Source: Variovorax sp. OAS795 (GTDB lineage Bacteria; Pseudomonadota; Gammaproteobacteria; Burkholderiales; Burkholderiaceae_C). Taken from it: DNA of 64,000 nucleotides. The number at the start of each line of letters is the position of its first letter. Within the stretch, counting starts at the first letter, position 1. The stretch lies in the NCBI RefSeq assembly GCF_040546685.1, contig NZ_JBEPOH010000001.1:248001-312000 (forward strand). The letters run 5' to 3'. The notes under the pieces are model-generated. The model had not been told where the DNA came from. It worked only from the letters and a program-made list of their open reading frames with translations, and searched no databases. Positions 1 to 64,000 of this stretch are shown here, in pieces. The translations under genes were made by a program, and so were the position numbers.

Positions 1-249
1 CGACGGGATCAGCACCGCGACGAAGCCCGAGCGCTTGCTGGAGAAAGTGCGCGCGGTCTGGTCGATGACGTAGCCCATCTCCTCGCAGGCCTGCAGGATG
101 CGCTGGCGCAGCGCTTCGGAGGTGGCGCGGTCGCTGCCCGTGCTGCGGTTGAGCGCGCGCGACACCGTCATCTTCGAGACGCCGACGCGCGCCGCGACAT
201 CGGCCATCGTGGCCGGGCGCGCGGGGGAAGGGGCTTTGGTCGGGGGCAA
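1..249 (-). CDS. LacI-family transcriptional regulator, N-terminal part (truncated by window edge)
   Basis: Only the first 83 codons are in the window; the gene runs off the left edge. The visible part is a LacI-type helix-turn-helix: MADVAARVGVSKMTVSRALN, then the hinge-helix region and the start of the effector domain (GFVAVLIPS). These repressors bind a sugar or organic acid and release an operator. The start is uncertain. A TTG at 249 gives a short Pro/Ala-rich leader typical of the family, and an internal ATG at 207 is the alternative. It reads in the same direction as the LysR gene to its right, so its target probably lies outside the window. Confidence 0.85.
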   Translation of the reverse strand, partial: MPPTKAPSPARPATMADVAARVGVSKMTVSRALNRSTGSDRATSEALRQRILQACEEMGYVIDQTARTFSSKRSGFVAVLIPS

Positions 250-317
250 GGTGCTTTCTCTGGGTGCAGGTCGGAGGATAGGCGACTGGCGGGGTGGATG
301 GTGCGCCTGGGTGGGGC

Positions 318-1202
318 TCAATCGCGGAGCAGCTCATCCATCAGTTCCCGCACGAACGCCAGCGCCGGCGCCTCCGTGCGGTGGCGCAAGGTCACCAGGC
401 CGAAACGCGCAATGCCGTTCGAGGCGGGCGTCATCTTCAGCTCGGCCAGGCCGGGCGCCGCGGCGCGAATCGCCAGCAGCACGGCGTCGCTTCGGCGCAC
501 GACGTCCACCAGGCTTGAAAGCTCCTCGCACTGCAGCGTCACGAACTGGTCCGGGTGCGCATCGGGGCCGTAGGCCGCGATGAAGGTGCGGGCCACCTCG
601 TCGCTCAGCGGCGTGGAAGCGATCGGGTAGCGCCGAAGCGCCTCGAAGGTGACCCCGCCGCGCCGCCTTGCGAGCGGATGGCCGGCGCGGCACATGAAGG
701 TGCCGCGCATTTCGTGCAATGCACTCACCACGAGGTCCGGCGCGGGCTTGAGCGAACGCACATCGACCACGAGCGCATCCATCGTGCGGGCCCGAAGCGC
801 CTGCGTGAGCATTTCGGTGCCCCCGCGCGACACCACCGCCCGCATCTTCGGATGGCGGGTGGCCATGCGCATCAGGAAGGGCGTCATCAGCATCGCGCCG
901 GGGCCCGATCCCATGCCGATGCGGATCGAGCCGCCCTCCCCTTCGCTCATCTGGCGTCCGCTGCCGCGAAGCTCGTCCGCGTCGAACACCAGCTGGCGCG
1001 CGCGGTCCAGCACCTCGCGTCCGAAGACCGTGAGTTCGTTGCGGCGGCCGACCCGGTCGAAAAGCGGCGTGCCCAGCTCGTCCTCGAGCGCACGGATGCT
1101 GCGGCTCAATGCGGGTTGCGTGAGGTGCAGCGCCTGGGACGACTTGCTGAAAGAGCCGCTCTGCGCCAGTGCGATCAGGTGCCGCAATTGAACCAATGTC
1201 AT
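318..1202 (-). CDS. LysR-family transcriptional regulator, divergent from a TctC receptor
   Basis: This is a 294-residue LysR-type regulator, normal length for the family. Residues 1-60 form the winged helix-turn-helix (MTLVQLRHLIALAQSGSFSK, with LTQPALSRSIRALE as the recognition segment). The rest is the periplasmic-binding-protein-like effector domain. ATG 1202 is chosen because LysR proteins usually begin just before the first helix. An in-frame ATG at 1238 would add 12 residues, and neither start has a strong ribosome site. The gene is divergent from the TctC receptor at 1332 and shares with it a spacer holding a perfect dyad, so it probably controls that gene and itself. The ligand is unknown, perhaps the acid bound by the receptor. 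Confidence 0.9.
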   Translation of the reverse strand: MTLVQLRHLIALAQSGSFSKSSQALHLTQPALSRSIRALEDELGTPLFDRVGRRNELTVFGREVLDRARQLVFDADELRGSGRQMSEGEGGSIRIGMGSGPGAMLMTPFLMRMATRHPKMRAVVSRGGTEMLTQALRARTMDALVVDVRSLKPAPDLVVSALHEMRGTFMCRAGHPLARRRGGVTFEALRRYPIASTPLSDEVARTFIAAYGPDAHPDQFVTLQCEELSSLVDVVRRSDAVLLAIRAAAPGLAELKMTPASNGIARFGLVTLRHRTEAPALAFVRELMDELLRD

Positions 1203-1241
1203 CGTCGAGGGGCCGGAGCGAAGGTGTTTGGAACTCATGCT

Positions 1242-1261
1242 AATGCAAACAACAATGCATT
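1242..1261. promoter_or_regulatory. Candidate LysR operator dyad
   Basis: AATGCA at 1242-1247 and TGCATT at 1256-1261 are perfect inverted copies eight bases apart. They lie in the spacer between the divergent LysR and TctC genes, just upstream of and touching a plausible -35 box. The position suits a LysR activator site serving both genes. That it binds the neighbouring regulator is inference. Confidence 0.55.
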
Positions 1262-1289
1262 GGACGTTGGTTTTCCCGGCTTCTACGAT
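1260..1289 (+). promoter_or_regulatory. Candidate sigma-70 promoter for the TctC receptor operon
   Basis: TTGGAC at 1260-1265 and TACGAT at 1284-1289 are 18 bases apart and resemble -35 and -10 boxes. Transcription would start near 1296, leaving about 36 bases before the ATG at 1332. GGAG at 1323-1326 serves as ribosome site. The -35 box overlaps the right half of the dyad at 1242-1261. Confidence 0.4.
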
Positions 1290-1331
1290 CCGCCTGCAAC
1301 CGGCATTCACGCCGGTCCAACTGGAGTCCCG

Positions 1332-2318
1332 ATGAAGCTGCTGTCCCGACGCGCGAGCGCCTTTCTTCTTGCCGGCCTGCTGCTGTCGGCTGCCACGGCC
1401 CATGCGCAGACCTATCCGGCCAAGCCGGTCAGCCTGATGGTCCCGTACCCGGCCGGCGGCCCGTCCGACGCCACGGCCCGCATCTTCACCGTGCCGCTGG
1501 GCGCGGCGCTGGGGCAGCAGGTGGTGGTGGAAAACCTCGGCGGCGTCAGCGGCGCGATGGCAGCGCAGAAAGTGCTGGCGGCACCGGCGAACGGCTACTA
1601 CATCTTCCAGGGCTCGCCCAACGAGGTGATCCTCTCGCCCCTGGCCAATGCGGCGGTCAAGCTCAAGACCGAGGACTTCCGCCTCGTGCATCCGGTCTCC
1701 GAAGCGGTGATGGTGTTCGTCACGCGCAAGGACCTGCCGGTCAACAGCGTCGACGAGCTGGTCGCGCTCGCGCGCAAGTCCAGCGCGGCGCCGCTGACCT
1801 ACGGCAGCGTGGGCATCGGTTCGCTCTACCACCTGATCCTGGAGAGCGTGCAGCAGCAGGCCGGCATCAAGCTCGTGCATGCGCCCTACAAGGGCAACGC
1901 GCCGCTGCTGCAGGACATCGGCGGCGGGCAGGTGGACTTCGCCGTCCTGGTGTACAGCGCGGCCATGGGCGCGATGGCGGACCAGGGCAGGCTCAAGGTG
2001 ATCGGCCAGCTCGGCGCGCAGCGCTCCGAGCTGCTCCGGAACGTGCCGGCAGCGAGCGAAGGCAAGGAGCTGAAAAACTTCTCCTACAAGATCTGGAGCG
2101 GCTTCATGGTGCCCAAGAGCACGCCGGAAGACGTGGTGCAGCTGCTGCACAAGGCCGTCGGCGCGACGCTGAAGGACCCCGAGGTGCGCTCGCAGCTGGC
2201 GGCCCAGACGCAACTGGCCTCGGCACCGATGACGCTTGCGGAATCGTCGAGGTTCTTCGAGGAAGAAACGGCGCGCTACCGCGCCATCGCCCGGTCGATC
2301 AACCTGCAGCCGCAGTGA
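1332..2318 (+). CDS. TctC/Bug-family periplasmic substrate-binding protein
   Basis: This 328-residue protein starts with a clear signal peptide (MKLLSRRASAFLLAGLLLSA, cleavage near AHAQ) and continues with the Bug-family opening YPAKPVSLMVPYPAGGPSD. Such receptors bind carboxylates or similar small molecules for tripartite tricarboxylate (TctABC) transporters. In this lineage they are often encoded alone, and no TctA or TctB gene lies nearby. The start at 1332 has a signal peptide directly behind it and GGAG upstream. The M20 hydrolase begins 9 bases after the stop, so the two are probably cotranscribed. The receptor may bring in the amide that the hydrolase cleaves. Confidence 0.92.
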   Translation: MKLLSRRASAFLLAGLLLSAATAHAQTYPAKPVSLMVPYPAGGPSDATARIFTVPLGAALGQQVVVENLGGVSGAMAAQKVLAAPANGYYIFQGSPNEVILSPLANAAVKLKTEDFRLVHPVSEAVMVFVTRKDLPVNSVDELVALARKSSAAPLTYGSVGIGSLYHLILESVQQQAGIKLVHAPYKGNAPLLQDIGGGQVDFAVLVYSAAMGAMADQGRLKVIGQLGAQRSELLRNVPAASEGKELKNFSYKIWSGFMVPKSTPEDVVQLLHKAVGATLKDPEVRSQLAAQTQLASAPMTLAESSRFFEEETARYRAIARSINLQPQ

Positions 2319-2327
2319 GCCGGGGCC

Positions 2328-3509
2328 ATGCACACGCTATTGGAACAACTGCATGCGCAGGCCGGCGAATTCATCGGCCTGCGCCGCGACATCCACCGCC
2401 ACCCGGAGCTGGCCTTCGACGAGCACCGCACTTCGGAGCTCGTGGCCGGCAAGCTGCGGCAATGGGGCTACGAGGTCGAGCAAGGCATCGGCGGCACGGG
2501 CGTTGTCGGCCGGCTGGTACGCGGCAACGGCACGCGCCGGCTCGGCCTGCGCGCCGACATGGACGCCTTGCCGATCGACGAAGCCACCGGCCTGCCCTAC
2601 GCCAGCCGCCACGCCGGGGTGATGCATGCCTGCGGCCATGACGGCCACACCGCGATGCTGCTGGCGGCTGCGCACCATCTCGCCACGCGAGGGCACTTCG
2701 ACGGAACGCTGAACCTGGTTTTCCAGCCGGCCGAGGAAGGCGGCGGCGGCGCGCTCCGGATGATGGAAGACGGCCTGTTCGACCGGTACCCGTGCGATGC
2801 GATCTTCGCGATGCACAACCTGCCGGGCCTGGCGCAAGGCCGATTGGCGTTGCGGGATGGCCCGGCGATGGCGTCGTCGGACTACGCCACGGTCACGCTC
2901 ACCGGCATCGGCGGACACGGCGCCATGCCCCACCGCGCCGCGGATCCCATCGTGGCGGCGGCCAGCATCGTGATGGCCTTGCAGACCATCGTGTCGCGCA
3001 ACATCGATCCGTTGCAGATGGCCGTGGTCACGGTCGGTGCCATCCATGCCGGCAAGGCCAACAACGTCATTCCCCAGGACGCCGTTCTAGAGATCAGCGT
3101 GCGCGCACTCGACCGCGGTGTGCGCAGCACCCTCGAAGCACGCATCAGGTCGCTGGTCGCGGCACAGGCCGAGAGCTTTGGCGTCGCTGCCCGCACCGAC
3201 TGGCGGCCGGGCTATGCGGTGCTGGTCAACACGCCCGGAGAAACCGCGCTGGCGCGCGAGGTGGCGCTCGAACTGGTCGGCGCCGACCGGGTCGTGCTGC
3301 AGGGCCCCGCTGTGCCCGCCAGCGAAGACTTCGCCTTCATGCTCGAGCGCGTGCCCGGCAGCTATGTACAGATCGGCAATGGCGAAGGCGACGGCCATGG
3401 CGCCTGCATGGTGCACAACCCGGGCTACGACTTCAACGACGACAACGTGGCGGTGGGCTCGGCGTTCTGGGTGCTGTTGGCCGAGCGCTTCCTGCGGTCC
3501 GTGGAGTGA
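2328..3509 (+). CDS. M20-family amidohydrolase (hippurate hydrolase / N-acyl amino acid hydrolase type)
   Basis: This is a 393-residue cytosolic metallopeptidase of the M20D amidohydrolase group. Metal-site signatures are visible: RADMDALP at about 75-82, ACGHDGH at 101-107, a glutamate pair at 136-137 and a later conserved histidine near 163. The central GIGGHGAMPH segment belongs to the dimerisation domain. Family members hydrolyse N-acyl or N-aroyl amino acids such as hippurate, or IAA conjugates. The exact substrate cannot be read from sequence. It directly follows the TctC receptor, which suggests an uptake-and-hydrolysis unit under the divergent LysR. Confidence 0.9.
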   Translation: MHTLLEQLHAQAGEFIGLRRDIHRHPELAFDEHRTSELVAGKLRQWGYEVEQGIGGTGVVGRLVRGNGTRRLGLRADMDALPIDEATGLPYASRHAGVMHACGHDGHTAMLLAAAHHLATRGHFDGTLNLVFQPAEEGGGGALRMMEDGLFDRYPCDAIFAMHNLPGLAQGRLALRDGPAMASSDYATVTLTGIGGHGAMPHRAADPIVAAASIVMALQTIVSRNIDPLQMAVVTVGAIHAGKANNVIPQDAVLEISVRALDRGVRSTLEARIRSLVAAQAESFGVAARTDWRPGYAVLVNTPGETALAREVALELVGADRVVLQGPAVPASEDFAFMLERVPGSYVQIGNGEGDGHGACMVHNPGYDFNDDNVAVGSAFWVLLAERFLRSVE

Positions 3510-3595
3510 CGCAAGCCCACTTTTTTCATCCATCGATTCTGGTGTTGCTCAGCACCTAAATAAACCACTTTCGATCATGAGAGGCCCTGCTTAAA

Positions 3596-3612
3596 GTTGC
3601 GTCCACCGCAAC
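3596..3612. promoter_or_regulatory. Perfect dyad ahead of the VOC gene
   Basis: GTTGCG at 3596-3601 and CGCAAC at 3607-3612 form an exact inverted repeat with a five-base spacer. It sits just after a weak promoter-like pair (TTTCGA and TTAAAG, 16 bases apart) and 20-odd bases before the next start codon. It could be a repressor operator or a small mRNA hairpin; the sequence does not decide between them. Confidence 0.35.
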
Positions 3613-3631
3613 TCTCCCGATGAGAAATCCC

Positions 3632-4063
3632 ATGTCCTCCGCCACCGCCCGCATCCCATTCCACCTGGCGTTTCCAGTCCGCGACATTGCCGAAGCCCGC
3701 GCGTTCTACGGCGAACTGCTCGGCTGTCCCGAGGGCCGCAGTGCGCCGGAGTGGGTGGACTTCGATTTCCATGGCCACCAGATCGTGGCCCACCTGGCAC
3801 CGGACGAGTGCGGTCATCGCCAGAGCAGTGCCGTCGACGGCCACGACGTGCCGGTTCGCCATTTCGGCGCGATCCTGCCGATGGACCAGTGGCAGCTCAT
3901 GGCCGACAAACTCGTGGCGCGCAAGACCGAGTTCGTCATCGAGCCCTATGTCCGCTTCAAGGGCGAGCCCGGCGAGCAGGCGACGATGTTCTTTCTCGAT
4001 CCCTCGGGCAATGCCATCGAGATGAAGTCCTTCGCCGACCTGAGCTCCCTCTTCGCACGCTGA
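3632..4063 (+). CDS. VOC-superfamily (glyoxalase/dioxygenase fold) protein
   Basis: This 143-residue single-domain protein has the vicinal oxygen chelate fold. The opening [20 protein letters not shown] is the typical first beta-alpha unit with a metal-site His. The closing [14 protein letters not shown] carries the terminal acidic ligand. Such proteins act as small lyases, isomerases or dioxygenases on organic acids. ATG 3632 follows GAGAAAT; an in-frame ATG at 3620 would add four residues. An amino-acid-type binding protein follows 9 bases after the stop, so the pair is likely one transcript. The substrate is unknown. Confidence 0.82.
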
Positions 4064-4072
4064 GCGATCGCC

Positions 4073-4987
4073 ATGACCAAGAGCAACACGACGTCCGTGG
4101 CACTGGCTGCCATGCTGGCCGCGGTCTGCGGCTCTGCCGCGGCGCAGCCCTCCGAGACCCTGGGCAAGGTCAAGGAGTCCGGCTCCATCACCATGGGCGT
4201 GCGCGATGCATCGGGCGCCATGTCGTTCACCACGGGGCCCGGCAAGTACACGGGCTTCCATGTGGAGATCTGCGAGCGGGTCGTCGCCGACATCAGGAAG
4301 GCTGTGCAGCTCGACAAGATCGATGTGAAGTACCAGCTCGTGACGCCCCAGAACCGGATTCCCCTGGTGCAGAACGGCACGGTCGACATCGAGTGCGGGA
4401 CGACGACCAACAACGCCGCGCGGCAGAAGGACGTCGCGTTCGCGCCCACCTTGTATGTCGAGGGCATCCGGATCGCCGTCAAGGCAGGTTCGGGCATCGC
4501 AGCCCCGGCGCAGCTGGCCGGCAAGACGGTGGCGGCCACCACCGGCAGCACCAGCGTGCAGGCGCTGCGAAAGCTCGGGCGCGACGGCGTGGGCGGCGTC
4601 TCCGAGGTGCTGTCCAAGGACAACAGCGAAGGCTTCCTGCTTCTCGAAGGCGGGCGCGCCGACGGCTTTGTCGCCGACGGCCAGATCCTGGCAACGCTGA
4701 TCTCCAAGAGCAAGGAACCCGAGAAGTACAAGCTGCTGGACCAGGTCCTCGGTGTCGAACCCATCGCCATCATGTTCCGCAAGGGCGATCCGGCATTCAA
4801 GAAGGTCGTCGACGACAGCATCCTGGCACTCGCCAGGAGCGGTGAAGTCCCGCGCCTCTACGACAAGTGGTTCATGCAGCCGATTCCTCCGAACGGCTCG
4901 AAGGTGGGCCTGCCGGCCAACGCCATGACCAAGGCCGCCTGGGCTGCGCCATCGGACAAGCCGCTGGAGGCCTACGAGGCGCGCTGA
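4073..4987 (+). CDS. ABC transporter substrate-binding protein, polar amino acid (GltI-like) type
   Basis: This 304-residue extracellular solute-binding protein of family 3 has a signal peptide (VALAAMLAAVCGSAAAQ). The domain opens with LGKVKESGSITMGVRDASGA, and IECGTTTNNAARQKDVAFAP is very like glutamate/aspartate receptors. It would deliver an amino acid or related acid to an inner-membrane permease. No permease or ATPase gene of this class is near, so it must share a remote transporter or serve as an orphan receptor. It ends before the convergent LysR gene at 5055. Confidence 0.88.
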   Translation: MTKSNTTSVALAAMLAAVCGSAAAQPSETLGKVKESGSITMGVRDASGAMSFTTGPGKYTGFHVEICERVVADIRKAVQLDKIDVKYQLVTPQNRIPLVQNGTVDIECGTTTNNAARQKDVAFAPTLYVEGIRIAVKAGSGIAAPAQLAGKTVAATTGSTSVQALRKLGRDGVGGVSEVLSKDNSEGFLLLEGGRADGFVADGQILATLISKSKEPEKYKLLDQVLGVEPIAIMFRKGDPAFKKVVDDSILALARSGEVPRLYDKWFMQPIPPNGSKVGLPANAMTKAAWAAPSDKPLEAYEAR

Positions 4988-5054
4988 TGCGAAACCGGCT
5001 CACGCGTGACTCGGCGCCAACACGACCGGGTCGTGGGAGGCCCGGGAGCCCTCG

Positions 5055-5993
5055 CTAAAGTGCGCGCGTCCGGCCCGGCTTGGCTGCGGATCGGCGTTTC
5101 GGCACGAGCGGACTGCCCGGCTGCGCGTCTGCCGCATCGCGCAGGTGCTGCGCAAAATGCGCCACCATCGGCGGACTGGCGCGCGGCTTGCGCTGAAGCA
5201 GGCCGATCTCCCGATAGAAGGTGAACTCCCCGAGCGGGACGATGCGCACGCCTGCAGGCAGGGGCAGGTGCGCCTCGACCAGCGGCACAAGCGCAACGCC
5301 GAGGCCCTTGGACGCGAGGTGGATCAACCCCGCGATCTCGTCGATCTCGATGGCATCGTTGACCGCGATGCCCTCGCGGCGAAGAAAGCCCTCGACCATG
5401 CGCCCGCCGAAAGAGGCCCGGTCGTAGCGCAGGAACGGCTGCTGCTGGATCAGCTGGCGCCAGTCCTTCGTCGCAGGCGCAGTCTTGGGCACGACCAGCA
5501 CATAGGGCTCGTGGATCAGGGCCTGCCACGTCAGGTCGGGAGGCATGCCGAACGGGGGCCGGATGATCACCGCCGCATCGATCTTGCCCGCGTCGAGGTC
5601 GTCCATCAGGCGCATCGAAACGCCCGGCGACACATGGACGCGTACCAGGGGAAAGGCTTTGCGAAGCCCTTCGAGTGCGCGTGCCAGCAAGGTGGGCTGG
5701 GCCGAGGCGATCGAGCCGATGCGCAGCAATCCGCGCGTGGCGTTGTCTTCGGGGAGTTCCCCCAACTTTGCGAACAGCGCACAGATCTCTTCCACGCGCG
5801 GAAGGGTCGTCTGGCCCGCAACGTTCAAGGTGGCCGAGCGCCCGGTTCGATCGAACAGCTCGAACCCCAGTGCTTCCTCGAGCCGTTTGATCTGGCTGCT
5901 CACGGCGGACTGCGTGAGGCCGATACGGTCTCCCGCAGCGGCGAAGGTGCCGTGCTTGCACACGGCGATGAAGGTTCTGAGTTCGCTGATCAC
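5055..5993 (-). CDS. LysR-family regulator of the divergent biotin/Pxp cluster
   Basis: This is a 312-residue LysR-type protein. The helix-turn-helix occupies residues 1-60 (MISELRTFIAVCKHGTFAAA, then LTQSAVSSQIKRLEEALG), followed by a substrate-binding domain with a basic C-terminal tail (KRRSAAKPGR). It is divergent from the biotin carboxylase gene at 6203. The 209-base spacer holds two dyads sharing an ATCG core and a promoter placed as expected for LysR activation. The regulator therefore very likely controls the Pxp cluster and itself. The inducer is unknown. Confidence 0.92.
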   Translation of the reverse strand: MISELRTFIAVCKHGTFAAAGDRIGLTQSAVSSQIKRLEEALGFELFDRTGRSATLNVAGQTTLPRVEEICALFAKLGELPEDNATRGLLRIGSIASAQPTLLARALEGLRKAFPLVRVHVSPGVSMRLMDDLDAGKIDAAVIIRPPFGMPPDLTWQALIHEPYVLVVPKTAPATKDWRQLIQQQPFLRYDRASFGGRMVEGFLRREGIAVNDAIEIDEIAGLIHLASKGLGVALVPLVEAHLPLPAGVRIVPLGEFTFYREIGLLQRKPRASPPMVAHFAQHLRDAADAQPGSPLVPKRRSAAKPGRTRAL

Positions 5994-6013
5994 GCGCCGA
6001 GCATCTCAAGAAT

Positions 6014-6038
6014 CGATGGTCGGGTCAATCGACCATCG
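6014..6038. promoter_or_regulatory. Candidate LysR recognition-site dyad
   Basis: CGATGGTC at 6014-6021 and GACCATCG at 6031-6038 are perfect eight-base inverted arms around nine bases. The centre lies about 65 bases upstream of the start point predicted from the promoter at 6057-6084. That is the classical position of a LysR recognition binding site. It also lies 20-45 bases from the LysR start codon, suiting autoregulation. Confidence 0.65.
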
Positions 6039-6048
6039 GAAAAATATT

Positions 6049-6065
6049 CATCGAAATTGTCGATG
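6049..6065. promoter_or_regulatory. Candidate LysR activation-site dyad
   Basis: CATCG at 6049-6053 and CGATG at 6061-6065 are perfect inverted arms around seven bases. They reuse the CATCG/CGATG core of the stronger dyad upstream and overlap the -35 box. This matches the weaker activation binding site of LysR-type promoters. Confidence 0.55.
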
Positions 6066-6084
6066 CTAAGCGCGAATTTATATT
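6057..6084 (+). promoter_or_regulatory. Candidate promoter for the biotin carboxylase/Pxp operon
   Basis: TTGTCG at 6057-6062 and TATATT at 6079-6084 are separated by 16 bases. The start point would be near 6091, giving a leader of about 110 bases to the ATG at 6203. The -35 box is imperfect and is covered by a dyad, as expected for an activator-dependent promoter. Confidence 0.5.
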
Positions 6085-6202
6085 GCTTTTCTTTGACCCT
6101 CCGCGTTCATAGACTTCGCGGCATCGGCAGGGATCACCACGAAGAAATGCGATCAGGGCATGAGGAAAGCTCGGCCCGAATCACCGCAACAGGAGCCAGA
6201 GA

Positions 6203-7612
6203 ATGAAGAGAATCCTGATCGCCAATCGCGGCGAGATCGCCTGCCGCATCATCCGGGCGGCGCGCGATCTGAACATCGAAACGATCGCGGTCTATTCAGA
6301 CGCGGATGCCGGCTCCCTGCACTGCGAGATGGCCGACTTCGCGGTTCGCATCGGCCCGGGTCCTGCAAGCGAAAGCTACCTGAATGTCGATGCGGTTCTT
6401 GGGGCCGGCCTGCAGCACGAGGCCCAGGGGGTGCATCCGGGCTACGGCTTCCTTTCCGAGAACACCGCCTTTGCGCGGGCCGCGGAACGCCATGGGATTC
6501 GATGGATCGGACCCACGCCGGAATCGATCGAAGAGATGGGCGACAAGCACCGTGCGCGAAGCATCGCCCACGCGTGCGGCGTTCCGGTGCTGCCAGGCAG
6601 CCGTGCCTTTCTCCCAGGCGAAGACGCGGACCTGCTGGAACTCGAAGCGGCGCGTGTCGGCTTTCCCTTGCTGGTCAAGGCGGCAGGGGGCGGCGGCGGC
6701 ATCGGCATGAAGCGGGTGGACGCGCCCGCGGCCCTGGCGGCGGCCGTTGCGTCGACCCAGTCGCAGGCTTCGAAAGCCTTCAACGACGCTTCCGTCTACC
6801 TGGAGCGCTTCGTGCCGCGCGCCCGGCACATCGAGGTGCAGGTTTTCGGCTTTGGCGACGGTAGCGCGATCCATCTTTTCGAACGCGACTGCTCCGTGCA
6901 GCGGCGGTTCCAGAAGATCGTGGAAGAGAGCCCTGCGCCGGGCCTGGCGCCCGATGTGCTCGACCGGATGCTCGCCAGCGCCGTCTCGCTCACGGCGGGC
7001 CAGCGCTACCGCGGCGCCGGAACTGTCGAGTTCATCCTGGACGCGGACAGCCAGGCCTTCTACTTTCTTGAAATGAACACCCGCATCCAGGTGGAGCACG
7101 GGGTCACCGAAGCGGTGACCGGCAGGGACCTGGTGCGCGACCAGATCCTGCTGGCTGCGGGAATGCTGGAGCGCACGCCGCAGGCAGAGATCCGCCGCCA
7201 CGGTGCCGCCATCGAGTGCCGTGTGTATGCCGAGAATCCCCTGAAGAACTTCCTTCCATCGCCTGGCCTGCTCGAACGGTTCGTCCTGCCTTCGGGAATC
7301 GATGGCCTGCGCGTGGACACGGGGGTGCGCGAAGGGGATTCGATCAGTCCGTTCTACGACCCGATGATCGCGAAGCTCATCGCTTCGGCCTCCACCCGTG
7401 CGCAAGCATTGCAGCGCATGGACGAGGCCCTGCGATCCATCGAGATCGTGGGCATACGCCACAACACGGCCTTCCTGCGGCAAGTCATCGGCCATCCCAC
7501 CTTCCAGGCCGGCGCAGTCGACACGAACTTCGTCGATCGCGAAAAACAGGCCCTGCTGGCGCGCCTGAATGAGCACGCGAGCGGCGCCGGTTCACTGAAA
7601 GCCACGTCATGA
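6203..7612 (+). CDS. Biotin carboxylase (AccC-like) of a Pxp-linked carboxylase system
   Basis: This 469-residue ATP-grasp biotin carboxylase would charge a biotin carrier with bicarbonate at the cost of ATP. Signatures: KRILIANRGEIACRIIRA at the N-terminus, the glycine loop GGGGGIG at 162-168, ERDCSVQRR at 227-235 and EMNTRIQVEH at 290-299 (Mg/ATP and catalytic residues). Length equals stand-alone AccC. AGGAG lies 8 bases before ATG 6203. The stop overlaps the pxpB start by ATGA. As it sits with PxpB, PxpC, PxpA and a tiny carrier protein rather than accB/accD, it is probably a dedicated catabolic carboxylase subunit and not fatty-acid AccC. Confidence 0.9.
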   Translation: MKRILIANRGEIACRIIRAARDLNIETIAVYSDADAGSLHCEMADFAVRIGPGPASESYLNVDAVLGAGLQHEAQGVHPGYGFLSENTAFARAAERHGIRWIGPTPESIEEMGDKHRARSIAHACGVPVLPGSRAFLPGEDADLLELEAARVGFPLLVKAAGGGGGIGMKRVDAPAALAAAVASTQSQASKAFNDASVYLERFVPRARHIEVQVFGFGDGSAIHLFERDCSVQRRFQKIVEESPAPGLAPDVLDRMLASAVSLTAGQRYRGAGTVEFILDADSQAFYFLEMNTRIQVEHGVTEAVTGRDLVRDQILLAAGMLERTPQAEIRRHGAAIECRVYAENPLKNFLPSPGLLERFVLPSGIDGLRVDTGVREGDSISPFYDPMIAKLIASASTRAQALQRMDEALRSIEIVGIRHNTAFLRQVIGHPTFQAGAVDTNFVDREKQALLARLNEHASGAGSLKATS

Positions 7613-8355
7613 GCGGCGTCGAAGCACTCGCCGAAAACCAAGCGCCTTGGCGAATGGCACCTTCGGGCGACAGCTGTCTCGTGGTGGAGGCACGACCGCT
7701 TGCCGGCAGTGCTGGCGGGCGGTGGCCGGCAGCCGCGGCGGCCGTATTGCGCGAGGCCGGGTTGCCGGGCGTGATGGACATCGTGGCGGCCATGGCGACC
7801 GTGGCAATCCACTACCGGCCGGAATCGATCCCGTGCCTCGCGGCGACTGGCGAGACGCCCTACCAGGCCGTGGCACGCCAGGTCGGTGCGGTGCTCCAGG
7901 GTCTTGATTGCCGCCATCGCGCCTCCACGCGCCTGGTCGAGGTTCCGGTCTGCTACGGCGGCGAGCACGGCCCCGATCTCGAGACAGTGGCCGATGCATG
8001 CGGACTGTCGCCCCGGGCCCTGGTCGATCTGCATGCCGGCGCGGAGGTCGAGGTCCAGATGATCGGCTTCGCGCCCGGCCACCCCTACATCGGCACTTTC
8101 GACGAACGATTGGCACCCCCGCGGCGCGCGCAGCCCCGAACAGCCGTGCCGGTCGGCTCCGTCGGGCTCGCCAATCGGCAGAGCGTGATCTATCCCTTCA
8201 CGCTCCCCGGCGGATGGAACCTCATCGGCCGGACCCCACTGATGCTGTTCGACGCGGCCCGCGATCCGGCCTGCTTGCTCGAGGCAGGCGACCGCATCCG
8301 TTTCATGCCCATCTCGGCGGGCGAGTTCGAAGCCATGGGGAGCCAGCGACCATGA
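7609..8355 (+). CDS. pxpB: PxpB/KipI-family subunit (5-oxoprolinase-like, carboxyltransferase domain 1)
   Basis: This 248-residue protein has the KipI/allophanate hydrolase subunit 1 signature GFAPGHPYIGTFDERLAPPR and a later PGGWNLIGRTP. In the prokaryotic 5-oxoprolinase PxpABC, PxpB works with PxpC and PxpA in ATP-dependent opening of 5-oxoproline. The same fold occurs in the carboxyltransferase half of urea carboxylase. It is translationally coupled by ATGA overlaps at both ends. Because it travels with biotin carboxylase and a carrier protein, the complex may transfer a carboxyl group instead of acting as plain oxoprolinase. Confidence 0.88.
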   Translation: MSGVEALAENQAPWRMAPSGDSCLVVEARPLAGSAGGRWPAAAAAVLREAGLPGVMDIVAAMATVAIHYRPESIPCLAATGETPYQAVARQVGAVLQGLDCRHRASTRLVEVPVCYGGEHGPDLETVADACGLSPRALVDLHAGAEVEVQMIGFAPGHPYIGTFDERLAPPRRAQPRTAVPVGSVGLANRQSVIYPFTLPGGWNLIGRTPLMLFDAARDPACLLEAGDRIRFMPISAGEFEAMGSQRP

Positions 8356-9302
8356 TCGAAGTCCTCAAGCCCGGTGCCCTGTCGACCTTTCAAGACCTGG
8401 GCCGCTTCGGCCACCAGCACCATGGCATTCCGGTCTCCGGCGTCATGGACGAACGCTCGCACCGGCTGGCATGCATGCTGGTCGGCAACCCGCCCTCGGA
8501 AGCCACGCTGGAGGTCACGCTGCTCGGCCCCACGCTGAGGTTCGAGGTGCCCGCCGTGATTGCCGTGTGCGGTGCAGACCTGGGAGCCACGCTCGGTGGC
8601 AGGGCATTGCCGCTCGGCGCACCGGTTTCGGTGGCCGCGGGCGACCTGCTCGCCTTCGGCAAGCGGGCCAACGGATTGCGCGCCTACATCGCGGTGGCCG
8701 GCGGCTACGCGCTCCGGCCGGTCATGGGCAGCACGAGCACCTACGTTCGCGGCGGCTTCGGCGGCGCGCAAGGCGGTCCGCTGCAAAAGGGTGACCGCAT
8801 CGCGCTCGGCGGCGCGCCCACGCCCGCTTTGCCGCCGGGCGCAAGCGGCTTCACGTTCCCGGACGAAGTGCAGCGTGCACCCGGGGCGCCGATCCGCATC
8901 GTCCCCGGCAGGGAGTGGGAGGCATTCGAGCCCCAGGCGCACCGTGCCATGGCCGAGCAGGTCTTCCGCGTCAGTCCGCGCTCCGATCGCATGGGCTATC
9001 GACTGGAATGCGAGCCCTTGCGCTTGCTGGAGCCCCTGGAGCTGCAGTCCGAGGCGGTGGGCTTCGGGACCGTCCAGGTTCCACCGGACGGGCATCCGAT
9101 CGTCTTGCTGGCGGACCGCCAGACCACGGGCGGCTACCCCCGCATCGCGAATGTCGCGGCAGTCGATCTTCCGTGCATGGCGCAGCTCATTGCCGGCGAG
9201 CCGGTGCGCTTCGAATGGATCTCGCTGGACGCAGCCCAGGCGCTTGCGGTGGCGCAGGGCAAGATCTTCCGGACGATGGAGGCAGGCCGTGGCGTCCATT
9301 GA
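8352..9302 (+). CDS. pxpC: PxpC/KipA-family subunit (biotin-dependent carboxyltransferase domain 2)
   Basis: This 316-residue protein begins MIEVLKPGALSTFQDLGRFG and contains GIPVSGVMDERSHRLACML, both diagnostic of KipA/allophanate hydrolase subunit 2. It forms the partner of PxpB. The ATG at 8352 lies inside the pxpB stop (ATGA), and the C-terminus overlaps the GTG start of pxpA, so the subunits are translated in a coupled manner. It is 5-oxoprolinase subunit C by family. The neighbouring biotin proteins leave open a true carboxyltransferase role on a small amide, lactam or acid. Confidence 0.88.
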   Translation: MIEVLKPGALSTFQDLGRFGHQHHGIPVSGVMDERSHRLACMLVGNPPSEATLEVTLLGPTLRFEVPAVIAVCGADLGATLGGRALPLGAPVSVAAGDLLAFGKRANGLRAYIAVAGGYALRPVMGSTSTYVRGGFGGAQGGPLQKGDRIALGGAPTPALPPGASGFTFPDEVQRAPGAPIRIVPGREWEAFEPQAHRAMAEQVFRVSPRSDRMGYRLECEPLRLLEPLELQSEAVGFGTVQVPPDGHPIVLLADRQTTGGYPRIANVAAVDLPCMAQLIAGEPVRFEWISLDAAQALAVAQGKIFRTMEAGRGVH

Positions 9303-10101
9303 CTTCAACAGCGACGTGGGCGAGAGCTACGGGGTCTACCGGCTCGGCGACGACGCGGCGGTGCTGGACCACGTGACCTCCGCCAACGTGGCCTGCGGCA
9401 TGCACGCCGGAGACCCGCAGACCATCGCCGCGACCGTCGCGCTGGCAGTCGCCCGAGGCGTGTCGATCGGGGCGCATCCCGGCTTTGCCGATCTCCAGGG
9501 ATTCGGACGGCGGCCGATGCAACTGGGGCGCGATGAGCTGCACCACCTGGTGGTCTACCAGATCGGCGCCCTGCAAGCCTTTTGCACGGCGGCCGGAACG
9601 CGCCTGGCGCACGTCAAGACACATGGCGCGCTCTACAACATGGCGGCGCGCGATCCGGCAATGGCGCGCGCTGTGGCGGACGCCGTGCGTGCCGTGGATC
9701 CGCAGCTGGTCTTCTACGGCCTTGCCGGGTCTGAGCTGGTCCGCAGTGCCCGGGAGGCGGGACTCGCCGTGGCCGAAGAAGTGTTCGCGGACCGCAGCTA
9801 CCAGGACGACGGCGCCCTGACGCCGCGATCGCACCCCGGTGCCCTGATCACCGACATCCGGCAATCCGTGGCGCAGGTGCTGCGCATGGTTCGCTCGGGC
9901 GTGGTGCGTTCGGTCCACGGCGTGGACGTGCCGGTGCGGCCCGACACGCTGTGCATCCATGGCGACCAACCCGACGCCGCAAATTTTGCGCGCGCGATCC
10001 GCCAGGCACTCGAAGCGGAGGGCGTGTCCGTTCGACCAGCGAGCCGACGCGCCATCGCCCTCGGGCCGGCTTCCCCCCTCACCCCTGGAGCCCACGCATG
10101 A
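9289..10101 (+). CDS. pxpA: PxpA (LamB/YcsF family) 5-oxoprolinase subunit
   Basis: This 270-residue LamB/YcsF-family protein opens IDFNSDVGESYGVYRLGDDA and has NVACGMHAGDPQTI and the later HVKTHGALYN, all conserved in the family. PxpA supplies the TIM-barrel subunit of prokaryotic 5-oxoprolinase. The start is the GTG at 9289, preceded by GGAGG at 9278-9282 inside pxpC, giving a 14-base overlap. It ends in an overlap with the biotin-carrier gene. Together with PxpB and PxpC it forms the core of this cassette. Confidence 0.9.
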   Translation: MASIDFNSDVGESYGVYRLGDDAAVLDHVTSANVACGMHAGDPQTIAATVALAVARGVSIGAHPGFADLQGFGRRPMQLGRDELHHLVVYQIGALQAFCTAAGTRLAHVKTHGALYNMAARDPAMARAVADAVRAVDPQLVFYGLAGSELVRSAREAGLAVAEEVFADRSYQDDGALTPRSHPGALITDIRQSVAQVLRMVRSGVVRSVHGVDVPVRPDTLCIHGDQPDAANFARAIRQALEAEGVSVRPASRRAIALGPASPLTPGAHA

Positions 10102-10325
10102 GCCAAGAGATCGAGATCCGCACAGACACCGCAGGCACGCTCCTGAAAATCGTTGCCGCGCCGAATGCACCTCTGGCCGCGGGGGACGACATCGCGATCA
10201 TGGAGTCCATGAAGATGGAGATTCCGCTGCAGGCGCCGGCAGCGGGATTCGTCGCCGAGTTCTTCTTCGACGAGGGGGCATTGCTTGAAGAAGATGCCGT
10301 CCTCGCGCGCTTCGTGGCCAGTTGA
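10098..10325 (+). CDS. Minimal biotin/lipoyl carrier protein (AccB-like)
   Basis: This 75-residue protein is a bare biotinyl domain. The acceptor site is IMESMKMEIP with the modified lysine at 39. The usual alanine of EAMKM is replaced by serine. It lacks the long Ala/Pro-rich N-terminus of AccB. The ATG at 10098 follows GGAG at 10087-10090 and overlaps the pxpA stop. It should be the carboxyl carrier charged by the biotin carboxylase five genes upstream and presented to PxpB/PxpC. Confidence 0.9.
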   Translation: MSQEIEIRTDTAGTLLKIVAAPNAPLAAGDDIAIMESMKMEIPLQAPAAGFVAEFFFDEGALLEEDAVLARFVAS

Positions 10326-10471
10326 CGCCGTTGCGGCGGCGCGCTGCAGCCAGCCCCGCCGCTAGCGACACCCCCTCGTACCCACCCCATTCGAAACGGG
10401 CGACGCGTCGCCCGGGACGAGCCGCGGCCTTCCCGGAGGCCATTTGATCCCTCCCACATGCTGGAGAAAAA

Positions 10472-11824
10472 ATGAACACTTCCCAAACGATGGGCTTGCC
10501 CGAGGGGCCGGGCGCACGGCCGGCGCATGCCTTCTCCAACGATGCGGTGGACCCGCTTGCCAGGGCGACTGCGCGCAAGGCGGCCCTTGCCGCGTCCGTG
10601 GGAACCGCCATCGAGTACTACGAGTTCGGCGTCTACGGCTACATGGCCGCCACCATCGGCCCGCTGTTCTTCCCGAGCACCGATGCGACCGCGTCGCTGC
10701 TGGCCATTCTTGCCGTCTTCGGAAGCGCGTTCCTGATGCGGCCGATCGGCGGCATTGTCCTGGGCCGCCTGGGTGACCGGATCGGCCGGCGCGGCATCCT
10801 GCTCGTCACGGTGATCGGCATGGGCATTGCCACCGCGGCCATCGGCCTCTTGCCCGTGGCCTCGACCGCGGGCATTGCCGCGCCCATCCTGCTGCTCGCC
10901 ATACGCCTCGTGCAGGGCTTCTTCGCCGGGGGCGAAGTCACGGGCGCAGCCGCTTACGTGGCAGAGTCGGCGCCTCGCGGCAAGCGGGGCTTCTACGGCG
11001 CCTTCACGCCGGTGGGCGTTGCCGTGGGAGGCGCCCTGGCTGCCGCGGCATGCGGCCTGACCTCCGCCCTGTTGAGCGCCGAGCAGATGCAGCAATGGGG
11101 CTGGCGAATTCCGTTCCTGCTTGCGATACCGATGGTGATCGTGTCGACCGCCGTCAGGCGCCGGGTCGAGGAATCCGCGGCATTCCAGGAGTTCCAGGCA
11201 CACAACGAACCGACCAAGGCACCACTGCGCGAAGTGCTGACGCAACATGCGTCGAAGGTGCTGAAGGTGACGGCACTGGCGTTCGGCCAGAACGTCGGCT
11301 ACTGGGTGGGCCTGGTCTTCATGAACATCTATCTGACCACCTACCTCAAGTACGACAAGACGACCGTCTACTGGATCATGGCCGCGGTCGGCGTGACCAT
11401 GGCCATCCTCATGCCGTTCTGGGGCGGCCTCTCGGACCGCTGGGGCCGTCGCCGTGTTCTGGGGATCGGCTTCCTGGGGTACATGGTCCTGGTCTGGCCC
11501 ATGATGATCCTGATGGACCAGCAAAGCATCGGCCTCGCGGCGCTGGCGATGTTCATCATTGCCTTGCCTCTGCCCATCGTGCAGTCGGTCGGCTATCCGA
11601 CCTATGCGGAGCAGTTTCCGACCCGCATCCGATACACCGGCATGGCATTCAGCTTCAACATCGGCGCGATCCTCGGAGGCGGCGTGACACCGTATGTGGC
11701 CACGAGCCTGATTGCCTCGACCGGCAACCTGAAATCCCCCGCGATCCTGCTGATTGCCGCGGCGATCTTCAGCCTGCTTGCCTTGCTGACGGTGCGGGAA
11801 ACCTCAAAGGATCGTCTCGCCTAG
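10472..11824 (+). CDS. MFS transporter, metabolite:H+ symporter (MHS) family
   Basis: This 450-residue, 12-helix permease has the signature RLGDRIGRRGILLVTVIGMG between helices 2 and 3. The C-terminal half has FPTRIRYTGMAFSFNIG, typical of the proline/betaine, shikimate and dicarboxylate MHS carriers. It would import an organic acid or zwitterion with protons across the inner membrane. GGAGAAAAA precedes the ATG at 10472. It follows the Pxp/biotin cassette by 146 bases on the same strand, so it is a good candidate importer for that cassette's substrate. Confidence 0.9.
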   Translation: MNTSQTMGLPEGPGARPAHAFSNDAVDPLARATARKAALAASVGTAIEYYEFGVYGYMAATIGPLFFPSTDATASLLAILAVFGSAFLMRPIGGIVLGRLGDRIGRRGILLVTVIGMGIATAAIGLLPVASTAGIAAPILLLAIRLVQGFFAGGEVTGAAAYVAESAPRGKRGFYGAFTPVGVAVGGALAAAACGLTSALLSAEQMQQWGWRIPFLLAIPMVIVSTAVRRRVEESAAFQEFQAHNEPTKAPLREVLTQHASKVLKVTALAFGQNVGYWVGLVFMNIYLTTYLKYDKTTVYWIMAAVGVTMAILMPFWGGLSDRWGRRRVLGIGFLGYMVLVWPMMILMDQQSIGLAALAMFIIALPLPIVQSVGYPTYAEQFPTRIRYTGMAFSFNIGAILGGGVTPYVATSLIASTGNLKSPAILLIAAAIFSLLALLTVRETSKDRLA

Positions 11825-12006
11825 GCGGATGCGGCCGCGGCCCTCGCCAGTGGAGGGCGACCCACAGGCACATGCAAGTCCGGCCATATCGCTTGCGGAA
11901 AATCTCATTGGATGTGGTGGGCGAATCTGGAAAGAATCACGCCGCGATCGGCCCCGGTTCACTCGACCCGGCCCGGCTCGCCCCTTCCAGAAGAAAGATT
12001 CTCCGA

Positions 12007-13137
12007 ATGCCGACCCTCCTTCGCGCAAAACGCCTCTCGACGGCCATCGCCGGCGCCATCTTCATGACGTTCGCGCACGGCGGCCAGTTCGTCGTGGGCC
12101 AGGTGGGACCGATGTCGGGCCTGGAAGCCAGCCAGGGGCGTGCCTATGCCGCGGGCATGCAACTGCTTTTCGACACGGTCAACAAGGCCGGAGGTGCGAA
12201 CGGCAACACCTTCGTATTGGCAAGCCGGGACGACGGTGGCCGGCCCGAAGACACGGTCAACGTGACGAGGCGGCTCATTGCCGAAGAGAGGCCGCTGGTA
12301 CTGGCTGGCTATTTCGGCAACCGGAACATCGCCAGCCTGGTGGATTCCGGCATTCTCGAGAAAGAGAAGATCGCGCTGGTGGGATACCGCGCAGCCGACC
12401 TCCGGATCAGTACGCCCTACCTCTACAGCATCCGCGCGGGCCTGCACGACGAGCTCGGCAAGATCACGGAGCATCTCGCCACCATCGGCGTCACGCGTCT
12501 CGGGCTGTTCTACGAGGATGGGCCCGACGCCGGCGGCGTTGTTGCCGCATCGGACGAAGCGGCCGCAAAGGCACACGTGGCCATCGTCGCCAAGGCCTCG
12601 TATCCACCGGGCACCGCCCGCGTCGGCCCGGCCGTCGAGCTGCTGGCCAAGGCAGCGCCGCAGGCGATCGTCATGGTGTCGAACGGCGCGCCCGCAGCCG
12701 CTTTCATCGAGCAATACCGCGCAGGCGGCGGGTCTGCGCAGCTGTTCGCAAGCTCCAGCGCCGAAATCGAGCAATTGTCCAAGCGCCTGGGCAAGGAACA
12801 GATGCAGGGCGTGGCCATCGCCCAGGTGACGCCCAGCCCGTATCGAATTTCAAGCCGGCTCGCGAAAGAGCTCAATGACGCCGTGGACCGGGCAGGCCAT
12901 CCGGACGCATCCGTGAGTTTCGCCATGATGGAAGGCTTCATCGCGGCGAAGGTGATCGTGGAGGCGGTCCGGCGGCAGAACGCGAAGGTCAGCCGCGAAG
13001 GCATGCCCGCAGCGCTCGACGGCATCGGCAACTACGACGCGGGCGGCTACGTCGTCGGCTTCAGGCACGGGATGCATGTCGGATCGAGCTTCGTCGAACT
13101 CTCGATCGTCAGCAGCGCGGGCAGGATCAGGCAGTAG
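12007..13137 (+). CDS. Branched-chain amino acid type (LivK-like) periplasmic binding protein
   Basis: This 376-residue protein belongs to the type I periplasmic binding fold. It has a moderately hydrophobic N-terminal signal and the typical opening VGQVGPMSGLEASQGRAYAA. It would bind an amino acid or aromatic acid for a Liv-type ABC transporter. No liv genes follow it directly; the nearest set is the minus-strand livHMGF group at 19.9-23.1 kb. The ATG at 12007 has AGAAAGA upstream. It follows the MFS gene by 182 bases and may be the last gene of the Pxp block. Confidence 0.85.
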   Translation: MPTLLRAKRLSTAIAGAIFMTFAHGGQFVVGQVGPMSGLEASQGRAYAAGMQLLFDTVNKAGGANGNTFVLASRDDGGRPEDTVNVTRRLIAEERPLVLAGYFGNRNIASLVDSGILEKEKIALVGYRAADLRISTPYLYSIRAGLHDELGKITEHLATIGVTRLGLFYEDGPDAGGVVAASDEAAAKAHVAIVAKASYPPGTARVGPAVELLAKAAPQAIVMVSNGAPAAAFIEQYRAGGGSAQLFASSSAEIEQLSKRLGKEQMQGVAIAQVTPSPYRISSRLAKELNDAVDRAGHPDASVSFAMMEGFIAAKVIVEAVRRQNAKVSREGMPAALDGIGNYDAGGYVVGFRHGMHVGSSFVELSIVSSAGRIRQ

Positions 13138-13188
13138 CACGCCGGCGTCATCCGCCAGCCGCACCGGTGGCCTCCTGAACCATGCGCA

Positions 13189-14181
13189 TCAGTCCAGATG
13201 CGCGCCGACTTTCTTGATGACCTCGGCGAACCGGGACGATTCATCGGAAATATGCTGGGCGAACTCGGTGGGCGTTGCGAGGAAGGGCTCGTAGCCGAAA
13301 GCAGCGAACTTGTCGCGGACATCCGGCTCACGCAGCGCCTTCTCGACATCGCGGCGGATCTTTTCGACGACCGCCGGGGAAACGCCGCGCGGTGCGGCGA
13401 AAGCCGTCCAGCCCGCGACCTCGAACCCCGCGGGCCCGCCCGCTTCCGAGACGGTCGGCACGTCCTTGTATGCCGCGAGCCTGCGGGGCGCCGCAATCGC
13501 GAGAAACTTGAGCTTGCCGCCACGGTGGAGCGGTCCGGCGGTGGCGATGGTCCCCATCGCAAAGCTCAGTTCACCGGTGGCGACACCGCTGTAGAGCTGG
13601 TTCGTCTCCTTGTAGACGACGTGCTGCATCTGGGTGCCCGTCATCGTTTCGAGGAGCGCCGATCCCAGGTGTGCGGGGTTGCCGACCGACCAGGAGCCAT
13701 AGCTCAGCCTGCCCGGGTTCGCCTTGGCATCGGCGACCAGGTCGGCCACGCTGCGGTACTTGCTGTCGGCTGAAACCGTGATGAAGAAATAGGTCTTGAA
13801 CAGCGGCGCGATGAGCTCGAAATCCTTGTTGCCGTCGAAGGGCAGCTTCTTGAAGAGATGCGGGTACGCCGTCAGGTGCACGTTCTCCAGGTGGACCAGG
13901 TCGTGCCCGTCGGTCGCGCCGCGCTTGAAGGCATTGATGGCGATGAACCCGTTGCCGCCCGGCTTGTTGTCGACGGTGACGGGCTGGCCCCAGGCGCGTG
14001 CGAGCTTGTCCGCGACAAGGCGCGCCACGCCGTCGGGCCCGCTGCCGACGGGGAACGGACTGATCAATCGCACCGGCCGTGTGGGAAACGGCGGCTCCTG
14101 CGCGAAAGCGGCCGCCGCGGGGAGCAAACAGGCCGCAGCGGCAAGCGCGGTCCGGCGGCTGATGGTGATGGGCGTTTTCAC
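13189..14181 (-). CDS. TctC/Bug-family periplasmic substrate-binding protein
   Basis: This 330-residue receptor has a twin-arginine-like signal (ISRRTALAAAACLLPAAAAF) and the Bug opening FPTRPVRLISPFPVGSGPDG. It probably binds a carboxylate or aromatic acid in the periplasm. It is the last gene of the long minus-strand catabolic run and converges with the Liv-type receptor at 13137. TctA/TctB partners are absent. The run already carries a Liv transporter with its own receptor, so it has two classes of periplasmic binding protein. Confidence 0.9.
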   Translation of the reverse strand: MKTPITISRRTALAAAACLLPAAAAFAQEPPFPTRPVRLISPFPVGSGPDGVARLVADKLARAWGQPVTVDNKPGGNGFIAINAFKRGATDGHDLVHLENVHLTAYPHLFKKLPFDGNKDFELIAPLFKTYFFITVSADSKYRSVADLVADAKANPGRLSYGSWSVGNPAHLGSALLETMTGTQMQHVVYKETNQLYSGVATGELSFAMGTIATAGPLHRGGKLKFLAIAAPRRLAAYKDVPTVSEAGGPAGFEVAGWTAFAAPRGVSPAVVEKIRRDVEKALREPDVRDKFAAFGYEPFLATPTEFAQHISDESSRFAEVIKKVGAHLD

Positions 14182-14251
14182 TCGGTTTGCTCCTGGTTGT
14201 TGTCGTTGTCGTGAAGAAAATCGCTTCAGGCCGGCCTCGTGGCGCCGGCGA

Positions 14252-14839
14252 TCAAGCCGGCACGGCGCTCGGATGCAGCGGATGGCCGGCCGTCATCCGG
14301 GCCGCCACGGAGGCCACGCGCTCGCCGAACAGGCGCGCCGTCTCCAGGTCGCCCGCCGCCATCTCGCCGGCGCTTGCATCCGAGGGCGACTGGGCAATGG
14401 CACCGCTGAACGACACGAGGTAGTTCACGTCATCCCGCTTCGCGGCCTTGGTGTTGCTGGGCATCAACCCCTGGCTGACCCAGATCATCCCGTGCTGCAT
14501 GGCCATCGTGAACAGCGCATTCAGCGCGGCGTGCTTGTCGCCGTTCAATCCGGCACTGTTGGTGAAGCCGGCGGCGATCTTGTCCTTCCATTCCTGCGCG
14601 TACCAGTACTTGGACGAGCCATCGGCGAATTTCTTGAACTGCCAGCTGACGTTGCCCATGTAGGTCGGCGTGCCGAAGATGATCGCGTCGGCGGCCTTGA
14701 GCTGCTCCCAGCCGCCGGCCGGGAGGTTGCCCTCGGCGTCGATGGCGATCAGCGCCGCGCCGGCGCCTTGCGCCACGGCCTGCGCCATGCGCTGGGTGTG
14801 GCCGTAGCCGGAGTGGAAGACGACTGCAATGGTTGGCAT
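14252..14839 (-). CDS. Flavodoxin-like NAD(P)H:quinone oxidoreductase (WrbA-like)
   Basis: This 195-residue flavodoxin-fold protein has the FMN phosphate loop HSGYGHTQRMA at residues 9-19 and GTPTYMGNVSWQFKKF near 56-71, as in WrbA-type and NADPH-dependent FMN reductases. It probably reduces quinones by two electrons, using FMN and NAD(P)H. In an aromatic-degrading cluster it could keep ring-hydroxylated intermediates in the hydroquinone form. It starts 38 bases after the FAH-family stop. Confidence 0.82.
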   Translation of the reverse strand: MPTIAVVFHSGYGHTQRMAQAVAQGAGAALIAIDAEGNLPAGGWEQLKAADAIIFGTPTYMGNVSWQFKKFADGSSKYWYAQEWKDKIAAGFTNSAGLNGDKHAALNALFTMAMQHGMIWVSQGLMPSNTKAAKRDDVNYLVSFSGAIAQSPSDASAGEMAAGDLETARLFGERVASVAARMTAGHPLHPSAVPA

Positions 14840-14876
14840 GCAAGATTCCTTTTGGTTTGTTTGTGGGTGGCGGATG

Positions 14877-15782
14877 TCAGGCAGGGGTGGCGTAGGAACT
14901 CAGGTCCTTGGCGACGAGCCGGTTTCTCAGTTCGCCCAGGCCGGTTGCGCGCACGACAACCAGATCGCCCTCCTTGAGGAACACGGGCGGTGTCCGTGCA
15001 TTGCCGATCCCGCTGGGGGTGCCCGTGAGGAGCACGTCGCCCGGTTTCAGAGTCATGCCGAACGAGAGTTCGCTCACCAGCTCGGCAATGCCGAATGCCA
15101 TCTGCGATGCACTCGCCTGCTGCATGACCGCGCCGTTCAGTTCGCACTCGAGCGTGATAGCGGGCAGTTCGGCGTCGTCGCGCAGCGTGAGCCAGGGGCC
15201 GAGGGGCATGGTGCCGTCGATGCTCTTGCCCTTGAGCCACTGGCCGCCGTGCCGGCGTTGCAGGTCGCGTTGCGAGATATCGTTGGCGAGGCAGTAGCCG
15301 AACACGTGCGCCATCGCGTGCTCGCGAGGGATGCTGCGCCCTTCCTTGCCGATGACGAGCGCGATTTCGGCCTCGTAGTCCCACTTGCTCGAGATGGCAG
15401 GGTCGAACGCGATGTCGTCGTGCGGCCCGATCAGCACGTCCGGGCCCTTGGTGAAGAAGGTCGGCGCTTCGGGCTTGGGCACGTCCTGCCCTTCGCGCTT
15501 GCCCTCGCTCTCGTGGAAGTGGTCCCAGTAGTTCCAGCCCGTGCACAGCACGTCGCGGCGCAATCGGCGCACCGGCGACAGGAGCCGCAGCTCGGAGAGT
15601 GCGATGCCCTCGGATTGCGCAGACTCGCAGAGCTTGCGCAAAGCCGGAACAGCGAGGTCGCACGCTTCGATCACGCGTTGCATGTCACCGAACTCGCGCG
15701 GCGCCAGCACGGCGTTGCCGTCGGCGCGCAGGCAGGCGAGGCGCTCCTCGCCGGTGCGCAATTCAACAGTTCCAAGTTTCAA
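14877..15782 (-). CDS. Fumarylacetoacetate hydrolase (FAH) family protein
   Basis: This 301-residue protein has the FAH catalytic domain in its C-terminal two thirds. Visible are NYWDHFHES, KWDYEAEIALVIGK with acidic metal ligands, GYCLANDISQRDLQ and the ending GDVLLTGTPSGIG. Relatives are fumarylpyruvate hydrolases, 2-oxo-hept-3-ene-dioate hydratases/isomerases and 4-oxalocrotonate decarboxylases, which act after aromatic ring cleavage. It follows the ALDH by 9 bases. It should process the ring-cleavage product made in this cluster. The exact reaction is not decidable by eye. Confidence 0.87.
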   Translation of the reverse strand: MKLGTVELRTGEERLACLRADGNAVLAPREFGDMQRVIEACDLAVPALRKLCESAQSEGIALSELRLLSPVRRLRRDVLCTGWNYWDHFHESEGKREGQDVPKPEAPTFFTKGPDVLIGPHDDIAFDPAISSKWDYEAEIALVIGKEGRSIPREHAMAHVFGYCLANDISQRDLQRRHGGQWLKGKSIDGTMPLGPWLTLRDDAELPAITLECELNGAVMQQASASQMAFGIAELVSELSFGMTLKPGDVLLTGTPSGIGNARTPPVFLKEGDLVVVRATGLGELRNRLVAKDLSSYATPA

Positions 15783-15791
15783 GATTCTTCC

Positions 15792-17321
15792 TCAGAGCTT
15801 GAGACGGCTGCCCCAGGGCGACTCGCCGCCCCAGTTGATGCACACGCTCTGCCGCCGCATGTAGCCTTTCCAGGCATCGGACCCGGCCGTTCTGCCGCCG
15901 CCCGTTTCTTTCTCGCCGCCGAACGCCGCACCGATGTCGGCGCCCGTCGTCCCCATGTTGACCTTGGCAATGCCGCAATCGCTGCCCGCAGCCGAGAGGA
16001 ACAGCTCGATGTTGCCCAGGTTCGTGCTGTGGATCCCGGATGCCAGGCCTTGGGGCACGCCGTTGTGGATATCGATGGCTTGCTCGATGGTGTCGTAGGG
16101 CACCACGTACACGATGGGCGCAAACGTTTCATGCTGCACGCAAGGCCACTCCGGACGAACCTGCGTGATGAGCGTCGGCTCCACGTAATGGCCGGGACGG
16201 TCGATGCGACGGCCACCGAACACGACCTGGCCCCCGAGGGCGGCCGCCTCGCGCACAGCAGCTTCGAAGTGGCCCACGGCGGCCTTGTCCACGAGCGGCC
16301 CGACCACGGTGCCAGGTTCGCGGGGGTCGCCGATCCGGATCTGCGCAAAGGATTTCTTCAGCAGTTCCACGAGCTCGCCTTCGACCGAGCGGTGCACGAT
16401 CACGCGGCGCGTGCTGGTACAACGCTGCCCGGTGGTCCCCACGGCACCGAAGGTGATGCTGGACGCGGCCAGCTTGAGGTCCGCGGTCTCGTCCACGATG
16501 CAGCCATTGTTGCCCGAACACTCCAGCATGTAGCGCCGGCCGAGCGTGCGGCCCACCACGTCGGCCACCTTGCGGCCGACCGCCGTGGAGCCGGTGAACG
16601 AGACCAGCGCCACGCGCACATCGGACACGAGCAGTTCGGCCAGTTCGTTGGTCTCTGGAATGAAGATCGTGAACACGCCCTCGAGGCCCATTTCCTCCAT
16701 GGCGATGTTGCAGAGGTGCTGCAGCGCCAGGGCTGTGAGCGGCACCTTCGGGCTCGGCTTCCAGACCACCGTGTTGCCGCCGATCGCCGCGAGGAAACCG
16801 TTCTGCGCCCAGACCGCCGCCGGAAAGTTGTACGCCGAGATCACGCCCACCACGCCGAGCGGGAGCCACTGGTCGTACATGCGGTGCTTCGCGCGCTGCG
16901 ACTGCTGCGTGGAACCGTACAGCATGCGCGACTGGCCCGCCGCGAAGGTCGCCATGTCGACCAGTTCCTTCACTTCCGAGCGGGCCTCCATCAGCGACTT
17001 GCCGGTGTCGAGCGCGACGACGGCGGCCAGGCCTTCGAGGTGTTCGTCTGCGAGCTGGCCGATGCGCAGCACCAGTTCTCCGCGGCGCGGCGCCGGCACC
17101 ATGCGCCAGGACCGCTGCGTGGCGACCGCCGTGGCCATGACCGCCTCGTAGTCGAGGGCGTTGGCGCCGGCGACGCGGGACGTCACCGTGGCATCGGCCG
17201 GATTGACCGCGTCGATGAGCGCGCGGTCCCCGGTGGCGCTCCAGCGCCCGGGGCCGGAGCAGGCGCCTGCATGGATCGGCTGGATGCCGAATTGGCGCAG
17301 CACTTCTTGCGTGTCGAACAT
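15792..17321 (-). CDS. Aldehyde dehydrogenase (ALDH7-like; semialdehyde dehydrogenase)
   Basis: This 509-residue NAD(P)+ aldehyde dehydrogenase has its nucleophile in GAVGTTGQRCTSTRR and its NAD-binding loop in FTGSTAVGRKVAD. The overall pattern resembles ALDH7 (aminoadipate-semialdehyde type). The general-base region reads LECSGNN instead of the usual LELGGNN; the catalytic Glu is kept but Leu-Gly is replaced by Cys-Ser. With an extradiol-type VOC protein and RidA proteins nearby, a muconic or aminomuconic semialdehyde is a reasonable substrate. The cupin gene ends 12 bases upstream. Confidence 0.9.
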   Translation of the reverse strand: MFDTQEVLRQFGIQPIHAGACSGPGRWSATGDRALIDAVNPADATVTSRVAGANALDYEAVMATAVATQRSWRMVPAPRRGELVLRIGQLADEHLEGLAAVVALDTGKSLMEARSEVKELVDMATFAAGQSRMLYGSTQQSQRAKHRMYDQWLPLGVVGVISAYNFPAAVWAQNGFLAAIGGNTVVWKPSPKVPLTALALQHLCNIAMEEMGLEGVFTIFIPETNELAELLVSDVRVALVSFTGSTAVGRKVADVVGRTLGRRYMLECSGNNGCIVDETADLKLAASSITFGAVGTTGQRCTSTRRVIVHRSVEGELVELLKKSFAQIRIGDPREPGTVVGPLVDKAAVGHFEAAVREAAALGGQVVFGGRRIDRPGHYVEPTLITQVRPEWPCVQHETFAPIVYVVPYDTIEQAIDIHNGVPQGLASGIHSTNLGNIELFLSAAGSDCGIAKVNMGTTGADIGAAFGGEKETGGGRTAGSDAWKGYMRRQSVCINWGGESPWGSRLKL

Positions 17322-17333
17322 TGCGTGAGTTCC

Positions 17334-17759
17334 TCAGTTTTTGGAAAGGAAGCCGGAGATGGTCTCGTCCGTGTGGAACGCCGGCTTCTCGTAGTAATGG
17401 GGGCCGTCGTAGATCTCGATCAGCACGCTGCGCTCGTGCGCCACGGTGGGGCCGTGCGGATGGTCCTTCGGGTTCATGTAGAACGAACCCGGCGTCAAGC
17501 GCAGCTGGCTGTCCGTGTACTCGTAGTCGCCTTCCAGGCAGTACATGAACTGGTTGGACGCATGCGAGTGCTTCACGGGGATGCGGCCGCCCTTCCGGTA
17601 CTCCAGCAGCGCGATGCTGGCGCCGGTGTCCGCGTTCTTCCAGAGAAAGTACTGGCGGAATCCGTACTCGGCAAAGTCGATCCATCCCGCCGGATCGAGC
17701 GCTTGCGTCCGGATCAGCAGTTCGAGCGTCTTCATCGTGGCTTCGTTGGGCGGGTTCAT
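17334..17759 (-). CDS. Cupin-domain protein
   Basis: This 141-residue single cupin domain has GGRIPVKHSHASNQFMYCLE with the metal histidines of cupin motif 1, then PGSFYMNPKDHPHGP as motif 2. The ATG at 17759 overlaps the stop of the RraA-like gene (ATGA); an internal ATG at 17735 is possible. Cupins of this size can be small dioxygenases, isomerases or ligand sensors. The tight coupling with RraA-like and ALDH genes points to an enzymatic step in the same pathway, but none can be assigned. Confidence 0.8.
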   Translation of the reverse strand: MNPPNEATMKTLELLIRTQALDPAGWIDFAEYGFRQYFLWKNADTGASIALLEYRKGGRIPVKHSHASNQFMYCLEGDYEYTDSQLRLTPGSFYMNPKDHPHGPTVAHERSVLIEIYDGPHYYEKPAFHTDETISGFLSKN

Positions 17760-18526
17760 TGCAGGACCTCCAGGGCCGGACGTCCGGCTGCGACCCAGCC
17801 GTCGTATTCCTTGCGGCTCTCCGGGGTCGCCGGAAACAATCCGAAGATCGGGCGCCCGCGCGAGATGTGCAGTGCCGCGAAGCGCTCGTAGTCGACGGCT
17901 TCCAGTGCCTCCTGGGCAACTTCGTCGACCAGGTGCAGCGGGATCACCACCACGCCCTCGGCGTCCCCCACCAGCACGTCGCCTGGGTACACCGCCACGT
18001 CCGCGCAGCCCACCGGTCCGTTGAGCTCGACCGGGTGCATGGCGATGGGCGTGGCCGGCGGCGCGGCTTGCCGCTGGTAGGCCGGCAGGTTCGTGGCACG
18101 GATACCCGGCGTGTCCCGAAAGCCCCCATCGGTGACGACGCCTGCCACGCCGCGCTGGCGCATGCGCAGCGCCATGAGGTCGCCAGCGGCCGCCGAACGC
18201 ACGCATCCGCCCGTGTCGATCACCAGCACGTGGCCGGGCGGGCACTCCTCCACGGCGCGGCGGTGCAGGTTGTCGTCGCGGCCGTAGTTGGCCATGGTGT
18301 CGATGTCCTCGCGCGCCGGCATGAAGCGCAGCGTGTAGGCCGGCCCCACCATCGATTCCTGCATTCCGGAGACCGGATGGAGGCCCAGCAGGTAGGCGTT
18401 TCGGAAGCCACGCCTGAGAAGCGAGTTGGCGATGTTGGCCGTGCCCACCTGCGCCAGCTTCTCGCGTGTGGATGGCGACAGCCCCGGTGGGGCGTCGCGG
18501 TGGATCGGTTGTTCCCTGATGTTCAT
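17756..18526 (-). CDS. RraA-like / 4-hydroxy-4-methyl-2-oxoglutarate aldolase family protein
   Basis: This 256-residue protein shows the RraA/HMG aldolase core: GPAYTLRFMPA, GHVLVIDTGG, GVAGVVTDGGFRD and the Mg-binding GDVLVGDAEGVVVIP. Family members split 4-hydroxy-4-methyl- or 4-carboxy-4-hydroxy-2-oxo acids to pyruvate plus an oxoacid, the terminal step of protocatechuate 4,5-type and related ring cleavage. Other members are decarboxylases or regulators of RNase E. Given its neighbours, the aldolase or decarboxylase role is more likely. It overlaps the RidA stop and the cupin start by ATGA. Confidence 0.85.
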   Translation of the reverse strand: MNIREQPIHRDAPPGLSPSTREKLAQVGTANIANSLLRRGFRNAYLLGLHPVSGMQESMVGPAYTLRFMPAREDIDTMANYGRDDNLHRRAVEECPPGHVLVIDTGGCVRSAAAGDLMALRMRQRGVAGVVTDGGFRDTPGIRATNLPAYQRQAAPPATPIAMHPVELNGPVGCADVAVYPGDVLVGDAEGVVVIPLHLVDEVAQEALEAVDYERFAALHISRGRPIFGLFPATPESRKEYDGWVAAGRPALEVLQ

Positions 18527-18927
18527 GATGGCCTCCCTCCGTGTCCCAGCACGGCGACCGCTTCGATCTCCACCAGGATCGCGGCCTGCGCCAATGCGCT
18601 GACCTCCACCAGCGTGGCGACCGGAAACGCGCCCTCGAAGAATTCGCGCCGTGCACGCCAGACCTGTTCGCGATTGGCGATTCGCGTGACGTAGATGTTG
18701 AGCTTCACCACGTCGCGCATCGAGCCGCCCGCGGCGGTGACCAGGTGCGCGATCCGTTCGAAGATCAACCGGGCCTGCGCGTACTCGTCGCCGCCCATGG
18801 GCTGCAGGTTGCGGTCGCGGGCCGTGAGGCCAGCAACGTACACCGTGTCGCCCACCTTGAGGCAGTTGGACCAGGTGCCCGGCGCCGGCTCGGTGACTTC
18901 GGGGCTGCTGATGCGTTGTATCGTCAT
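18523..18927 (-). CDS. RidA-family protein (enamine/imine deaminase type)
   Basis: This 134-residue RidA/YjgF protein has VGDTVYVAGLTARDRNLQPM, the family Arg in KLNIYVTRIANR, and LVEVSALAQAAILVEIEAVA at the end. RidA proteins hydrolyse reactive enamines and imines. Some, such as 2-aminomuconate deaminases, are pathway enzymes. It lies 14 bases after the VOC stop and overlaps the RraA-like start. Next to an extradiol-type protein and an ALDH it may deaminate an amino-muconate, which would point to a nitrogen-bearing aromatic substrate. Confidence 0.88.
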   Translation of the reverse strand: MTIQRISSPEVTEPAPGTWSNCLKVGDTVYVAGLTARDRNLQPMGGDEYAQARLIFERIAHLVTAAGGSMRDVVKLNIYVTRIANREQVWRARREFFEGAFPVATLVEVSALAQAAILVEIEAVAVLGHGGRPS

Positions 18928-18941
18928 TCGCTTTGTTTCCG

Positions 18942-19877
18942 TCAAGAAAAGAAGTCCAGAGGCGGTTTCGCCCCCCATTGGGTGGTCTCGTCCGCAGTGC
19001 CGGCGAAGACGCTGGCACGGTGCAGGTGGTTCACCACGTCGCCGTCGGTGTAGTGCTCGATCCGGAAGCCGAAAGGGTCGCGCCAGTAGTCGAAGATCTG
19101 GCTGCCCAGCAGGTGCCTGCCGACACCGCAGTCGAGCGTGTAGCCGCGCTCCAGCAGGAAGTCGTGCGCGCTCATCACGGCATCCAGCCCGTCCATCTCG
19201 AACGAGCAGTGGTGCACGCCGATCACCGGCGCCTGCAGCACGAGCATGCAGTGGTGGTCCACCCACGCCTCTCCCGCATCCACCCGCAGGAAGCTGCCGA
19301 TGGTGCGACCCGGCTCGCCGGGCACGGCCAGGTAGTCCGAGGCGACGAGCCCGAAGCGCTCGCGCAGCCAGGCCACCGACACGTCGTGATCGCTGACATG
19401 CAGCACGAAATGGCCCAGGCGCCGCACCGGCTGGCTCTGGCGTGGCACGCGCACCGGCACGTTCTTGCGCGGCTTGGCCGCCGCGGCGTTGAAGTCGTCG
19501 ACGCGCGGCAGGTGCAGCGGCTGCGCAGGCACGGCGCCGTGCAAGGCATCGATCTCGAAGCCATCAGGCATGCGCATGCGCACACGCTCGCCGCCGCCCG
19601 CAAGTCCGGGCACCGGCTCGACGCCGCTCGAGCCCGCCAAGCGCGCGAGCGCATCGAGGTCGCCGCGCGACGCCACCTGGAGCCCGGCCCCGAGGAAGCG
19701 AGGTTCGTTGCCCAGAACCGCCTCGTAGACGAACGGCGCAGCACCGCTCCCCCGCATCAGCAGGCGCTTGCCATCGCAGGGCACGGCCGGATGCATGCCG
19801 AAGTCGCGCAGGAAGGTTTCCAGCCGCGGCAGGTCCGGCGTCTGGTAGCGCACATAGGCCAGGTCGATCGCCTTCAT
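18942..19877 (-). CDS. Two-domain VOC protein, extradiol ring-cleavage dioxygenase type
   Basis: This 311-residue protein has two VOC modules. The C-terminal module carries a candidate 2-His-1-carboxylate iron site: His156 in LGHFVLHVSDHD, His222/223 in IGVHHCSFEMDG and Glu274 in FGFRIEHYTDGD. That layout and length match type I extradiol dioxygenases, which open catechols beside the hydroxyls. The ATG at 19877 overlaps the livF stop by ATGA, so it is translated with the transporter genes. It is the best candidate ring-opening enzyme of the cluster; the substrate is unknown. Confidence 0.85.
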   Translation of the reverse strand: MKAIDLAYVRYQTPDLPRLETFLRDFGMHPAVPCDGKRLLMRGSGAAPFVYEAVLGNEPRFLGAGLQVASRGDLDALARLAGSSGVEPVPGLAGGGERVRMRMPDGFEIDALHGAVPAQPLHLPRVDDFNAAAAKPRKNVPVRVPRQSQPVRRLGHFVLHVSDHDVSVAWLRERFGLVASDYLAVPGEPGRTIGSFLRVDAGEAWVDHHCMLVLQAPVIGVHHCSFEMDGLDAVMSAHDFLLERGYTLDCGVGRHLLGSQIFDYWRDPFGFRIEHYTDGDVVNHLHRASVFAGTADETTQWGAKPPLDFFS

Positions 19878-20614
19878 TGCAGTGCCTCCTCTTGCACGCC
19901 GGCTTCGGCGGGCGCATGACCCAGGATGGTGGCGGCCAGGTCCCCGCGCGCACGCGCGGCCTTGGCGCTGCCCGACCAGACCAGCCGCCCGGATTCGAGG
20001 ACGTACACGCGGTCCGAAAACGCGAGTGCCTTGGAAAGGTTCTGCTCGACCAGCAGCACCGCGAGCCCCGCTTGCCTGAGCTGGTGGAGGGCCGCATAGC
20101 AGATGTCGACGTTCTTCGGCATCAAGCCCAGCGACAGCTCGTCGATGAGGATGAGTTCGGGCTGCGCCATGAGCGCACGTCCGATCGCCACCATCTGCTG
20201 CTCGCCGCCCGAAAGCGTTCGCCCGAGCGATCCGAAGCGCTCCTGCAGCCGCGGGAAAATGTCCAGCACGCGCTGCATGTTGTGCGCGGCCACGCGGGCG
20301 GGCTGCGAATAGCCACCCACCAGCAGGTTCTCCCGCACGGTCATGTCGCCGAACAGCTTGCGGCCTTCGGGCGAGATGGCGATGCCCGCACGCACCCGCG
20401 CCTGGGGCGCCAGGGCGGTGATGTCCCGCCCACCGAAACGCACATTGCCGCCGGTCGCGCGCACATGGCCCGCGATGCACTGCAAGGTGGAGGTCTTGCC
20501 GGCGCCGTTCGGTCCGATCAGCGCAACGATCTCTCCCCTGTTCACCGTGAGTGAGAGTTCGTGCAGGACCACGGCAGCGCCATAGCCGCAACTCACGCGC
20601 TCGACTTCAAGCAT
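19874..20614 (-). CDS. livF: Branched-chain/aromatic acid ABC transporter ATP-binding protein LivF
   Basis: This 246-residue ABC ATPase has Walker A GPNGAGKTS near residue 38, signature LSGGEQQM and Walker B LILIDELSLGL, as in LivF. With LivG it powers the LivHM permease. The ATG at 20614 lies inside the end of livG (8-base overlap), and the stop overlaps the VOC gene. The liv set sits in the middle of the catabolic run, so it probably imports the aromatic or amino-acid-like growth substrate and not leucine. Confidence 0.92.
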   Translation of the reverse strand: MLEVERVSCGYGAAVVLHELSLTVNRGEIVALIGPNGAGKTSTLQCIAGHVRATGGNVRFGGRDITALAPQARVRAGIAISPEGRKLFGDMTVRENLLVGGYSQPARVAAHNMQRVLDIFPRLQERFGSLGRTLSGGEQQMVAIGRALMAQPELILIDELSLGLMPKNVDICYAALHQLRQAGLAVLLVEQNLSKALAFSDRVYVLESGRLVWSGSAKAARARGDLAATILGHAPAEAGVQEEALQ

Positions 20615-21368
20615 GGATGGCTCCCTCGCCGAGGTAGGCCTCGACCACATGCGGGTTCGCCATCACCTCGGCGGCCCGGCCGTCGGCAATCTTGCGGCCG
20701 TTGTCCAGCACGACGATGCGCGGGCAGATACGCATCACTTCGGCCAGGTTGTGTTCGATCAGCAGGATGGTGGTTCCCAATGCGTTCAGCCGCCGAACGA
20801 GGTCGGCCAATCGCACCGCCTCCTCATGCCCGAGGCCTGCCAGCGGTTCGTCCAGCAGCAGCAGCTTGGGCCGCGTGGCCAGGGCACGGGCAACCTCCAG
20901 GCGCTTGAGCACCCCGAGCGGCTGTGTCGACGGCATGCTGTCCGCCAGATCCGCGATGCCGACCATCTCCAGGCAGCGCAGCGCCGCCTCGCGCAGGCCC
21001 TTGCGATCCAGCGTGGCGACGGCGCGCCAAGGTGTTTGCGTGATCTCGGCACCGGCGGCCAGCACCACGTTGTCCAGCAGGCTCATGTTGCGAAAGGGGC
21101 GCACGATCTGGTGCGACATCGCCATGCCGAGCCGCGCGCGCCCAGCCGCCGCCACCCGGCCGACTGGCAGGCCCGCGAATCGGATCTCGCCCGATCCCGG
21201 CGCGACCGCTCCGGAAATGAGCCGCAGCAGCGTCGTCTTGCCCGCGCCATTGGGCCCGAGCAGCCCCACCAGCTCGCCTGTCGCGAGATCGAACGAAACC
21301 CCGTTCACCGCAACGACGCCGCCGAAACGCACGCCCAGGTCTCGCACCTGCAACAGCTTCGTGCTCAT
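20607..21368 (-). CDS. livG: ABC transporter ATP-binding protein LivG
   Basis: This 253-residue ATPase opens LLQVRDLGVRFGGVVAVNGV, with Walker A GPNGAGKTT, signature LGVLKRLEVARAL and Walker B LLLLDEPLAGL, and the LivG C-terminal segment GRKIADGRAAEVMANPHVVE. The LSGGQ-type signature reads LGVLKR, with Val-Leu where GQ/GE is usual, so the third and fourth positions deviate. The ATG at 21368 overlaps the livM stop (ATGA). It pairs with LivF to energise LivHM. Confidence 0.92.
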   Translation of the reverse strand: MSTKLLQVRDLGVRFGGVVAVNGVSFDLATGELVGLLGPNGAGKTTLLRLISGAVAPGSGEIRFAGLPVGRVAAAGRARLGMAMSHQIVRPFRNMSLLDNVVLAAGAEITQTPWRAVATLDRKGLREAALRCLEMVGIADLADSMPSTQPLGVLKRLEVARALATRPKLLLLDEPLAGLGHEEAVRLADLVRRLNALGTTILLIEHNLAEVMRICPRIVVLDNGRKIADGRAAEVMANPHVVEAYLGEGAIHA

Positions 21369-22219
21369 GCCATCTCCTTCGCCCGCAGCACACGCAGGTG
21401 CTGCGCCAGCCAGGGAAACAGGCCTTGCGGTGCGATCCGCATGATGGCGAACAGCAGCAGCCCGAACACCAGCAGCTTGTAGTCGTTCACGAAGCGGAAC
21501 CACTCGGGCGCCAGGGTCAGCAGCACCGCGGCGAGCACGCTGCCCCACAGCGAACCCATGCCGCCGATCACGACCATGGCGAGGATCATCACGGACACGG
21601 GGAACCCGAAGGCCTCGGTGCCCACATTGCCCAGGTGGTACGCGTAGAGGCAGCCGGCCAGGCCCGCCAGTGCGGTGCCGATCGTGAACGCCGCAAGCTT
21701 GTAGAGCGGCGTGTCGATGCCAAGGCTGCGCGCAGCGGACTCGTCGGCACTGACCGCTTCGAACACATAGCCCAGCCAGCTGCGCTTCACGACCCAGCAG
21801 ACCAGCCCTGTCAGTGCCGCACAGGCCATCACCAACACCGGATACGCGTCACCCAGGCCGGTGGCAGGTATCTGGGAGATGCCGAGCTCACCCCCGAGTG
21901 CATCGGTCGTGCGCACCGCACCGACGAACAGGAAGCCCGCCGCCATGGTCGCGATCGCGAGGAAATCGTCCCGCACCCGCAGGCTGCAGAAACCGACCAA
22001 CAGCCCGGCGATGCCGGCCAGCAGCAATGCGGAGGACAAGGTGACCGCCATGCCGAAACCGGCCTTGGCGAGCAGTGCCGTCGCATACGCGCCCACGCCG
22101 AAGAACGCCGCGTGCCCGAGGCTCACCTGCCCGCACAGCCCGGTGATGAGGTTGAGGCTCAACGCCAGGATCACATGGATGGCCACCAGGGTCAGGAGTG
22201 ACGTTTCATAAGCGCCCAT
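21365..22219 (-). CDS. livM: Branched-chain type ABC permease LivM
   Basis: This 284-residue inner-membrane permease has about eight to ten hydrophobic helices and the LivM signature ILALSLNLITGLCGQVSLGH near its start. The conserved GMGSLWGSVLAAVLLTL lies near the C-terminus, where it contacts the ATPases. ATG 22219 gives the standard length. The gene begins within the last 28 bases of livH. It forms the channel with LivH. Confidence 0.92.
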   Translation of the reverse strand: MGAYETSLLTLVAIHVILALSLNLITGLCGQVSLGHAAFFGVGAYATALLAKAGFGMAVTLSSALLLAGIAGLLVGFCSLRVRDDFLAIATMAAGFLFVGAVRTTDALGGELGISQIPATGLGDAYPVLVMACAALTGLVCWVVKRSWLGYVFEAVSADESAARSLGIDTPLYKLAAFTIGTALAGLAGCLYAYHLGNVGTEAFGFPVSVMILAMVVIGGMGSLWGSVLAAVLLTLAPEWFRFVNDYKLLVFGLLLFAIMRIAPQGLFPWLAQHLRVLRAKEMA

Positions 22220-23130
22220 TGAGTCGCTCCTTTCTGTTTCATGAACTGCACCAGCCGGCGACGCCATTGGCCACCGGAGAAGAGACCTTCCGGCTTGACC
22301 AGCAGCACGGCGAGCATTGCGGCGAATGCCACGCTGTCGCGGTCCAGCACGTTGGCGAGGTAGGTCGATCCGAAAGCCTCGACCAGGCCCAGCAGCAGCG
22401 ATGCCACCAGCGTGCCGGCCATGTTGCCCAGGCCCCCGAGGACGATGATTGCCAGCGCCTTGTAGGTGGGCACCGCGCCCATGGACGGCTCCACCAGGTT
22501 GTTGAGCACGCCTACCATCACGCCGGCGGCCGCGGCGAAGGCCGAGCCGATGGCGAAATTCAGATAGCGCACCTGCCGCAAGCTGATGCCGCACGATGCC
22601 GCCATGCGAGGCTCGCTGACGCTGGCGCGCCAGGCCATGCCGACGCGGGTGCGCGCGGCAAAGACCGCAAGGCCCACCAGAAGAACGACGGCCATGGCCA
22701 CGGCGCCCAGTTCGGCATACTTGATCTGCATGCCGGCAATCACCACGGCGCCTTGCAGCGGCGGCACGCGGTAGGACAGGCCATAGTCGCCGAACACCAG
22801 CCGCAGGAGTTCCTCGATGGCGAGAAACATGCCCACTGAAGCGATCAGCGGCACATACGGCGGCTGGTCCAGGATCGGCTCGTAGCAGAAACGGTACATC
22901 AGCATGCCGCAGGCGGCCACGCACGCCATGCTCAGGAGCATGCCCAGCGCGAAGCTGCTCGTGGCATTGGTGATGACCAGGCCCAGGTAGCCGCCGAGGG
23001 TGAACAGGCCCGCGTGCGCAATGTGCAGCACCCGCAGCAGCCCGAACACCATGGCCAGGCCGATGGCCACCAGCGCGTAGATCGCGCCGTTGATCAGCCC
23101 CTGGGTGGTGAGATTCAGAATGAGGTTCAT
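22192..23130 (-). CDS. livH: Branched-chain type ABC permease LivH
   Basis: This 312-residue permease starts NLTTQGLINGAIYALVAIGL and has the LivH coupling segment GGLGNMAGTLVASLLLG. It extends about 25 residues past the usual end with a basic tail, which creates the 28-base overlap with livM. It is first of the four liv genes and begins 51 bases after the flavin monooxygenase gene. A GCGCGC-rich palindrome lies just before the start. The receptor is likely the Liv-type protein encoded at the head of the run (30052-31200). Confidence 0.92.
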   Translation of the reverse strand: MNLILNLTTQGLINGAIYALVAIGLAMVFGLLRVLHIAHAGLFTLGGYLGLVITNATSSFALGMLLSMACVAACGMLMYRFCYEPILDQPPYVPLIASVGMFLAIEELLRLVFGDYGLSYRVPPLQGAVVIAGMQIKYAELGAVAMAVVLLVGLAVFAARTRVGMAWRASVSEPRMAASCGISLRQVRYLNFAIGSAFAAAAGVMVGVLNNLVEPSMGAVPTYKALAIIVLGGLGNMAGTLVASLLLGLVEAFGSTYLANVLDRDSVAFAAMLAVLLVKPEGLFSGGQWRRRLVQFMKQKGATQWALMKRHS

Positions 23131-23181
23131 GGGAAGCGCGCTTCTTTGCTTGAAGATGGATCAGGCAGAGGCCGGGGCCTC

Positions 23182-24456
23182 TCAGGCGCGAAGAACCGGA
23201 CAGCCCCGCTGCCGCGAGTGGGACTCGCGTGCATTCAGGGATGTCACATCGAATCCCGCCCTGGTGCGGAATGCCTCGGCACGCTCTGCGATCTCCGCAG
23301 CCGGAATGACGTCGTCGATGTTGGTGAAGCCGTCGGGCGCACGCTCGTGCACGAGGTCCATGATGATTTCGTGCGACAGGTTGCGGTTGGACAGGCAGAT
23401 GTCGCGCATCGGCGCCAGCCGTTCCGCTTCGTATGCCTGCAGCGCGAGCTCGGGGCGATCCGGATGGTCGGCCAGGTGCTTGGCGAGCACGCGGCCGTCC
23501 ACCACGGCCTGGGAACCGGCCTGCGATCCGACAGGGTGCATCGGGTGCGCCGCATCCCCCAGCAAGGTGACGCGCCCGAACGACCAGCGTTCGACCGGGT
23601 CGCGATCGACCTTCGGAAACTCGAAGATGCTGTCGGCCGCCTGGATGAGCGCCGGCACATCAAGCCAGTCGAACTTCCAGTCCGCGAAGGCGTGCGCAAA
23701 CTTGGCCTTGTCGATCCTGCGGTTCCACTCCTCGCGCGGCGGACCGTCGCCGGACTGTCCCAGCTCGAAGATGAAGTTGCCCAGGACCCGGCCATCGGGC
23801 AAGTGACGCATCGGGTAGGCCACCAGCTTCTGGTTGCGGTGGCCGACCATCGTCATGGTGTTGCCCCCGAGCCAGGCATCGACGGCCACGGCCGTGCGCC
23901 ACATCAGCTGGCCGCCGAACCGCAGCCCCTGCTGGGGATAGAAATGCTTTCGCACACCCGAATGCAATCCGTCCGCGGCCACCAGGATGCTGCCCTTCAC
24001 GGACGGCAGCCGCTGCCGCGTCTCGCTGTCGATGAAGTGCAGCGTCACGCCATCCTTGTCTTGCTCGAACTCGGTCAAGGTGTGATTGGTGACGATGTTC
24101 TGCTCCCCGATGCGCTCCCTCGCGGCCTTGAGCAAGAGCACCTGCAGATCGCCCCTGTGCACCGCGCACTGCGGCCAGCGGTAGCCGGAAGCACTGCCGC
24201 GCGATTCGCTCCAGATCTTGTTGCCGTGCACGCTGTAGAACCCGAGGTTCTCGATGCCGACGGAGATCGCCATCAACGCGTCACCCAAGCCCAGCTCGGT
24301 GAGTTCACGCACGGCATTGGGCTGCAGGTGGATGCCAAGGCCCATCGCCTCGATGCGGGGCGCTGCTTCATAGACTTTCACGGGAATGCCCGCATCGTGC
24401 AGGCTGAGCGCCGTGCTCAATCCACCGATGCCAGCCCCTGCGACGATTACTTCCAT
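23182..24456 (-). CDS. FAD-dependent aromatic-ring hydroxylase (salicylate / 6-hydroxynicotinate monooxygenase type)
   Basis: This 424-residue class A flavoprotein monooxygenase has the FAD-binding GAGIGGLSTALSLHDAGI at the N-terminus. The DG motif is VAADGLHSGVRKHF and the GD motif is VTLLGDAAHPMHPVGS. It would hydroxylate an aromatic acid using NAD(P)H and O2, often with decarboxylation. ATG 24456 follows AAGGAG at ideal spacing; a longer in-frame start at 24483 lacks this. Its position between transporter and upper-pathway genes suggests it makes the diol or aminophenol that the VOC dioxygenase cleaves. Confidence 0.9.
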   Translation of the reverse strand: MEVIVAGAGIGGLSTALSLHDAGIPVKVYEAAPRIEAMGLGIHLQPNAVRELTELGLGDALMAISVGIENLGFYSVHGNKIWSESRGSASGYRWPQCAVHRGDLQVLLLKAARERIGEQNIVTNHTLTEFEQDKDGVTLHFIDSETRQRLPSVKGSILVAADGLHSGVRKHFYPQQGLRFGGQLMWRTAVAVDAWLGGNTMTMVGHRNQKLVAYPMRHLPDGRVLGNFIFELGQSGDGPPREEWNRRIDKAKFAHAFADWKFDWLDVPALIQAADSIFEFPKVDRDPVERWSFGRVTLLGDAAHPMHPVGSQAGSQAVVDGRVLAKHLADHPDRPELALQAYEAERLAPMRDICLSNRNLSHEIIMDLVHERAPDGFTNIDDVIPAAEIAERAEAFRTRAGFDVTSLNARESHSRQRGCPVLRA

Positions 24457-24479
24457 ATCTGCTCCTTCAGGAACCCGGA

Positions 24480-25049
24480 TCACCGGACTTCCACAATCGT
24501 TTCGACTTCCATCGCCGTGTTGCTCGGGTTGGCGCTGACACCTTCCATGACACGCGGATGCTTTCCGGCTTCACCGAACACCGCGGTGTAGAGCGTCGAG
24601 CAGCCTTCCGCGATCGGGGTGAGTTCGGAGAATCCTGGATCCACGGCAATGTTGAAGCGCACATAAGCGATGCGCTTGACCCGGTCCAGGTCCCCGAGCA
24701 CCTGCTTCATCCGGGCGATCTGGCGCACGCACGCCCGGCGCGCGAGCATGGGCGCGTCCTGCACCGAATTCCTGGACGGGATGGGTCCCTTGATCCATTG
24801 GCCATTGGCGTCCTGCGGCGCGGCGGACGAGAGAAACAACAGGTTGCCGACCACGGCGCCGTGCAGCCAGGGACCGCTGTCGGGCAGCAGGTTCGGCAAC
24901 TTGCCTTCGGGGTAACCCATGGCGGTCAGTTCGGCCTTGAGCCTGGACTCGACCGTGCTTGTGGCCTGAGCCGACGCCGTGGCGGCTGCCAGCATCAGTG
25001 TGACCAGCACGAAGGCCGGTCGGATCTTGGAACGAATTGCGGTTTTCAT
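24480..25049 (-). CDS. RidA-family protein with signal peptide (probably periplasmic)
   Basis: This 189-residue protein starts with a signal peptide (RPAFVLVTLMLAAATASAQA) and continues as a RidA/YjgF domain (GNLLFLSSAAPQDANGQWIK, RVKRIAYVRFNIAV, AMEVETIVEV). An exported RidA is unusual, since the family normally acts in the cytoplasm on amino acid enamines. Two adjacent ATG codons (25052, 25049) follow AGGAG; 25049 has the better spacing. It lies between the SDR and flavin hydroxylase genes in the same operon. Its role is unknown; it may detoxify or modify the substrate before uptake. Confidence 0.82.
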   Translation of the reverse strand: MKTAIRSKIRPAFVLVTLMLAAATASAQATSTVESRLKAELTAMGYPEGKLPNLLPDSGPWLHGAVVGNLLFLSSAAPQDANGQWIKGPIPSRNSVQDAPMLARRACVRQIARMKQVLGDLDRVKRIAYVRFNIAVDPGFSELTPIAEGCSTLYTAVFGEAGKHPRVMEGVSANPSNTAMEVETIVEVR

Positions 25050-25096
25050 CATGTCTCCTGGATTGAGTCTTGTGTCGACGCTTGCCTGCCGGCGGT

Positions 25097-25900
25097 TCAG
25101 ACGTCGCCGAAGTTTTCCTTCGCCAGCAGCACCGAAGCGCTGAAGCCGCCATCGACATTGATGTTGGCCGCGTTCCACCAGCCCGCGTAGTCGTGCTGCA
25201 GCAGGACCAGGGCCTTGGCCACGTCCTCCGCGCTGCCGGCATCGCCGGTGCGCTCGGCATCCTTCTTCAGCAGGGCCTCGCCGTGTGCCTGCACGAACTC
25301 CGCATGCATCGGCGTGTACGTCAGCCCCGGGCTCAGGGCATTGATGCGGCGGCCGGTGCCGATCCATTCGAGCCCCGTCTTCATGGTCCAGATGATCAGC
25401 GCCTCCTTCGACCATGCATAGGAGATCGGGCTTTCCTGGGGATTCGCCTCGAGCCACTGCAAGCCCTCTTCGAAACTCCGGGTCTCGACCAGCGGCGTGA
25501 AGCGGTCCAGGTGCTGTTCCCAGCGCACTGCGGTGCTGGAGGCGACGTTGAACACGGCCGACCTGGCCTTGAGCCTCGGCACCATCGCGAGGGTCAGGTG
25601 CCGCGTGCCCAGGAAGTTGACGCGGAACTGCATGTCGGTCGACGCGAGGGACGACACCCCCGCGACGTTGATCAGCGCGTCGTAGCCGTCCCCTGCCGCA
25701 GCAACGGCGCGATCGATCAGTGCCGGATCGCTCAAATCCAGATGATGAAAGGCAGCGAGTGCCAGCGGCTTGCTCAACTCGGCGCGGTCGGCGCCCACGA
25801 CTTCGGCGCCTGCTCGAAGCAGCAGCTCGGCGGTGGCGTGGCCGATCCCTGACGCAACGCCAGTGACGAAGAATTTCTTGCCGGAAAGATCTAGATCCAT
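25097..25900 (-). CDS. Short-chain dehydrogenase/reductase (SDR) family protein
   Basis: This 267-residue SDR has the nucleotide loop TGVASGIG at about 14-21, the NVAGVS segment, a catalytic Ser in FNVASSTAV and Tyr-x3-Lys in SYAWSK. The C-terminus has INVDGGFSA. It resembles 3-alpha-hydroxysteroid / alcohol dehydrogenase-like SDRs with an insertion between Ser and Tyr. It would oxidise an alcohol or a dihydrodiol-like intermediate with NAD(P)+. It starts 7 bases after the ferredoxin reductase stop, in the P450 end of the run, so it may oxidise the P450 product. Confidence 0.88.
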   Translation of the reverse strand: MDLDLSGKKFFVTGVASGIGHATAELLLRAGAEVVGADRAELSKPLALAAFHHLDLSDPALIDRAVAAAGDGYDALINVAGVSSLASTDMQFRVNFLGTRHLTLAMVPRLKARSAVFNVASSTAVRWEQHLDRFTPLVETRSFEEGLQWLEANPQESPISYAWSKEALIIWTMKTGLEWIGTGRRINALSPGLTYTPMHAEFVQAHGEALLKKDAERTGDAGSAEDVAKALVLLQHDYAGWWNAANINVDGGFSASVLLAKENFGDV

Positions 25901-25907
25901 GTTGTTC

Positions 25908-27296
25908 TCACGTAGTGCATGTCGATGAAGATCCAGCGGCCGCTTGCAGCGCTGCGCGCACTTCGTGCCGCTGGACCAGTTTTTCTCGCGCCTTGCCGGA
26001 GTGCGCCCCCGCCTGCTTCTCGAACGCGTCCAGCCGGGACCACGCCCGGAAGTCCATGAAGTCGACGCCGCGGTCTCGCAGCAGGTCGGCAATGTCGTCG
26101 TCGGCCGCCGGCGCACCCAGCGCGCCGGCCTGAAGGTCCGCCAACAAGGTCGCAACGGTTTCCACGCTGTCGTTGCGGTTGGTGCCGATGACACCCGTCG
26201 GACCGCGTTTGATCCAACCGGTGCAATAGAGGCCCGGATGCGGCACGCCTGCTTCGTCGACGACCCTGCCGGCGACGTGGCGCACGGTCGATGCACGCGC
26301 GTCGAAAGGAATGCCGGCCGGTGCAACGCCCCGGTAGCCAACGCTCGCAAACACGGCATGGCAGGGCACGTGGAGAAACTCGCCGGTGCCGCGCGACGCC
26401 TGCTGGAAAGCGGATCCGGTCAAGGCCGTGCGTTCGAGCACCAGCGCGTCGACCTCGTCGGTCCCTTCCAGCCTCGCAGGTGCCAGGCAGAACCTGAACT
26501 CGACGCAACGCTCGTTGGCAGATGCGGCATCGCTGGCCGTGTCGGCGAACTTGCGCAACAGTGCCACGTTCCTGCGCGCCTCATCCGCAGCCGGGCTCTC
26601 CAGCTCGAACCGGGTGGCTTCGTTGATGGCCATCTCGTCGGCCCGTGCCAGCGCGGTCACGCCCGCCAGCTGCTCGAATTCGGCCAGCTCCTTGTTGGTG
26701 AACCTGGCCTGCGCCGGTCCGCGCCTTCCGACCACGCAGACCTTGCGCACCTTGCTGTTGCGAAGCGCTTCCAGCGCGTGGCTGGCAATCTCGGTGCAAG
26801 CCAGCTCGTCGACCGGCTTGAGCAGGATGCGTGCGACGTCGAGTGCCACGTTCCCGTGGCCGACCACCACCGCCGTCTCGCCCGACAAGTCGAACCGAAG
26901 GTGGCGGAAATCGGGATGGCCGTTGTACCAGGCGACGAAGTCCGCTGCGTTGTAGCTGCCCGGCTTGCCGTCCCCGGGGACGCCGAGCCTCTTGCTGGCC
27001 TGGGCGCCGGTCGCGAGCACGACCGCGTGGTAGCGCCGCGTGAGGTCCTCGAGATGGATGTCGCGCCCCAGTTCCACCTGGCCGAACCATCGCAGGCCCG
27101 GCTTGGCCGCGACCATGTCGAAGACCTTGGTCACCGCCTTGAGCTTCTCGTGGTCGGGCGCCACGCCATAGCGCACGAGGCCATAGGGCGCGTGCAGGCG
27201 TTCGAACATGTCGATGGCCACGCCGGGTACCTTCTTCTGCATGGCTTCGGCAGCGTAGAAGCCTGAAGGTCCGCTACCGATGATGGCGATTCGCAT
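25908..27296 (-). CDS. Ferredoxin--NADP+ reductase, adrenodoxin-reductase type
   Basis: This 462-residue flavoprotein starts MRIAIIGSGPSGFYAAEAMQ (FAD loop). It has RYGVAPDHEKLKAV, the NADP-binding GHGNVALDVARIL and the C-terminal GWIKRGPTGVIGTNR, all typical of adrenodoxin/FprA-like reductases. It would pass NADPH electrons to the adjacent ferredoxin and so to the P450. ATG 27296 is supported by GGGA nine bases upstream; an ATG at 27305 is possible. It lies 28 bases after the ferredoxin gene. Confidence 0.9.
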   Translation of the reverse strand: MRIAIIGSGPSGFYAAEAMQKKVPGVAIDMFERLHAPYGLVRYGVAPDHEKLKAVTKVFDMVAAKPGLRWFGQVELGRDIHLEDLTRRYHAVVLATGAQASKRLGVPGDGKPGSYNAADFVAWYNGHPDFRHLRFDLSGETAVVVGHGNVALDVARILLKPVDELACTEIASHALEALRNSKVRKVCVVGRRGPAQARFTNKELAEFEQLAGVTALARADEMAINEATRFELESPAADEARRNVALLRKFADTASDAASANERCVEFRFCLAPARLEGTDEVDALVLERTALTGSAFQQASRGTGEFLHVPCHAVFASVGYRGVAPAGIPFDARASTVRHVAGRVVDEAGVPHPGLYCTGWIKRGPTGVIGTNRNDSVETVATLLADLQAGALGAPAADDDIADLLRDRGVDFMDFRAWSRLDAFEKQAGAHSGKAREKLVQRHEVRAALQAAAGSSSTCTT

Positions 27297-27324
27297 GGCG
27301 TTCATTCCCGCGTGCAATGGCTGC

Positions 27325-27636
27325 TCAACTGCCGTAGCCCAGGGCCTGCTGCCGGCTGAGTGCCGTCGGCAGGGGCTCGAGCTTTTCGGAAATGTTCGGC
27401 AGGCCCGCGGCGCGCTCGGCGTTCACGCCTTTCCAATGCTCGAACTCTGCCGGCAGGTCGCGTGCTTCGTAGATGGCGTGGACCGGGCAGACCGGGATGC
27501 AGGCGCCGCAATCGATGCATTCCACCGGGTTCACGTAGACCATGGTGCCGTCGGTATGGAAGCAGGCCACGGGGCAGACGGTCACGCAGTCGGTGAACCG
27601 GCACCCATCGCACTTCTCCGTGACGATGACTGTCAT
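27325..27636 (-). CDS. 7Fe ferredoxin ([3Fe-4S][4Fe-4S])
   Basis: This 103-residue ferredoxin has cysteines at 9, 12, 17, 21, 25, 40, 43, 46 and 50. From memory this is the same spacing as Azotobacter FdI-type 7Fe ferredoxins. The second cluster motif is CIDCGACIPVCP. The C-terminal half is an FdxA-like extension (EFEHWKGVNAERAAGLP). The start at 27636 matches FdxA proteins, MTVIVTEKC. It is sandwiched between the reductase and rubredoxin genes and is the likely electron donor to the P450. Confidence 0.92.
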   Translation of the reverse strand: MTVIVTEKCDGCRFTDCVTVCPVACFHTDGTMVYVNPVECIDCGACIPVCPVHAIYEARDLPAEFEHWKGVNAERAAGLPNISEKLEPLPTALSRQQALGYGS

Positions 27637-27638
27637 GG

Positions 27639-27809
27639 TCAGAACTCCACCACGTTGAAATCCGACTTCTTGTCGCCGCAATGCGGACAACGCCAGTCGT
27701 CGGGAATGTTTTCCCAGCGCGTTCCCGCGGCGATGCCTTCTTCGGGCAAGCCATCGTTCTCGTGGTACACCCAGCCGCAGCTCAAACAGATATAGCTCTT
27801 GAAGTCCAT
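27639..27809 (-). CDS. Rubredoxin
   Basis: This 56-residue protein has the two rubredoxin knuckles, YICLSCGWVY (Cys 8 and 11) and CPHCGDKKSDF (Cys 41 and 44), which bind one iron. It is normal length. It lies 2 bases before the ferredoxin start and 28 bases after the esterase stop. Rubredoxins usually serve alkane hydroxylases or oxygen-detoxifying oxidoreductases. Pairing one with a P450, a ferredoxin and a reductase is less common, so its acceptor here is unclear. Confidence 0.93.
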   Translation of the reverse strand: MDFKSYICLSCGWVYHENDGLPEEGIAAGTRWENIPDDWRCPHCGDKKSDFNVVEF

Positions 27810-27837
27810 GTTCTTTCCAGTCAGGGGATGTGGTCGA

Positions 27838-28776
27838 TCAGCGAAGGCAGCGGCGCATGAACCGCGCAGCATTCGCCAGGGCTTCGTCGGCTTCGGGCAG
27901 CTGCCCGGCAAAGATGGGCCAGACGTGCGGCATGTCTTTCCAGACTTCGAGTTCGACATCGACGCCGAGCTTGTCCAGCCTGTTCGCGAGCACCGCAGCG
28001 TCGTCGTGCCACATCTCGGTGCTGCCGCAGGCGATGAAGCAGGCCGGCATGCCGCCGAGATCCGCGCCCAGGGGCGAGGCGAGTGGATGGGCCCAGCTCT
28101 CCTGTCCCATGTACTGCGCGACCCATGTGTCGACGATGTTGGGGTGCACGAACTCATCGCGCTGCGCATTCGTGCGGAATGACGGCAGCGACGAGGTCAG
28201 GTCGAGCCATGGCGAAAACGCGACGATGCCGCGCGGCGCGGGCAATCCGGCTTGCCGCGCCCTGAGCACGGCGCCGAGCGCGAGGTTGACGCCGCAAGAA
28301 TCGCCGCCGATGAACAGGCGCGCCGGATCGGCTTTCTCCACCTCGACGAGGTACTTGTACGCAGCCAGCACGTCGTCCGCCGCGGCCGGAAACCTGTGCT
28401 CCGGGGCCAGGCGGTAGTCGGGCACGAACACCCTGGCGTTGGCGTCACGTGCCAATGGCACCGAGAGGGTGCGGGCCGTTTGCGGACTTCCGAGGCAATA
28501 GGCGCCGCCGTGGATGAACAGCAGGTTGCAGTCGGACGTCGTCCCCGCGATGCCGACCACCTCGGCCGGCACGCCGTTCATGTCGACCGAGCCGAAGACG
28601 TCGCCGTCACGCCGCACGTGCTGGCTGTAGCCCTCTTCCATCATCCCGGCGATGGCCAGCCTGCGTTCCTGGACCGACACCGCGTCGGGCTGCTCGCAGC
28701 TCGCCCGAAAGCCGCGCGTGTTCTCACGCACTGCGAGCGACTGCGCACTCGATCGTTCGATGCTCGTGTATTTCAC
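27838..28776 (-). CDS. Alpha/beta hydrolase, hormone-sensitive lipase (HSL) family esterase
   Basis: This 312-residue esterase has the HSL oxyanion motif HGGAYCLG at 89-96, DYRLAPEHRFP at 120-130 and nucleophile Ser160 in GGDSCGVNLA. The histidine of the triad is probably in DMPHVWPIF near the end. It should hydrolyse a carboxylic ester or lactone in the cytoplasm. It begins 3 bases after the P450 stop, so the P450 and esterase are tightly coupled. This hints that the P450 substrate or product is an ester, lactone or acylated compound. Confidence 0.9.
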   Translation of the reverse strand: MKYTSIERSSAQSLAVRENTRGFRASCEQPDAVSVQERRLAIAGMMEEGYSQHVRRDGDVFGSVDMNGVPAEVVGIAGTTSDCNLLFIHGGAYCLGSPQTARTLSVPLARDANARVFVPDYRLAPEHRFPAAADDVLAAYKYLVEVEKADPARLFIGGDSCGVNLALGAVLRARQAGLPAPRGIVAFSPWLDLTSSLPSFRTNAQRDEFVHPNIVDTWVAQYMGQESWAHPLASPLGADLGGMPACFIACGSTEMWHDDAAVLANRLDKLGVDVELEVWKDMPHVWPIFAGQLPEADEALANAARFMRRCLR

Positions 28777-28779
28777 GGC

Positions 28780-29997
28780 TCAGGCCCTCGCCGCATCCGT
28801 CTCGATCAGCACGGGCACGGAATCGAATCCGTGCTCGTTGCCCGTGCCTCCGAGGTGGGGCTTCACGGGACGATCGGCGTCCAGCTGGATGGACGCGATG
28901 GTCTCGAAAAAGTGCGTCATGGCCTTGGACAACTCGCGCCGGGCGAGGACGGCGCCGATGCAGGTGTGGACCCCCCGGCTGAACGACAGGTGCTCGCTCA
29001 CGTTCGGCCGGTCGATGTTGAACGCCTCGGGGTTCTCGAAGACGTCTTCGTCCATGTTCCCGCTGCCGGTGCACAGCTTCACGATGGAGCCCTTGGGAAT
29101 CGTCACGCCGCGGATCGTGATGTCTTCGGCCGCGATGCGGGGGTTCGACTGCAGCACGGGCCGGTAGCGCAGGGTCTCGTCGATGAAGGCGGGGATGCGC
29201 GAGCGATCGTCCTTGATGCGCCTGAACAACGCCGGGTCCTGCGCCAGGATGCCGATGGCGCTGCTGAGGGTGAAGGTGGTCGTTTCATGTCCGCCGGTGA
29301 ACAGCATGTTCATGAAGTCGGCCACGTTGCGCACGGACAATTTGCCGCCCTCTGCCGCGTTCTGCGCGAGCAGCGAGCCGATGTTGTCTTCCGGATGCGC
29401 GATGTAGTCGCGCACCACGCCCTCGAGGAACGCGACGAGATCCGCCTGGCCCTTGTGGTCTTCCGGCTTGCCTGGCAGGCCGAAGGCCTGGCCCATGGCC
29501 CTGAGCGAGCAGCCGATCCAGTAGTCGATCTGCTGCGGATCGATCTTGATCCCGAGCATGTGGTTGACCACCGCCGCCGGGAACAGCTGGCAATAGGTGG
29601 CCGCGTCGCCGCCGCGGCCGTCCAGCAGGTACTGGAAGCTCTCGCGGTTGATGCGGTCGATGGCGGCATCGATCAGGTCGATGCCCTTCTTGGACAGGTG
29701 CGACTGCACGCTGCTGCGGATCGTGGTGTGCTCGGGCGGATCCTTGAACATCAGCCAGCCGACCGTGTCGGTGACCGCGGCGGAGAACCGCTTGTGATCC
29801 AGGGCCGCCGCCTTGATGTCCTCGTACTTCGTGATCATGTAGACCACGTTTCCATTGGGCAGGTCCACACGGTGGACGGGGTCGTTCTCTCGGCACCAGC
29901 GATAGTGTTCGTACGGGAAGACCTGGTAGGTCTGCGTGCCGAAGTCCCAGGCCAGGTCGTCGTGGGCCACTTTGCGTGTTCGGGCGTGATAGGTCAT
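28780..29997 (-). CDS. Cytochrome P450
   Basis: This is a 405-residue soluble bacterial P450. The I-helix oxygen motif is TGGHETT near 234-240, the K-helix motif is ETLR at 274-277, and the heme-ligand loop is FSRGVHTCIG with Cys346. All required residues are present. The heme loop has FSRG-H in place of the commoner FGxGxHxC. It would insert oxygen using electrons from the ferredoxin and reductase encoded six kilobases or less downstream. It is probably the entry step of the pathway (hydroxylation or O/N-dealkylation); the substrate is unknown. Confidence 0.93.
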   Translation of the reverse strand: MTYHARTRKVAHDDLAWDFGTQTYQVFPYEHYRWCRENDPVHRVDLPNGNVVYMITKYEDIKAAALDHKRFSAAVTDTVGWLMFKDPPEHTTIRSSVQSHLSKKGIDLIDAAIDRINRESFQYLLDGRGGDAATYCQLFPAAVVNHMLGIKIDPQQIDYWIGCSLRAMGQAFGLPGKPEDHKGQADLVAFLEGVVRDYIAHPEDNIGSLLAQNAAEGGKLSVRNVADFMNMLFTGGHETTTFTLSSAIGILAQDPALFRRIKDDRSRIPAFIDETLRYRPVLQSNPRIAAEDITIRGVTIPKGSIVKLCTGSGNMDEDVFENPEAFNIDRPNVSEHLSFSRGVHTCIGAVLARRELSKAMTHFFETIASIQLDADRPVKPHLGGTGNEHGFDSVPVLIETDAARA

Positions 29998-30051
29998 TTG
30001 CGTTTCACCTTCTTTGACGCACCAACGGGTGCGATGGTCTCTTCCGGGGGT

Positions 30052-31200
30052 TCACTGCTCGGGGGGTGCCAGCAGTCCGGCGTCGTCGACGACCCCGAAG
30101 CGTTGCCACTTGCCGTTGCGCACGATCGACAGCGGAAAATTCTTTCTGACTTCGCGCAGCTTGTTGAAGCTGACTCGGCCCATGACGGTCATGACGTCCG
30201 TGGTTTCCAGTGCGGCGCGGATCCTTGCCGGCTCGTCCGACTTCGCATTGCGCAACGCCGCCAACAGCACGGTTGTCGCCGCATGCGTCGTCGCGGCCAC
30301 CGCCGCTGCGGGCGTTCCCGTCGCCGCCTTGAAGCGGCCGAGGAAATCCACGACCGCCGGGTCCTGCGAACCCCAGTCGATGACGTTGGTGATCACCGTG
30401 CCTTCGGCGGCCGGGCCGGCGATGTCGATGTACTGCTGCGGACTGAGCGATTCCGCCCCCAGGATGTCGGCCGACACGCCGGCGCTGCGCAGTTGCGCCA
30501 CCAGCGGCCCGCCCGTGAAATAGAACCCGGTGACATAGATCGCCTGCGGGTTGTCCGCCTTGATGGATGCGATCAAGGGCCCGAACTGGCGGTCGGTCGG
30601 CGCGTACTCGTATTCCTTCACGACCTCCAGCCCGAAGCGCGGGGCCGCCTCCTTGAAGCCCGCAACCAGCGCCTTGCCGAAATCGGTCTTCATGGTCAGC
30701 AGCACGACGCGCTTCTTGTGCAGCAATTCGCCCATCGCCTTGGCGGCGGCGCGGCCCTGCACTTCGCCCACGCTGGTGACGCGGAACATGTAGTCGCCGC
30801 CCCGCGTGATCTCGGGTGCCGACGACACGGCGACCACATAGGGCAGCTGCGCCTTCTGGAACACCGGCGCGGCGGCGCGCGCCGGCGCGGAGTACGCGGC
30901 CGAGATCACCGCGCGCACGCCCTCGCCGATCAGGCGGTTGGCAACCTGCGCGGCGTGCTCGGGCTTGCCCTGGTCGTCCTCGACGACCAGGACGAGCTTC
31001 CTGCCGCCGATGCCGCCTTGCGCGTTGCTCTGCTCGATCGCCACGCGGGCCGCGGCAAGGGCGGCATTGCCGTCGGCGGCGGCGGGACCCGTGAGGCCGG
31101 CGTGGAAGCCGATCTTGATGGGGGCTTGCGCCCAGGCACCGGAAACCAGGGTGGCGGCAAGCACCAGGCCGGCGGCCCAGCGCGGCGACGGATTCGACAT
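30052..31200 (-). CDS. Liv-type ABC transporter substrate-binding protein
   Basis: This 382-residue type I periplasmic binding protein has a signal peptide ending near SGAWAQA, then IKIGFHAGLTGPAAADGNAA. AAGG-AG lies 8 bases before the ATG at 31200. It is first in the long minus-strand run and shares a 235-base divergent spacer with a LysR gene. It is the natural receptor for the livHMGF transporter encoded 7 kb downstream and should bind the growth substrate. Confidence 0.92.
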   Translation of the reverse strand: MSNPSPRWAAGLVLAATLVSGAWAQAPIKIGFHAGLTGPAAADGNAALAAARVAIEQSNAQGGIGGRKLVLVVEDDQGKPEHAAQVANRLIGEGVRAVISAAYSAPARAAAPVFQKAQLPYVVAVSSAPEITRGGDYMFRVTSVGEVQGRAAAKAMGELLHKKRVVLLTMKTDFGKALVAGFKEAAPRFGLEVVKEYEYAPTDRQFGPLIASIKADNPQAIYVTGFYFTGGPLVAQLRSAGVSADILGAESLSPQQYIDIAGPAAEGTVITNVIDWGSQDPAVVDFLGRFKAATGTPAAAVAATTHAATTVLLAALRNAKSDEPARIRAALETTDVMTVMGRVSFNKLREVRKNFPLSIVRNGKWQRFGVVDDAGLLAPPEQ

Positions 31201-31316
31201 GTTTTCGTGCTCCTTCAGAACGTGGGTCGGGTCAGCGATCTGTGTACTTTTTGGGGCCTTTTGCGATCCCCGGGAGCCGAATGATGGGCGTGCGAAGTCG
31301 TCGTGACAATTAGAAA

Positions 31317-31344
31317 AACAAGGGGTCGATATACCCGTTTTGTT
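31317..31344. promoter_or_regulatory. Imperfect dyad in the LysR / catabolic-run spacer
   Basis: AACAA at 31317-31321 and GGGT at 31323-31326 are mirrored by ACCC at 31333-31336 and TTGTT at 31340-31344 around a CGATAT centre. The outer arms are offset by two bases. The element lies between the divergent receptor gene and the LysR gene and is the best candidate operator there. Confidence 0.45.
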
Positions 31345-31435
31345 AAAACGCGAACCTCGGAGCCAAGCTCCTCTTCCTTGCTGCGATGATTCGCGTCTTG
31401 CCGCTTTCGCGGGAATGCATATCAGGAGACAACCG

Positions 31436-32383
31436 ATGGCCAAGCTGGATTGGTACATCCGCGCCGGATTGAAGCTGCGCCACCTGCAGGTGCTCGTGGC
31501 CCTCGACGACCTTCGCCACCAGGGCAAGGTGGCCACCGCCATGAACGTGACGCAGCCGGCGCTGTCCCGCACGCTGTCGGATCTGCAGGCCGCCATGGGC
31601 CATGTGCTGTTCGAACGCACCGGCCGAGGACTGCGGCCGACGCCCTACGGCGAATGCCTGATCCGGCACGCCCGCAAGGTCCTGCAGGACCTGTCCGAGG
31701 CCGGCGAAGAACTGCATGCGCTGGCGACGGGAACGTCCCGCAAGATCCGCGTCGGCGTGCTGCCGGCGTCCGCCGGCTGGTTGCTCCCCAAGGCGTTGAT
31801 GCTGTTCAAGCATGCCTCTCCCAAGTCGTCGATCATGGTCCGCGAGGCCACCATGGACGTGCTGCTGGGAGAACTGCGGCTCGGGCACCTCGATCTCATC
31901 GTCGGCACCTTGCCGTCCCAGCTGGCGGCAACGAACCTGGAGGAGAAGGCCCTCTTCGAGGATGCGACCATGCTGGTTGCGCGCAACGGCCACCCGCTGG
32001 CGCGCGGCGATTGCAGACCGACCTGGCGCCAACTGGTGGAGTGTCCGTGGGTGTTGCCGCCCCATGACTCGCTGCTGCGCCAGCCCCTGCTCACGGCGTT
32101 TGAGGTGAACGGCGTGGAACCCCCCATCAGTTTCATCGAGACGCTGTCGCTGAACGTCACGCTCGCCTACCTGCAGGGCAGCGACGCGATCGCGACGTTG
32201 CCCGCTTCGCTCGTGCACAAGTACGCGGAACTGGGCACGCTGGCCCCGCTGCGCACGGAGATGCCGCGCCTGGTCCGCCCGGTGGGACTGCTGTGGTTGC
32301 GCGGACACTCGCCGTACGCCGGGGATCCCACTTTCGCCGAGTGCCTGGAGCAAGCGGCGCAAGAACTGTTCATCGGAACGTGA
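31436..32383 (+). CDS. LysR-family regulator (GbpR-like), likely regulator of the catabolic run
   Basis: This 315-residue LysR protein has its helix-turn-helix slightly further in than usual (LKLRHLQVLVALDDLRHQGK, then MNVTQPALSRTLSDLQAAMG), as in the GbpR/CbbR-like subgroup that responds to sugars or aromatic acids. ATG 31436 follows AGGAG at 31424-31428; a longer start at 31340 would add an improbable 32 residues. It is divergent from the receptor that heads the 18-kb catabolic run, so it most likely controls it. Confidence 0.9.
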   Translation: MAKLDWYIRAGLKLRHLQVLVALDDLRHQGKVATAMNVTQPALSRTLSDLQAAMGHVLFERTGRGLRPTPYGECLIRHARKVLQDLSEAGEELHALATGTSRKIRVGVLPASAGWLLPKALMLFKHASPKSSIMVREATMDVLLGELRLGHLDLIVGTLPSQLAATNLEEKALFEDATMLVARNGHPLARGDCRPTWRQLVECPWVLPPHDSLLRQPLLTAFEVNGVEPPISFIETLSLNVTLAYLQGSDAIATLPASLVHKYAELGTLAPLRTEMPRLVRPVGLLWLRGHSPYAGDPTFAECLEQAAQELFIGT

Positions 32384-32496
32384 GCCGCTGAGCTCTCGAG
32401 CTGACGCCACGGCAGGGGGTAAGCCCCCGTGCGAGATATTGTTCTCGTTTGATACGATTTCCCCGAACGGCCCGCTTCCAGGCCGTTGGAGACAAG

Positions 32497-33522
32497 ATGG
32501 CTTCGAGCATTTCAACGGACGGCAGAGGCTTGGCCCTGTACCGCGCCATGGTGCGCATCCGCGCCTTCGAGAACGCCGCGGAAGCGGCGAGCCAGGGTGG
32601 CGTGAGCGCGTATGGCCAGCAGGCCGCCGGCTCCGCCAAGGTGCGTGGGCCGCTGCACCTTTCCACCGGGCAGGAGGCGGTGCCGGCCGGCGTGTGCGCG
32701 CACCTGCGAACCAGCGACTACCTCACCTCCACGCACCGCGGCCACGGCCATACGCTGGCCAAGGGCGCGGACCTCGTGCGCATGATGTGCGAGCTGTTCG
32801 GCAAGGCCACGGGCTTCAACGGCGGCAAGGGCGGCTCGATGCACATCGCCGATTTTTCGGTCGGCATGCTGGGCGCCAACGGCGTGGTCGCTGCAGGCCT
32901 GCCGATTGCCGTGGGCGCGGCGCATGCGCAGAAGATCCTGCAGAAGAAAGGCGACATCACGGTCTGCTTCTTCGGCGACGGCGCGATCAACCGCGGCCCC
33001 TTTCTCGAGGCGCTGAACTGGGCGCGCGTGTACGGCCTGCCGGTGCTCTTCGTCTGCGAGGACAACCGCTGGAGCGCCACCACCGCGAGCGGCCCGATGA
33101 CGGCCGGCGACGGCGCATCGGCACGCGCCGGCGCGATGGACATCGCAGCCACGCAGGTCGATGGCAACGACGTGTTCGCGGTGCACGAGAGCGCCGCCCG
33201 GCTGGTCGCCGAGGTGCGCGGCGGCGGCGGCCCGCGCCTGTTGCATGCGCTGACCTACCGCGTGAAGGGGCATGTGTCGGTCGACCTTGCGGCCTATCGC
33301 GATCCCGCCGAACTCGCCGCCGCGCTCGAGACGGATCCGATCGCGCGGGCGCGCGGTGCGCTTCTTGCACAGGGCCTGGACGCGGCCACACTCGATGACA
33401 TCGAGAACGCGGCGCGCGACGAGGTCGATGCCGCCCTTGCAGTGGCAGACGCGGCGCCCTGGCCCGAGCCCGGCGACGCCTTCACCGACGTGCAGACCAC
33501 TGGAGCAGGCCAATGGCTCTGA
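32497..33522 (+). CDS. Thiamine-diphosphate dehydrogenase E1 component, alpha subunit
   Basis: This 341-residue E1 alpha subunit is of the acetoin / pyruvate / branched-chain 2-oxoacid dehydrogenase type. It has HLSTGQEAVPAGV, HRGHGHTLAKG, GGKGGSMHIADF and the thiamine-binding motif FFGDGAINRG followed by EDNRWSA. It decarboxylates a 2-oxoacid or acetoin onto ThDP. The ATG at 32497 follows TTGGAGAC; an earlier ATG at 32449 lacks this. It overlaps the beta subunit by 10 bases. No E2 or E3 gene is present. Confidence 0.92.
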   Translation: MASSISTDGRGLALYRAMVRIRAFENAAEAASQGGVSAYGQQAAGSAKVRGPLHLSTGQEAVPAGVCAHLRTSDYLTSTHRGHGHTLAKGADLVRMMCELFGKATGFNGGKGGSMHIADFSVGMLGANGVVAAGLPIAVGAAHAQKILQKKGDITVCFFGDGAINRGPFLEALNWARVYGLPVLFVCEDNRWSATTASGPMTAGDGASARAGAMDIAATQVDGNDVFAVHESAARLVAEVRGGGGPRLLHALTYRVKGHVSVDLAAYRDPAELAAALETDPIARARGALLAQGLDAATLDDIENAARDEVDAALAVADAAPWPEPGDAFTDVQTTGAGQWL

Positions 33523-34481
33523 CCATGAAAGAACTCAGCTATTCCGAGGCGGCCGTGCTCGCCGTCGAGCGCGAGATGCAAGCCGACGCGCGCGTGGTGG
33601 TGCTGGGCGAGGACGTGGGCCGCGGCGGCATCTTCGGCCAGTACAAGGGCCTGCAGCAGGCCTTCGGCGCCGATCGCGTGATCGACACGCCGATCAGCGA
33701 GGCCGCGATCATGGGCGCCGGCGTGGGCATGGCGCTCGCGGGCCTCAGGCCGGTGGTGGAGATGCGCGTGGTCGACTTCGCGCTCTGCGGCATGGACGAA
33801 CTGGTGAACCAGGCGGCCAAGAACCGCTTCATGTTCGGCGGCCAGGGCCGCGTGCCGCTGGTGGCGCGCATGCCGGGCGGCATCTGGGACGCTTCGGCCG
33901 CACAGCATTCGCAATCGCTCGAAGCGTGGTTCGCGCACCTGCCGGGCGTGGTGGTGGTGAGCCCCGCGACGCCGCAGGACAACTACAGCCTCTTGCGCGC
34001 GGCGCTGCAATGCGGCGACCCGGTGGTCTACATCGAGCACAAGACGCTCTGGGGATTTCGCGGCGAGGTGGACGAAGACCTGGCTGTGCCGCTCGGCAAG
34101 GCACGTCGCGTGCGCGAAGGCAACGCGCTCACGCTCGTGAGCTGGAGCCGGCAGATGCAGGCGTGTGCCACGGCCTGCGACACGCTCGCGGCCGAAGGCA
34201 TCGCGGTCGACCTGATCGACCTGCGCACGCTCTGGCCGTGGGACCGCGAGACGGTGCTCGCATCGTGTGCGCGCACGCAGCGCCTGCTGGTGGTGCACGA
34301 GGCGGTGCAGGTGGCGGGCTTCGGCGCCGAGATCGCGGCCAGCGCCGCCGAGGCCACGGGCTGCCGCGTGGCGCGGCTCGGCGCGCCGCGCATCCCGGTC
34401 GGCTATGCGCCGGTGCTGGAGGCGCAATCTCGCGTGGGCACCGACGCCATCGCGGCGGCTGCGAGAAGACTGCTGGGCTGA
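33513..34481 (+). CDS. Thiamine-diphosphate dehydrogenase E1 component, beta subunit
   Basis: This 322-residue E1 beta subunit has VLGEDVGRGGIFGQYKGLQ, DTPISEAAIMGAGVGMALAG, and LIDLRTLWPWDRETV near the C-terminal domain. With the alpha subunit it forms the alpha2beta2 heterotetramer. The start overlaps the alpha stop by 10 bases. Without E2/E3 alongside, the pair must borrow a lipoyl carrier from another locus or use another acceptor, as some acetoin-cleaving systems might. A MarR gene follows 12 bases later. Confidence 0.92.
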   Translation: MALTMKELSYSEAAVLAVEREMQADARVVVLGEDVGRGGIFGQYKGLQQAFGADRVIDTPISEAAIMGAGVGMALAGLRPVVEMRVVDFALCGMDELVNQAAKNRFMFGGQGRVPLVARMPGGIWDASAAQHSQSLEAWFAHLPGVVVVSPATPQDNYSLLRAALQCGDPVVYIEHKTLWGFRGEVDEDLAVPLGKARRVREGNALTLVSWSRQMQACATACDTLAAEGIAVDLIDLRTLWPWDRETVLASCARTQRLLVVHEAVQVAGFGAEIAASAAEATGCRVARLGAPRIPVGYAPVLEAQSRVGTDAIAAAARRLLG

Positions 34482-34493
34482 ACCGCCCGCGCC

Positions 34494-34916
34494 ATGGACC
34501 CGCTGTTCTTCAAGCTGGTGCGCGTGGTCAACCTCACGGCCCGGCCTTTCCATGAGAAGGTCGGCCGCGAACACCATCTCACCCTGAACGAGTGGCGCGT
34601 GATGGTGGTGCTGGGCGGCGAGCCCGGGCTCAACGCGACGCAGATTGCCGACTTCACCGGCCTCGACAAGATGGCGGTGAGCCGCGCTCTCGCGGGGCTG
34701 AAGCGCCACAGGCGCGTGCAGCGCCTGGGCGACCCGGCCGACCGTCGGCGCGCCAGGCTCTATCTCACGGCCGCCGGCAAGGCGCTGCACGAGACCGTCG
34801 GCGCACTGGGCCGCCAGCGCGAGGCCGTTCTGTTCGAAGGCGTGAATGCCGGCGAACTGGCCCGGCTGGACGCCACGCTGGACAAGCTGATTGCCGCCGT
34901 CCAGCGTGCCGGCTGA
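34494..34916 (+). CDS. MarR-family transcriptional regulator
   Basis: This 140-residue winged-helix protein has TLNEWRVMVVLGGEPGLNA, TQIADFTGLDKMAVSRALA (recognition helix) and the wing GDPADRRRARLYLT. MarR proteins are dimeric repressors relieved by phenolic or aryl-CoA ligands. It follows the E1 beta gene by 12 bases and is probably in the same transcript, suggesting feedback control of the dehydrogenase genes. It ends 7 bases short of the convergent SDR gene. Confidence 0.9.
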   Translation: MDPLFFKLVRVVNLTARPFHEKVGREHHLTLNEWRVMVVLGGEPGLNATQIADFTGLDKMAVSRALAGLKRHRRVQRLGDPADRRRARLYLTAAGKALHETVGALGRQREAVLFEGVNAGELARLDATLDKLIAAVQRAG

Positions 34917-34923
34917 GCCTTCT

Positions 34924-35685
34924 TCAAGCCGCGAAGCCGCCGTCGATGTTGAGGCTGGCGCCGGTCACGAAGGCCGCTTCGGGGCTGGCCAGGTAGGCCA
35001 CCATGCCGGCGATCTCCTCGGGGTGCCCGTGGCGGGGCAGCGCCATCAGGCCGTGCATGGCGGCGGCGTTCGGGCCGTCGACGGGATTCATGTCGGTGTC
35101 GACCGGGCCGGGCTGCACGTTGTTGACCGTGATGCCGCGCGGCCCCAGGTCGCGCGACAAGCCCTGCACCAGCCCCTTGAGCGCCGACTTGCTCATGGCA
35201 TAGGCGCTGCCGCCGGGCCAGGGCATGCGCTCGGCGTTGGTGCTGCCGATGTTGATGATGCGGCCGCCCTCGCCCATGTGCCGCACGGCGGCCTTGGCGG
35301 CCACGAACACGGCGCGCACGTTGATGTCCAGCGTCCGGTCGAAATCCTCGAGCGAGAAATCTTCCAGGGTGCCAGGCATGAAAACGCCGGCGTTGTTGAC
35401 GAGCACGTCGATGCGGCCGAACTTGCGTGCGGCTTCGTCGATGCCGGCTGTGAGAGCGGCGGCGTCGGCGCTGTCGATCTTCAGCGCCAGGGCGTGGCCG
35501 CCTTCGGCTTCGATGCTGCGCACGAGTTCGTCGGCCGGGGCGCTCGAGCTGGCGTAGCTGAAAGCGACGGCGGCGCCGTCCTGCACCAGGCGGCGCACGA
35601 TGGCGGCGCCGATGCCGCGCGAACCGCCGGTGACGAAAGCGACCTTGCCTGCGAGCACGGGAGCGGTGGATTTGCTGGAAGCCAT
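34924..35685 (-). CDS. SDR-family oxidoreductase (3-oxoacyl reductase-like)
   Basis: This 253-residue classical SDR has TGGSRGIGAAIV at about 19-30, NNAGVF, a catalytic Ser in INIGSTNAERM and Tyr-x3-Lys in AYAMSKSAL. The C-terminus INIDGGFAA-like segment matches FabG-type enzymes. It reduces or oxidises a carbonyl/alcohol with NAD(P)(H). It is divergent from a LysR gene at 35803 with a perfect dyad between them, a common arrangement in which LysR controls one SDR target. Confidence 0.9.
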   Translation of the reverse strand: MASSKSTAPVLAGKVAFVTGGSRGIGAAIVRRLVQDGAAVAFSYASSSAPADELVRSIEAEGGHALALKIDSADAAALTAGIDEAARKFGRIDVLVNNAGVFMPGTLEDFSLEDFDRTLDINVRAVFVAAKAAVRHMGEGGRIINIGSTNAERMPWPGGSAYAMSKSALKGLVQGLSRDLGPRGITVNNVQPGPVDTDMNPVDGPNAAAMHGLMALPRHGHPEEIAGMVAYLASPEAAFVTGASLNIDGGFAA

Positions 35686-35774
35686 GATGGGTTTTCCTGT
35701 CGGTTGTGGGGTTGAAGGCCTTCAGTGTCGTGATTCCATTCCCTTTGCGGTAGCCATCGGTTGGCGCAATCAAA

Positions 35775-35791
35775 TTCAACTGTTGGTTGAA
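35775..35791. promoter_or_regulatory. Candidate LysR operator between SDR and LysR genes
   Basis: TTCAAC at 35775-35780 and GTTGAA at 35786-35791 are perfect inverted arms around five bases. The A/T flanks extend the symmetry partly. The dyad ends 11 bases before the LysR start codon, so binding would block or tune the regulator's own expression while it acts on the SDR promoter. Confidence 0.55.
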
Positions 35792-35802
35792 AATGGCGGC
35801 TC

Positions 35803-36729
35803 ATGGAACCGCTCAGCCACCTCGAATCCTTTGTGCAAAGCGCCGAAAGCGGCAGCTTCTCTGCCGCGGCGCGGCGGCTCGGGCTCACGCCTGCGGCCGT
35901 CAGCAAGAACGTCGCGCGGCTGGAGACCCGGCTGGGCGTGCGGCTGTTCCAGCGCAGCACGCGCCGCCTCACGCTCACCGAAAGCGGCGAACGCTTCCTG
36001 GGCCGGATCGGCGGCGCGCTCGCCACGCTGCACGACGCCGTGGCCGATGTGTCGAAGGACGACGGCCAGCCCGCGGGCACGCTCAAGGTGAGCATGGGCC
36101 AGGCGTTCGGCCGCGAGCACGTGCTGCCGATGATGGGCGAATTCCTGGCGCGCTACCCGTCTATCGTGCCGGACTGGCATTTCGACAACCAGCAGGTGGA
36201 CCTGGTGGGCGAAGGCTTCGACGCGGCCATCGGCGGCGGCATCGAGCTGTCGCCCGGCATGGTGGCGCGCGAGCTGGCGCGCATCCACGTGGTGGCAGTG
36301 GCGGCCCCCGGGTATCTGGAAGGCCGCGCGCTGCCCGCGCATCCCTCGCAACTGGTGGGCTTCGATGCGCTCATGCGCCGCTCCTCGCCCACCGGTCGGC
36401 TGCGCAGCTGGACCTTGCAGCATGCGAGCGGCGACCAGGCCACGGTCGAGCTGCCCCGGCCGCGCGCGATCTTCAACGACCCCGAAGCCATTGCGCACGC
36501 CGCGCTGATGGGCCTGGGCGTGGCCATGCTGCCCATGCCTTTCGTCGAGCGCGGGCTGCGAAGCGGCGAGCTGGTGCGCCTCCTGCCCGAATGGCATTTC
36601 GATGCGGGCGCGGTCTGGCTCTACTACCCGAGCAAGAAGCTGCTGCCGGCCAAGACGCGCGTCTTCATCGACTTCGTGCTGGCGCGATTCCGAAGCGAGC
36701 GCTTTGCCGAGCGGATGCGGGCGGCGTAG
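35803..36729 (+). CDS. LysR-family transcriptional regulator
   Basis: This 308-residue LysR protein has MEPLSHLESFVQSAESGSFS, then LTPAAVSKNVARLETRLGVR as recognition region. It resembles the CrgA-like subgroup (FQRSTRRLTLTESGE). It is divergent from the SDR gene and shares the TTCAAC/GTTGAA dyad. Members of this subgroup often repress a neighbouring oxidoreductase and respond to quinones or aldehydes. The TctC receptor gene follows on the same strand 63 bases later. Confidence 0.92.
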   Translation: MEPLSHLESFVQSAESGSFSAAARRLGLTPAAVSKNVARLETRLGVRLFQRSTRRLTLTESGERFLGRIGGALATLHDAVADVSKDDGQPAGTLKVSMGQAFGREHVLPMMGEFLARYPSIVPDWHFDNQQVDLVGEGFDAAIGGGIELSPGMVARELARIHVVAVAAPGYLEGRALPAHPSQLVGFDALMRRSSPTGRLRSWTLQHASGDQATVELPRPRAIFNDPEAIAHAALMGLGVAMLPMPFVERGLRSGELVRLLPEWHFDAGAVWLYYPSKKLLPAKTRVFIDFVLARFRSERFAERMRAA

Positions 36730-36792
36730 GCCGGCGCACCGCTGGGGTTTTACCGGCGGCGCCTGCCGCCGTTCGCCTGTACAAACAGGCGC

Positions 36793-37806
36793 ATGACTTC
36801 TTCAATTCTCAAAATGAACCGCCGGGCCGCGCTTGCGGCTTCCGCGGCCATCGCCCTTGCCGCAGCGCCCTCCTGGGCCCAGAGCACCTGGCCGACCAAG
36901 CCGGTGCGCATCGTCGTGCCATTTGCGGCCGGCGGCACCACCGACATCCTGGCGCGCGCCGTTGCGCCCGAGTTGTCCAAGGCCTTCGGCCAGCAGTTCA
37001 TCGTCGACAACCGCGCGGGCGCGGGCGGCAACGTGGGCGCCGAGATCGTGGCGCGCGCGCCGAACGACGGCTACACGCTGCTGATGGGCACGGTCGGCAC
37101 GCACGGCATCAACCGCGCGCTCTATCCCAAGCTGCCATTCGACCCGATCAAGGACTTCGTGCCGATCACGCTGGTGGCCGCCGTGCCGAACGTGATGGAG
37201 ATGAACGCCGACAAGGCCAAGGCATTGAACATCCGCAACGTACAGGACTTCATCAAGTACGCCAAGGCGAACCCGGGCAAGCTCAACATGGCGTCCAGCG
37301 GCAGCGGCACCTCGATCCACCTGGCGGGCGAACTCTTCAAGAGCATGACGGGCACCTTCATGACGCACATCCCGTACAAGGGGTCGGGCCCGGCGCTGCT
37401 CGACATGGTGGGCGGCAGTGCCGACGTGATGTTCGACAACCTGCCCTCGTCGATGGCGCAGATCAAGGGCGGAAAGCTCACGGCCCTGGCCGTGACCAGC
37501 GCCCAGCGCTCGCCGGCGCTGCCCGACCTGCCGACGGTGGAGGAAGCCGGCGGCCCGTCGCTCAAGGGCTTCGAGGCCAGCTCGTGGTTCGGCTTGCTGG
37601 CGCCCGCAGGCACCTCGCCCGACATCGTGAACCGGATCCAGCAGGAGGTGGCCAAGTCGCTCGCCACGCCTGCCATCAAGGAAAAAATGTTGGCCCAGGG
37701 CGCGATCCCGAGCGGCAACACCCCGGCCGAGTTCACCCGGCTGATTGCCAGCGAACACGTGAAGTGGGCCAAGGTGGTGAAGGATTCCGGCGCAAAGGTC
37801 GACTGA
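36793..37806 (+). CDS. TctC/Bug-family periplasmic substrate-binding protein
   Basis: This 337-residue receptor has a signal peptide ([20 protein letters not shown]), the Bug opening [19 protein letters not shown] and the typical [11 protein letters not shown] and [15 protein letters not shown] segments. An internal ATG at 36814 (MNRR) would also give a good signal peptide and may be the true start. It is an orphan, the third of its class in the window. It converges with DUF1840 at 37878. Confidence 0.92.
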
Positions 37807-37877
37807 CCTTGGGCCTGCGAGGGGGCCGCGCGCCTGCGCCGCGCCCCTTGTTCAAGAACGGATGAGTTGCCGGCGCG

Positions 37878-38201
37878 TCACGTCTTCCAGGTGACGTCTT
37901 TCTTCTCGGCCAAGGAATCCCTCAGCATGTGCAGGAGCGGGGCTGCGCGCTGGTGCAGTCCCACGTGCTGCTTCTCGGCCTCGTTGGCGTGGCCTTCGAC
38001 GGCGTAGTCGTCATGGTTGTGGGGGTTGCTGGCCTCGCGGGCCAGGGCCGACTCGAGCGCCGCGATGGCGGCGGGAATCTGTTCGACGGTGATGATGCCC
38101 TGGGGTGCCGGCGTCTTGCCGACGATGTCGAACAGCTGGCGCGCATGCACCTCGAGCATCACGAAATCGGGGGAGGCCCGGGACTGGAATCGGTACAGCA
38201 T
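37878..38201 (-). CDS. DUF1840 domain-containing protein
   Basis: This 107-residue soluble protein opens MLYRFQSRASPDFVMLE, with PQGIITVEQIPAAIAALESA in the middle and LLHMLRDSLAEKKDVTW at the end, the pattern of the DUF1840 family found in betaproteobacteria. The function is unknown. The start is set at ATG 38201; a GTG at 38213 would overlap the spacer. It lies 12 bases downstream of the cyclopropane synthase gene, with which it is probably cotranscribed. Confidence 0.82.
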   Translation of the reverse strand: MLYRFQSRASPDFVMLEVHARQLFDIVGKTPAPQGIITVEQIPAAIAALESALAREASNPHNHDDYAVEGHANEAEKQHVGLHQRAAPLLHMLRDSLAEKKDVTWKT

Positions 38202-38213
38202 GGTTTTGTTCAC

Positions 38214-39482
38214 TCACTTGTAGATGTAGTCACGGGCAAAAGGGTACACCGATTGCGAACCGCGTAAAACACCATGCTCGACCCTGCCGTCCGGCCGGGT
38301 GGAAAGCATCTGGTGCAGTGAGATCCAGCCTTGCTCGAAACTCATTGCGGAACCCGCCAGGTAGAGGCGGTAGGCGCGCAGGATGCGCTCCGCGTTCTCG
38401 CCCTGCCGCCCGCCCGCACGCTCGAGCACCTTGCGCGCCGTCCCGAGCTGCGCCTCGAGCGCATCGGACCAGGCCCACAGCGTGCGTGCATAGTGGGGGC
38501 GCAGGCTTTCGGTGTCGACCATCTCCAGGCCTGCCGCGGCGGTTTCGCGCAGCACATGCGTCACGTGCAGCAGCTCGCCGCCCGGGAAGATGTACTTCTC
38601 GATGAAATCGCCCATGCCCGCTCCCAACTGCCGGTAGTCGAGCTGGCCCGAGGTGATGCCGTGGTTCAGCACCAGGCCGCCGGGCTTGAGCAGCGAATGG
38701 ATCTTGCGGAAGTAGGTGGGCATGAAGGCCGAACCCACGTGCTCGAACATGCCGACCGACGAAATCTTGTCGAAGGGCGCGTCGGCCGACAGCTCGCGGT
38801 AGTCGCGCAGTTCGACGCGCACGCGGCCCTGCAGGCCTTTTTCCTCGATGAGTTGCTGCACATGGGTGTGCTGGTTCTTCGACAGGGTGATGCCGGTGGC
38901 ATCGACCCCGTAGTGCTCCGCCGCCCACAGCAGCAGGCCGCCCCAGCCCGAGCCGATGTCCAGGAAGCGCTCGCCGGGCTGCAGCATCAGCTTGCGGCAG
39001 ATGTGGTCGAGCTTGGCTTCCTGCGCCTCGGCAAGGCTGAGTTCGGGCGTACGAAAGTACGCGCATGAATAAACCCGCCGTGGATCGAGCCACAGCGCGT
39101 AGAAATCGTCGGAGACGTCGTAGTGGAACTGGATCTGCTCCGCATCCTTGTTCAGTGAATGGGCGCCGCGGGACTTGGCCAGCCGCATCAGGCGGGTCCA
39201 CCAGGCGGTGTCGGTTTCGGCCGGGTTGCCGGGCAGCATGCCGACCGTGGCGTCGATCAGGTCGCGCATGGCGCCTTCGATCTGTACCTTGCCTTCCACG
39301 TAGGCCTCGCCGATGGCCCCGACCTGCCGCGCCGCCAGCTTGGCCAGCGCGGACCAATCGCTGAACGCCAGGGTCACGCGCGATCCCGGCTTGGCAACTC
39401 TTCGCCCATCCGGCAGTTCCAGCGCGATGGGCACGGGCAGCGACGCAAGCTGCGACTCGATCTTGGGTATCAAGCTTTGCAT
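38214..39482 (-). CDS. Cyclopropane-fatty-acyl-phospholipid synthase family methyltransferase
   Basis: This 422-residue SAM-dependent enzyme has FHYDVSDDFYALWLDPRRVY, then the SAM-binding LDIGSGWGGLLLWAAE and the later SVGMFEHVG and FPGGELLHV conserved in CfaS proteins. It adds a methylene bridge to unsaturated acyl chains of membrane phospholipids. Length matches E. coli Cfa (about 380) with a longer N-terminus. It is divergent from the aryl-CoA cluster, sharing a 116-base spacer that holds the promoter of that cluster. Confidence 0.92.
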   Translation of the reverse strand: MQSLIPKIESQLASLPVPIALELPDGRRVAKPGSRVTLAFSDWSALAKLAARQVGAIGEAYVEGKVQIEGAMRDLIDATVGMLPGNPAETDTAWWTRLMRLAKSRGAHSLNKDAEQIQFHYDVSDDFYALWLDPRRVYSCAYFRTPELSLAEAQEAKLDHICRKLMLQPGERFLDIGSGWGGLLLWAAEHYGVDATGITLSKNQHTHVQQLIEEKGLQGRVRVELRDYRELSADAPFDKISSVGMFEHVGSAFMPTYFRKIHSLLKPGGLVLNHGITSGQLDYRQLGAGMGDFIEKYIFPGGELLHVTHVLRETAAAGLEMVDTESLRPHYARTLWAWSDALEAQLGTARKVLERAGGRQGENAERILRAYRLYLAGSAMSFEQGWISLHQMLSTRPDGRVEHGVLRGSQSVYPFARDYIYK

Positions 39483-39562
39483 GGTGAGCCCATGGTATTG
39501 ATTTTTTCGGTTTTTTGCATGATGCCGCGCAACCGTGGGGTACCCCTGTGGTAGTAGCCCCG

Positions 39563-39590
39563 TTGACAGCAGATTGTTTATGCTTAAACT
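39563..39590 (+). promoter_or_regulatory. Promoter of the aryl-CoA degradation cluster
   Basis: A perfect TTGACA at 39563-39568 is followed 16 bases later by TAAACT at 39585-39590. The predicted start point is around 39597, only a base or two before the ATG at 39599, so the first mRNA may be almost leaderless. A palindrome lies across the spacer and -10 box. Confidence 0.6.
39576..39589. promoter_or_regulatory. Candidate MarR operator overlapping the -10 box
   Basis: GTTTA at 39576-39580 and TAAAC at 39585-39589 are perfect inverted arms around TGCT. The site covers the -10 hexamer of the cluster promoter, where a bound repressor would exclude RNA polymerase. The MarR protein encoded second in the cluster is the likely binder, released by an aryl-CoA; this is inference. 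Confidence 0.55.
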
Positions 39591-39598
39591 ATTGAACC

Positions 39599-41986
39599 AT
39601 GAACAGCCTCAACGCCGGCCTTTCCGCCGCACCCGCCATGGACCTCCAACGAATCCTGTGCATCGGCGGGGGGCCCGCAGGCCTCTACTTCGCCCTGCTG
39701 ATGAAGGCGCGCAACCCGGCGCTCGAGATCACCGTGGTGGAGCGCAACCGCCCCTTCGACACCTTCGGCTGGGGCGTGGTGCTCAGCGACCAGACGCTCG
39801 CCAACCTGGCCGCGGCCGATGCCGACACCGCCGCGCTCATCGGTAACGAATTTCATCACTGGGACGACATCCAGGTGTTCTTCAAGGGCCGCCAGGTGCG
39901 CTCGGGCGGTCACGGCTTCTGCGGCATCGGACGCAAGCGGCTCCTGAACATCCTGCAGGAGCGCTGCCTTGAACTCGGCGTGAAGCTGGTCTTCGAGACC
40001 GACGCCACGGACGACCAGGCCATCGCAGCCGAATACAACGCGGACCTGGTGATTGCCAGCGACGGCCTCAACAGCCGCATCCGCCAGCGCTACGCCGACG
40101 TGTTCAAGCCGGACATCGACCTGCGCAACTGCCGCTTCGTCTGGCTGGGCACGCACCAGACCTTCGACGCCTTCACCTTCGCCTTCGAGCAGACCGAGCA
40201 CGGCTGGTTCCAGGCCCACGCCTACCAGTTCGACGACAAGACCTCGACCTTCATCGTCGAGACGCCGGAAGAGGTATGGAAAGCCCACGGCCTCGACCAG
40301 ATGGAGCAGCCCGAGGCCATCGCCTTCTGCGAGAAGCTGTTTGCCAGGTACCTGGGCGGGCATCCGCTCATCAGCAACGCCACCCACCTGCGCGGCTCGG
40401 CCAACTGGATCCGCTTTCCGCGCGTGGTGTGCGAGCGCTGGACGCACCGCATCGACGTCGAGGGCCGCTCGGTGCCCGTGGTGCTGATGGGCGATGCGGC
40501 GCACACGGCGCACTTCTCGATCGGCTCGGGCACCAAGCTCGCGCTGGAAGACGCGATCGACCTGGCGAACGAGTTCGAGCGCGGCGGCACGGTCGACCAT
40601 GTGCTCGAAGGCTACGAGGCGCGCCGCAGCGTCGAAGTGCTCAAGATCCAGAACGCGGCGCGCAACTCGACCGAGTGGTTCGAAAACGTGCCGCGCTACA
40701 CCGGCATGCAGATCGAGCAGTTCGCCTATTCGCTGCTCACCCGCTCGCAGCGCATCAGCCACGAGAACCTGCGCGTGCGCGACACCGAATGGCTCGGCGG
40801 CTACGAGCGGTGGCTCGCCGGCGGCAAGCCCGTGGCGCCCATGCTGATGCCGCTCACGGTGCGCGGCGTCACGCTGAAGAACCGCATCCTTGTCTCGCCG
40901 ATGGCCACCTACAGCGCAGTGGACGGCGTGCCGCAGGACTTCCTGCTGGTGCACCTGGGCGCGCGCGCCCTGGGCGGCGCCGCGATGGTGTGCGTGGAGA
41001 TGACGAGCCCGACGCCCGAGGGCCGCATCACGCCCGGCTGCACGGGCCTGTACAACGACGCGCAGCAGGCGGCGTTCAAGCGCATCGTCGATTTCGTGCA
41101 CACGCAGTCGAGCGCGAAGATCGCAATGCAGCTCGGCCACAGCGGAGCCAAGGGCTCGACGCGCGTGGGCTGGGAAGGCACCGACGAGCCGCTGGAGAGC
41201 GGCAACTGGCCGCTGCTGTCCGCCAGCCCCGTCGCCTATGGCGAGCAGAACCAGCTGCCGGCCGCGATGACGCGCGAGCAGATGGACGACATGCGCGAAC
41301 GCTTCGTCGACGCCACGCGCCGCACCGCCGAATGCGGCTTCGACTGGCTCGAGCTGCACTGCGCACACGGCTACCTGCTGTCGTCCTTCATCAGCCCGCT
41401 CACCAACCTGCGCACCGACGAATACGGCGGCGGCATCGAGGCGCGCTGCCGCTACCCGCTCGAGGTGTTCCGCGCCATGCGTGCCGTGTGGCCGGCCGAC
41501 AAGCCGATGAGCGTGCGCATCTCGGCGCACGACTGGGCGCCCGGCGGCAACACCGATGCCGACGCGGTCATCGTCGCCCGCCTCTTCAAGGAAGCCGGCG
41601 CCGATTTCATCGACGTCTCCTCCGGCCAGACCACGCGCGCCGCCAAGCCGGTGTACGGCCGCATGTACCAGACACCGTTCTCGGACCGCATCCGCAACGA
41701 GGTCGGCATCTCGACCATTGCCGTGGGCGCGATCACCGACGCCGACCAGGCCAACAGCATCATCGCCGCCGGCCGCGCCGACCTGTGCGCCATCGCGCGC
41801 CCGCACCTGGCCGACCCTGCGTGGACGCTGCACGAAGCGGCCAAGCTCCAAAGCCGCGACGTCGATTGGCCGAAGCAGTACCTGAGCGGACGCGACCAGC
41901 TCTACCGCGAGATCGCGAAGCAGCAGCAGATGGCTGCGGCCGCCAATGCGGCACTGGCGGCGCAAAACCCCGAGGAGACACACTGA
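39599..41986 (+). CDS. Fused FAD monooxygenase / OYE-type reductase (2-aminobenzoyl-CoA monooxygenase/reductase-like)
   Basis: This 795-residue two-domain flavoprotein has at residues about 1-400 a class A FAD hydroxylase: [28 protein letters not shown] and [17 protein letters not shown]. From about 415 it is an Old Yellow Enzyme barrel: [20 protein letters not shown] and [17 protein letters not shown]. The fusion and length match 2-aminobenzoyl-CoA monooxygenase/reductase of the Azoarcus anthranilate pathway, which hydroxylates and then hydrogenates the ring. Salicylyl-CoA 5-hydroxylase is the other family name. ATG 39599 may be leaderless; MDLQRIL at 39638 is the alternative. It heads the cluster. 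Confidence 0.9.
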
Positions 41987-41987
41987 C

Positions 41988-42464
41988 ATGGACCTCGAAG
42001 CACGCGCCCACAGCGAGCACCCCGAGGCCCTGCGCCTCTGGCTGCGGCTGCTCACCTGCACCCAGCTGATCGAGAAGCAGGTGCGCAACGAACTGCGCTC
42101 GCAGTTCGCAACCACGCTGCCGCGCTTCGACCTGATGTCGCAGCTCGAACGCTCGCCCGATGGCCTGAAGATGAACGAGCTCTCGCGCCGCATGATGGTG
42201 ACGGGCGGCAACGTGACCGGGATCACCGACCAGCTGGTGACCGAAGGGCTGGTCGAACGCATCAACGTGGAGGGCGATCGCCGCGCCTGGCGCGTGCGGC
42301 TCACCGCCCGCGGCCGCAAGCTCTTCAACGACATGGCGCAGCAGCACGAAGACTGGATCGTCGATGCCTTCGCGGGCCTCAGCGCCAAGGAGATCGCGCA
42401 GCTTCACAAGCTGCTCGGCAAGGTCAAGCAACACTCACACAGCCAGATGGCGGAGGCCGAATGA
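41988..42464 (+). CDS. MarR-family regulator of the aryl-CoA cluster
   Basis: This 158-residue MarR protein has [20 protein letters not shown], the recognition segment [20 protein letters not shown] and the wing [15 protein letters not shown] 41988 follows GAGGAG. It begins one base after the fused monooxygenase stop and its own stop overlaps the hydratase start (ATGA). Embedded MarR repressors of aromatic-CoA operons are typically relieved by the CoA thioester, and a palindrome sits on the cluster promoter. Confidence 0.9.
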
Positions 42465-43315
42465 AACACTACATCGGTGCGGGCAATCCCATGCACGCGC
42501 AATTCGAGGCCAAGGCGCCCTACGTCGCCAAGCACTTCGCATGGCACTACGAGGCCGGCGTCGGCACCGTCACGCTGAACCGCCCCGAGCGCAAGAACCC
42601 GCTCACCTTCGACTCGTATGCCGAGCTGCGCGACCTGTTCCGCGCACTGAACTACGCCACCGACGTGAAGGCGATCGTCGTCACCGGCGCGGGCGGCAAC
42701 TTCTGCTCCGGCGGCGACGTGCACGAGATCATCGGCCCGCTCACCGGCATGCGCATGCCCGAGCTGCTGGAGTTCACGCGCATGACGGGCGACCTGGTGA
42801 AGGCGATCCGGGCGTGCCCGCAACCGATCGTCGGCGCCATCGACGGCGTGTGCGCCGGCGCGGGCGCGATGATTGCGCTGGCCTGCGACCTTCGCTACGG
42901 CTCGCCTGCCACGCGCACGGCGTTCCTGTTCACCCGCGTAGGACTCGCGGGCGCCGACATGGGTGCCTGTGCGTTGCTGCCGCGCGTGATCGGCCAGGGC
43001 CGCGCATCGGAGCTGCTGTTCACCGGCCGCGCAATGACGGCGCAGGAAGGCCACGCCTGGGGCTTCTTCAATGCGCTGCACGAGAGCGACGCGTTGCTCG
43101 ACGCCGCGACCAAGGTGGCGCGCGAGCTGGCCGAAGGCCCGAGCTTTGCGCACGGCATGACCAAGACCATGCTGTCGCAGGAGTGGTCGATGACCATCGA
43201 CCAGGCGATCGAGGCCGAAGCGCAGGCGCAGGCGATCTGCATGCAGACCGAGGATTTCAAGCGCGCCTACGAAGCATTCGCAGCCAAGCGCAAGCCCGTG
43301 TTCGGCGGAGACTGA
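42461..43315 (+). CDS. Enoyl-CoA hydratase/isomerase family protein
   Basis: This 284-residue crotonase-fold enzyme has [20 protein letters not shown], the oxyanion loop [15 protein letters not shown] and [20 protein letters not shown]. It would hydrate or hydrolyse a ring-derived CoA thioester in a beta-oxidation-like lower pathway. It is translationally coupled to MarR by ATGA overlap and followed 4 bases later by the acyl-CoA dehydrogenase. A first ATG at 42461 versus a second at 42491 ([11 protein letters not shown]) cannot be separated by eye. Confidence 0.9.
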
Positions 43316-43319
43316 AGCC

Positions 43320-44513
43320 ATGATGACGAAGATCCCCGCACCGCCTTCGACAGCGCACCTTGCGCTGCCCTTCTTCGATGAAGCCCATCGCTCGCTCGCG
43401 CGCGACCTGCTGCCCTGGTGCGCAGCCCAGGAGATCGACGAGCGCGACGACCGCGCCGCATGCCGCGAATGGGTGCGCCGGCTCGGCGACGGCGGCTGGC
43501 TGCGCTACGCCGTCCCCGGCAGCGCGGGCGGCGCACTCGAGCGCCTCGATTCGCGTGCGCTGGTGCTGCTGCGCGAGACGCTCGGCTTCCACTCGCCGCT
43601 GGCCGACTTCGCGTTTGCGATGCAGGGCCTCGGCAGCGGCGCGATCACGCTCGCAGGCACCCCCGAGCAGCAGTCGAACTACCTCACGGCCGTGGGCCAG
43701 GGCGGCAAGATCGCGGCCTTTGCACTCAGCGAGCCCGAGGCCGGCTCCGACGTGGCCGCCATGGCCATGCACGCCGAAGCCACGCCCGACGGCTGGCGGC
43801 TCCATGGCGAAAAGACCTGGATCAGCAACGGCGGCATCGCCGACTTCTATTGCCTGTTCGCGAAGACGGAGCCGGCGGCCGGCACGCGCGGCATCACCGC
43901 CTTCATCGTCGATGCCGACACCGCCGGGCTCGACACCTCGCAGCACATCGACGTGATGGCGCCGCACCCGCTCGCGACCTTGCGCTTCGACAACTGCATC
44001 GTGCCGCGCACCGCGCAGCTCGGCGAACTCAACGGCGGCTTCAAGCTGGCGATGCGCACGCTCGACATCTTCCGCGCCTCGGTCGCGGCGGCTGCACTCG
44101 GCATGGGCCGCCGTGCGCTGGCCGAAGCGATCGCGCACGCAAAGGGCCGGCGCATGTTCGGCCAGACGCTGGCCGATTTCCAGCTCACGCAGGCCAAGCT
44201 CGGCGAGATGGCGGCCTTGATCGACAGTGCGGCCTTGCTCACTTACCGCGCCGCGTGGATGCGCGACGACGCCGAACAGCGCGGCGCTGCCGCGGTGGGC
44301 GACGTGTCGGCGGCCGCGGCCATGGCCAAGATGTGCGCCACCGAGAACGCCAGCCGCGTGATCGACATGGCACTGCAGATGCACGGCGGCCTCGGCGTGA
44401 AGGTGGGCACGAAGATCGAGAGCCTCTACCGCGACATCCGCTCGCTGCGCATCTATGAAGGCGCGACGGAAGTTCAACAGCTGATCATCGGCAAATCCGT
44501 TCTGCGGGGATAA
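43320..44513 (+). CDS. Acyl-CoA dehydrogenase family protein
   Basis: This 397-residue flavoenzyme has FALSEPEAGSDVAAMAM, LHGEKTWISNGGIADFYCL and the C-terminal YEGATEVQQLIIGKSVL, in which the Glu is the usual catalytic-base position. It would desaturate the alicyclic CoA thioester formed after ring reduction and pass electrons to ETF. It sits between the hydratase and the ligase with 4-6 base gaps. Known anthranilate (abm-type) clusters also carry such a dehydrogenase. Confidence 0.9.
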   Translation: MMTKIPAPPSTAHLALPFFDEAHRSLARDLLPWCAAQEIDERDDRAACREWVRRLGDGGWLRYAVPGSAGGALERLDSRALVLLRETLGFHSPLADFAFAMQGLGSGAITLAGTPEQQSNYLTAVGQGGKIAAFALSEPEAGSDVAAMAMHAEATPDGWRLHGEKTWISNGGIADFYCLFAKTEPAAGTRGITAFIVDADTAGLDTSQHIDVMAPHPLATLRFDNCIVPRTAQLGELNGGFKLAMRTLDIFRASVAAAALGMGRRALAEAIAHAKGRRMFGQTLADFQLTQAKLGEMAALIDSAALLTYRAAWMRDDAEQRGAAAVGDVSAAAAMAKMCATENASRVIDMALQMHGGLGVKVGTKIESLYRDIRSLRIYEGATEVQQLIIGKSVLRG

Positions 44514-44518
44514 ACATC

Positions 44519-46144
44519 GTGTCTGCACAAGTCGATCGCTTCGTTCATGACCGCCTGCCGCCCGCCGGGCAGTTGCCGGTCTTCCGCTACGACCTTCCGG
44601 AGTTGCAGCTGCCCGACCAGCTGAACCTCGTCGAGGAGCTCCTGGACAAGGCGCCTGCGAAGGGTTTCGGCGACAAGCCGATGCTGCGCTCGCCCGCCGG
44701 CACGCTGACCTACGCGCAGGCCGCGCTCGAGGTCAATCGCATCGCGCAGGTGCTGACCGAAGACCTCGGCCTCGTGCCCGGCAACCGCGTGCTGCTGCGC
44801 GGCGGCAATTCGGTGGCCATGGCGTTGTCGTGGCTCGCCGTGGTGAAGGCAGGCCTCATCGCAGTCGCCACCATGCCGCTGCTGCGCGCCAAGGAACTGG
44901 GCGACATCATCGAGAAGTCTCGCCCCGTGGCGGCGCTGTGCGATGGCCGGTTGCTCGACGAACTCGTGCTCGCGCAACGGGACCATCCGGTGCTGGCCAC
45001 GGTGCTCGCGTTCAACAAGCCCGACGCACCCGATTCACTGTCGGCGCGCGCGGCCGCCAAGAGCGGCGTGTTCACCGCATGCCCCACGGCCTCGGACGAC
45101 ATTGCCTTGCTCGCCTTCACGTCGGGCACCACGGGCAAGCCCAAGGCGCCCGTCACCACGCACCGCGACGTGCTGGCGATGTGCGAAACCTGGCCGCGCC
45201 ATGTGCTGAAGGCGCGTAGCGACGACGTGGTGATCGGCTCGCCGCCGCTCGCCTTCACCTTCGGGCTCGGCGGACTGCTGGTATTCCCGATGTGGACCGG
45301 CGCCTCGGTGTACTTTGCCGATGCGCCTTTCACACCCGAGGGCTTGGTGAAGCTGATCAACGAAGTGGGCGCGACCATCTGCTACACCGCGCCCACCTTC
45401 TATCGCCAGATGGCGCCCTTCGTGCGCCAGCACGGCGCGCCGAGCCTGCGCATCTGCGTGAGCGCCGGCGAGGCGCTGCCCGACGCCACGCGGCAGCTGT
45501 GGAAGGAAGCCACCGGCATCGAGATGCTCGACGGCATCGGCGGCACCGAGGTGTTCCACATCTACATTTCCGCCGCGGGCGACCAGGTGCGCCGCGGCGC
45601 GGTCGGCAAGGTGGTGCCCGGCTTCACGGCCAAGGTGGTGGACGACCAAGGCAACGAAGTGCCGCGCGGCACCGTCGGCAAGCTGGCGCTCCAGGGGCCG
45701 GTGGGCTGCCGCTACCTCGACGATCCGCGCCAGTCCGATTACGTGAAGAACGGCTGGAACTACCCCGGCGACTCGTTCGTGCAGGATGACGACGGCTACT
45801 TCTTCTACCAGGCGCGTGCCGACGACATGATCATCACGGCCGGCTACAACGTGGGCGGGCCGGAAGTGGAGGATGCACTGCTCAAGCATCCCGCCGTGGC
45901 CGAGTGCGGCGTGATCGGCAAGCCCGACGCGGACCGCGGCATGATCGTGAAGGCCTTCTGCGTCCTGAAGCCCGGCGTCGATGGCGATGCCGCACTCGTC
46001 AAGGCGCTGCAGGACCACGTGAAGGCCACCATTGCGCCGTTCAAATACCCGCGGGAGATCGAATTCGTGCCGGTGCTGCCGCGCACCGAGACCGGCAAGC
46101 TCCAGCGATTCAAACTGAGACAACTCGACACCACCACATCATGA
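44519..46144 (+). CDS. Aryl-CoA ligase (benzoate/2-aminobenzoate-CoA ligase type)
   Basis: This 541-residue AMP-forming ligase has the P-loop FTSGTTGKPKAP, the aryl pocket region SPPLAFTFGLGGLLVFP, and the late motifs DGIGGTEVFHIYIS and ARADDMIITAGYNVGGPEVE, with the catalytic Lys in PRTETGKLQRFKLR. It activates an aromatic acid with ATP and CoA. The order of genes makes 2-aminobenzoate (anthranilate) the favoured substrate, with salicylate or benzoate as alternatives. The start is a GTG at 44519; the stop overlaps the RidA ATG. Confidence 0.9.
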   Translation: MSAQVDRFVHDRLPPAGQLPVFRYDLPELQLPDQLNLVEELLDKAPAKGFGDKPMLRSPAGTLTYAQAALEVNRIAQVLTEDLGLVPGNRVLLRGGNSVAMALSWLAVVKAGLIAVATMPLLRAKELGDIIEKSRPVAALCDGRLLDELVLAQRDHPVLATVLAFNKPDAPDSLSARAAAKSGVFTACPTASDDIALLAFTSGTTGKPKAPVTTHRDVLAMCETWPRHVLKARSDDVVIGSPPLAFTFGLGGLLVFPMWTGASVYFADAPFTPEGLVKLINEVGATICYTAPTFYRQMAPFVRQHGAPSLRICVSAGEALPDATRQLWKEATGIEMLDGIGGTEVFHIYISAAGDQVRRGAVGKVVPGFTAKVVDDQGNEVPRGTVGKLALQGPVGCRYLDDPRQSDYVKNGWNYPGDSFVQDDDGYFFYQARADDMIITAGYNVGGPEVEDALLKHPAVAECGVIGKPDADRGMIVKAFCVLKPGVDGDAALVKALQDHVKATIAPFKYPREIEFVPVLPRTETGKLQRFKLRQLDTTTS

Positions 46145-46539
46145 TGAACAAACTCTTGCAGCCACCGGGCTGGTTGCCCCCCAAGGGCTATGCGAATGGC
46201 GTGGCCGCGCGCGGTACCATGGTCTTCGTCGGCGGCCAGATCGGCTGGAATGCGCAACAACAGTTCGAGTCCGACGACTTCATCGACCAGTGCGGGCTCG
46301 CGCTGCGCAACATTGCAGAAGTGCTGCGTGCAGGCGGCGCGGGCCCCGAGCACATGGTGCGCATGACCTGGTACGTGACCGACCGCGACGAATACACCCG
46401 GCGACTGGCCGAACTCGGGCCGGTATACCGCGAGGCCATGGGGCGCAACTTTCCCGCCATGACCTGCGTGCAGGTGGCGGCGCTGGTCGAGCCGCGGGCC
46501 AAGATCGAGATCGAAGTCACGGCCGTCATTCCGGACTGA
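46141..46539 (+). CDS. RidA-family protein of the aryl-CoA cluster
   Basis: This 132-residue RidA protein has ARGTMVFVGGQIGWNAQQQF, MVRMTWYVTDRDEY with the substrate Arg replaced in context by Thr-Asp, and PRAKIEIEVTAVI. It overlaps the ligase stop by ATGA and is last in the cluster. In an anthranilate pathway the reduced ring carries an enamine; a RidA enzyme could hydrolyse it to the ketone plus ammonia. This role is inferred from context. Confidence 0.88.
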   Translation: MMNKLLQPPGWLPPKGYANGVAARGTMVFVGGQIGWNAQQQFESDDFIDQCGLALRNIAEVLRAGGAGPEHMVRMTWYVTDRDEYTRRLAELGPVYREAMGRNFPAMTCVQVAALVEPRAKIEIEVTAVIPD

Positions 46540-46560
46540 CCGAGGCGACGAGCCGACACG

Positions 46561-46590
46561 AACGCCCTCCTCGCGAGGGCGTTATTTTCT
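46561..46590 (+). terminator. Rho-independent terminator of the aryl-CoA cluster
   Basis: AACGCCCTC (46561-46569) and GAGGGCGTT (46575-46583) form a nine-base-pair stem with a five-base loop, followed by ATTTTCT. It lies 22 bases after the RidA stop. Confidence 0.85.
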
Positions 46591-46625
46591 GGAGTCTTCG
46601 ATGCCGGCGCCGGACAGCCCGGGGC

Positions 46626-47183
46626 TCAGGCCGGGCGCCCGGACGCACGCTCGAATGCCTCGCGTGTCTGCACCATGTAGACGGCGGGCCCGTCCGGCGT
46701 CGTCACCGTCTTCACCTGCACGAAACCTGCTTTCTCGTAGCAGCGAATGGCGCGTGCATTCTCCGGGGACGGGTCGGTCTGGATCTTTGTGACCTGCGGA
46801 TCGGCGAAGAGCAAAGCGACCATCGCACGCACGAGCTGGGTGCCGAGTCCCTTGTCCAGAAGCGACTCACTGCGCAGCGACTGGTCGATGCCGCGCACGC
46901 CCGGATCTGTCTCGTCCTCCCACCAGCCGTCGCCACTTCCCATTGCCACGTACGACTGCGCGTAGCCGATCGGCTCCTCTCCCAGCATGGCGATGTACGG
47001 GGTGACGGACGCTTCGGCCAGGACCTGCGGTGCGTACTGCGCACGGACCTCGGCAAGGGTAGGCCGCGCTTCGTCGCCGCCCCACCATCGGGCGATGTGC
47101 GGCCGGTTGAGCCATTCATGGAGCATAGAGAGGTCGTGCTCCGTCATGGGACGCAAAGTCACGGGTGGGTTGCCGGCGGACAT
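46626..47183 (-). CDS. Aminoglycoside 6'-N-acetyltransferase, AAC(6')-Ib-like (GNAT family)
   Basis: This 185-residue GNAT protein closely resembles AAC(6')-Ib of resistance integrons. Shared blocks include WWGGDEARPTL, EPIGYAQSYVA, GSGDGWWEDETDPGVRGIDQ and TTPDGPAVYMVQT. With a constant offset of 15, the remembered AAC(6')-Ib residues Asp115, Tyr164, Trp102 and Asp179 fall on Asp100, Tyr149, Trp87 and Asp164, so the catalytic pair is kept and neither cr-type substitution is present. The acetyl-CoA loop is KGLGTQL. ATG 47183 follows GGAGA at long spacing; a TTG further upstream is possible. The gene sits 40 bases beyond the tRNA/rplQ terminator, with no integrase or cassette site seen. Confidence 0.9.
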   Translation of the reverse strand: MSAGNPPVTLRPMTEHDLSMLHEWLNRPHIARWWGGDEARPTLAEVRAQYAPQVLAEASVTPYIAMLGEEPIGYAQSYVAMGSGDGWWEDETDPGVRGIDQSLRSESLLDKGLGTQLVRAMVALLFADPQVTKIQTDPSPENARAIRCYEKAGFVQVKTVTTPDGPAVYMVQTREAFERASGRPA

Positions 47184-47222
47184 CGACAATTGGCTTCTCC
47201 GAACCAAGACGAAGGACCAAAG

Positions 47223-47255
47223 AAAAAAGGCCCTTTGAAAATCAAAGGGCCTTTT
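47223..47255 (-). terminator. Rho-independent terminator after initiator tRNA and alpha operon
   Basis: A 13-base-pair stem (47225-47237 with 47243-47255) surrounds a five-base loop. On the minus strand the stem ends in TTTTTT. It starts 4 bases beyond the tRNA 3' end and should end the rplQ-tRNA transcript. Confidence 0.88.
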
Positions 47256-47259
47256 AAAT

Positions 47260-47336
<77 letters not shown>

Positions 47337-47354
47337 GCAAGATGGAATTATACC

Positions 47355-47753
47355 TTATTCGGCAGCGCCTTGTTCGGCTGCTTCTTCTTTAATTTCTGCA
47401 CGGTCGACCAGTTCGACGAGCGCCATGGGTGCATTGTCGCCAACGCGGAAACCCATCTTCAGGATGCGGGTGTAGCCGCCCGGACGCGCCGCGAAACGCG
47501 GGCCGAGTTCGCCGAAGAGCTTGACGACGCTGTCGCGGCTGCGCAGGCGGTCGAAGGCCAGGCGCTTGTTGGCGAGCGTGGGCTTCTTGGCGAGCGTGAT
47601 CATCGGTTCGATGACGCGGCGCAGTTCCTTGGCCTTGGGGACCGTGGTCTTGATGACTTCGTGCTCGATGAGCGAATTCATCATGTTCTGCAGCATCGCA
47701 AGGCGGTGCGAGCTGGTGCGGTTGAGTTTGCGGAGTCCGTGTCCGTGACGCAT
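47355..47753 (-). CDS. rplQ: 50S ribosomal protein L17
   Basis: This 132-residue L17 starts [20 protein letters not shown] and has [20 protein letters not shown], both diagnostic. It is last of the alpha-operon ribosomal proteins, 84 bases after rpoA. It has the usual length plus an acidic tail ([10 protein letters not shown]). The initiator tRNA lies 18 bases downstream. Confidence 0.98.
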
Positions 47754-47837
47754 GGTGCTTTCCTTTACTTTATTAAACAGGCAGCCGTATCAGGTACTGC
47801 CCGGTGCACGGGCCCTCATGGGCCCTCTTTCAAAAAA

Positions 47838-48827
47838 TCAACGCTTGTCGAGGCCGGCCGGCGGCCAGCTTTCGAGCTTCATGCCCAAGGTCAGGCCGCG
47901 CGAGGCAAGCACTTCCTTGATTTCGTTGAGCGACTTGCGACCCAGGTTCGGGGTCTTGAGCAGCTCGTTCTCGGTGCGCTGGATCAGGTCGCCGATGTAG
48001 TAGATGTTCTCGGCCTTCAGGCAGTTGGCCGAACGCACGGTGAGCTCGAGCTCGTCGACAGGGCGCAGCAGGATCGGGTCGAATTGCTGTGCGCTGCGCG
48101 GTGCCGGCGTATCGAATGCAGCGAGTTCGCCACCTTCGAGCTGTGCGAACACGGCCAGTTGCTCGACGAGGATTTTAGCCGAGGCGCGGACTGCGTCTTC
48201 GGCCGTGATCGCGCCGTTGGTTTCGATTTCGACCAGCAGCTTGTCCAGGTCGGTGCGCTGCTCGACGCGGGCGCTTTCGACCGTGTAGCTCACGCGCTTG
48301 ACGGGCGAGAACGAGGCGTCCAGAACGATGCGGCCGATCGACTTGGTCGGCTCGTCGGCGTAGCGGCGCATCGTGCCGGGCACGTAGCCGCGGCCCTTTT
48401 CAACCTTGATCTGCATGTCGAGCTTGCCGCCTTGCGACAGGTGCGCGATCACGTGGTCGGGGTTGATGATCTCGACGTCGTGCGGGGTCTGGATGTCCGA
48501 AGCGAGGACCGGGCCTTCGCCGTCCTTGCGCAGGCTCAGCGTGACTTCGTCGCGGTTGTGGAGCTTGAACACCACGCCCTTGAGATTCAGCAGGATGTTG
48601 ACGACGTCTTCCTGCACGCCGTCGATCGACGAGTACTCGTGCAGGACGCCGGCGATCGTGACTTCAGTGGCCGAATAACCGACCATCGACGACAGCAGGA
48701 CGCGGCGCAGCGCGTTGCCGAGCGTGTGGCCGTAGCCGCGCTCGAAAGGCTCGAGCGTGACCTTGGCCTTGTTGGCGGCAAGTTGCTCGACCTGGATGGT
48801 CTTGGGTTTCAGCAGGGTGGTTTGCAT
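47838..48827 (-). CDS. rpoA: DNA-directed RNA polymerase alpha subunit
   Basis: This 329-residue alpha subunit has the N-terminal assembly domain ([20 protein letters not shown] and [20 protein letters not shown]). The C-terminal domain has [20 protein letters not shown] and [18 protein letters not shown], which contact DNA UP elements and activators. Length equals E. coli RpoA. It lies between rpsD and rplQ as in most betaproteobacteria, but a terminator-like hairpin precedes it. Confidence 0.98.
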
Positions 48828-48908
48828 GCAGACTTCCTCTCAATACCCCCGGCTCGTTACACCGGTAAGGCTGGTGAAGCACCCGTCGGGAGTGCCTCCC
48901 GATGGGAA

Positions 48909-48944
48909 CAAAAAAATCAAATGCGGGCCGCGAAGGGCGGCCCG
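48909..48944 (-). terminator. Terminator-like hairpin between rpsD and rpoA
   Basis: Read on the minus strand, CGGGCCG and CGGCCCG (48944-48924) pair across a seven-base loop and are followed by ATTTGATTTTTTTG. The hairpin starts 11 bases after the rpsD stop. A second dyad (CCCATCGGGAG / CTCCCGACGGG) follows. Essential rpoA and rplQ lie beyond, so this is likely a partial terminator, an RNA 3' stabiliser or a processing site. Confidence 0.6.
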
Positions 48945-48955
48945 ATAGCGTCTGT

Positions 48956-49579
48956 TTAGCGCGAGTACAGTTCGACGATCAACGATTCGTTGATGTCGGC
49001 TGCGAATTCGTCGCGATCGGGTACCTTCTTGAAGGTGCCTTCGGCCTTGTCGGCGTTCACTTCGACCCATGCCGGAATACCGACTTGCTGGGCGAGCTGG
49101 AGCGCTTCGGCAATGCGGGTCTGCTTCTTCGACTTGTCGCGCACGGCAATCACGTCGCCGGTCTTCACCAGGTACGACGGGATGTTGACCGACTGGCCAT
49201 TCACCGTGATCGCCTTGTGCGACACGAGCTGGCGTGCTTCGGCGCGCGTCGAGCCGAAGCCCATGCGGTAGACGACGTTGTCCAGGCGCGATTCGAGGAT
49301 GAACAGCAGGTTGGCGCCGGTGTTGCCACGGCGGCGGTCGGCTTCTTCGAAGTAGCGGCGGAACTGCTTCTCGAGCACGCCGTACATGCGCTTGACCTTC
49401 TGCTTCTCGCGCAGCTGCAGGCCGTAGTCGGAGGTACGCTGACCCGAAGTGCGGCCGTGCTGGCCGGGCTTGGAATCGAACTTGGCCTTGTCCTGGATGG
49501 AGCGGCGGGCGCTCTTCAGGAACAGGTCGGTGCCTTCACGGCGGGAGAGTTTGGCCTTGGGGCCGAGGTAGCGTGCCAC
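48956..49579 (-). CDS. rpsD: 30S ribosomal protein S4
   Basis: This 207-residue S4 starts [20 protein letters not shown], with [18 protein letters not shown] central segment and the S4 RNA-binding domain [21 protein letters not shown]4 nucleates 30S assembly and in many bacteria represses its own operon. It is flanked on both sides by terminator-like hairpins. Confidence 0.98.
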
Positions 49580-49654
49580 GAGTTTTCCTTTGTGTCATCT
49601 GCCGCAGTTGCCTGCGGGAGCCATCGGCGAGGACGCGGATGGCGGTGGGCTTAG

Positions 49655-49694
49655 TAAAAAAACAAATGCGCAGCCGCTCAAAAGCCGGCTGCGC
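49655..49694 (-). terminator. Terminator-like hairpin between rpsK and rpsD
   Basis: On the minus strand GCGCAGCCG and CGGCTGCGC (49694-49668) form a perfect nine-base-pair stem with a nine-base loop, then ATTTGTTTTTTTAC. It starts 16 bases after the rpsK stop. As rpsD, rpoA and rplQ follow, either it leaks or a promoter lies in the remaining 75 bases before rpsD. Confidence 0.65.
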
Positions 49695-49709
49695 CTTGCG
49701 GACTGACGA

Positions 49710-50114
49710 TCAGATGCGGCGACGCTTCTGGGGACGGCAGCCGTTGTGCGGAACGGGCGTCACGTCGGCAATGGAATTGATCCGGATGCCGAGCGCAGCC
49801 AGTGCGCGCACCGACGATTCGCGACCGGGGCCGGGGCCCTTGATCTCGACGTCGAGGTTCTTGATACCTTGTTCGACAGCAGCACGGCCGGCCACTTCGG
49901 AAGCCACCTGCGCAGCGAACGGGGTCGACTTGCGCGAGCCCTTGAAGCCCTGGCCACCCGACGAAGCCCACGACAGGGCGTTGCCCTGGCGATCGGTGAT
50001 CGTGATGATGGTGTTGTTGAACGAGGCATGCACGTGGGCGATGCCGTCCGCAACGTTCTTGCGAACCTTCTTGCGAACGCGCTGTGCGGCGTTGTTTGCA
50101 GGTGCTTTAGCCAT
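49710..50114 (-). CDS. rpsK: 30S ribosomal protein S11
   Basis: This 134-residue S11 has [20 protein letters not shown] and [20 protein letters not shown], the classic S11 signatures, and ends [13 protein letters not shown]. It forms part of the 30S platform. It lies 12 bases after rpsM and is followed by a terminator-like hairpin. Confidence 0.98.
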
Positions 50115-50126
50115 GCTGGTCTATCC

Positions 50127-50492
50127 TTATTTCTTCAGGGACTGCGCAGCCTTGCGCGGACCCTTGCGGGTGCGGGCATTGGTGCGCGTGCGCTGGCCGC
50201 GCATCGGCAGGCCGCGACGGTGACGGAAGCCGCGATAGCAACCGATGTCCATCAAACGCTTGATGTTCATCGTCGTCTCGCGACGCAGATCGCCTTCGAT
50301 GGTGAAGAGAGCGATCTGGTCGCGGATCTTTTCGAGATCGGCGTCGGTCAGATCCTTGATCTTCTTCGAATATTCGATGCCGCTCGCTTCGCAGATTTGA
50401 CGGGCGCGCGTGCGACCGATGCCGAAGATGGCGGTCAGGCCGATTTCAGCGTGCTTGTGCGGCGGAATGTTGATGCCAGCAATACGTGCCAT
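50127..50492 (-). CDS. rpsM: 30S ribosomal protein S13
   Basis: This 121-residue S13 starts [20 protein letters not shown] and ends with the basic [20 protein letters not shown] segment that contacts the P site and the 50S bridge. It lies 23 bases after rpmJ and 12 bases before rpsK. Confidence 0.98.
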
Positions 50493-50515
50493 GTGCGTCC
50501 TCTAATACTCTTCAA

Positions 50516-50629
50516 TCAACCCTGGCGCTGCTTGTGGCGCGGGTCGGTGCAAATCACACGCACCACACCTTTACGGCGGATGACCTTGCAATTACGGCAG
50601 ATGGTTTTGACCGAAGCCGAAACTCTCAT
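50516..50629 (-). CDS. rpmJ: 50S ribosomal protein L36 (zinc form)
   Basis: This 37-residue L36 reads [20 protein letters not shown] followed by [17 protein letters not shown]. Cys11, Cys14, Cys27 and His32 form the zinc site, so this is the zinc-binding version. AGGAGA precedes the start. It sits between secY and rpsM; infA, often found between secY and rpmJ in related orders, is missing here. Confidence 0.97.
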
Positions 50630-50704
50630 TTCATTCTCCTAAAACTGTTTAACGTGGCGGTACACCGCCCCTACCCAAATCTCGATACCGAAAAACTCAA
50701 AGCC

Positions 50705-52018
50705 CTACGATGTCTTGAAGTTGGCCTTCTTCAGCAGCGATTCGTACTGCTGGGACATCATGTAGTTTTGCACCTGGGCCATGAAGTCCATCGTGACGAC
50801 CACGATGATCAGCAGGGAGGTACCACCGAAGTAGAACGGTACGTTGTACTTCAGGATCAGGAACTCGGGCAGCAGGCAGACGAAGGTGATGTACACCGCG
50901 CCGGCCAACGTCAGGCGAACCAGAATCTTGTCGATATAGCGAGCGGTCTGGTCACCCGGACGGATGCCCGGGATGAATGCACCGCTCTTCTTCAGGTTGT
51001 CGGCCGTTTCCTTGCTGTTGAACACGAGTGCCGTGTAGAAGAAGCAGAAGAAAACGATCGCGGCAGCGTACAGCAGCACGTAGATCGGCTCGCCCGGACG
51101 CAGTGCGCCGGCAATGTCCTTGATCCAGCGGAAACCACCTTCGCCGGTGCTGAACCAGCCGACCACCGTTGCGGGCAGCAGAATGATCGACGAGGCGAAG
51201 ATCGGCGGGATCACGCCGGCCATGTTCAGCTTCAAGGGCAGGTGCGACGACTGGCCGCCATAGACCTTGTTGCCGACCTGGCGCCGCGCATAGTTCACGA
51301 GGATCTTGCGCTGGCCGCGTTCGACGAACACCACGAAGTAGGTGACCAGCACCACGACCGCGATGATGAACAGCGCAATGATCGGGTTCATCGCACCGGT
51401 GGTCACCAGCGAAGCCAGGCCGCCGATCGCATTCGGCAGGCCGGCCGCGATACCTGCAAAGATCAGGATCGAGATGCCGTTGCCCAGGCCGCGTTCGGTG
51501 ATCTGCTCGCCGAGCCACATCAGGAACATCGAACCCGCCGTGAGGCTCACCATTGCCGTGAGGCGGAAGCCGAAGCCGGGAGCGATGACGAGGCCAGCCG
51601 ACGACTCGAGGGCCACCGCGATGCTGAACGACTGGAACAGGGCCAGGCCGAGCGCGCCGTAGCGCGTGTACTGCGTGATCTTGCGGCGTCCGGCCTCGCC
51701 TTCCTTCTTCAATTGCTCGAAGGTCGGAAGCACGTAGGTCATCAGCTGCATGATGATCGACGCCGAGATGTACGGCATGATCCCCAACGCGAACACGGTG
51801 AAGCGCGACAGCGCCCCGCCCGAGAACATGTTGAACAGGCTCAGAATGCCGCCCTGCTGGCCCTGGAACAACGCAGCCAGCTGGTCCGGGTTGATGCCCG
51901 GCACAGGAATGTGCGCGCCGATCCGGTAGACCACGAGCGCGAGCAGCAAGAAGACCAGCCGGCGACGGAGGTCACCGAACTTGCCTGTCTTTGCGATCGT
52001 TGCCGCGTTAGTTGCCAC
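50705..52018 (-). CDS. secY: Preprotein translocase subunit SecY
   Basis: This 437-residue inner-membrane channel protein has ten hydrophobic helices. Visible signatures are [38 protein letters not shown] (cytoplasmic loop that binds SecA and ribosomes) and [20 protein letters not shown]. With SecE and SecG it forms the Sec translocon. It follows rplO by 26 bases in the spc order. Confidence 0.98.
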
Positions 52019-52044
52019 GAAGAACTTCTTTCAGTCCGGTGTGA

Positions 52045-52476
52045 TCAGGCGATGCTGCCGCCGGCTGCTTCGATAGCAGCCTTGGCACCAGCGGTTGCGC
52101 CCACGCCCGTCAGCTTGACGGCCTTGGTGAGTTCACCGGTCTTGATGATCTTGACGACCTTGGCGAGCTGGCCCACGAGGCCGGCTTGCTTGAGCGCCAG
52201 GACATCGACTTCGGCCAGGCCGAGCTGCTCGAGGGCAGTCAGCGTGACTTCGGCGTTGAACTTCAGCAGGTGCGACTTGAAGCCGCGCTTGGGCAGGCGG
52301 CGCTGCAGCGGCATTTGACCGCCTTCGAAGCCGACCTTGTGGAAGCCGCCTGCGCGCGACTTCTGACCCTTGTGACCGCGGCCTGCGGTCTTGCCGATAC
52401 CGGAGCCGATACCGCGGCCGACACGGCGCTTGGCGTGCTTGGCGCCATCGGCCGGCTTGATGCCATTGAGTTCCAT
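52045..52476 (-). CDS. rplO: 50S ribosomal protein L15
   Basis: This 143-residue L15 starts [20 protein letters not shown] and has the glycine-rich [20 protein letters not shown] stretch that threads 23S rRNA. The C-terminal globular domain ends in an alanine-rich tail. It lies 11 bases after rpmD. Confidence 0.98.
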
Positions 52477-52487
52477 ATCAGTCTCTC

Positions 52488-52673
52488 TTACAGAACTTTG
52501 ACCAGATAACTGATCTTGTTGATCATGCCGCGCACCGCCGGGGTGTCTTGCAGCTCGCTCACGCTGTTGAGCTTGCGCAGGCCGAGGCCACGCACGGTCG
52601 CGCGATGCGATTCCTTGGTGCCAATCGGGCTCTTGACCAATTGCACCTTGAGGGTTTGTTGTTGCGTCGTCAT
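52488..52673 (-). CDS. rpmD: 50S ribosomal protein L30
   Basis: This 61-residue L30 has [20 protein letters not shown] and ends [18 protein letters not shown], both typical. It is normal length for the bacterial protein and lies between rpsE and rplO. Confidence 0.97.
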
Positions 52674-52701
52674 TTGAATGCTTCCTTCAGAGAGCTTGCG
52701 C

Positions 52702-53220
52702 TCAGGCGAAGATTTCTTCGACGGTCAGGCCGCGCTTGGCAGCCACTTCGGACGCGGTCGTCGAGTTCTTCAACCCGTCGAGCGTGGCGCGAACCATGTT
52801 GTAGGGATTCGACGAACCATGGCTCTTGGCCACGATGTCGGTGATGCCCATGACTTCGAACACGGCGCGCATCGGGCCGCCGGCGATGATGCCGGTACCC
52901 TTCGGAGCCGGGATCATGACCACCGAGGCAGCGCCCCAATGGCCCGTCACGCGGTGATGCAGCGTGCCGTTCTTGATCGCGATCTTGGCCAGGTTGCGGC
53001 GAGCTTCTTCCATTGCCTTCTGCACGGCAGCAGGCACTTCCTTCGACTTGCCCTTGCCCATGCCGACGCGGCCTTCGCCGTCGCCCACGACGGTCAGTGC
53101 TGCGAAACCGAGGATACGACCACCCTTCACCACCTTGGTGACGCGGTTGATCGCGATCATCTTTTCGCGCAAACCGTCTTCAGGGCCTTCGTTCTGCGTT
53201 CTTGCTTGAATCTTTGCCAT
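52702..53220 (-). CDS. rpsE: 30S ribosomal protein S5
   Basis: This 172-residue S5 has [20 protein letters not shown] (double-stranded RNA-binding domain) and [20 protein letters not shown]. It contributes to decoding fidelity with S4. It lies 18 bases after rplR and 28 bases before rpmD. Confidence 0.98.
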
Positions 53221-53238
53221 TTTGAATCTCGTGTCCGG

Positions 53239-53607
53239 TTAGAACTGCAGACCGGCTTCGCGAGCCGCATCGGCCAGCGCCTTGACGCGGCCGTGGTACG
53301 CAAAACCTGCGCGGTCGAAGGCGACCTTCTCGACGCCGGCAGCCTTCGCCTTTTCAGCGATGCGCTTGCCGATGGCCGTTGCAGCGGCGGCATTGCCACC
53401 CTTGCCCGAGCCGCCCAGGGCGGTGCGCACTTCGGCTTCGGCCGTCGATGCGGTGGCAATCACCTTGGTGCCGTCGTCGGAGATGACGGTGGCATAGATG
53501 TGCAGGTTGGTGCGGTTCACCGTCAGGCGGGCCACGCCCTGCGTCGCGATGCGGATGCGGGTCTGGCGCGAGCGGCGAAGACGCTGTGCTTTTTTGGTCA
53601 ACATCAT
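53239..53607 (-). CDS. rplR: 50S ribosomal protein L18
   Basis: This 122-residue L18 starts [20 protein letters not shown] and ends [16 protein letters not shown]; it binds 5S rRNA. Two adjacent ATG codons (53607 and 53604) are possible starts after GGGG. It lies 11 bases after rplF. Confidence 0.98.
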
Positions 53608-53618
53608 TTTGCTGCCCC

Positions 53619-54152
53619 TTACTTCTTCTTGGTCTCTTTGATCACGATCTTCTCGTCCGAATAACGGATGCCCTTGCCCTTGTAAGGCTCAGGCGGACGA
53701 ACAGCGCGGATCTCAGCGGCGATTTGACCAACGCGCTGACGGTCAGCACCCTTGATCACGATTTCGGTCGGGGTCGCAGTGGCCACCGTGATGCCTTGCG
53801 GCATTTCGATGTTGACCGGGTGCGAGTAACCGACTTGCAGGTTCAACTTGTTGTTGGACGCTGCGGCCTTGTAGCCGACGCCGACCAGGTTGAGCTTCTT
53901 CTCGAAGCCCTTGGTCACGCCCACCACCATGTTGTTCACCAGCTGACGGATCGTGCCGCTCATCGCATTCGCTTCACGCGACTCGTTGGCGGGCTCGAAG
54001 TTCAGCTTGCCGTCATTGCTGACGACCTTGACCAGTGCATTGCGTGCAAGGTTGAGCGTGCCGCCCGTGCCCTTGACGCTGATCTGGTCTTCCTTGATCG
54101 ACACATCCACGCCTGCGGGGATGGTGATCGGCATTTTTCCTACTCGGGACAT
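53619..54152 (-). CDS. rplF: 50S ribosomal protein L6
   Basis: This 177-residue L6 starts [20 protein letters not shown] and has the C-terminal signature [13 protein letters not shown]. It sits near the factor-binding site of the 50S subunit. It lies 24 bases after rpsH. Confidence 0.98.
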
Positions 54153-54176
54153 TTCAGTTACTCCTCGATGTCTCGG

Positions 54177-54572
54177 TTAGGCGACGTAGCACAGCACTTC
54201 GCCACCGACACCGGTAGCGCGCGCCTTGCGGTCCGTCATCACGCCCTTGGGGGTCGTGACGATCGCAACGCCGAGGCCGTTCTGGACTTGCGGAATGGAA
54301 GCGCTGGCCTTGTAGACGCGCAGGCCGGGACGGCTCACGCGCTCGATGCGCTCGATGACCGGACGGCCAGCGTAGTACTTCAGGGTGATGACGAGCTCGG
54401 ACTTGCCGGCTTCGGTCTTCACTTCGAAGCTGTCGATGTAGCCTTCGTCCTTCAGGACCTGTGCAATCGCGGCCTTCACCTTGGAAGACGGGATCGACAC
54501 AGTGGGCTTCGCCACCATCTGCGCGTTACGGATACGCGTCAGCAGGTCGGCAATGGGATCACTCATGCTCAT
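54177..54572 (-). CDS. rpsH: 30S ribosomal protein S8
   Basis: This 131-residue S8 starts [20 protein letters not shown] and ends [23 protein letters not shown] 54572 is chosen because AGGAG lies 8 bases upstream and the length equals the family norm. In E. coli S8 is the translational repressor of the spc operon. Confidence 0.98.
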
Positions 54573-54592
54573 GTTGTTTGCTCCTGCCTGGC

Positions 54593-54898
54593 TTACCAGC
54601 TGGCCTTGGTGACACCGGGGATGTCGCCATTGAAAGCCAGTTCGCGGATCTTGGCGCGGGCCAGACCGAATTGACGAAAGGTGCCACGCGGGCGACCGGT
54701 GATTTCGCAACGGTTGCGCTGGCGCGTGGGGTTCGCGTTGCGCGGGAGCTTTTGCAGGCCCAGGCGTGCAGCAGCGCGCTCTTCGTCGCTCTTCTTCAGG
54801 TCGTTGGAAATCGCCTTCAGTTCCGCGTGCTTCGCAGCGTACTTGGCGACCAGCTTGTCGCGCTTGAGTTCGCGTTGGATCAGGGATTGTTTAGCCAC
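54593..54898 (-). CDS. rpsN: 30S ribosomal protein S14 (long, zinc-free form)
   Basis: This 101-residue S14 starts [20 protein letters not shown] and ends [10 protein letters not shown], with [20 protein letters not shown]. Only one cysteine remains, so it is the long zinc-independent version, in contrast to the zinc form of L36 nearby. It lies 8 bases after rplE. Confidence 0.98.
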
Positions 54899-54906
54899 GG
54901 TTCGCC

Positions 54907-55446
54907 TCAGTTCTTGAACGGGAAACGGAAACCAGCGAGAAGCGCCTTGGCTTCTTCGTCGGTCTTGGCCGTCGTCGTGATGCTGATGTTGAGACCGCGC
55001 AGGGCATCGACCTTGTCGTATTCGATCTCGGGGAAAATGATCTGTTCCTTGACGCCGATGTTGTAGTTGCCACGGCCGTCGAACGCACGGCCGGAGATGC
55101 CGCGGAAGTCGCGAACACGCGGCAGCGCGATGGTCACGAAACGGTCCAGGAACTCATACATCTGCACGCCACGCAGCGTGACCATGCAGCCGATGGGCTG
55201 GTTCTCGCGGATCTTGAAACCGGCGATGGCCTTCTTCGACTTGGTGACCACGGGCTTCTGGCCGGCGATCTTGGTCAGGTCGGCGACAGCGTTGTCGAGA
55301 ACCTTCTTGTCGGCGACAGCTTCACCCACGCCCATGTTGAGCGTGATCTTGGTGAGGCGGGGGACCTGCATCGGCGACTTGTAGCCGAACTTTTCCGTCA
55401 GGTCTTTCGCGATCTTTTCGCGATAGTGTTGTTGGAGACGTGCCAT
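54907..55446 (-). CDS. rplE: 50S ribosomal protein L5
   Basis: This 179-residue L5 has the opening [20 protein letters not shown], then [20 protein letters not shown] and [20 protein letters not shown]. It binds 5S rRNA in the central protuberance. It lies 11 bases after rplX. Confidence 0.98.
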
Positions 55447-55457
55447 GTGAGTACCTC

Positions 55458-55790
55458 TTAGGCGAACTTGATTTCGTCGCCGCTGGACTTGAAGACGCGA
55501 ACAGCTACGCGCTTGCCGTCAGCACCCTGGGTGATCTTGATGCCCACGCGATCGGCCTTGCCGGTCGCGGCATTGAAGATCGCCACGTTGGATTGGTGGA
55601 TGGGCATGGTCTTTTCGACGATGCCGCCGGTCGTACCCTTGAGGGGGTTCGGCTTGGCGTGCTTCTTGACGATGTTCACGCCCTCGACGACGAGGTGCGA
55701 ATCGTCCTTGCGCAGCGAGACGGTGCCCCGCTTGCCCTTGTCGCGCCCGGCCAACACGATGACCTGGTCGCCTTTGCGAATCTTGTTCAT
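55458..55790 (-). CDS. rplX: 50S ribosomal protein L24
   Basis: This 110-residue L24 starts [20 protein letters not shown], the KOW-motif opening, and has [20 protein letters not shown]. It initiates 50S assembly. It lies 13 bases after rplN. Confidence 0.98.
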
Positions 55791-55803
55791 GGCGTTGTTG
55801 TCC

Positions 55804-56172
55804 TTACAGAACTTCGGGTGCCAGCGACACGATCTTCATGAACTTTTCGGTACGCAGCTCGCGCGTCACCGGTCCGAAGATGCGGGTGCCGATTGGCTCC
55901 AGCTTGGCGTTGAGCAACACGGCTGCGTTGCCATCGAATTTGACGAGGGAACCGTCGGCGCGACGGATGCCCTTGGCGGTGCGGACCACCACTGCGCTGT
56001 AGATCTCGCCCTTCTTGACGCGACCACGCGGAGCGGCTTCCTTGATGCTGACCTTGATGACGTCGCCCACGCTGGCATAACGCCGCTTGGAGCCACCGAG
56101 CACCTTGATACACAGGACGGACTTCGCGCCTGTGTTGTCGGCCACTTCGAGCCGGGATTCAGTTTGGATCAT
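55804..56172 (-). CDS. rplN: 50S ribosomal protein L14, first gene of the spc operon
   Basis: This 122-residue L14 starts [20 protein letters not shown] and has the signature [23 protein letters not shown] 56172 gives the family length. It is the first gene of the ribosomal block. The S10 genes (rpsQ, rpmC, rplP and so on) are not upstream, and a near-consensus promoter lies 144 bases away. Confidence 0.98.
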
Positions 56173-56287
56173 TGCTAGTAGTTCCCAACTTGTACCGATG
56201 CGCCTCCAGGAGGGAAACGCTGCGGTCAGTCTTGGGCCCGTCGTCTGCACCTCGAACCACTCGAGGCACTTCCGCTTTGGGCTGAAA

Positions 56288-56310
56288 GCTTCGCCTTTTT
56301 GAAGCGAAGC
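56288..56310 (-). promoter_or_regulatory. Hairpin at the very 5' end of the spc mRNA
   Basis: GCTTCGC (56310-56304 on the minus strand) and GCGAAGC (56294-56288) pair perfectly around TTCAAAAAG. It begins at or next to the start point predicted from the promoter, so the mRNA would begin with a stem. Such stems can protect mRNA from 5'-end attack or act in regulation. Confidence 0.5.
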
Positions 56311-56315
56311 CTGCG

Positions 56316-56344
56316 ATTGTGGCACGCACAAAAGAGCGTGTCAA
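56316..56344 (-). promoter_or_regulatory. Strong sigma-70 promoter of the spc operon
   Basis: On the minus strand TTGACA (56344-56339) is a perfect -35 box and CACAAT (56321-56316) a good -10 box, exactly 17 bases apart. Transcription would begin near 56309 and give a leader of about 137 bases before rplN. Confidence 0.85.
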
Positions 56345-56386
56345 CCGGCTTATGGCACGAAATGCGGGGGAACTAGACTTGGCGGG

Positions 56387-57568
56387 GTGCGCACCGTCCT
56401 TCCAGGCCTCTTGGCTCCCGCATCGCCCCTGCGCCGCCGGCTGCTGCTGGGCATAACCGCCGCCGTGGCCGGGGTCGGCGGCATGGCCGGCTGCGGCAGT
56501 CCGGCGTATCCGCCCCAGCCAGGGGCGCGGCTGCGGCGCCTGGCCGAGTCGCACTGGCCGCACCGGCTGAATATACAGGGCACCACGGCGGGGGGCCTCT
56601 CCGCAATCGACTTCGACGCTGAAAGAAGTGAGTACATCCTTCTCAGCGATGACCGATCGGACCTGGACCCTGTCCGCTTCTACACGGCCCAATGGGCTGC
56701 GCCCTGGCTGCAACCGCCCGCGCCGAAGGGCGTGGTGCAGTTGCAACGCCCCGGCGGCGGCGGCCCCTGGCCGGCCCGGCGCCGCGCCGAGGCTCGGACC
56801 CCGGTGCCGGATCCCGAGGCCCTGCGCCTTCGGCCCGGCACCGGCACCCTTCTGTGGACCAGCGAAGGCGACGTGGCGCGCGGATTCGGGCCGGCCTTCC
56901 ACGAATCGGCGCGCGACGGCCGGCTGCTGCGCGAATTCGCCCTGCCCTCGATGTTCGACGCCGATGCCCTGCAGCGCCGCGGCCCGCGCGACAACCTGGG
57001 CCTGGAGGGCCTCGCGCTGACGCCCGATGGGCGCCACGCCTGGCTGGCGATGGAAAACGCGCTGATCCAGGACGGCCCCATTCCCACCGCCAGCGCGCCG
57101 GGCGGCCCCTGCCGGCTGACCCGGATGGACCTGGCGACCGGCCGGGCCACGCGCCAGATCGCCTATGTGCCCGATGCGATTCCGCTGCGCCCGTTGATTC
57201 CCGGCACCCTTGCGGACAACGGCATCAGCGAGATCCTGATGCTCGATGCCGACCGCATGCTGGTGCTGGAGCGCGCCTATGCCACCGGGGCCGGAAACTC
57301 GCTGCGTCTCTACGAGATCGATACCCGGGGCGCCACCGACGTGCTGGAGACCGAGACGCTCGCCGCGGGCAACCATCGCCCGGCCGCCAAGACGCTGGTT
57401 GCCGACTTCGCCCACCTCGGCCTTTCGCGCCTCGACAACACCGAAGGGATGTGCTGGGGACCGCCGCTTCCGGACGGCAAGCGCCTGCTGGTGGTGGTGA
57501 GCGACGACAATTTCAACCCGCTGCAGACAACCCAGTTCGCGGCATTCGAATACACCGACCGACCATGA
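56387..57568 (+). CDS. Esterase-like activity of phytase family protein (probable lipoprotein)
   Basis: This 393-residue exported protein is of the esterase-like-phytase family, a beta-propeller type. It has an Arg-rich, hydrophobic N-terminus (RRRLLLGITAAVAGVGGMAG) with a Cys after MAG that could be lipidated. Later motifs are TTAGGLSAIDFD, DNLGLEGLALTPDGRHAWLA and LDNTEGMCWGP. The start is a GTG at 56387. It is divergent from rplN across a 214-base spacer, and its stop overlaps the proC start (ATGA). The substrate is unknown. Confidence 0.82.
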   Translation: MRTVLPGLLAPASPLRRRLLLGITAAVAGVGGMAGCGSPAYPPQPGARLRRLAESHWPHRLNIQGTTAGGLSAIDFDAERSEYILLSDDRSDLDPVRFYTAQWAAPWLQPPAPKGVVQLQRPGGGGPWPARRRAEARTPVPDPEALRLRPGTGTLLWTSEGDVARGFGPAFHESARDGRLLREFALPSMFDADALQRRGPRDNLGLEGLALTPDGRHAWLAMENALIQDGPIPTASAPGGPCRLTRMDLATGRATRQIAYVPDAIPLRPLIPGTLADNGISEILMLDADRMLVLERAYATGAGNSLRLYEIDTRGATDVLETETLAAGNHRPAAKTLVADFAHLGLSRLDNTEGMCWGPPLPDGKRLLVVVSDDNFNPLQTTQFAAFEYTDRP

Positions 57569-58422
57569 CCATCGCCGTCACTTTCCTGCCCCGCACCGGC
57601 CCGGCGCCGCTCCCCCCGATCGCCTTCATCGGCGGCGGCAACATGGCCAGCGCCATCATCGGCGGCCTCCTCAAGCAGGGCACCCCGGCCGACGCCTTCG
57701 AGGTGGTCGAGCCATTCGAGGAGGCCCGCCAGAAGCTCGCGCAATCGTTCGGCATCACGGCGCAGGCCGAGGCCGGCGAGGCCCTGTCGCGCTGCGCCGT
57801 GGTGGTGTGGGCAGTCAAGCCGCAGACCTTCGCGGACGCCGCGAAGCCGGTGCGCGCCTTTGCCGGAAGCGCACTGCACCTGAGCGTGGCGGCGGGCATT
57901 CCGTCCACCAGCATCGCCCGCTGGCTCGGCAGCGAGCGCGTGGTGCGGGCCATGCCCAACACGCCCGCGCTGGTGGGACAGGGCATGACCGGGCTCTATG
58001 CACGCGCGGGCGTGGACGCCGCCGACCGCGCGCTGGTCGGGCAGCTGCTGGCGCCGACCGGCGAACTGCTCTGGGTCGACGACGAAGCCGCGCTCGATGC
58101 GGTCACGGCCATGTCCGGCTCGGGTCCCGCCTATGTCTTCTATTTCATCGAGGCCATGACCGAGGCCGGTGTCGAAATGGGCCTGTCGCCCGAGCAGGCC
58201 CAGCGGCTGGCCATCGGCACCTTCACCGGCGCCTCGGCGCTGGCGCACAGCGCGACCGAGCCGCCCTCGGTGCTGCGCGAGCGCGTGACCTCGAAGGGCG
58301 GAACGACCTACGCGGCGCTCACCTCGCTCGAGGGCGCCGACGTCAAGGCGAAGTTCAAGACCGCGATCCGCGCGGCGCAGAAGCGCGCGGCCGAACTGGG
58401 CGAGGAATTCGGCAAGGACTGA
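57565..58422 (+). CDS. proC: Pyrroline-5-carboxylate reductase
   Basis: This 285-residue enzyme catalyses the last step of proline synthesis, reducing pyrroline-5-carboxylate with NAD(P)H. It has the Rossmann opening IAFIGGGNMASAIIGGLL, VVWAVKPQ, RAMPNTPALVGQGMTGL and the C-terminal signature AVTAMSGSGPAYVFYFIEAM. It carries about 18 extra residues before the Rossmann fold. The ATG overlaps the stop of the preceding gene. Confidence 0.96.
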   Translation: MTIAVTFLPRTGPAPLPPIAFIGGGNMASAIIGGLLKQGTPADAFEVVEPFEEARQKLAQSFGITAQAEAGEALSRCAVVVWAVKPQTFADAAKPVRAFAGSALHLSVAAGIPSTSIARWLGSERVVRAMPNTPALVGQGMTGLYARAGVDAADRALVGQLLAPTGELLWVDDEAALDAVTAMSGSGPAYVFYFIEAMTEAGVEMGLSPEQAQRLAIGTFTGASALAHSATEPPSVLRERVTSKGGTTYAALTSLEGADVKAKFKTAIRAAQKRAAELGEEFGKD

Positions 58423-58447
58423 GTGCGGCGCGGCCTTCGCCCGCGGT

Positions 58448-59308
58448 CTAGGCCAGCGCATAGCCGGCCGCGATGCCGGCAAACACCGAAAAGCCCAGCC
58501 AGTGGTTCAGGCGGAAGGCCTTGAAGCAGCCGTCGCGCGTGCGGCCGCGAATCAGCTGCCAGTGCCAGAGCGCCTGCGCCGCGGCCACGCCGATGGCCGC
58601 GAAAAACACCGCGCCCAGGCCGCGGCTCGCGCCGGCCCAGGCCCAGACGGCCAAGAAGATCGCGTAGCTCGCCATCACCGCCGCCACGTCGAAGCGGCCA
58701 AAGGTGATGGCCGAGGTCTTCATGCCGATCTTCAGGTCGTCGTCGCGGTCGACCATGGCGTATTCGGTGTCGTAGGCCAGCACCCAGAACAGGTTGCCGG
58801 CCAGCAGCCAGGCCGCGAACACCGGAACCGTGGATTGCACCGCCGCAAACGCCATCGGGATGCCGAAGCTGAAAGCGATGCCCAGCACCGCCTGCGGAAC
58901 CGACACGAAGCGCTTGGCGAACGGATAGGCCAGCGTGATGGCCAGCGCGGCGAACGACCAGGCAATGGTGGCCCGGTTGGTCGTGAGCACCAGCCCGAAC
59001 GCCGCGAGCGCCAGCACCGCGCCCAGCACCAGCGCCTCCCTGACGGACACTGCGCCGCTGGTCACCGGCCGCTTGGCGGTGCGCTTCACATGGCGGTCGA
59101 AGTCGCGGTCCGCCACGTCGTTGACGCAGCAGCCCGCGCTGCGCATGAGGATGGTGCCCAGCACGAACACCACCAGCAGGTGCCATCCGGGCCAGCCCCC
59201 GGCGGCAAACCAGAGCGCCCCCAGCGTGGGCCAGAGCAGCAGCAGCCAGCCCGCGGGGCGGTTCCAGCGAATCAGGTCGAGATAGAGCGCAAAACGGCGG
59301 GCGAGCAT
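58448..59308 (-). CDS. ubiA: 4-hydroxybenzoate octaprenyltransferase
   Basis: This 286-residue membrane prenyltransferase attaches the polyprenyl tail to 4-hydroxybenzoate in ubiquinone synthesis. The two diphosphate motifs are [15 protein letters not shown] and [13 protein letters not shown]. It has about nine hydrophobic helices, starting [20 protein letters not shown]. It lies directly behind the dps terminator, with no good ribosome site and only 9 bases between terminator and ATG. Its promoter is not obvious. Confidence 0.95.
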
Positions 59309-59317
59309 GCGGCAGGC

Positions 59318-59344
59318 AAAAAAAGAGCGGCCATTGTGCCGCTC
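59318..59344 (-). terminator. Rho-independent terminator of dps
   Basis: On the minus strand GAGCGGC and GCCGCTC (59344-59325) pair around a six-base loop and are followed by seven T. A further GC-rich dyad (GGGGCCC...GGGCCCC) lies between it and the dps stop. It ends 9 bases before the ubiA start. Confidence 0.85.
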
Positions 59345-59377
59345 CCGGTGCCGGGGCCCGGCGGGCCCCCTGCAACA

Positions 59378-59950
59378 TCAGTCTTCGAGCAGCGAGCGCA
59401 GCATCCAGGCGGTCTGGTCGTGCACCGTGCAGCGCGCGGTCAGCATGTCGGCCGTCGGGTCGTCGCCGGCCTCTTCGGCCACCGGAATGAATTCGCGCGC
59501 GATGCGCGACACCGTCTCGTGGCCCTTGACGAGGATGCGCACCATCTCCATCGCCTTGGGCGGTGCCTGCGGCACATCGGGCACGGTGGCGATCTTGCTG
59601 AATTCGGCATACGAGCCCGGGGCATAGTGGCCCAGCGCGCGGATGCGCTCTGCGATCACGTCGGTCGCGCCCCAGAGCTCGGTGTACTGCCCCATGAACA
59701 TCGCGTGCAGCGAGTTGAAGTGCGGCCCCGTGACGTTCCAGTGGAAGTTGTGCGTCGTGAGATAGAGCGTGTAGGTGTCGGCCAGCACGCGGCTCAGGCC
59801 TTCGGCAATGGCCGCACGGTCCTGGCGCTCGATGCCGATGTTGATGATCGGCGCGTTGCGGCTGCCGGACTCCTGCGCCACCAGCGCCTCGCCCTTCTTG
59901 GGCAGCTTGCCCTGCGAAGACGACGATGTTTTCTTCGATGCTTTGGCCAT
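59378..59950 (-). CDS. dps: Dps-family DNA-binding ferritin-like protein
   Basis: This 190-residue Dps protein stores iron with peroxide and protects DNA. The ferroxidase residues are visible in LTTHNFHWNVTGPHFNSLHA and ATDVIAERIRALG (His, His, Asp, Glu). The N-terminus is a lysine-rich DNA-binding tail (MAKASKKTSSSS). ATG 59950 is used; the upstream in-frame TTG is unlikely. It is directly downstream of oxyR on the same strand, so peroxide control by OxyR is expected. Confidence 0.95.
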   Translation of the reverse strand: MAKASKKTSSSSQGKLPKKGEALVAQESGSRNAPIINIGIERQDRAAIAEGLSRVLADTYTLYLTTHNFHWNVTGPHFNSLHAMFMGQYTELWGATDVIAERIRALGHYAPGSYAEFSKIATVPDVPQAPPKAMEMVRILVKGHETVSRIAREFIPVAEEAGDDPTADMLTARCTVHDQTAWMLRSLLED

Positions 59951-60089
59951 GGCGTGAAACTCTTTCTTCAACTTGGGGACAAGGTGCCGATTCTGGAAGC
60001 CGGCGGGCGGCTTCGCAACAGCGTCACTCTATCCCAGCGATGAATGAATTCGAACGGCCGCCGCGTAGGCCGATTTCGCAAATTGATTC

Positions 60090-61055
60090 TTATGACAGCC
60101 GCTTGACGCCCGGCAGCTCGCACGCATAGATGGCGTTGCGCAAGGCGGCGATCGCCTCGTAGCGCGTGAAGGTGCGGCGCCAGGCCAGCACCACGCGCCG
60201 CGTCGGCGGGTCGCGGTCCTGCGCATCGCGCACCGGCAGGTAGCGCACCATCTGCTCGGGCTCCCTGCGGCCCTTGACCTTGGGCTTGAGCGCGTCGGCA
60301 GGCACCGACAGGCGCGGCACCAGCGTCACGCCCATGCCCGAGGCCACCATGTGCTTGATGGTTTCGAGCGACGAGCCCTCGAAGCTCTTGCGAATGCCCT
60401 CGGCATTGCTCGAGAAGCGCGCGAACTCGGGGCACACCTCCAGCACATGGTCGCGAAAGCAATGGCCGGTGCCCAGCAGCAGCATGGTCTCGTTCTGCAG
60501 CTGGTCCGAGGTGATGGATTCGAGGTCTGCGAACTTGTGCTTGGTGGGCAGCGCCGCCATGAAGGGCTCGTCGTAGAGCGGCGCCATCGCCAGCCCCGTG
60601 TCGGGAAAAGGCTCGGCCATGATCGCGCAGTCGATCTCGCCGGCACGCAGCATCTCGAGCAGCCTGGCGGTGAAGTTCTCCTGCAGCACCAGCGGCATCT
60701 GGGGCGTGCGCGCGATCACCTGGCGCACCAGGTCGGGCAGCAGGTACGGCCCGATGGTGTAGATCACGCCAAGGTTCAGGGGCCCCGCCAGCGGATCCTT
60801 GCCGCGCTTGGCGATCTCCTTGATGCTCGCGGCCTGGTCGAGCACGCTCTGCGCCTGCTGCACGATCTGTTCGCCGAGCGGCGTCACGGTCACCTCGCCG
60901 GCGCTGCGCTCGAAGAGCTTGACCTCGAGCTCGTCCTCGAGCTTCTTGATGGCCACGGAGAGCGTCGGCTGGGAGACGTAGCAGGCCTCGGCTGCCTTGC
61001 CGAAGTGGCGTTCCCGGGCCACTGCGACGATGTATTTGAGTTCGGTGAGAGTCAT
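60090..61055 (-). CDS. oxyR: Peroxide-sensing regulator OxyR
   Basis: This 321-residue LysR-family regulator has helix-turn-helix MTLTELKYIVAVARERHFGK and YVSQPTLSVAIKKLEDELEV. From ATG 61055 the redox cysteines fall at 199 and 208, in GTGHCFRDHVLEVCPEFA, exactly the E. coli OxyR numbering. Hydrogen peroxide forms the Cys199-Cys208 disulfide and activates antioxidant genes. The dps gene follows 139 bases downstream, recG lies upstream. Confidence 0.96.
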   Translation of the reverse strand: MTLTELKYIVAVARERHFGKAAEACYVSQPTLSVAIKKLEDELEVKLFERSAGEVTVTPLGEQIVQQAQSVLDQAASIKEIAKRGKDPLAGPLNLGVIYTIGPYLLPDLVRQVIARTPQMPLVLQENFTARLLEMLRAGEIDCAIMAEPFPDTGLAMAPLYDEPFMAALPTKHKFADLESITSDQLQNETMLLLGTGHCFRDHVLEVCPEFARFSSNAEGIRKSFEGSSLETIKHMVASGMGVTLVPRLSVPADALKPKVKGRREPEQMVRYLPVRDAQDRDPPTRRVVLAWRRTFTRYEAIAALRNAIYACELPGVKRLS

Positions 61056-61105
61056 AGCTTGCGTCAATTATGCGCAAGCGCCCGTGACCGGGCATGGCCT
61101 GGGGC

Positions 61106-63247
61106 CTAAGCCTTCAGGTACTCGGCCTTGGTGCCGAGCCAGCGGTCGACGTGGCGCTGGGCCAGGTCGGGGTGTTTCTCGAGCATGACCGGTGCCAGCT
61201 CGCGCGCCCAGTCGAGCAGCATCGCGTCGGCGGCGAGGTCGGCAAAGCGCAGCAGCGGCGCGCCCGACTGGCGCGCACCGAGGAACTCGCCCGGGCCGCG
61301 GATCTCGAGGTCGCGCCGCGCGATCTCGAAGCCATCGCCGGTCTCGGCCATGGCCTTGAGCCGCGCGCGCGCCGCCTCGCCCACGCGGCCACTGTCGCCA
61401 GGCGCATAGAGCAGCACGCAGGCTGAGGCCGCGGCGCCGCGGCCCACGCGCCCGCGCAGCTGGTGCAATTGCGAGAGGCCGAAGCGCTCGGCATGCTCGA
61501 TCACCATGAGCGAGGCGTTGGGCACGTCCACGCCCACCTCGATCACCGTGGTGCTCACAAGCACCTGGATTTCGTTCGCGGTGAAGGCCGCCATCACCGC
61601 CTGCTTCTCGGCCGTGGGCATGCGCGAATGCAGCAGCCCGACATTGACGGCCTGGCCGAGTGAATCCGCGAGTTCGTCGCGCGTTTCGGTCGCGTTGCGC
61701 AGGTCGACCGCCTCGCTCTCCTCGATCAGCGGGCAGACCCAGTAGACCTGCCGACCCTGCCCGAGCTGCGCCTGGATGCGCGCGATCACCTCGTCGCGCC
61801 GGTGGTCGGCCACCAGCCTCGTGACGATGGGCGTGCGGCCCGGCGGCAGCTCGTCGAGCGTGGATACATCGAGGTCGGCGTAGTAGCTCATCGCCAGCGT
61901 GCGCGGGATGGGCGTGGCGCTCATCATCAAGAGGTGCGGTTCGAGGTGACGGACAGCTTTGCCGCGCAGCGCCAGCCGCTGCGCCACGCCGAAGCGGTGC
62001 TGCTCGTCGATGATCGCGAGCGCGAGGTTTTTGAAGCGCACCTTTTCCGAAATGACGGCATGCGTGCCGATCACCAGCGCCGCCTCGCCGCTTTCGACCG
62101 CGGCCGACATGGTGTCGCGCTCCTTCTTCTTCTGGCTGCCCGTGAGCCAGGCCACGCGCAGGCCGCGCTCGGCCAGCAGCGGATCGAGCCATCCGACCAG
62201 CTTGCCGAAGTGCTGGGCCGCGAGGATTTCGGTCGGTGCCATCAACGCGCATTGAAAGCCCGCATCGATGCAGCGCGCCGCCGCGAGCGCCGCCACCACC
62301 GTCTTGCCCGAGCCCACGTCGCCTTGCAGCAGGCGGTGCATGGGAATCTCGCGGGCGAGGTCGTGCGAGATTTCCTCGCCCACGCGCTGCTGCGCACCCG
62401 TGAGGCCGAAGGGCAGCACGGCAAGCAATTGGGCATGCAGCGACGTCGGCTTCGGCTTGGGTGAAAAAGGCAGCATCGGCGCACGCTGCGCCGCGCGCTC
62501 CAGCCGCGCCTGCAGTTGCGACAGCTGCTGCGCCAGCAGTTCCTCGGCCTTGATGCGCTGCCAGGCCGGATGGCTGTGGTCTTCGAGCGTGGCCATCGCC
62601 ACGTCGGGCGTGGGGTAGTGCAGGAAGGTCAGCGCGCTGCGCAGGTCCCATGCGCCGCGCAGGCCGATCTGCACGGGAATCGTCTCGTCGAGCACGGCGC
62701 GCGCCAGGCCCGAGCGCACCTCGCGCCGGAGCACCGGCTGCGGCAGCCCGGCCACGGTCGAGTACACGGGCGTGAGCGCCTCGGGCAGCGCAGTGCCGGC
62801 CGCCTTGACGGTGGGGTGCATCATCTGCCGCCCGACGAAGCCGCCACGCATTTCGCCGCGCACGCGCACCCGCGCACCGACCGCGAGCTGCTTCTGCTGC
62901 GAGGGGTAGAAATTGAAGAAGCGCAGCTGGCAGGTGTCGCTGCCGTCGTCGATGGTGGCAATGAGCTGCCGGCGCGGGCGGAACACCACCTCGCATTCGG
63001 TCACCACGCCTTCGACCTGCGCCATGTCGCCGTCGCGCGTGTCGGCCAGCCGCACGATGCGCGTCTCGTCCTCGTAGCGCATCGGCAGGTAGAGTGCAAA
63101 GTCGATGTCGCGCACGAGGCCGAGCTTGCGCAGCGCGCGCTGCACAGCGCTCAGGCCGGCACCGGGCGGCTGCGGCGCGGCGGCCGGAACAGAAGGGGGC
63201 GGGGCTTTCCTGGCGGGCACGGGCAAAGCTTCTAGCGCGGCCTGCAA
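61106..63247 (-). CDS. recG: ATP-dependent DNA helicase RecG
   Basis: RecG remodels stalled forks and branched DNA. The wedge domain is followed by helicase motifs: Walker A GDVGSGKTVVAALAAARC, the DEQH box in AIIDEQHRFGVAQR, SATPIPRTLAMSYYADLD, STTVIEVGVDVPNASLM and HQLRGRVGRG. The full product is about 705-715 residues. The start is not certain: TTG 63247, TTG 63226 and GTG 63220 are all possible and none has a clear ribosome site. It overlaps the end of the upstream epimerase-like gene. Confidence 0.93.
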   Translation of the reverse strand: MQAALEALPVPARKAPPPSVPAAAPQPPGAGLSAVQRALRKLGLVRDIDFALYLPMRYEDETRIVRLADTRDGDMAQVEGVVTECEVVFRPRRQLIATIDDGSDTCQLRFFNFYPSQQKQLAVGARVRVRGEMRGGFVGRQMMHPTVKAAGTALPEALTPVYSTVAGLPQPVLRREVRSGLARAVLDETIPVQIGLRGAWDLRSALTFLHYPTPDVAMATLEDHSHPAWQRIKAEELLAQQLSQLQARLERAAQRAPMLPFSPKPKPTSLHAQLLAVLPFGLTGAQQRVGEEISHDLAREIPMHRLLQGDVGSGKTVVAALAAARCIDAGFQCALMAPTEILAAQHFGKLVGWLDPLLAERGLRVAWLTGSQKKKERDTMSAAVESGEAALVIGTHAVISEKVRFKNLALAIIDEQHRFGVAQRLALRGKAVRHLEPHLLMMSATPIPRTLAMSYYADLDVSTLDELPPGRTPIVTRLVADHRRDEVIARIQAQLGQGRQVYWVCPLIEESEAVDLRNATETRDELADSLGQAVNVGLLHSRMPTAEKQAVMAAFTANEIQVLVSTTVIEVGVDVPNASLMVIEHAERFGLSQLHQLRGRVGRGAAASACVLLYAPGDSGRVGEAARARLKAMAETGDGFEIARRDLEIRGPGEFLGARQSGAPLLRFADLAADAMLLDWARELAPVMLEKHPDLAQRHVDRWLGTKAEYLKA

Positions 63248-64000
63248 AGGTCCGTCAAGGCGGCGCGGGCATCGGCAAACGCAAAGCGGAAGCCGGTTTG
63301 CAGCAGGCGCGCCGGCACCACGCGCTGCCCCTCGAGCAGCAGGTCGGCCTGCTCGCCCAACAGCAGCCTGACCGGCCCGGCCGGGGTCGGCATCCAGCAC
63401 GGGCGGCGCAGCACGCTGGCGGCCACGCGGGTGAATTCTTCCTGGCTGAGCGCACCCGGCGCGGTGAAGTTGTAGGCCTGGGTGGTTGCAGGCTGGCCTG
63501 CGGGGGCCTCTTCGGCAAGGCCCCACACATGTGCGATTGCGCGGATCACGTCATGCACATGGACCCACGACAGCCACTGGCGTCCGCTGCCCAGCCGCCC
63601 GCCCATGCCGAGCGAAACCGGCAACAGCAGTTGCGGCAGCGAGCCCTGGTGGCCCAGCACGAAGCCGAAGCGCATGCAGGCCACGTTCACGCCATGCAAC
63701 GCGGCAACGTTGGCCGCTCGCTCCCATTCCTCGCACAGGCTCGACATGAAGATGTCCTGCGGCGGTGCATCCTCCGCCAGTTCGGTGGCGTCGCCTTGCG
63801 GCTGCACACCGTAGTAGCCAATGGCCGAGGCCGACAGCAAAAGCCATGGCTTGCGCGGGCGCGCGGCCATCCACGCGACCAGCGCGGCCGTGAGGCCTTC
63901 GCGGCTCTGGCGCAGCGCGCGTTGGCGCCGCGCGCTCCAGCGCCGGCCCAGGATGCGCGCTCCGGCCAGGTTGATCACCACGTCGCACGGATCGGCTTCG
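63232..64000 (-). CDS. TIGR01777/SulA-like NAD-dependent epimerase family protein (truncated by window edge)
   Basis: The C-terminal 255 residues of a Rossmann-fold epimerase-like protein are present; the N-terminal nucleotide loop lies beyond the right edge. Visible signatures of the TIGR01777 family are VVINLAGARILGRRWSARRQ, SASAIGYYG, RFGFVLG and WLSWVHVHDVIRAI, with a C-terminal DUF1731-type segment. The cellular role of this family is not settled. The stop lies inside or next to the recG start, so the two are probably cotranscribed. Confidence 0.88.
   Translation of the reverse strand, partial: EADPCDVVINLAGARILGRRWSARRQRALRQSREGLTAALVAWMAARPRKPWLLLSASAIGYYGVQPQGDATELAEDAPPQDIFMSSLCEEWERAANVAALHGVNVACMRFGFVLGHQGSLPQLLLPVSLGMGGRLGSGRQWLSWVHVHDVIRAIAHVWGLAEEAPAGQPATTQAYNFTAPGALSQEEFTRVAASVLRRPCWMPTPAGPVRLLLGEQADLLLEGQRVVPARLLQTGFRFAFADARAALTDLCRPR

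What the first reader, a model, noticed from the sequence alone, without database searches (positions are those of the whole stretch)
46626..47183. Chromosomal AAC(6')-Ib-like aminoglycoside acetyltransferase next to rplQ and initiator tRNA
The predicted protein matches remembered AAC(6')-Ib over almost its whole length. The active-site Asp and Tyr and the Trp and Asp changed in the -cr variant all align at one constant offset. It has no integron, integrase, attC-like dyad or transposon around it and sits in a conserved ribosomal neighbourhood. That makes it a candidate intrinsic gene of the kind from which the clinical cassette gene may have arisen, or an old capture.
Basis: partly seen in the sequence, partly recalled or inferred. 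Interest (0 to 1): 0.8.

Follow-up and report, generated by a model that had tools for sequence, protein, structure and literature searches.

The report
Captured aminoglycoside acetyltransferase gene in Variovorax
A Variovorax-like bacterium carries a lone gene for an enzyme that probably inactivates aminoglycoside antibiotics, set into a site that is empty in its relatives; following its kin points to large chromosomal integrons of Piscinibacter-like bacteria as a candidate source of the common hospital resistance gene aac(6')-Ib.

Summary
The gene is real: 46626-47183 (-), 185 aa, over the cut-off of the AacA4 model TIGR04431 (344.5 bits against 260), under that of AAC(6')-Ib (323 against 400), 77% identical to AAC(6')-Ib with wild-type catalytic and -cr positions. 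The intrinsic-progenitor reading is not supported. ridA, tRNA-fMet and rplQ are conserved neighbours in the genus (Variovorax, inferred), but aac is missing there in the 29 other genomes viewed, leaving a clean empty site; 3 of 101 genomes of the genus, the window's included, hold such a gene, the other two elsewhere. It is a ~0.6 kb single-gene insert of host-like composition sharing no flanking gene with any locus compared: most likely an old horizontal capture, perhaps a former integron cassette, though no attC, core site or integrase was found. By-product: a relative of clinical AAC(6')-Ib (85% aa) is a cassette in the superintegron of Piscinibacter gummiphilus, and 68 bp of the clinical attC occur unchanged on another cassette in a congener's superintegron. 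The attC type reaches 24 of 141 genera of the family: a candidate source, not proof.

The parts
46626..47183 (-). aac(6')-type gene, 185 aa (P0001), AacA4 family
46602..47214 (.). approximate extent (ends uncertain by about 10 bp) of the single-gene insert relative to the empty site of related genomes
   Evidence: comparison with L113-L140; coordinates worked out by hand from these
47225..47255 (-). intrinsic terminator behind the tRNA, upstream of aac
   Evidence: by eye present in 28 of the 29 other loci printed (not L141)
47260..47336 (-). initiator tRNA-Met (CAT)
47355..47753 (-). rplQ, last gene of the ribosomal cluster
   Evidence: name from the finding and recall
46561..46583 (+). terminator of ridA, native to the site
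46141..46539 (+). RidA-like gene (Pfam PF01042, 77.7 bits), native neighbour
44519..46144 (+). AMP-binding (acyl-CoA-ligase-like) gene (Pfam PF00501, 231.7 bits), native neighbour

Best explanation
The gene encodes a GNAT-fold aminoglycoside 6'-N-acetyltransferase of the AacA4 family, which would transfer acetyl from acetyl-CoA to the 6'-amino group of tobramycin/gentamicin-type drugs (inferred from family). It reached this Variovorax genome long ago as a single-gene DNA segment of about 0.6 kb, inserted between the terminator of the rplQ/tRNA-fMet transcript and the terminator of ridA (insertion: shown; date: inferred from composition and divergence). The carrier was probably an integron-cassette-like unit whose attC has been lost or was never brought in (inferred, weakly supported). 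With no sigma-70-like promoter found, expression probably rests on read-through of the rplQ/tRNA transcript (inferred).
For: Family: TIGR04431 344.5 bits against cut-off 260; 77% identity to AAC(6')-Ib with catalytic positions kept. Insertion: flanks at 87.6-92.6% (ligase/ridA side) and 92.9-96.9% (tRNA/rplQ side) nucleotide identity in the 22 of 29 other loci that keep both flanks, insert unmatched in 29 of 29; no aac at the site in any of the 29. Patchiness: 3 of 101 in the genus, 12 of 399 in the family over the cut-off, at least two of them (L146, L147) beside IntI1. No shared flanking gene with any locus compared. Age: aac codon adaptation at the 15.5th and GC3 at the 14th percentile of 129 host genes, GC 66.3% against a median of 67.5%, whereas three IntI1-linked copies (L142-L144) have GC3 0.57-0.64. 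Cassette ancestry: shares the 10-11 residue C-terminal tail ending at Ala(GCC)-stop with integron cassettes; a tail of 9-12 residues plus an RYY last codon is found in 9 of 24 representatives at or above 67% identity without class 1 label against 1 of 45 below; the 9 include the window and L150, itself an integron cassette.
Against: No attC found; GTT at -23 is followed by CGGA, not RRRY, and the stop heptamer is GCCTGAG, not RYYYAAC. The 3' flank resembles superintegron attCs no better than shuffles do (245 of 500 shuffles as good). The tail statistic counts related sequences, was devised after seeing the data, and the 67% threshold was mine. The composition also fits transfer from another high-GC betaproteobacterium at any date. 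94% and 90% relatives exist in metagenomes (P0002, P0003) whose surroundings could not be seen; they might show a conserved locus in an unsampled lineage. Only 29 of the 95 other genomes with an rplQ match were viewed at the site. Enzyme activity untested.
Confidence: 0.72

Rival explanations
1. Intrinsic progenitor: the gene has been vertically kept in the window's lineage and lost in the others; the clinical cassette came from genes like it.
For: Composition near host average; separate lineage with P0002/P0003 (support 100/96); a tree with the window lineage outside the other derived rows is not rejected (AU p 0.56).
Against: 3 of 101 genomes of the genus, at other places in the two others; empty site without visible remnants in the loci viewed; no shared flanks; genes nearer to AAC(6')-Ib exist elsewhere (85% in Piscinibacter gummiphilus, with the matching attC type, against about 78% for the window).
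Confidence: 0.12
2. Former integron cassette inserted by an integron integrase at a genomic secondary (attG-type) site, attC later lost; the mechanism is then integrase recombination and not generic recombination.
For: Single ORF insert without a recognisable promoter; C-terminal tail and Ala-stop shared with cassettes; cassette insertion into genomes at attG sites is reported (Loot et al. 2024, not held; seen only as described and cited in passages of PMC12901181 and PMC12444791).
Against: Neither the core site nor attC is recognisable; no integrase found in this genome.
Confidence: 0.35
3. Recent acquisition from clinical class 1 integrons.
For: Protein 77% identical to clinical alleles.
Against: At most 74.0% DNA identity to any of 3672 matching plasmid records; GC3 0.81 against 0.57-0.64; no integrase or attC found.
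Confidence: 0.01
4. The protein is a GNAT of another physiological function that resembles AAC(6').
For: No activity data; natural substrates of such environmental enzymes are unknown.
Against: Over the cut-off of an equivalog model; the nearest solved structures other than AAC(6')-Ib/Ib11 score 60.4 bits or less.
Confidence: 0.12

Closest known systems
AAC(6')-Ib / AacA4 (clinical class 1 integron cassette; PDB 2prb, 1v0c)
   Same: 77% amino-acid identity over almost the whole length; catalytic positions; C-terminal tail
   Different: about 72% DNA identity; below the NF033074 cut-off (323 against 400); no attC; the residue after Gln101 is Ser, as in most relatives (177 of 250 rows) and in some Ib copies, not the Leu of others
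AAC(6')-IIa (class 1 integron cassette, e.g. L142 of a Comamonas aquatica plasmid)
   Same: 77.5% amino-acid identity, 73.8-74.0% DNA identity; the same Gln-Ser pair, which by recall goes with gentamicin rather than amikacin acetylation
   Different: cassette beside intI1; GC3 0.64
AacA4-family cassette in the superintegron of Piscinibacter gummiphilus (P0122, L150)
   Same: 73% amino-acid identity to the window; chromosomal; Burkholderiales
   Different: an intact cassette in an array of more than 130 attCs of one type with its own integrase; 84-85% identical to AAC(6')-Ib
Xenophilus / Comamonadaceae chromosomal genes L034, L035, L043
   Same: 72-74% identity to the window, no integrase seen near them
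   Different: conserved flanking genes within that clade, GC3 about 0.9 for L034 and L035: a better model of a settled chromosomal gene
dfrB genes of Burkholderiales (PMC11662351; abstract, outline and passages seen)
   Same: Published parallel: an acquired resistance gene with chromosomal kin in Comamonadaceae, Variovorax included
   Different: unrelated protein; there the outline reports a consistent genetic context, here there is none

Membership tests
AacA4 family aminoglycoside N(6')-acetyltransferase (TIGR04431) | score over the curated cut-off of 260 bits | tested here: met
   344.5 bits, positions 1-181 of 184
AacA4 family aminoglycoside N(6')-acetyltransferase (TIGR04431) | catalytic and drug-binding positions (D115, Y164, D152, W49 in recalled Ib numbering) | tested here: met
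   D100, Y149, D137, W34 identical; the position I took for Ib Glu73 is Ala58 in the window and variable in the family (Glu in 154 of 250)
AacA4 family aminoglycoside N(6')-acetyltransferase (TIGR04431) | acetylation of aminoglycosides | not testable with these tools
   needs purified enzyme or susceptibility data
AAC(6')-Ib (NF033074) | score over the curated cut-off of 400 bits | tested here: not met
   323.1 bits
AAC(6')-IIc, AAC(6')-31, AacA40 (NF000135, NF000118, NF000048) | scores over the cut-offs of 415, 385, 400 bits | tested here: not met
   308, 307, 310.6 bits
AAC(6')-Ib-cr (fluoroquinolone-acetylating variant) | Arg at 102 and Tyr at 179 (recalled Ib numbering) | tested here: not met
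   W87 and D164
Integron gene cassette | attC behind the gene | tested here: not met
   none found (the scan succeeds in 13 of 22 loci with IntI1); flank no closer to superintegron attC than shuffles
Integron gene cassette | GTTRRRY core about 25 bases before the start codon | tested here: not met
   GTTCGGA at -23, two mismatches
Integron gene cassette | integron integrase in the genome | tested here: not met
   TIGR02249 without a match in G000 at E 1e-30; 3 of 101 genomes of the genus have one
Intrinsic (core or syntenic) gene of the genus | present in most congeners at the same place | tested here: not met
   3 of 101; 0 of 29 viewed sites
Source of the clinical aac(6')-Ib cassette (claim for the Piscinibacter-group superintegrons) | same attC type as the clinical cassette, native to the arrays | tested here: met
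   68 of 68 bp up to GTT identical in G311 on another cassette
Source of the clinical aac(6')-Ib cassette (claim for the Piscinibacter-group superintegrons) | attC type confined to this group | tested here: inconclusive
   wide pattern: 32 of 399 family genomes in 24 of 141 genera, but large counts only in g120 (234, 135) and g97 (28, 24), elsewhere 1-3; outside the family 2 of 208 with one copy each
Source of the clinical aac(6')-Ib cassette (claim for the Piscinibacter-group superintegrons) | near-identical gene resident there | tested here: not met
   closest resident gene is 84-85% (protein) and 82% (cassette DNA, 527 of 643 columns)

The most novel reading that the evidence does not exclude
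The clinical aac(6')-Ib cassette was assembled in, and escaped from, a superintegron of the Piscinibacter/Rhizobacter gummiphilus group of Burkholderiales, where its attC type is native and a sister cassette still resides; the window's lone gene is an old stray of the same gene pool, fixed in a Variovorax chromosome after losing its attC.
Probability: 0.35. Interest if true: 0.75.

Novelty: new member of a known kind. Interest (0 to 1): 0.5.

Why it matters
The window gene itself is one more environmental AAC(6')-type gene, useful as a reminder that a resistance-like gene in a conserved-looking place need not be intrinsic: the empty site in relatives decides. The by-product matters more. The source of aac(6')-Ib is not among those assigned in the attC study consulted here (PMC8352920, whose 11 models include no Betaproteobacteria). 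An attC that matches the clinical one base for base inside a Piscinibacter-group superintegron, with a related aac cassette in a congener, names a concrete group to sample, and makes the question of where this cassette came from directly testable.

Tried and rejected
Recent capture from clinical integrons: rejected. Intrinsic conserved gene: rejected at genus level. Fossil attC or core site at the window: looked for, not convincing. Position of the window lineage: two constrained trees, neither rejected, left open. One origin of the class 1 alleles: a set of six (L142, L143, L144, L022, P0010, P0110) as one clade is rejected (p 0.001), but only L142-L144 lie beside IntI1 in what I saw, the other three I added by cassette ends or source names, and these three alone are not rejected as one clade (p 0.31); so several origins are suggested, not shown. 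Viral carriers: one of three candidate stretches encodes a relative, 77% identical over residues 1-179, on an 85 kb contig, not followed except that its attC is the clinical Ib type. Substrate preference from Ser102: from recall only; paper search gave nothing useful. Structure prediction not run, as a 77% identical solved structure exists.

Rows dropped: L067, L095 and L165 (cut short by a stop codon), L081, L083 and L098 (duplicates), L101-L104 (30% identity), L040 trimmed to 190 residues; 244 rows collapsed to 146 representatives at 93%; the quick tree used 136, the careful tree 66 chosen by hand. The protein searches listed 120 of 2730 and 120 of 960 hits, genome contigs kept 80 of 99 relatives, and the rplQ search gave DNA for 30 of 96 genomes. 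Paper searches were seen as capped listings only, apart from the papers named.

Full report
WHAT IS THERE. An ORF of 185 codons lies at 46626-47183 on the minus strand. It scores 344.5 bits against the NCBIfam equivalog TIGR04431 (AacA4 family, cut-off 260) and 323.1 against the AAC(6')-Ib model (cut-off 400, not met); its best solved relatives are AAC(6')-Ib and Ib11 (310.5 bits). Identity is 77.7% to an AAC(6')-Ib-group copy (L013), 77.5% to AAC(6')-IIa, 73.6% to AAC(6')-IIc. The residue after Gln101 is Ser, the commonest state (177 of 250 rows of a redundant set; Phe in 45, Leu in 21); by recall this goes with the gentamicin-type rather than amikacin-type spectrum. It is the only member over the cut-off in the genome; a second place scores 41 bits.

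THE GENUS. G006 and G002 match the loci L070 (Variovorax boronicumulans NBRC 103145) and L021 (Variovorax paradoxus 110B) by identical contig coordinates, so I take the genus to be Variovorax (inferred).

THE SITE. rplQ is found in 96 of 101 genomes of the genus; DNA was returned for 30, one of them the window's. In the 29 others a tRNA-Met(CAT) follows rplQ at the same distance; in 22 of 29 the ligase-ridA pair lies next to it, in 7 (L120, L125, L127, L130, L133, L138, L141) other DNA does; in none is there an aac gene in the roughly 1.4 kb beyond the tRNA. In one search I gave ridA one base out of frame and corrected it; the DNA comparison does not depend on it. ridA and the ligase carry Pfam PF01042 (77.7 bits) and PF00501 (231.7 bits). 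The window keeps the tRNA terminator up to ...CTTTGGTC (47215) and the ridA side from about 46601; the roughly 613 bp between are extra (ends uncertain by about 10 bp). No target duplication or inverted ends were apparent by eye. No sigma-70-like promoter was found in 46500-47800, so read-through from the rplQ/tRNA transcript is the likeliest source of expression (inference).

DISTRIBUTION. Over the family cut-off: 3 of 101 genomes of the genus, the window's included, and 12 of 399 of the family. The other two Variovorax copies lie on other contigs than rplQ and show no ridA or rplQ in their 1.5 kb flanks. Sixteen further Variovorax genomes have a weaker relative (206-224 bits), whose flanks are shared within subgroups. 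The window locus shares no flanking gene with any locus compared (3 kb or what was held on either side). Host-like composition (15.5th percentile of codon adaptation, 14th of GC3, among 129 genes picked by a simple ORF filter) argues against recent capture, as do the plasmid searches (3672 records with a match, none above 80% identity).

THE TREE. With 184 columns the tree is weak. Robust: the window groups with P0002 and P0003 (100/96) and apart from the clinical alleles. Not settled: the window lineage outside the other derived rows (p 0.56) or with the AAC(6')-Ib group (p 0.77; the likelihood was higher than that of the free search).

WAS IT A CASSETTE? Class 1 copies mostly start about 25 bases after a GTTRRRY core and end with the stop inside RYYYAAC. 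The window has GTTCGGA at -23 and GCCTGAG at the stop, both two mismatches away, and no attC that I could find. It does share the C-terminal tail and Ala-stop of the cassette-bearing branch: tail of 9-12 residues and RYY last codon in 9 of 24 representatives at 67% identity or more without class 1 label (among the 9 the window, and L150, itself a cassette; L023 and L042 have core-like sites) against 1 of 45 below. This is suggestive and post hoc. A direct comparison of its 3' flank with superintegron attCs is at chance level (245 of 500 shuffles). Cassette insertion at genomic attG sites is a reported process (Loot et al. 2024, not held; described or cited in passages of PMC12901181, PMC11023631 and PMC12444791); I offer it as a possible mechanism, not a result.

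WHERE THE TRAIL LED. Among the relatives, L150 (genome G441) carries the gene between two attCs. In its 19 kb surroundings the scan finds 17 attCs of one type on the coding strand, missing the one directly behind the gene. The protein search gives a contig of the same 5,594,180 bases the name Piscinibacter gummiphilus; NCBI taxonomy files it as Rhizobacter gummiphilus, Sphaerotilaceae. The protein is 84.2% identical to the Ib copy L013 and 85.2% to the best of the Ib cluster, just ahead of L022 (85.1%, a Pseudomonas contig with an Ib-type attC) and L023 (84.0%); metagenome proteins of unseen surroundings come closer (P0053 and P0070 88.7%, P0097 96.6%). The whole G441 cassette agrees with a clinical one in 527 of 643 alignment columns. 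A narrow attC pattern of this array occurs in 6 of 11 genomes of that genus (231, 133+1, 49+12, 39, 2 and 1 copies; reversed control 0); an integron integrase over the cut-off is found in 8 of 11, in G441 about 1.1 kb from the first listed attC. The congener G311 has, in a 19.5 kb stretch with 27 attCs by the scan, one that equals the clinical aac(6')-Ib attC in 68 of 68 bases up to GTT; it stands behind a different gene with a GNAT domain (PF13302, 61.2 bits), and there is no class 1 integrase or aac in the stretch. Of 13 distinct attC-like sequences that the scan found in 22 loci with IntI1, only the Ib one matches the superintegron set well; the next genuine ones reach 44 of 60 columns, and one further row is the same Ib site read on the other strand.

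HOW SPECIFIC. The clinical spacing form occurs in 9 of 399 family genomes: four carry AAC(6')-Ib-group genes (G227, G324, G329, G354; 385-389 bits), two belong to the Piscinibacter group (G311 three copies, one of them the exact clinical core; G441 one), three (G125, G296, G299) have single diverged copies. In 229 genomes of the class it occurs in G227 only. These two patterns do not cover the commoner spacing of the superintegrons. The wider pattern finds the attC type in 32 of 399 family genomes and 24 of 141 genera, with high counts in g120 (G311 234, G441 135) and g97 (G296 28, G196 24) and 1-3 copies elsewhere, and in 2 of 210 genomes drawn from the class, both outside the family, one copy each. 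So the type belongs to integrons of this family at large; the exact clinical form outside AAC(6')-Ib carriers was seen only in G311.

LIMITS OF THAT CLAIM. No near-identical aac was found in such a superintegron; of the 11 genomes of the genus only G441 has a member over the cut-off. AttCs could also have been exchanged by recombination. PMC8352920 (Ghaly et al. 2021; section 7 seen whole, other passages) assigns 29 of 108 resistance cassettes; aacA4 is not in its table and does not occur in the main text, and its 11 models include no Betaproteobacteria. In the listings of my searches I saw no earlier report; only open-licence papers are held, listings were capped, and the one hit proved to be a chance word match.

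OTHER READING. PMC10400643 (abstract and passages) reports that 24 of 28 tested new mobile aminoglycoside-modifying enzymes were active in E. coli, which supports function here in general terms only. The dfrB study PMC11662351 (abstract, outline and passages) is a parallel for Burkholderiales as sources of resistance genes.

Noticed in passing
L172 (G441:C1:3952000-3971000), aac at 9331-9879; L150: AacA4-family cassette, 84-85% identical to AAC(6')-Ib, inside the superintegron of Piscinibacter gummiphilus; 17 attCs of one type found in 19 kb.
   Followed up: yes
L198 (G311:C1:5091500-5111000), minus strand, attC at 9821-9892 of the reversed locus: An attC equal to the clinical aac(6')-Ib attC in 68 of 68 bases up to GTT, behind another gene with a GNAT domain, among 27 attCs.
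   Followed up: yes
G196 and G296 (genus code g97): A second genus of the family with 24 and 28 copies of the wider attC type.
   Followed up: no
L034, L035, L036, L043, L151, L152: 72-74% relatives (representatives L034, L035, L043) in Xenophilus and related Comamonadaceae with shared flanking genes and (L034, L035) GC3 about 0.9: the best candidates here for a settled chromosomal AAC(6')-Ib-like gene.
   Followed up: partly
L085-L100: Sixteen Variovorax genomes carry a 53-57% relative below the family cut-off, with shared flanks within subgroups.
   Followed up: partly
DNA behind tRNA-fMet in L120, L125, L127, L130, L133, L138, L141: The tRNA-fMet/ridA junction is variable: 7 of 29 loci have other DNA, in L141 directly behind the CCA end, without the usual terminator.
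   Followed up: no
L178 (viral contigs, 85 kb contig): A 77% relative with the clinical Ib-type attC on a contig filed as viral.
   Followed up: no
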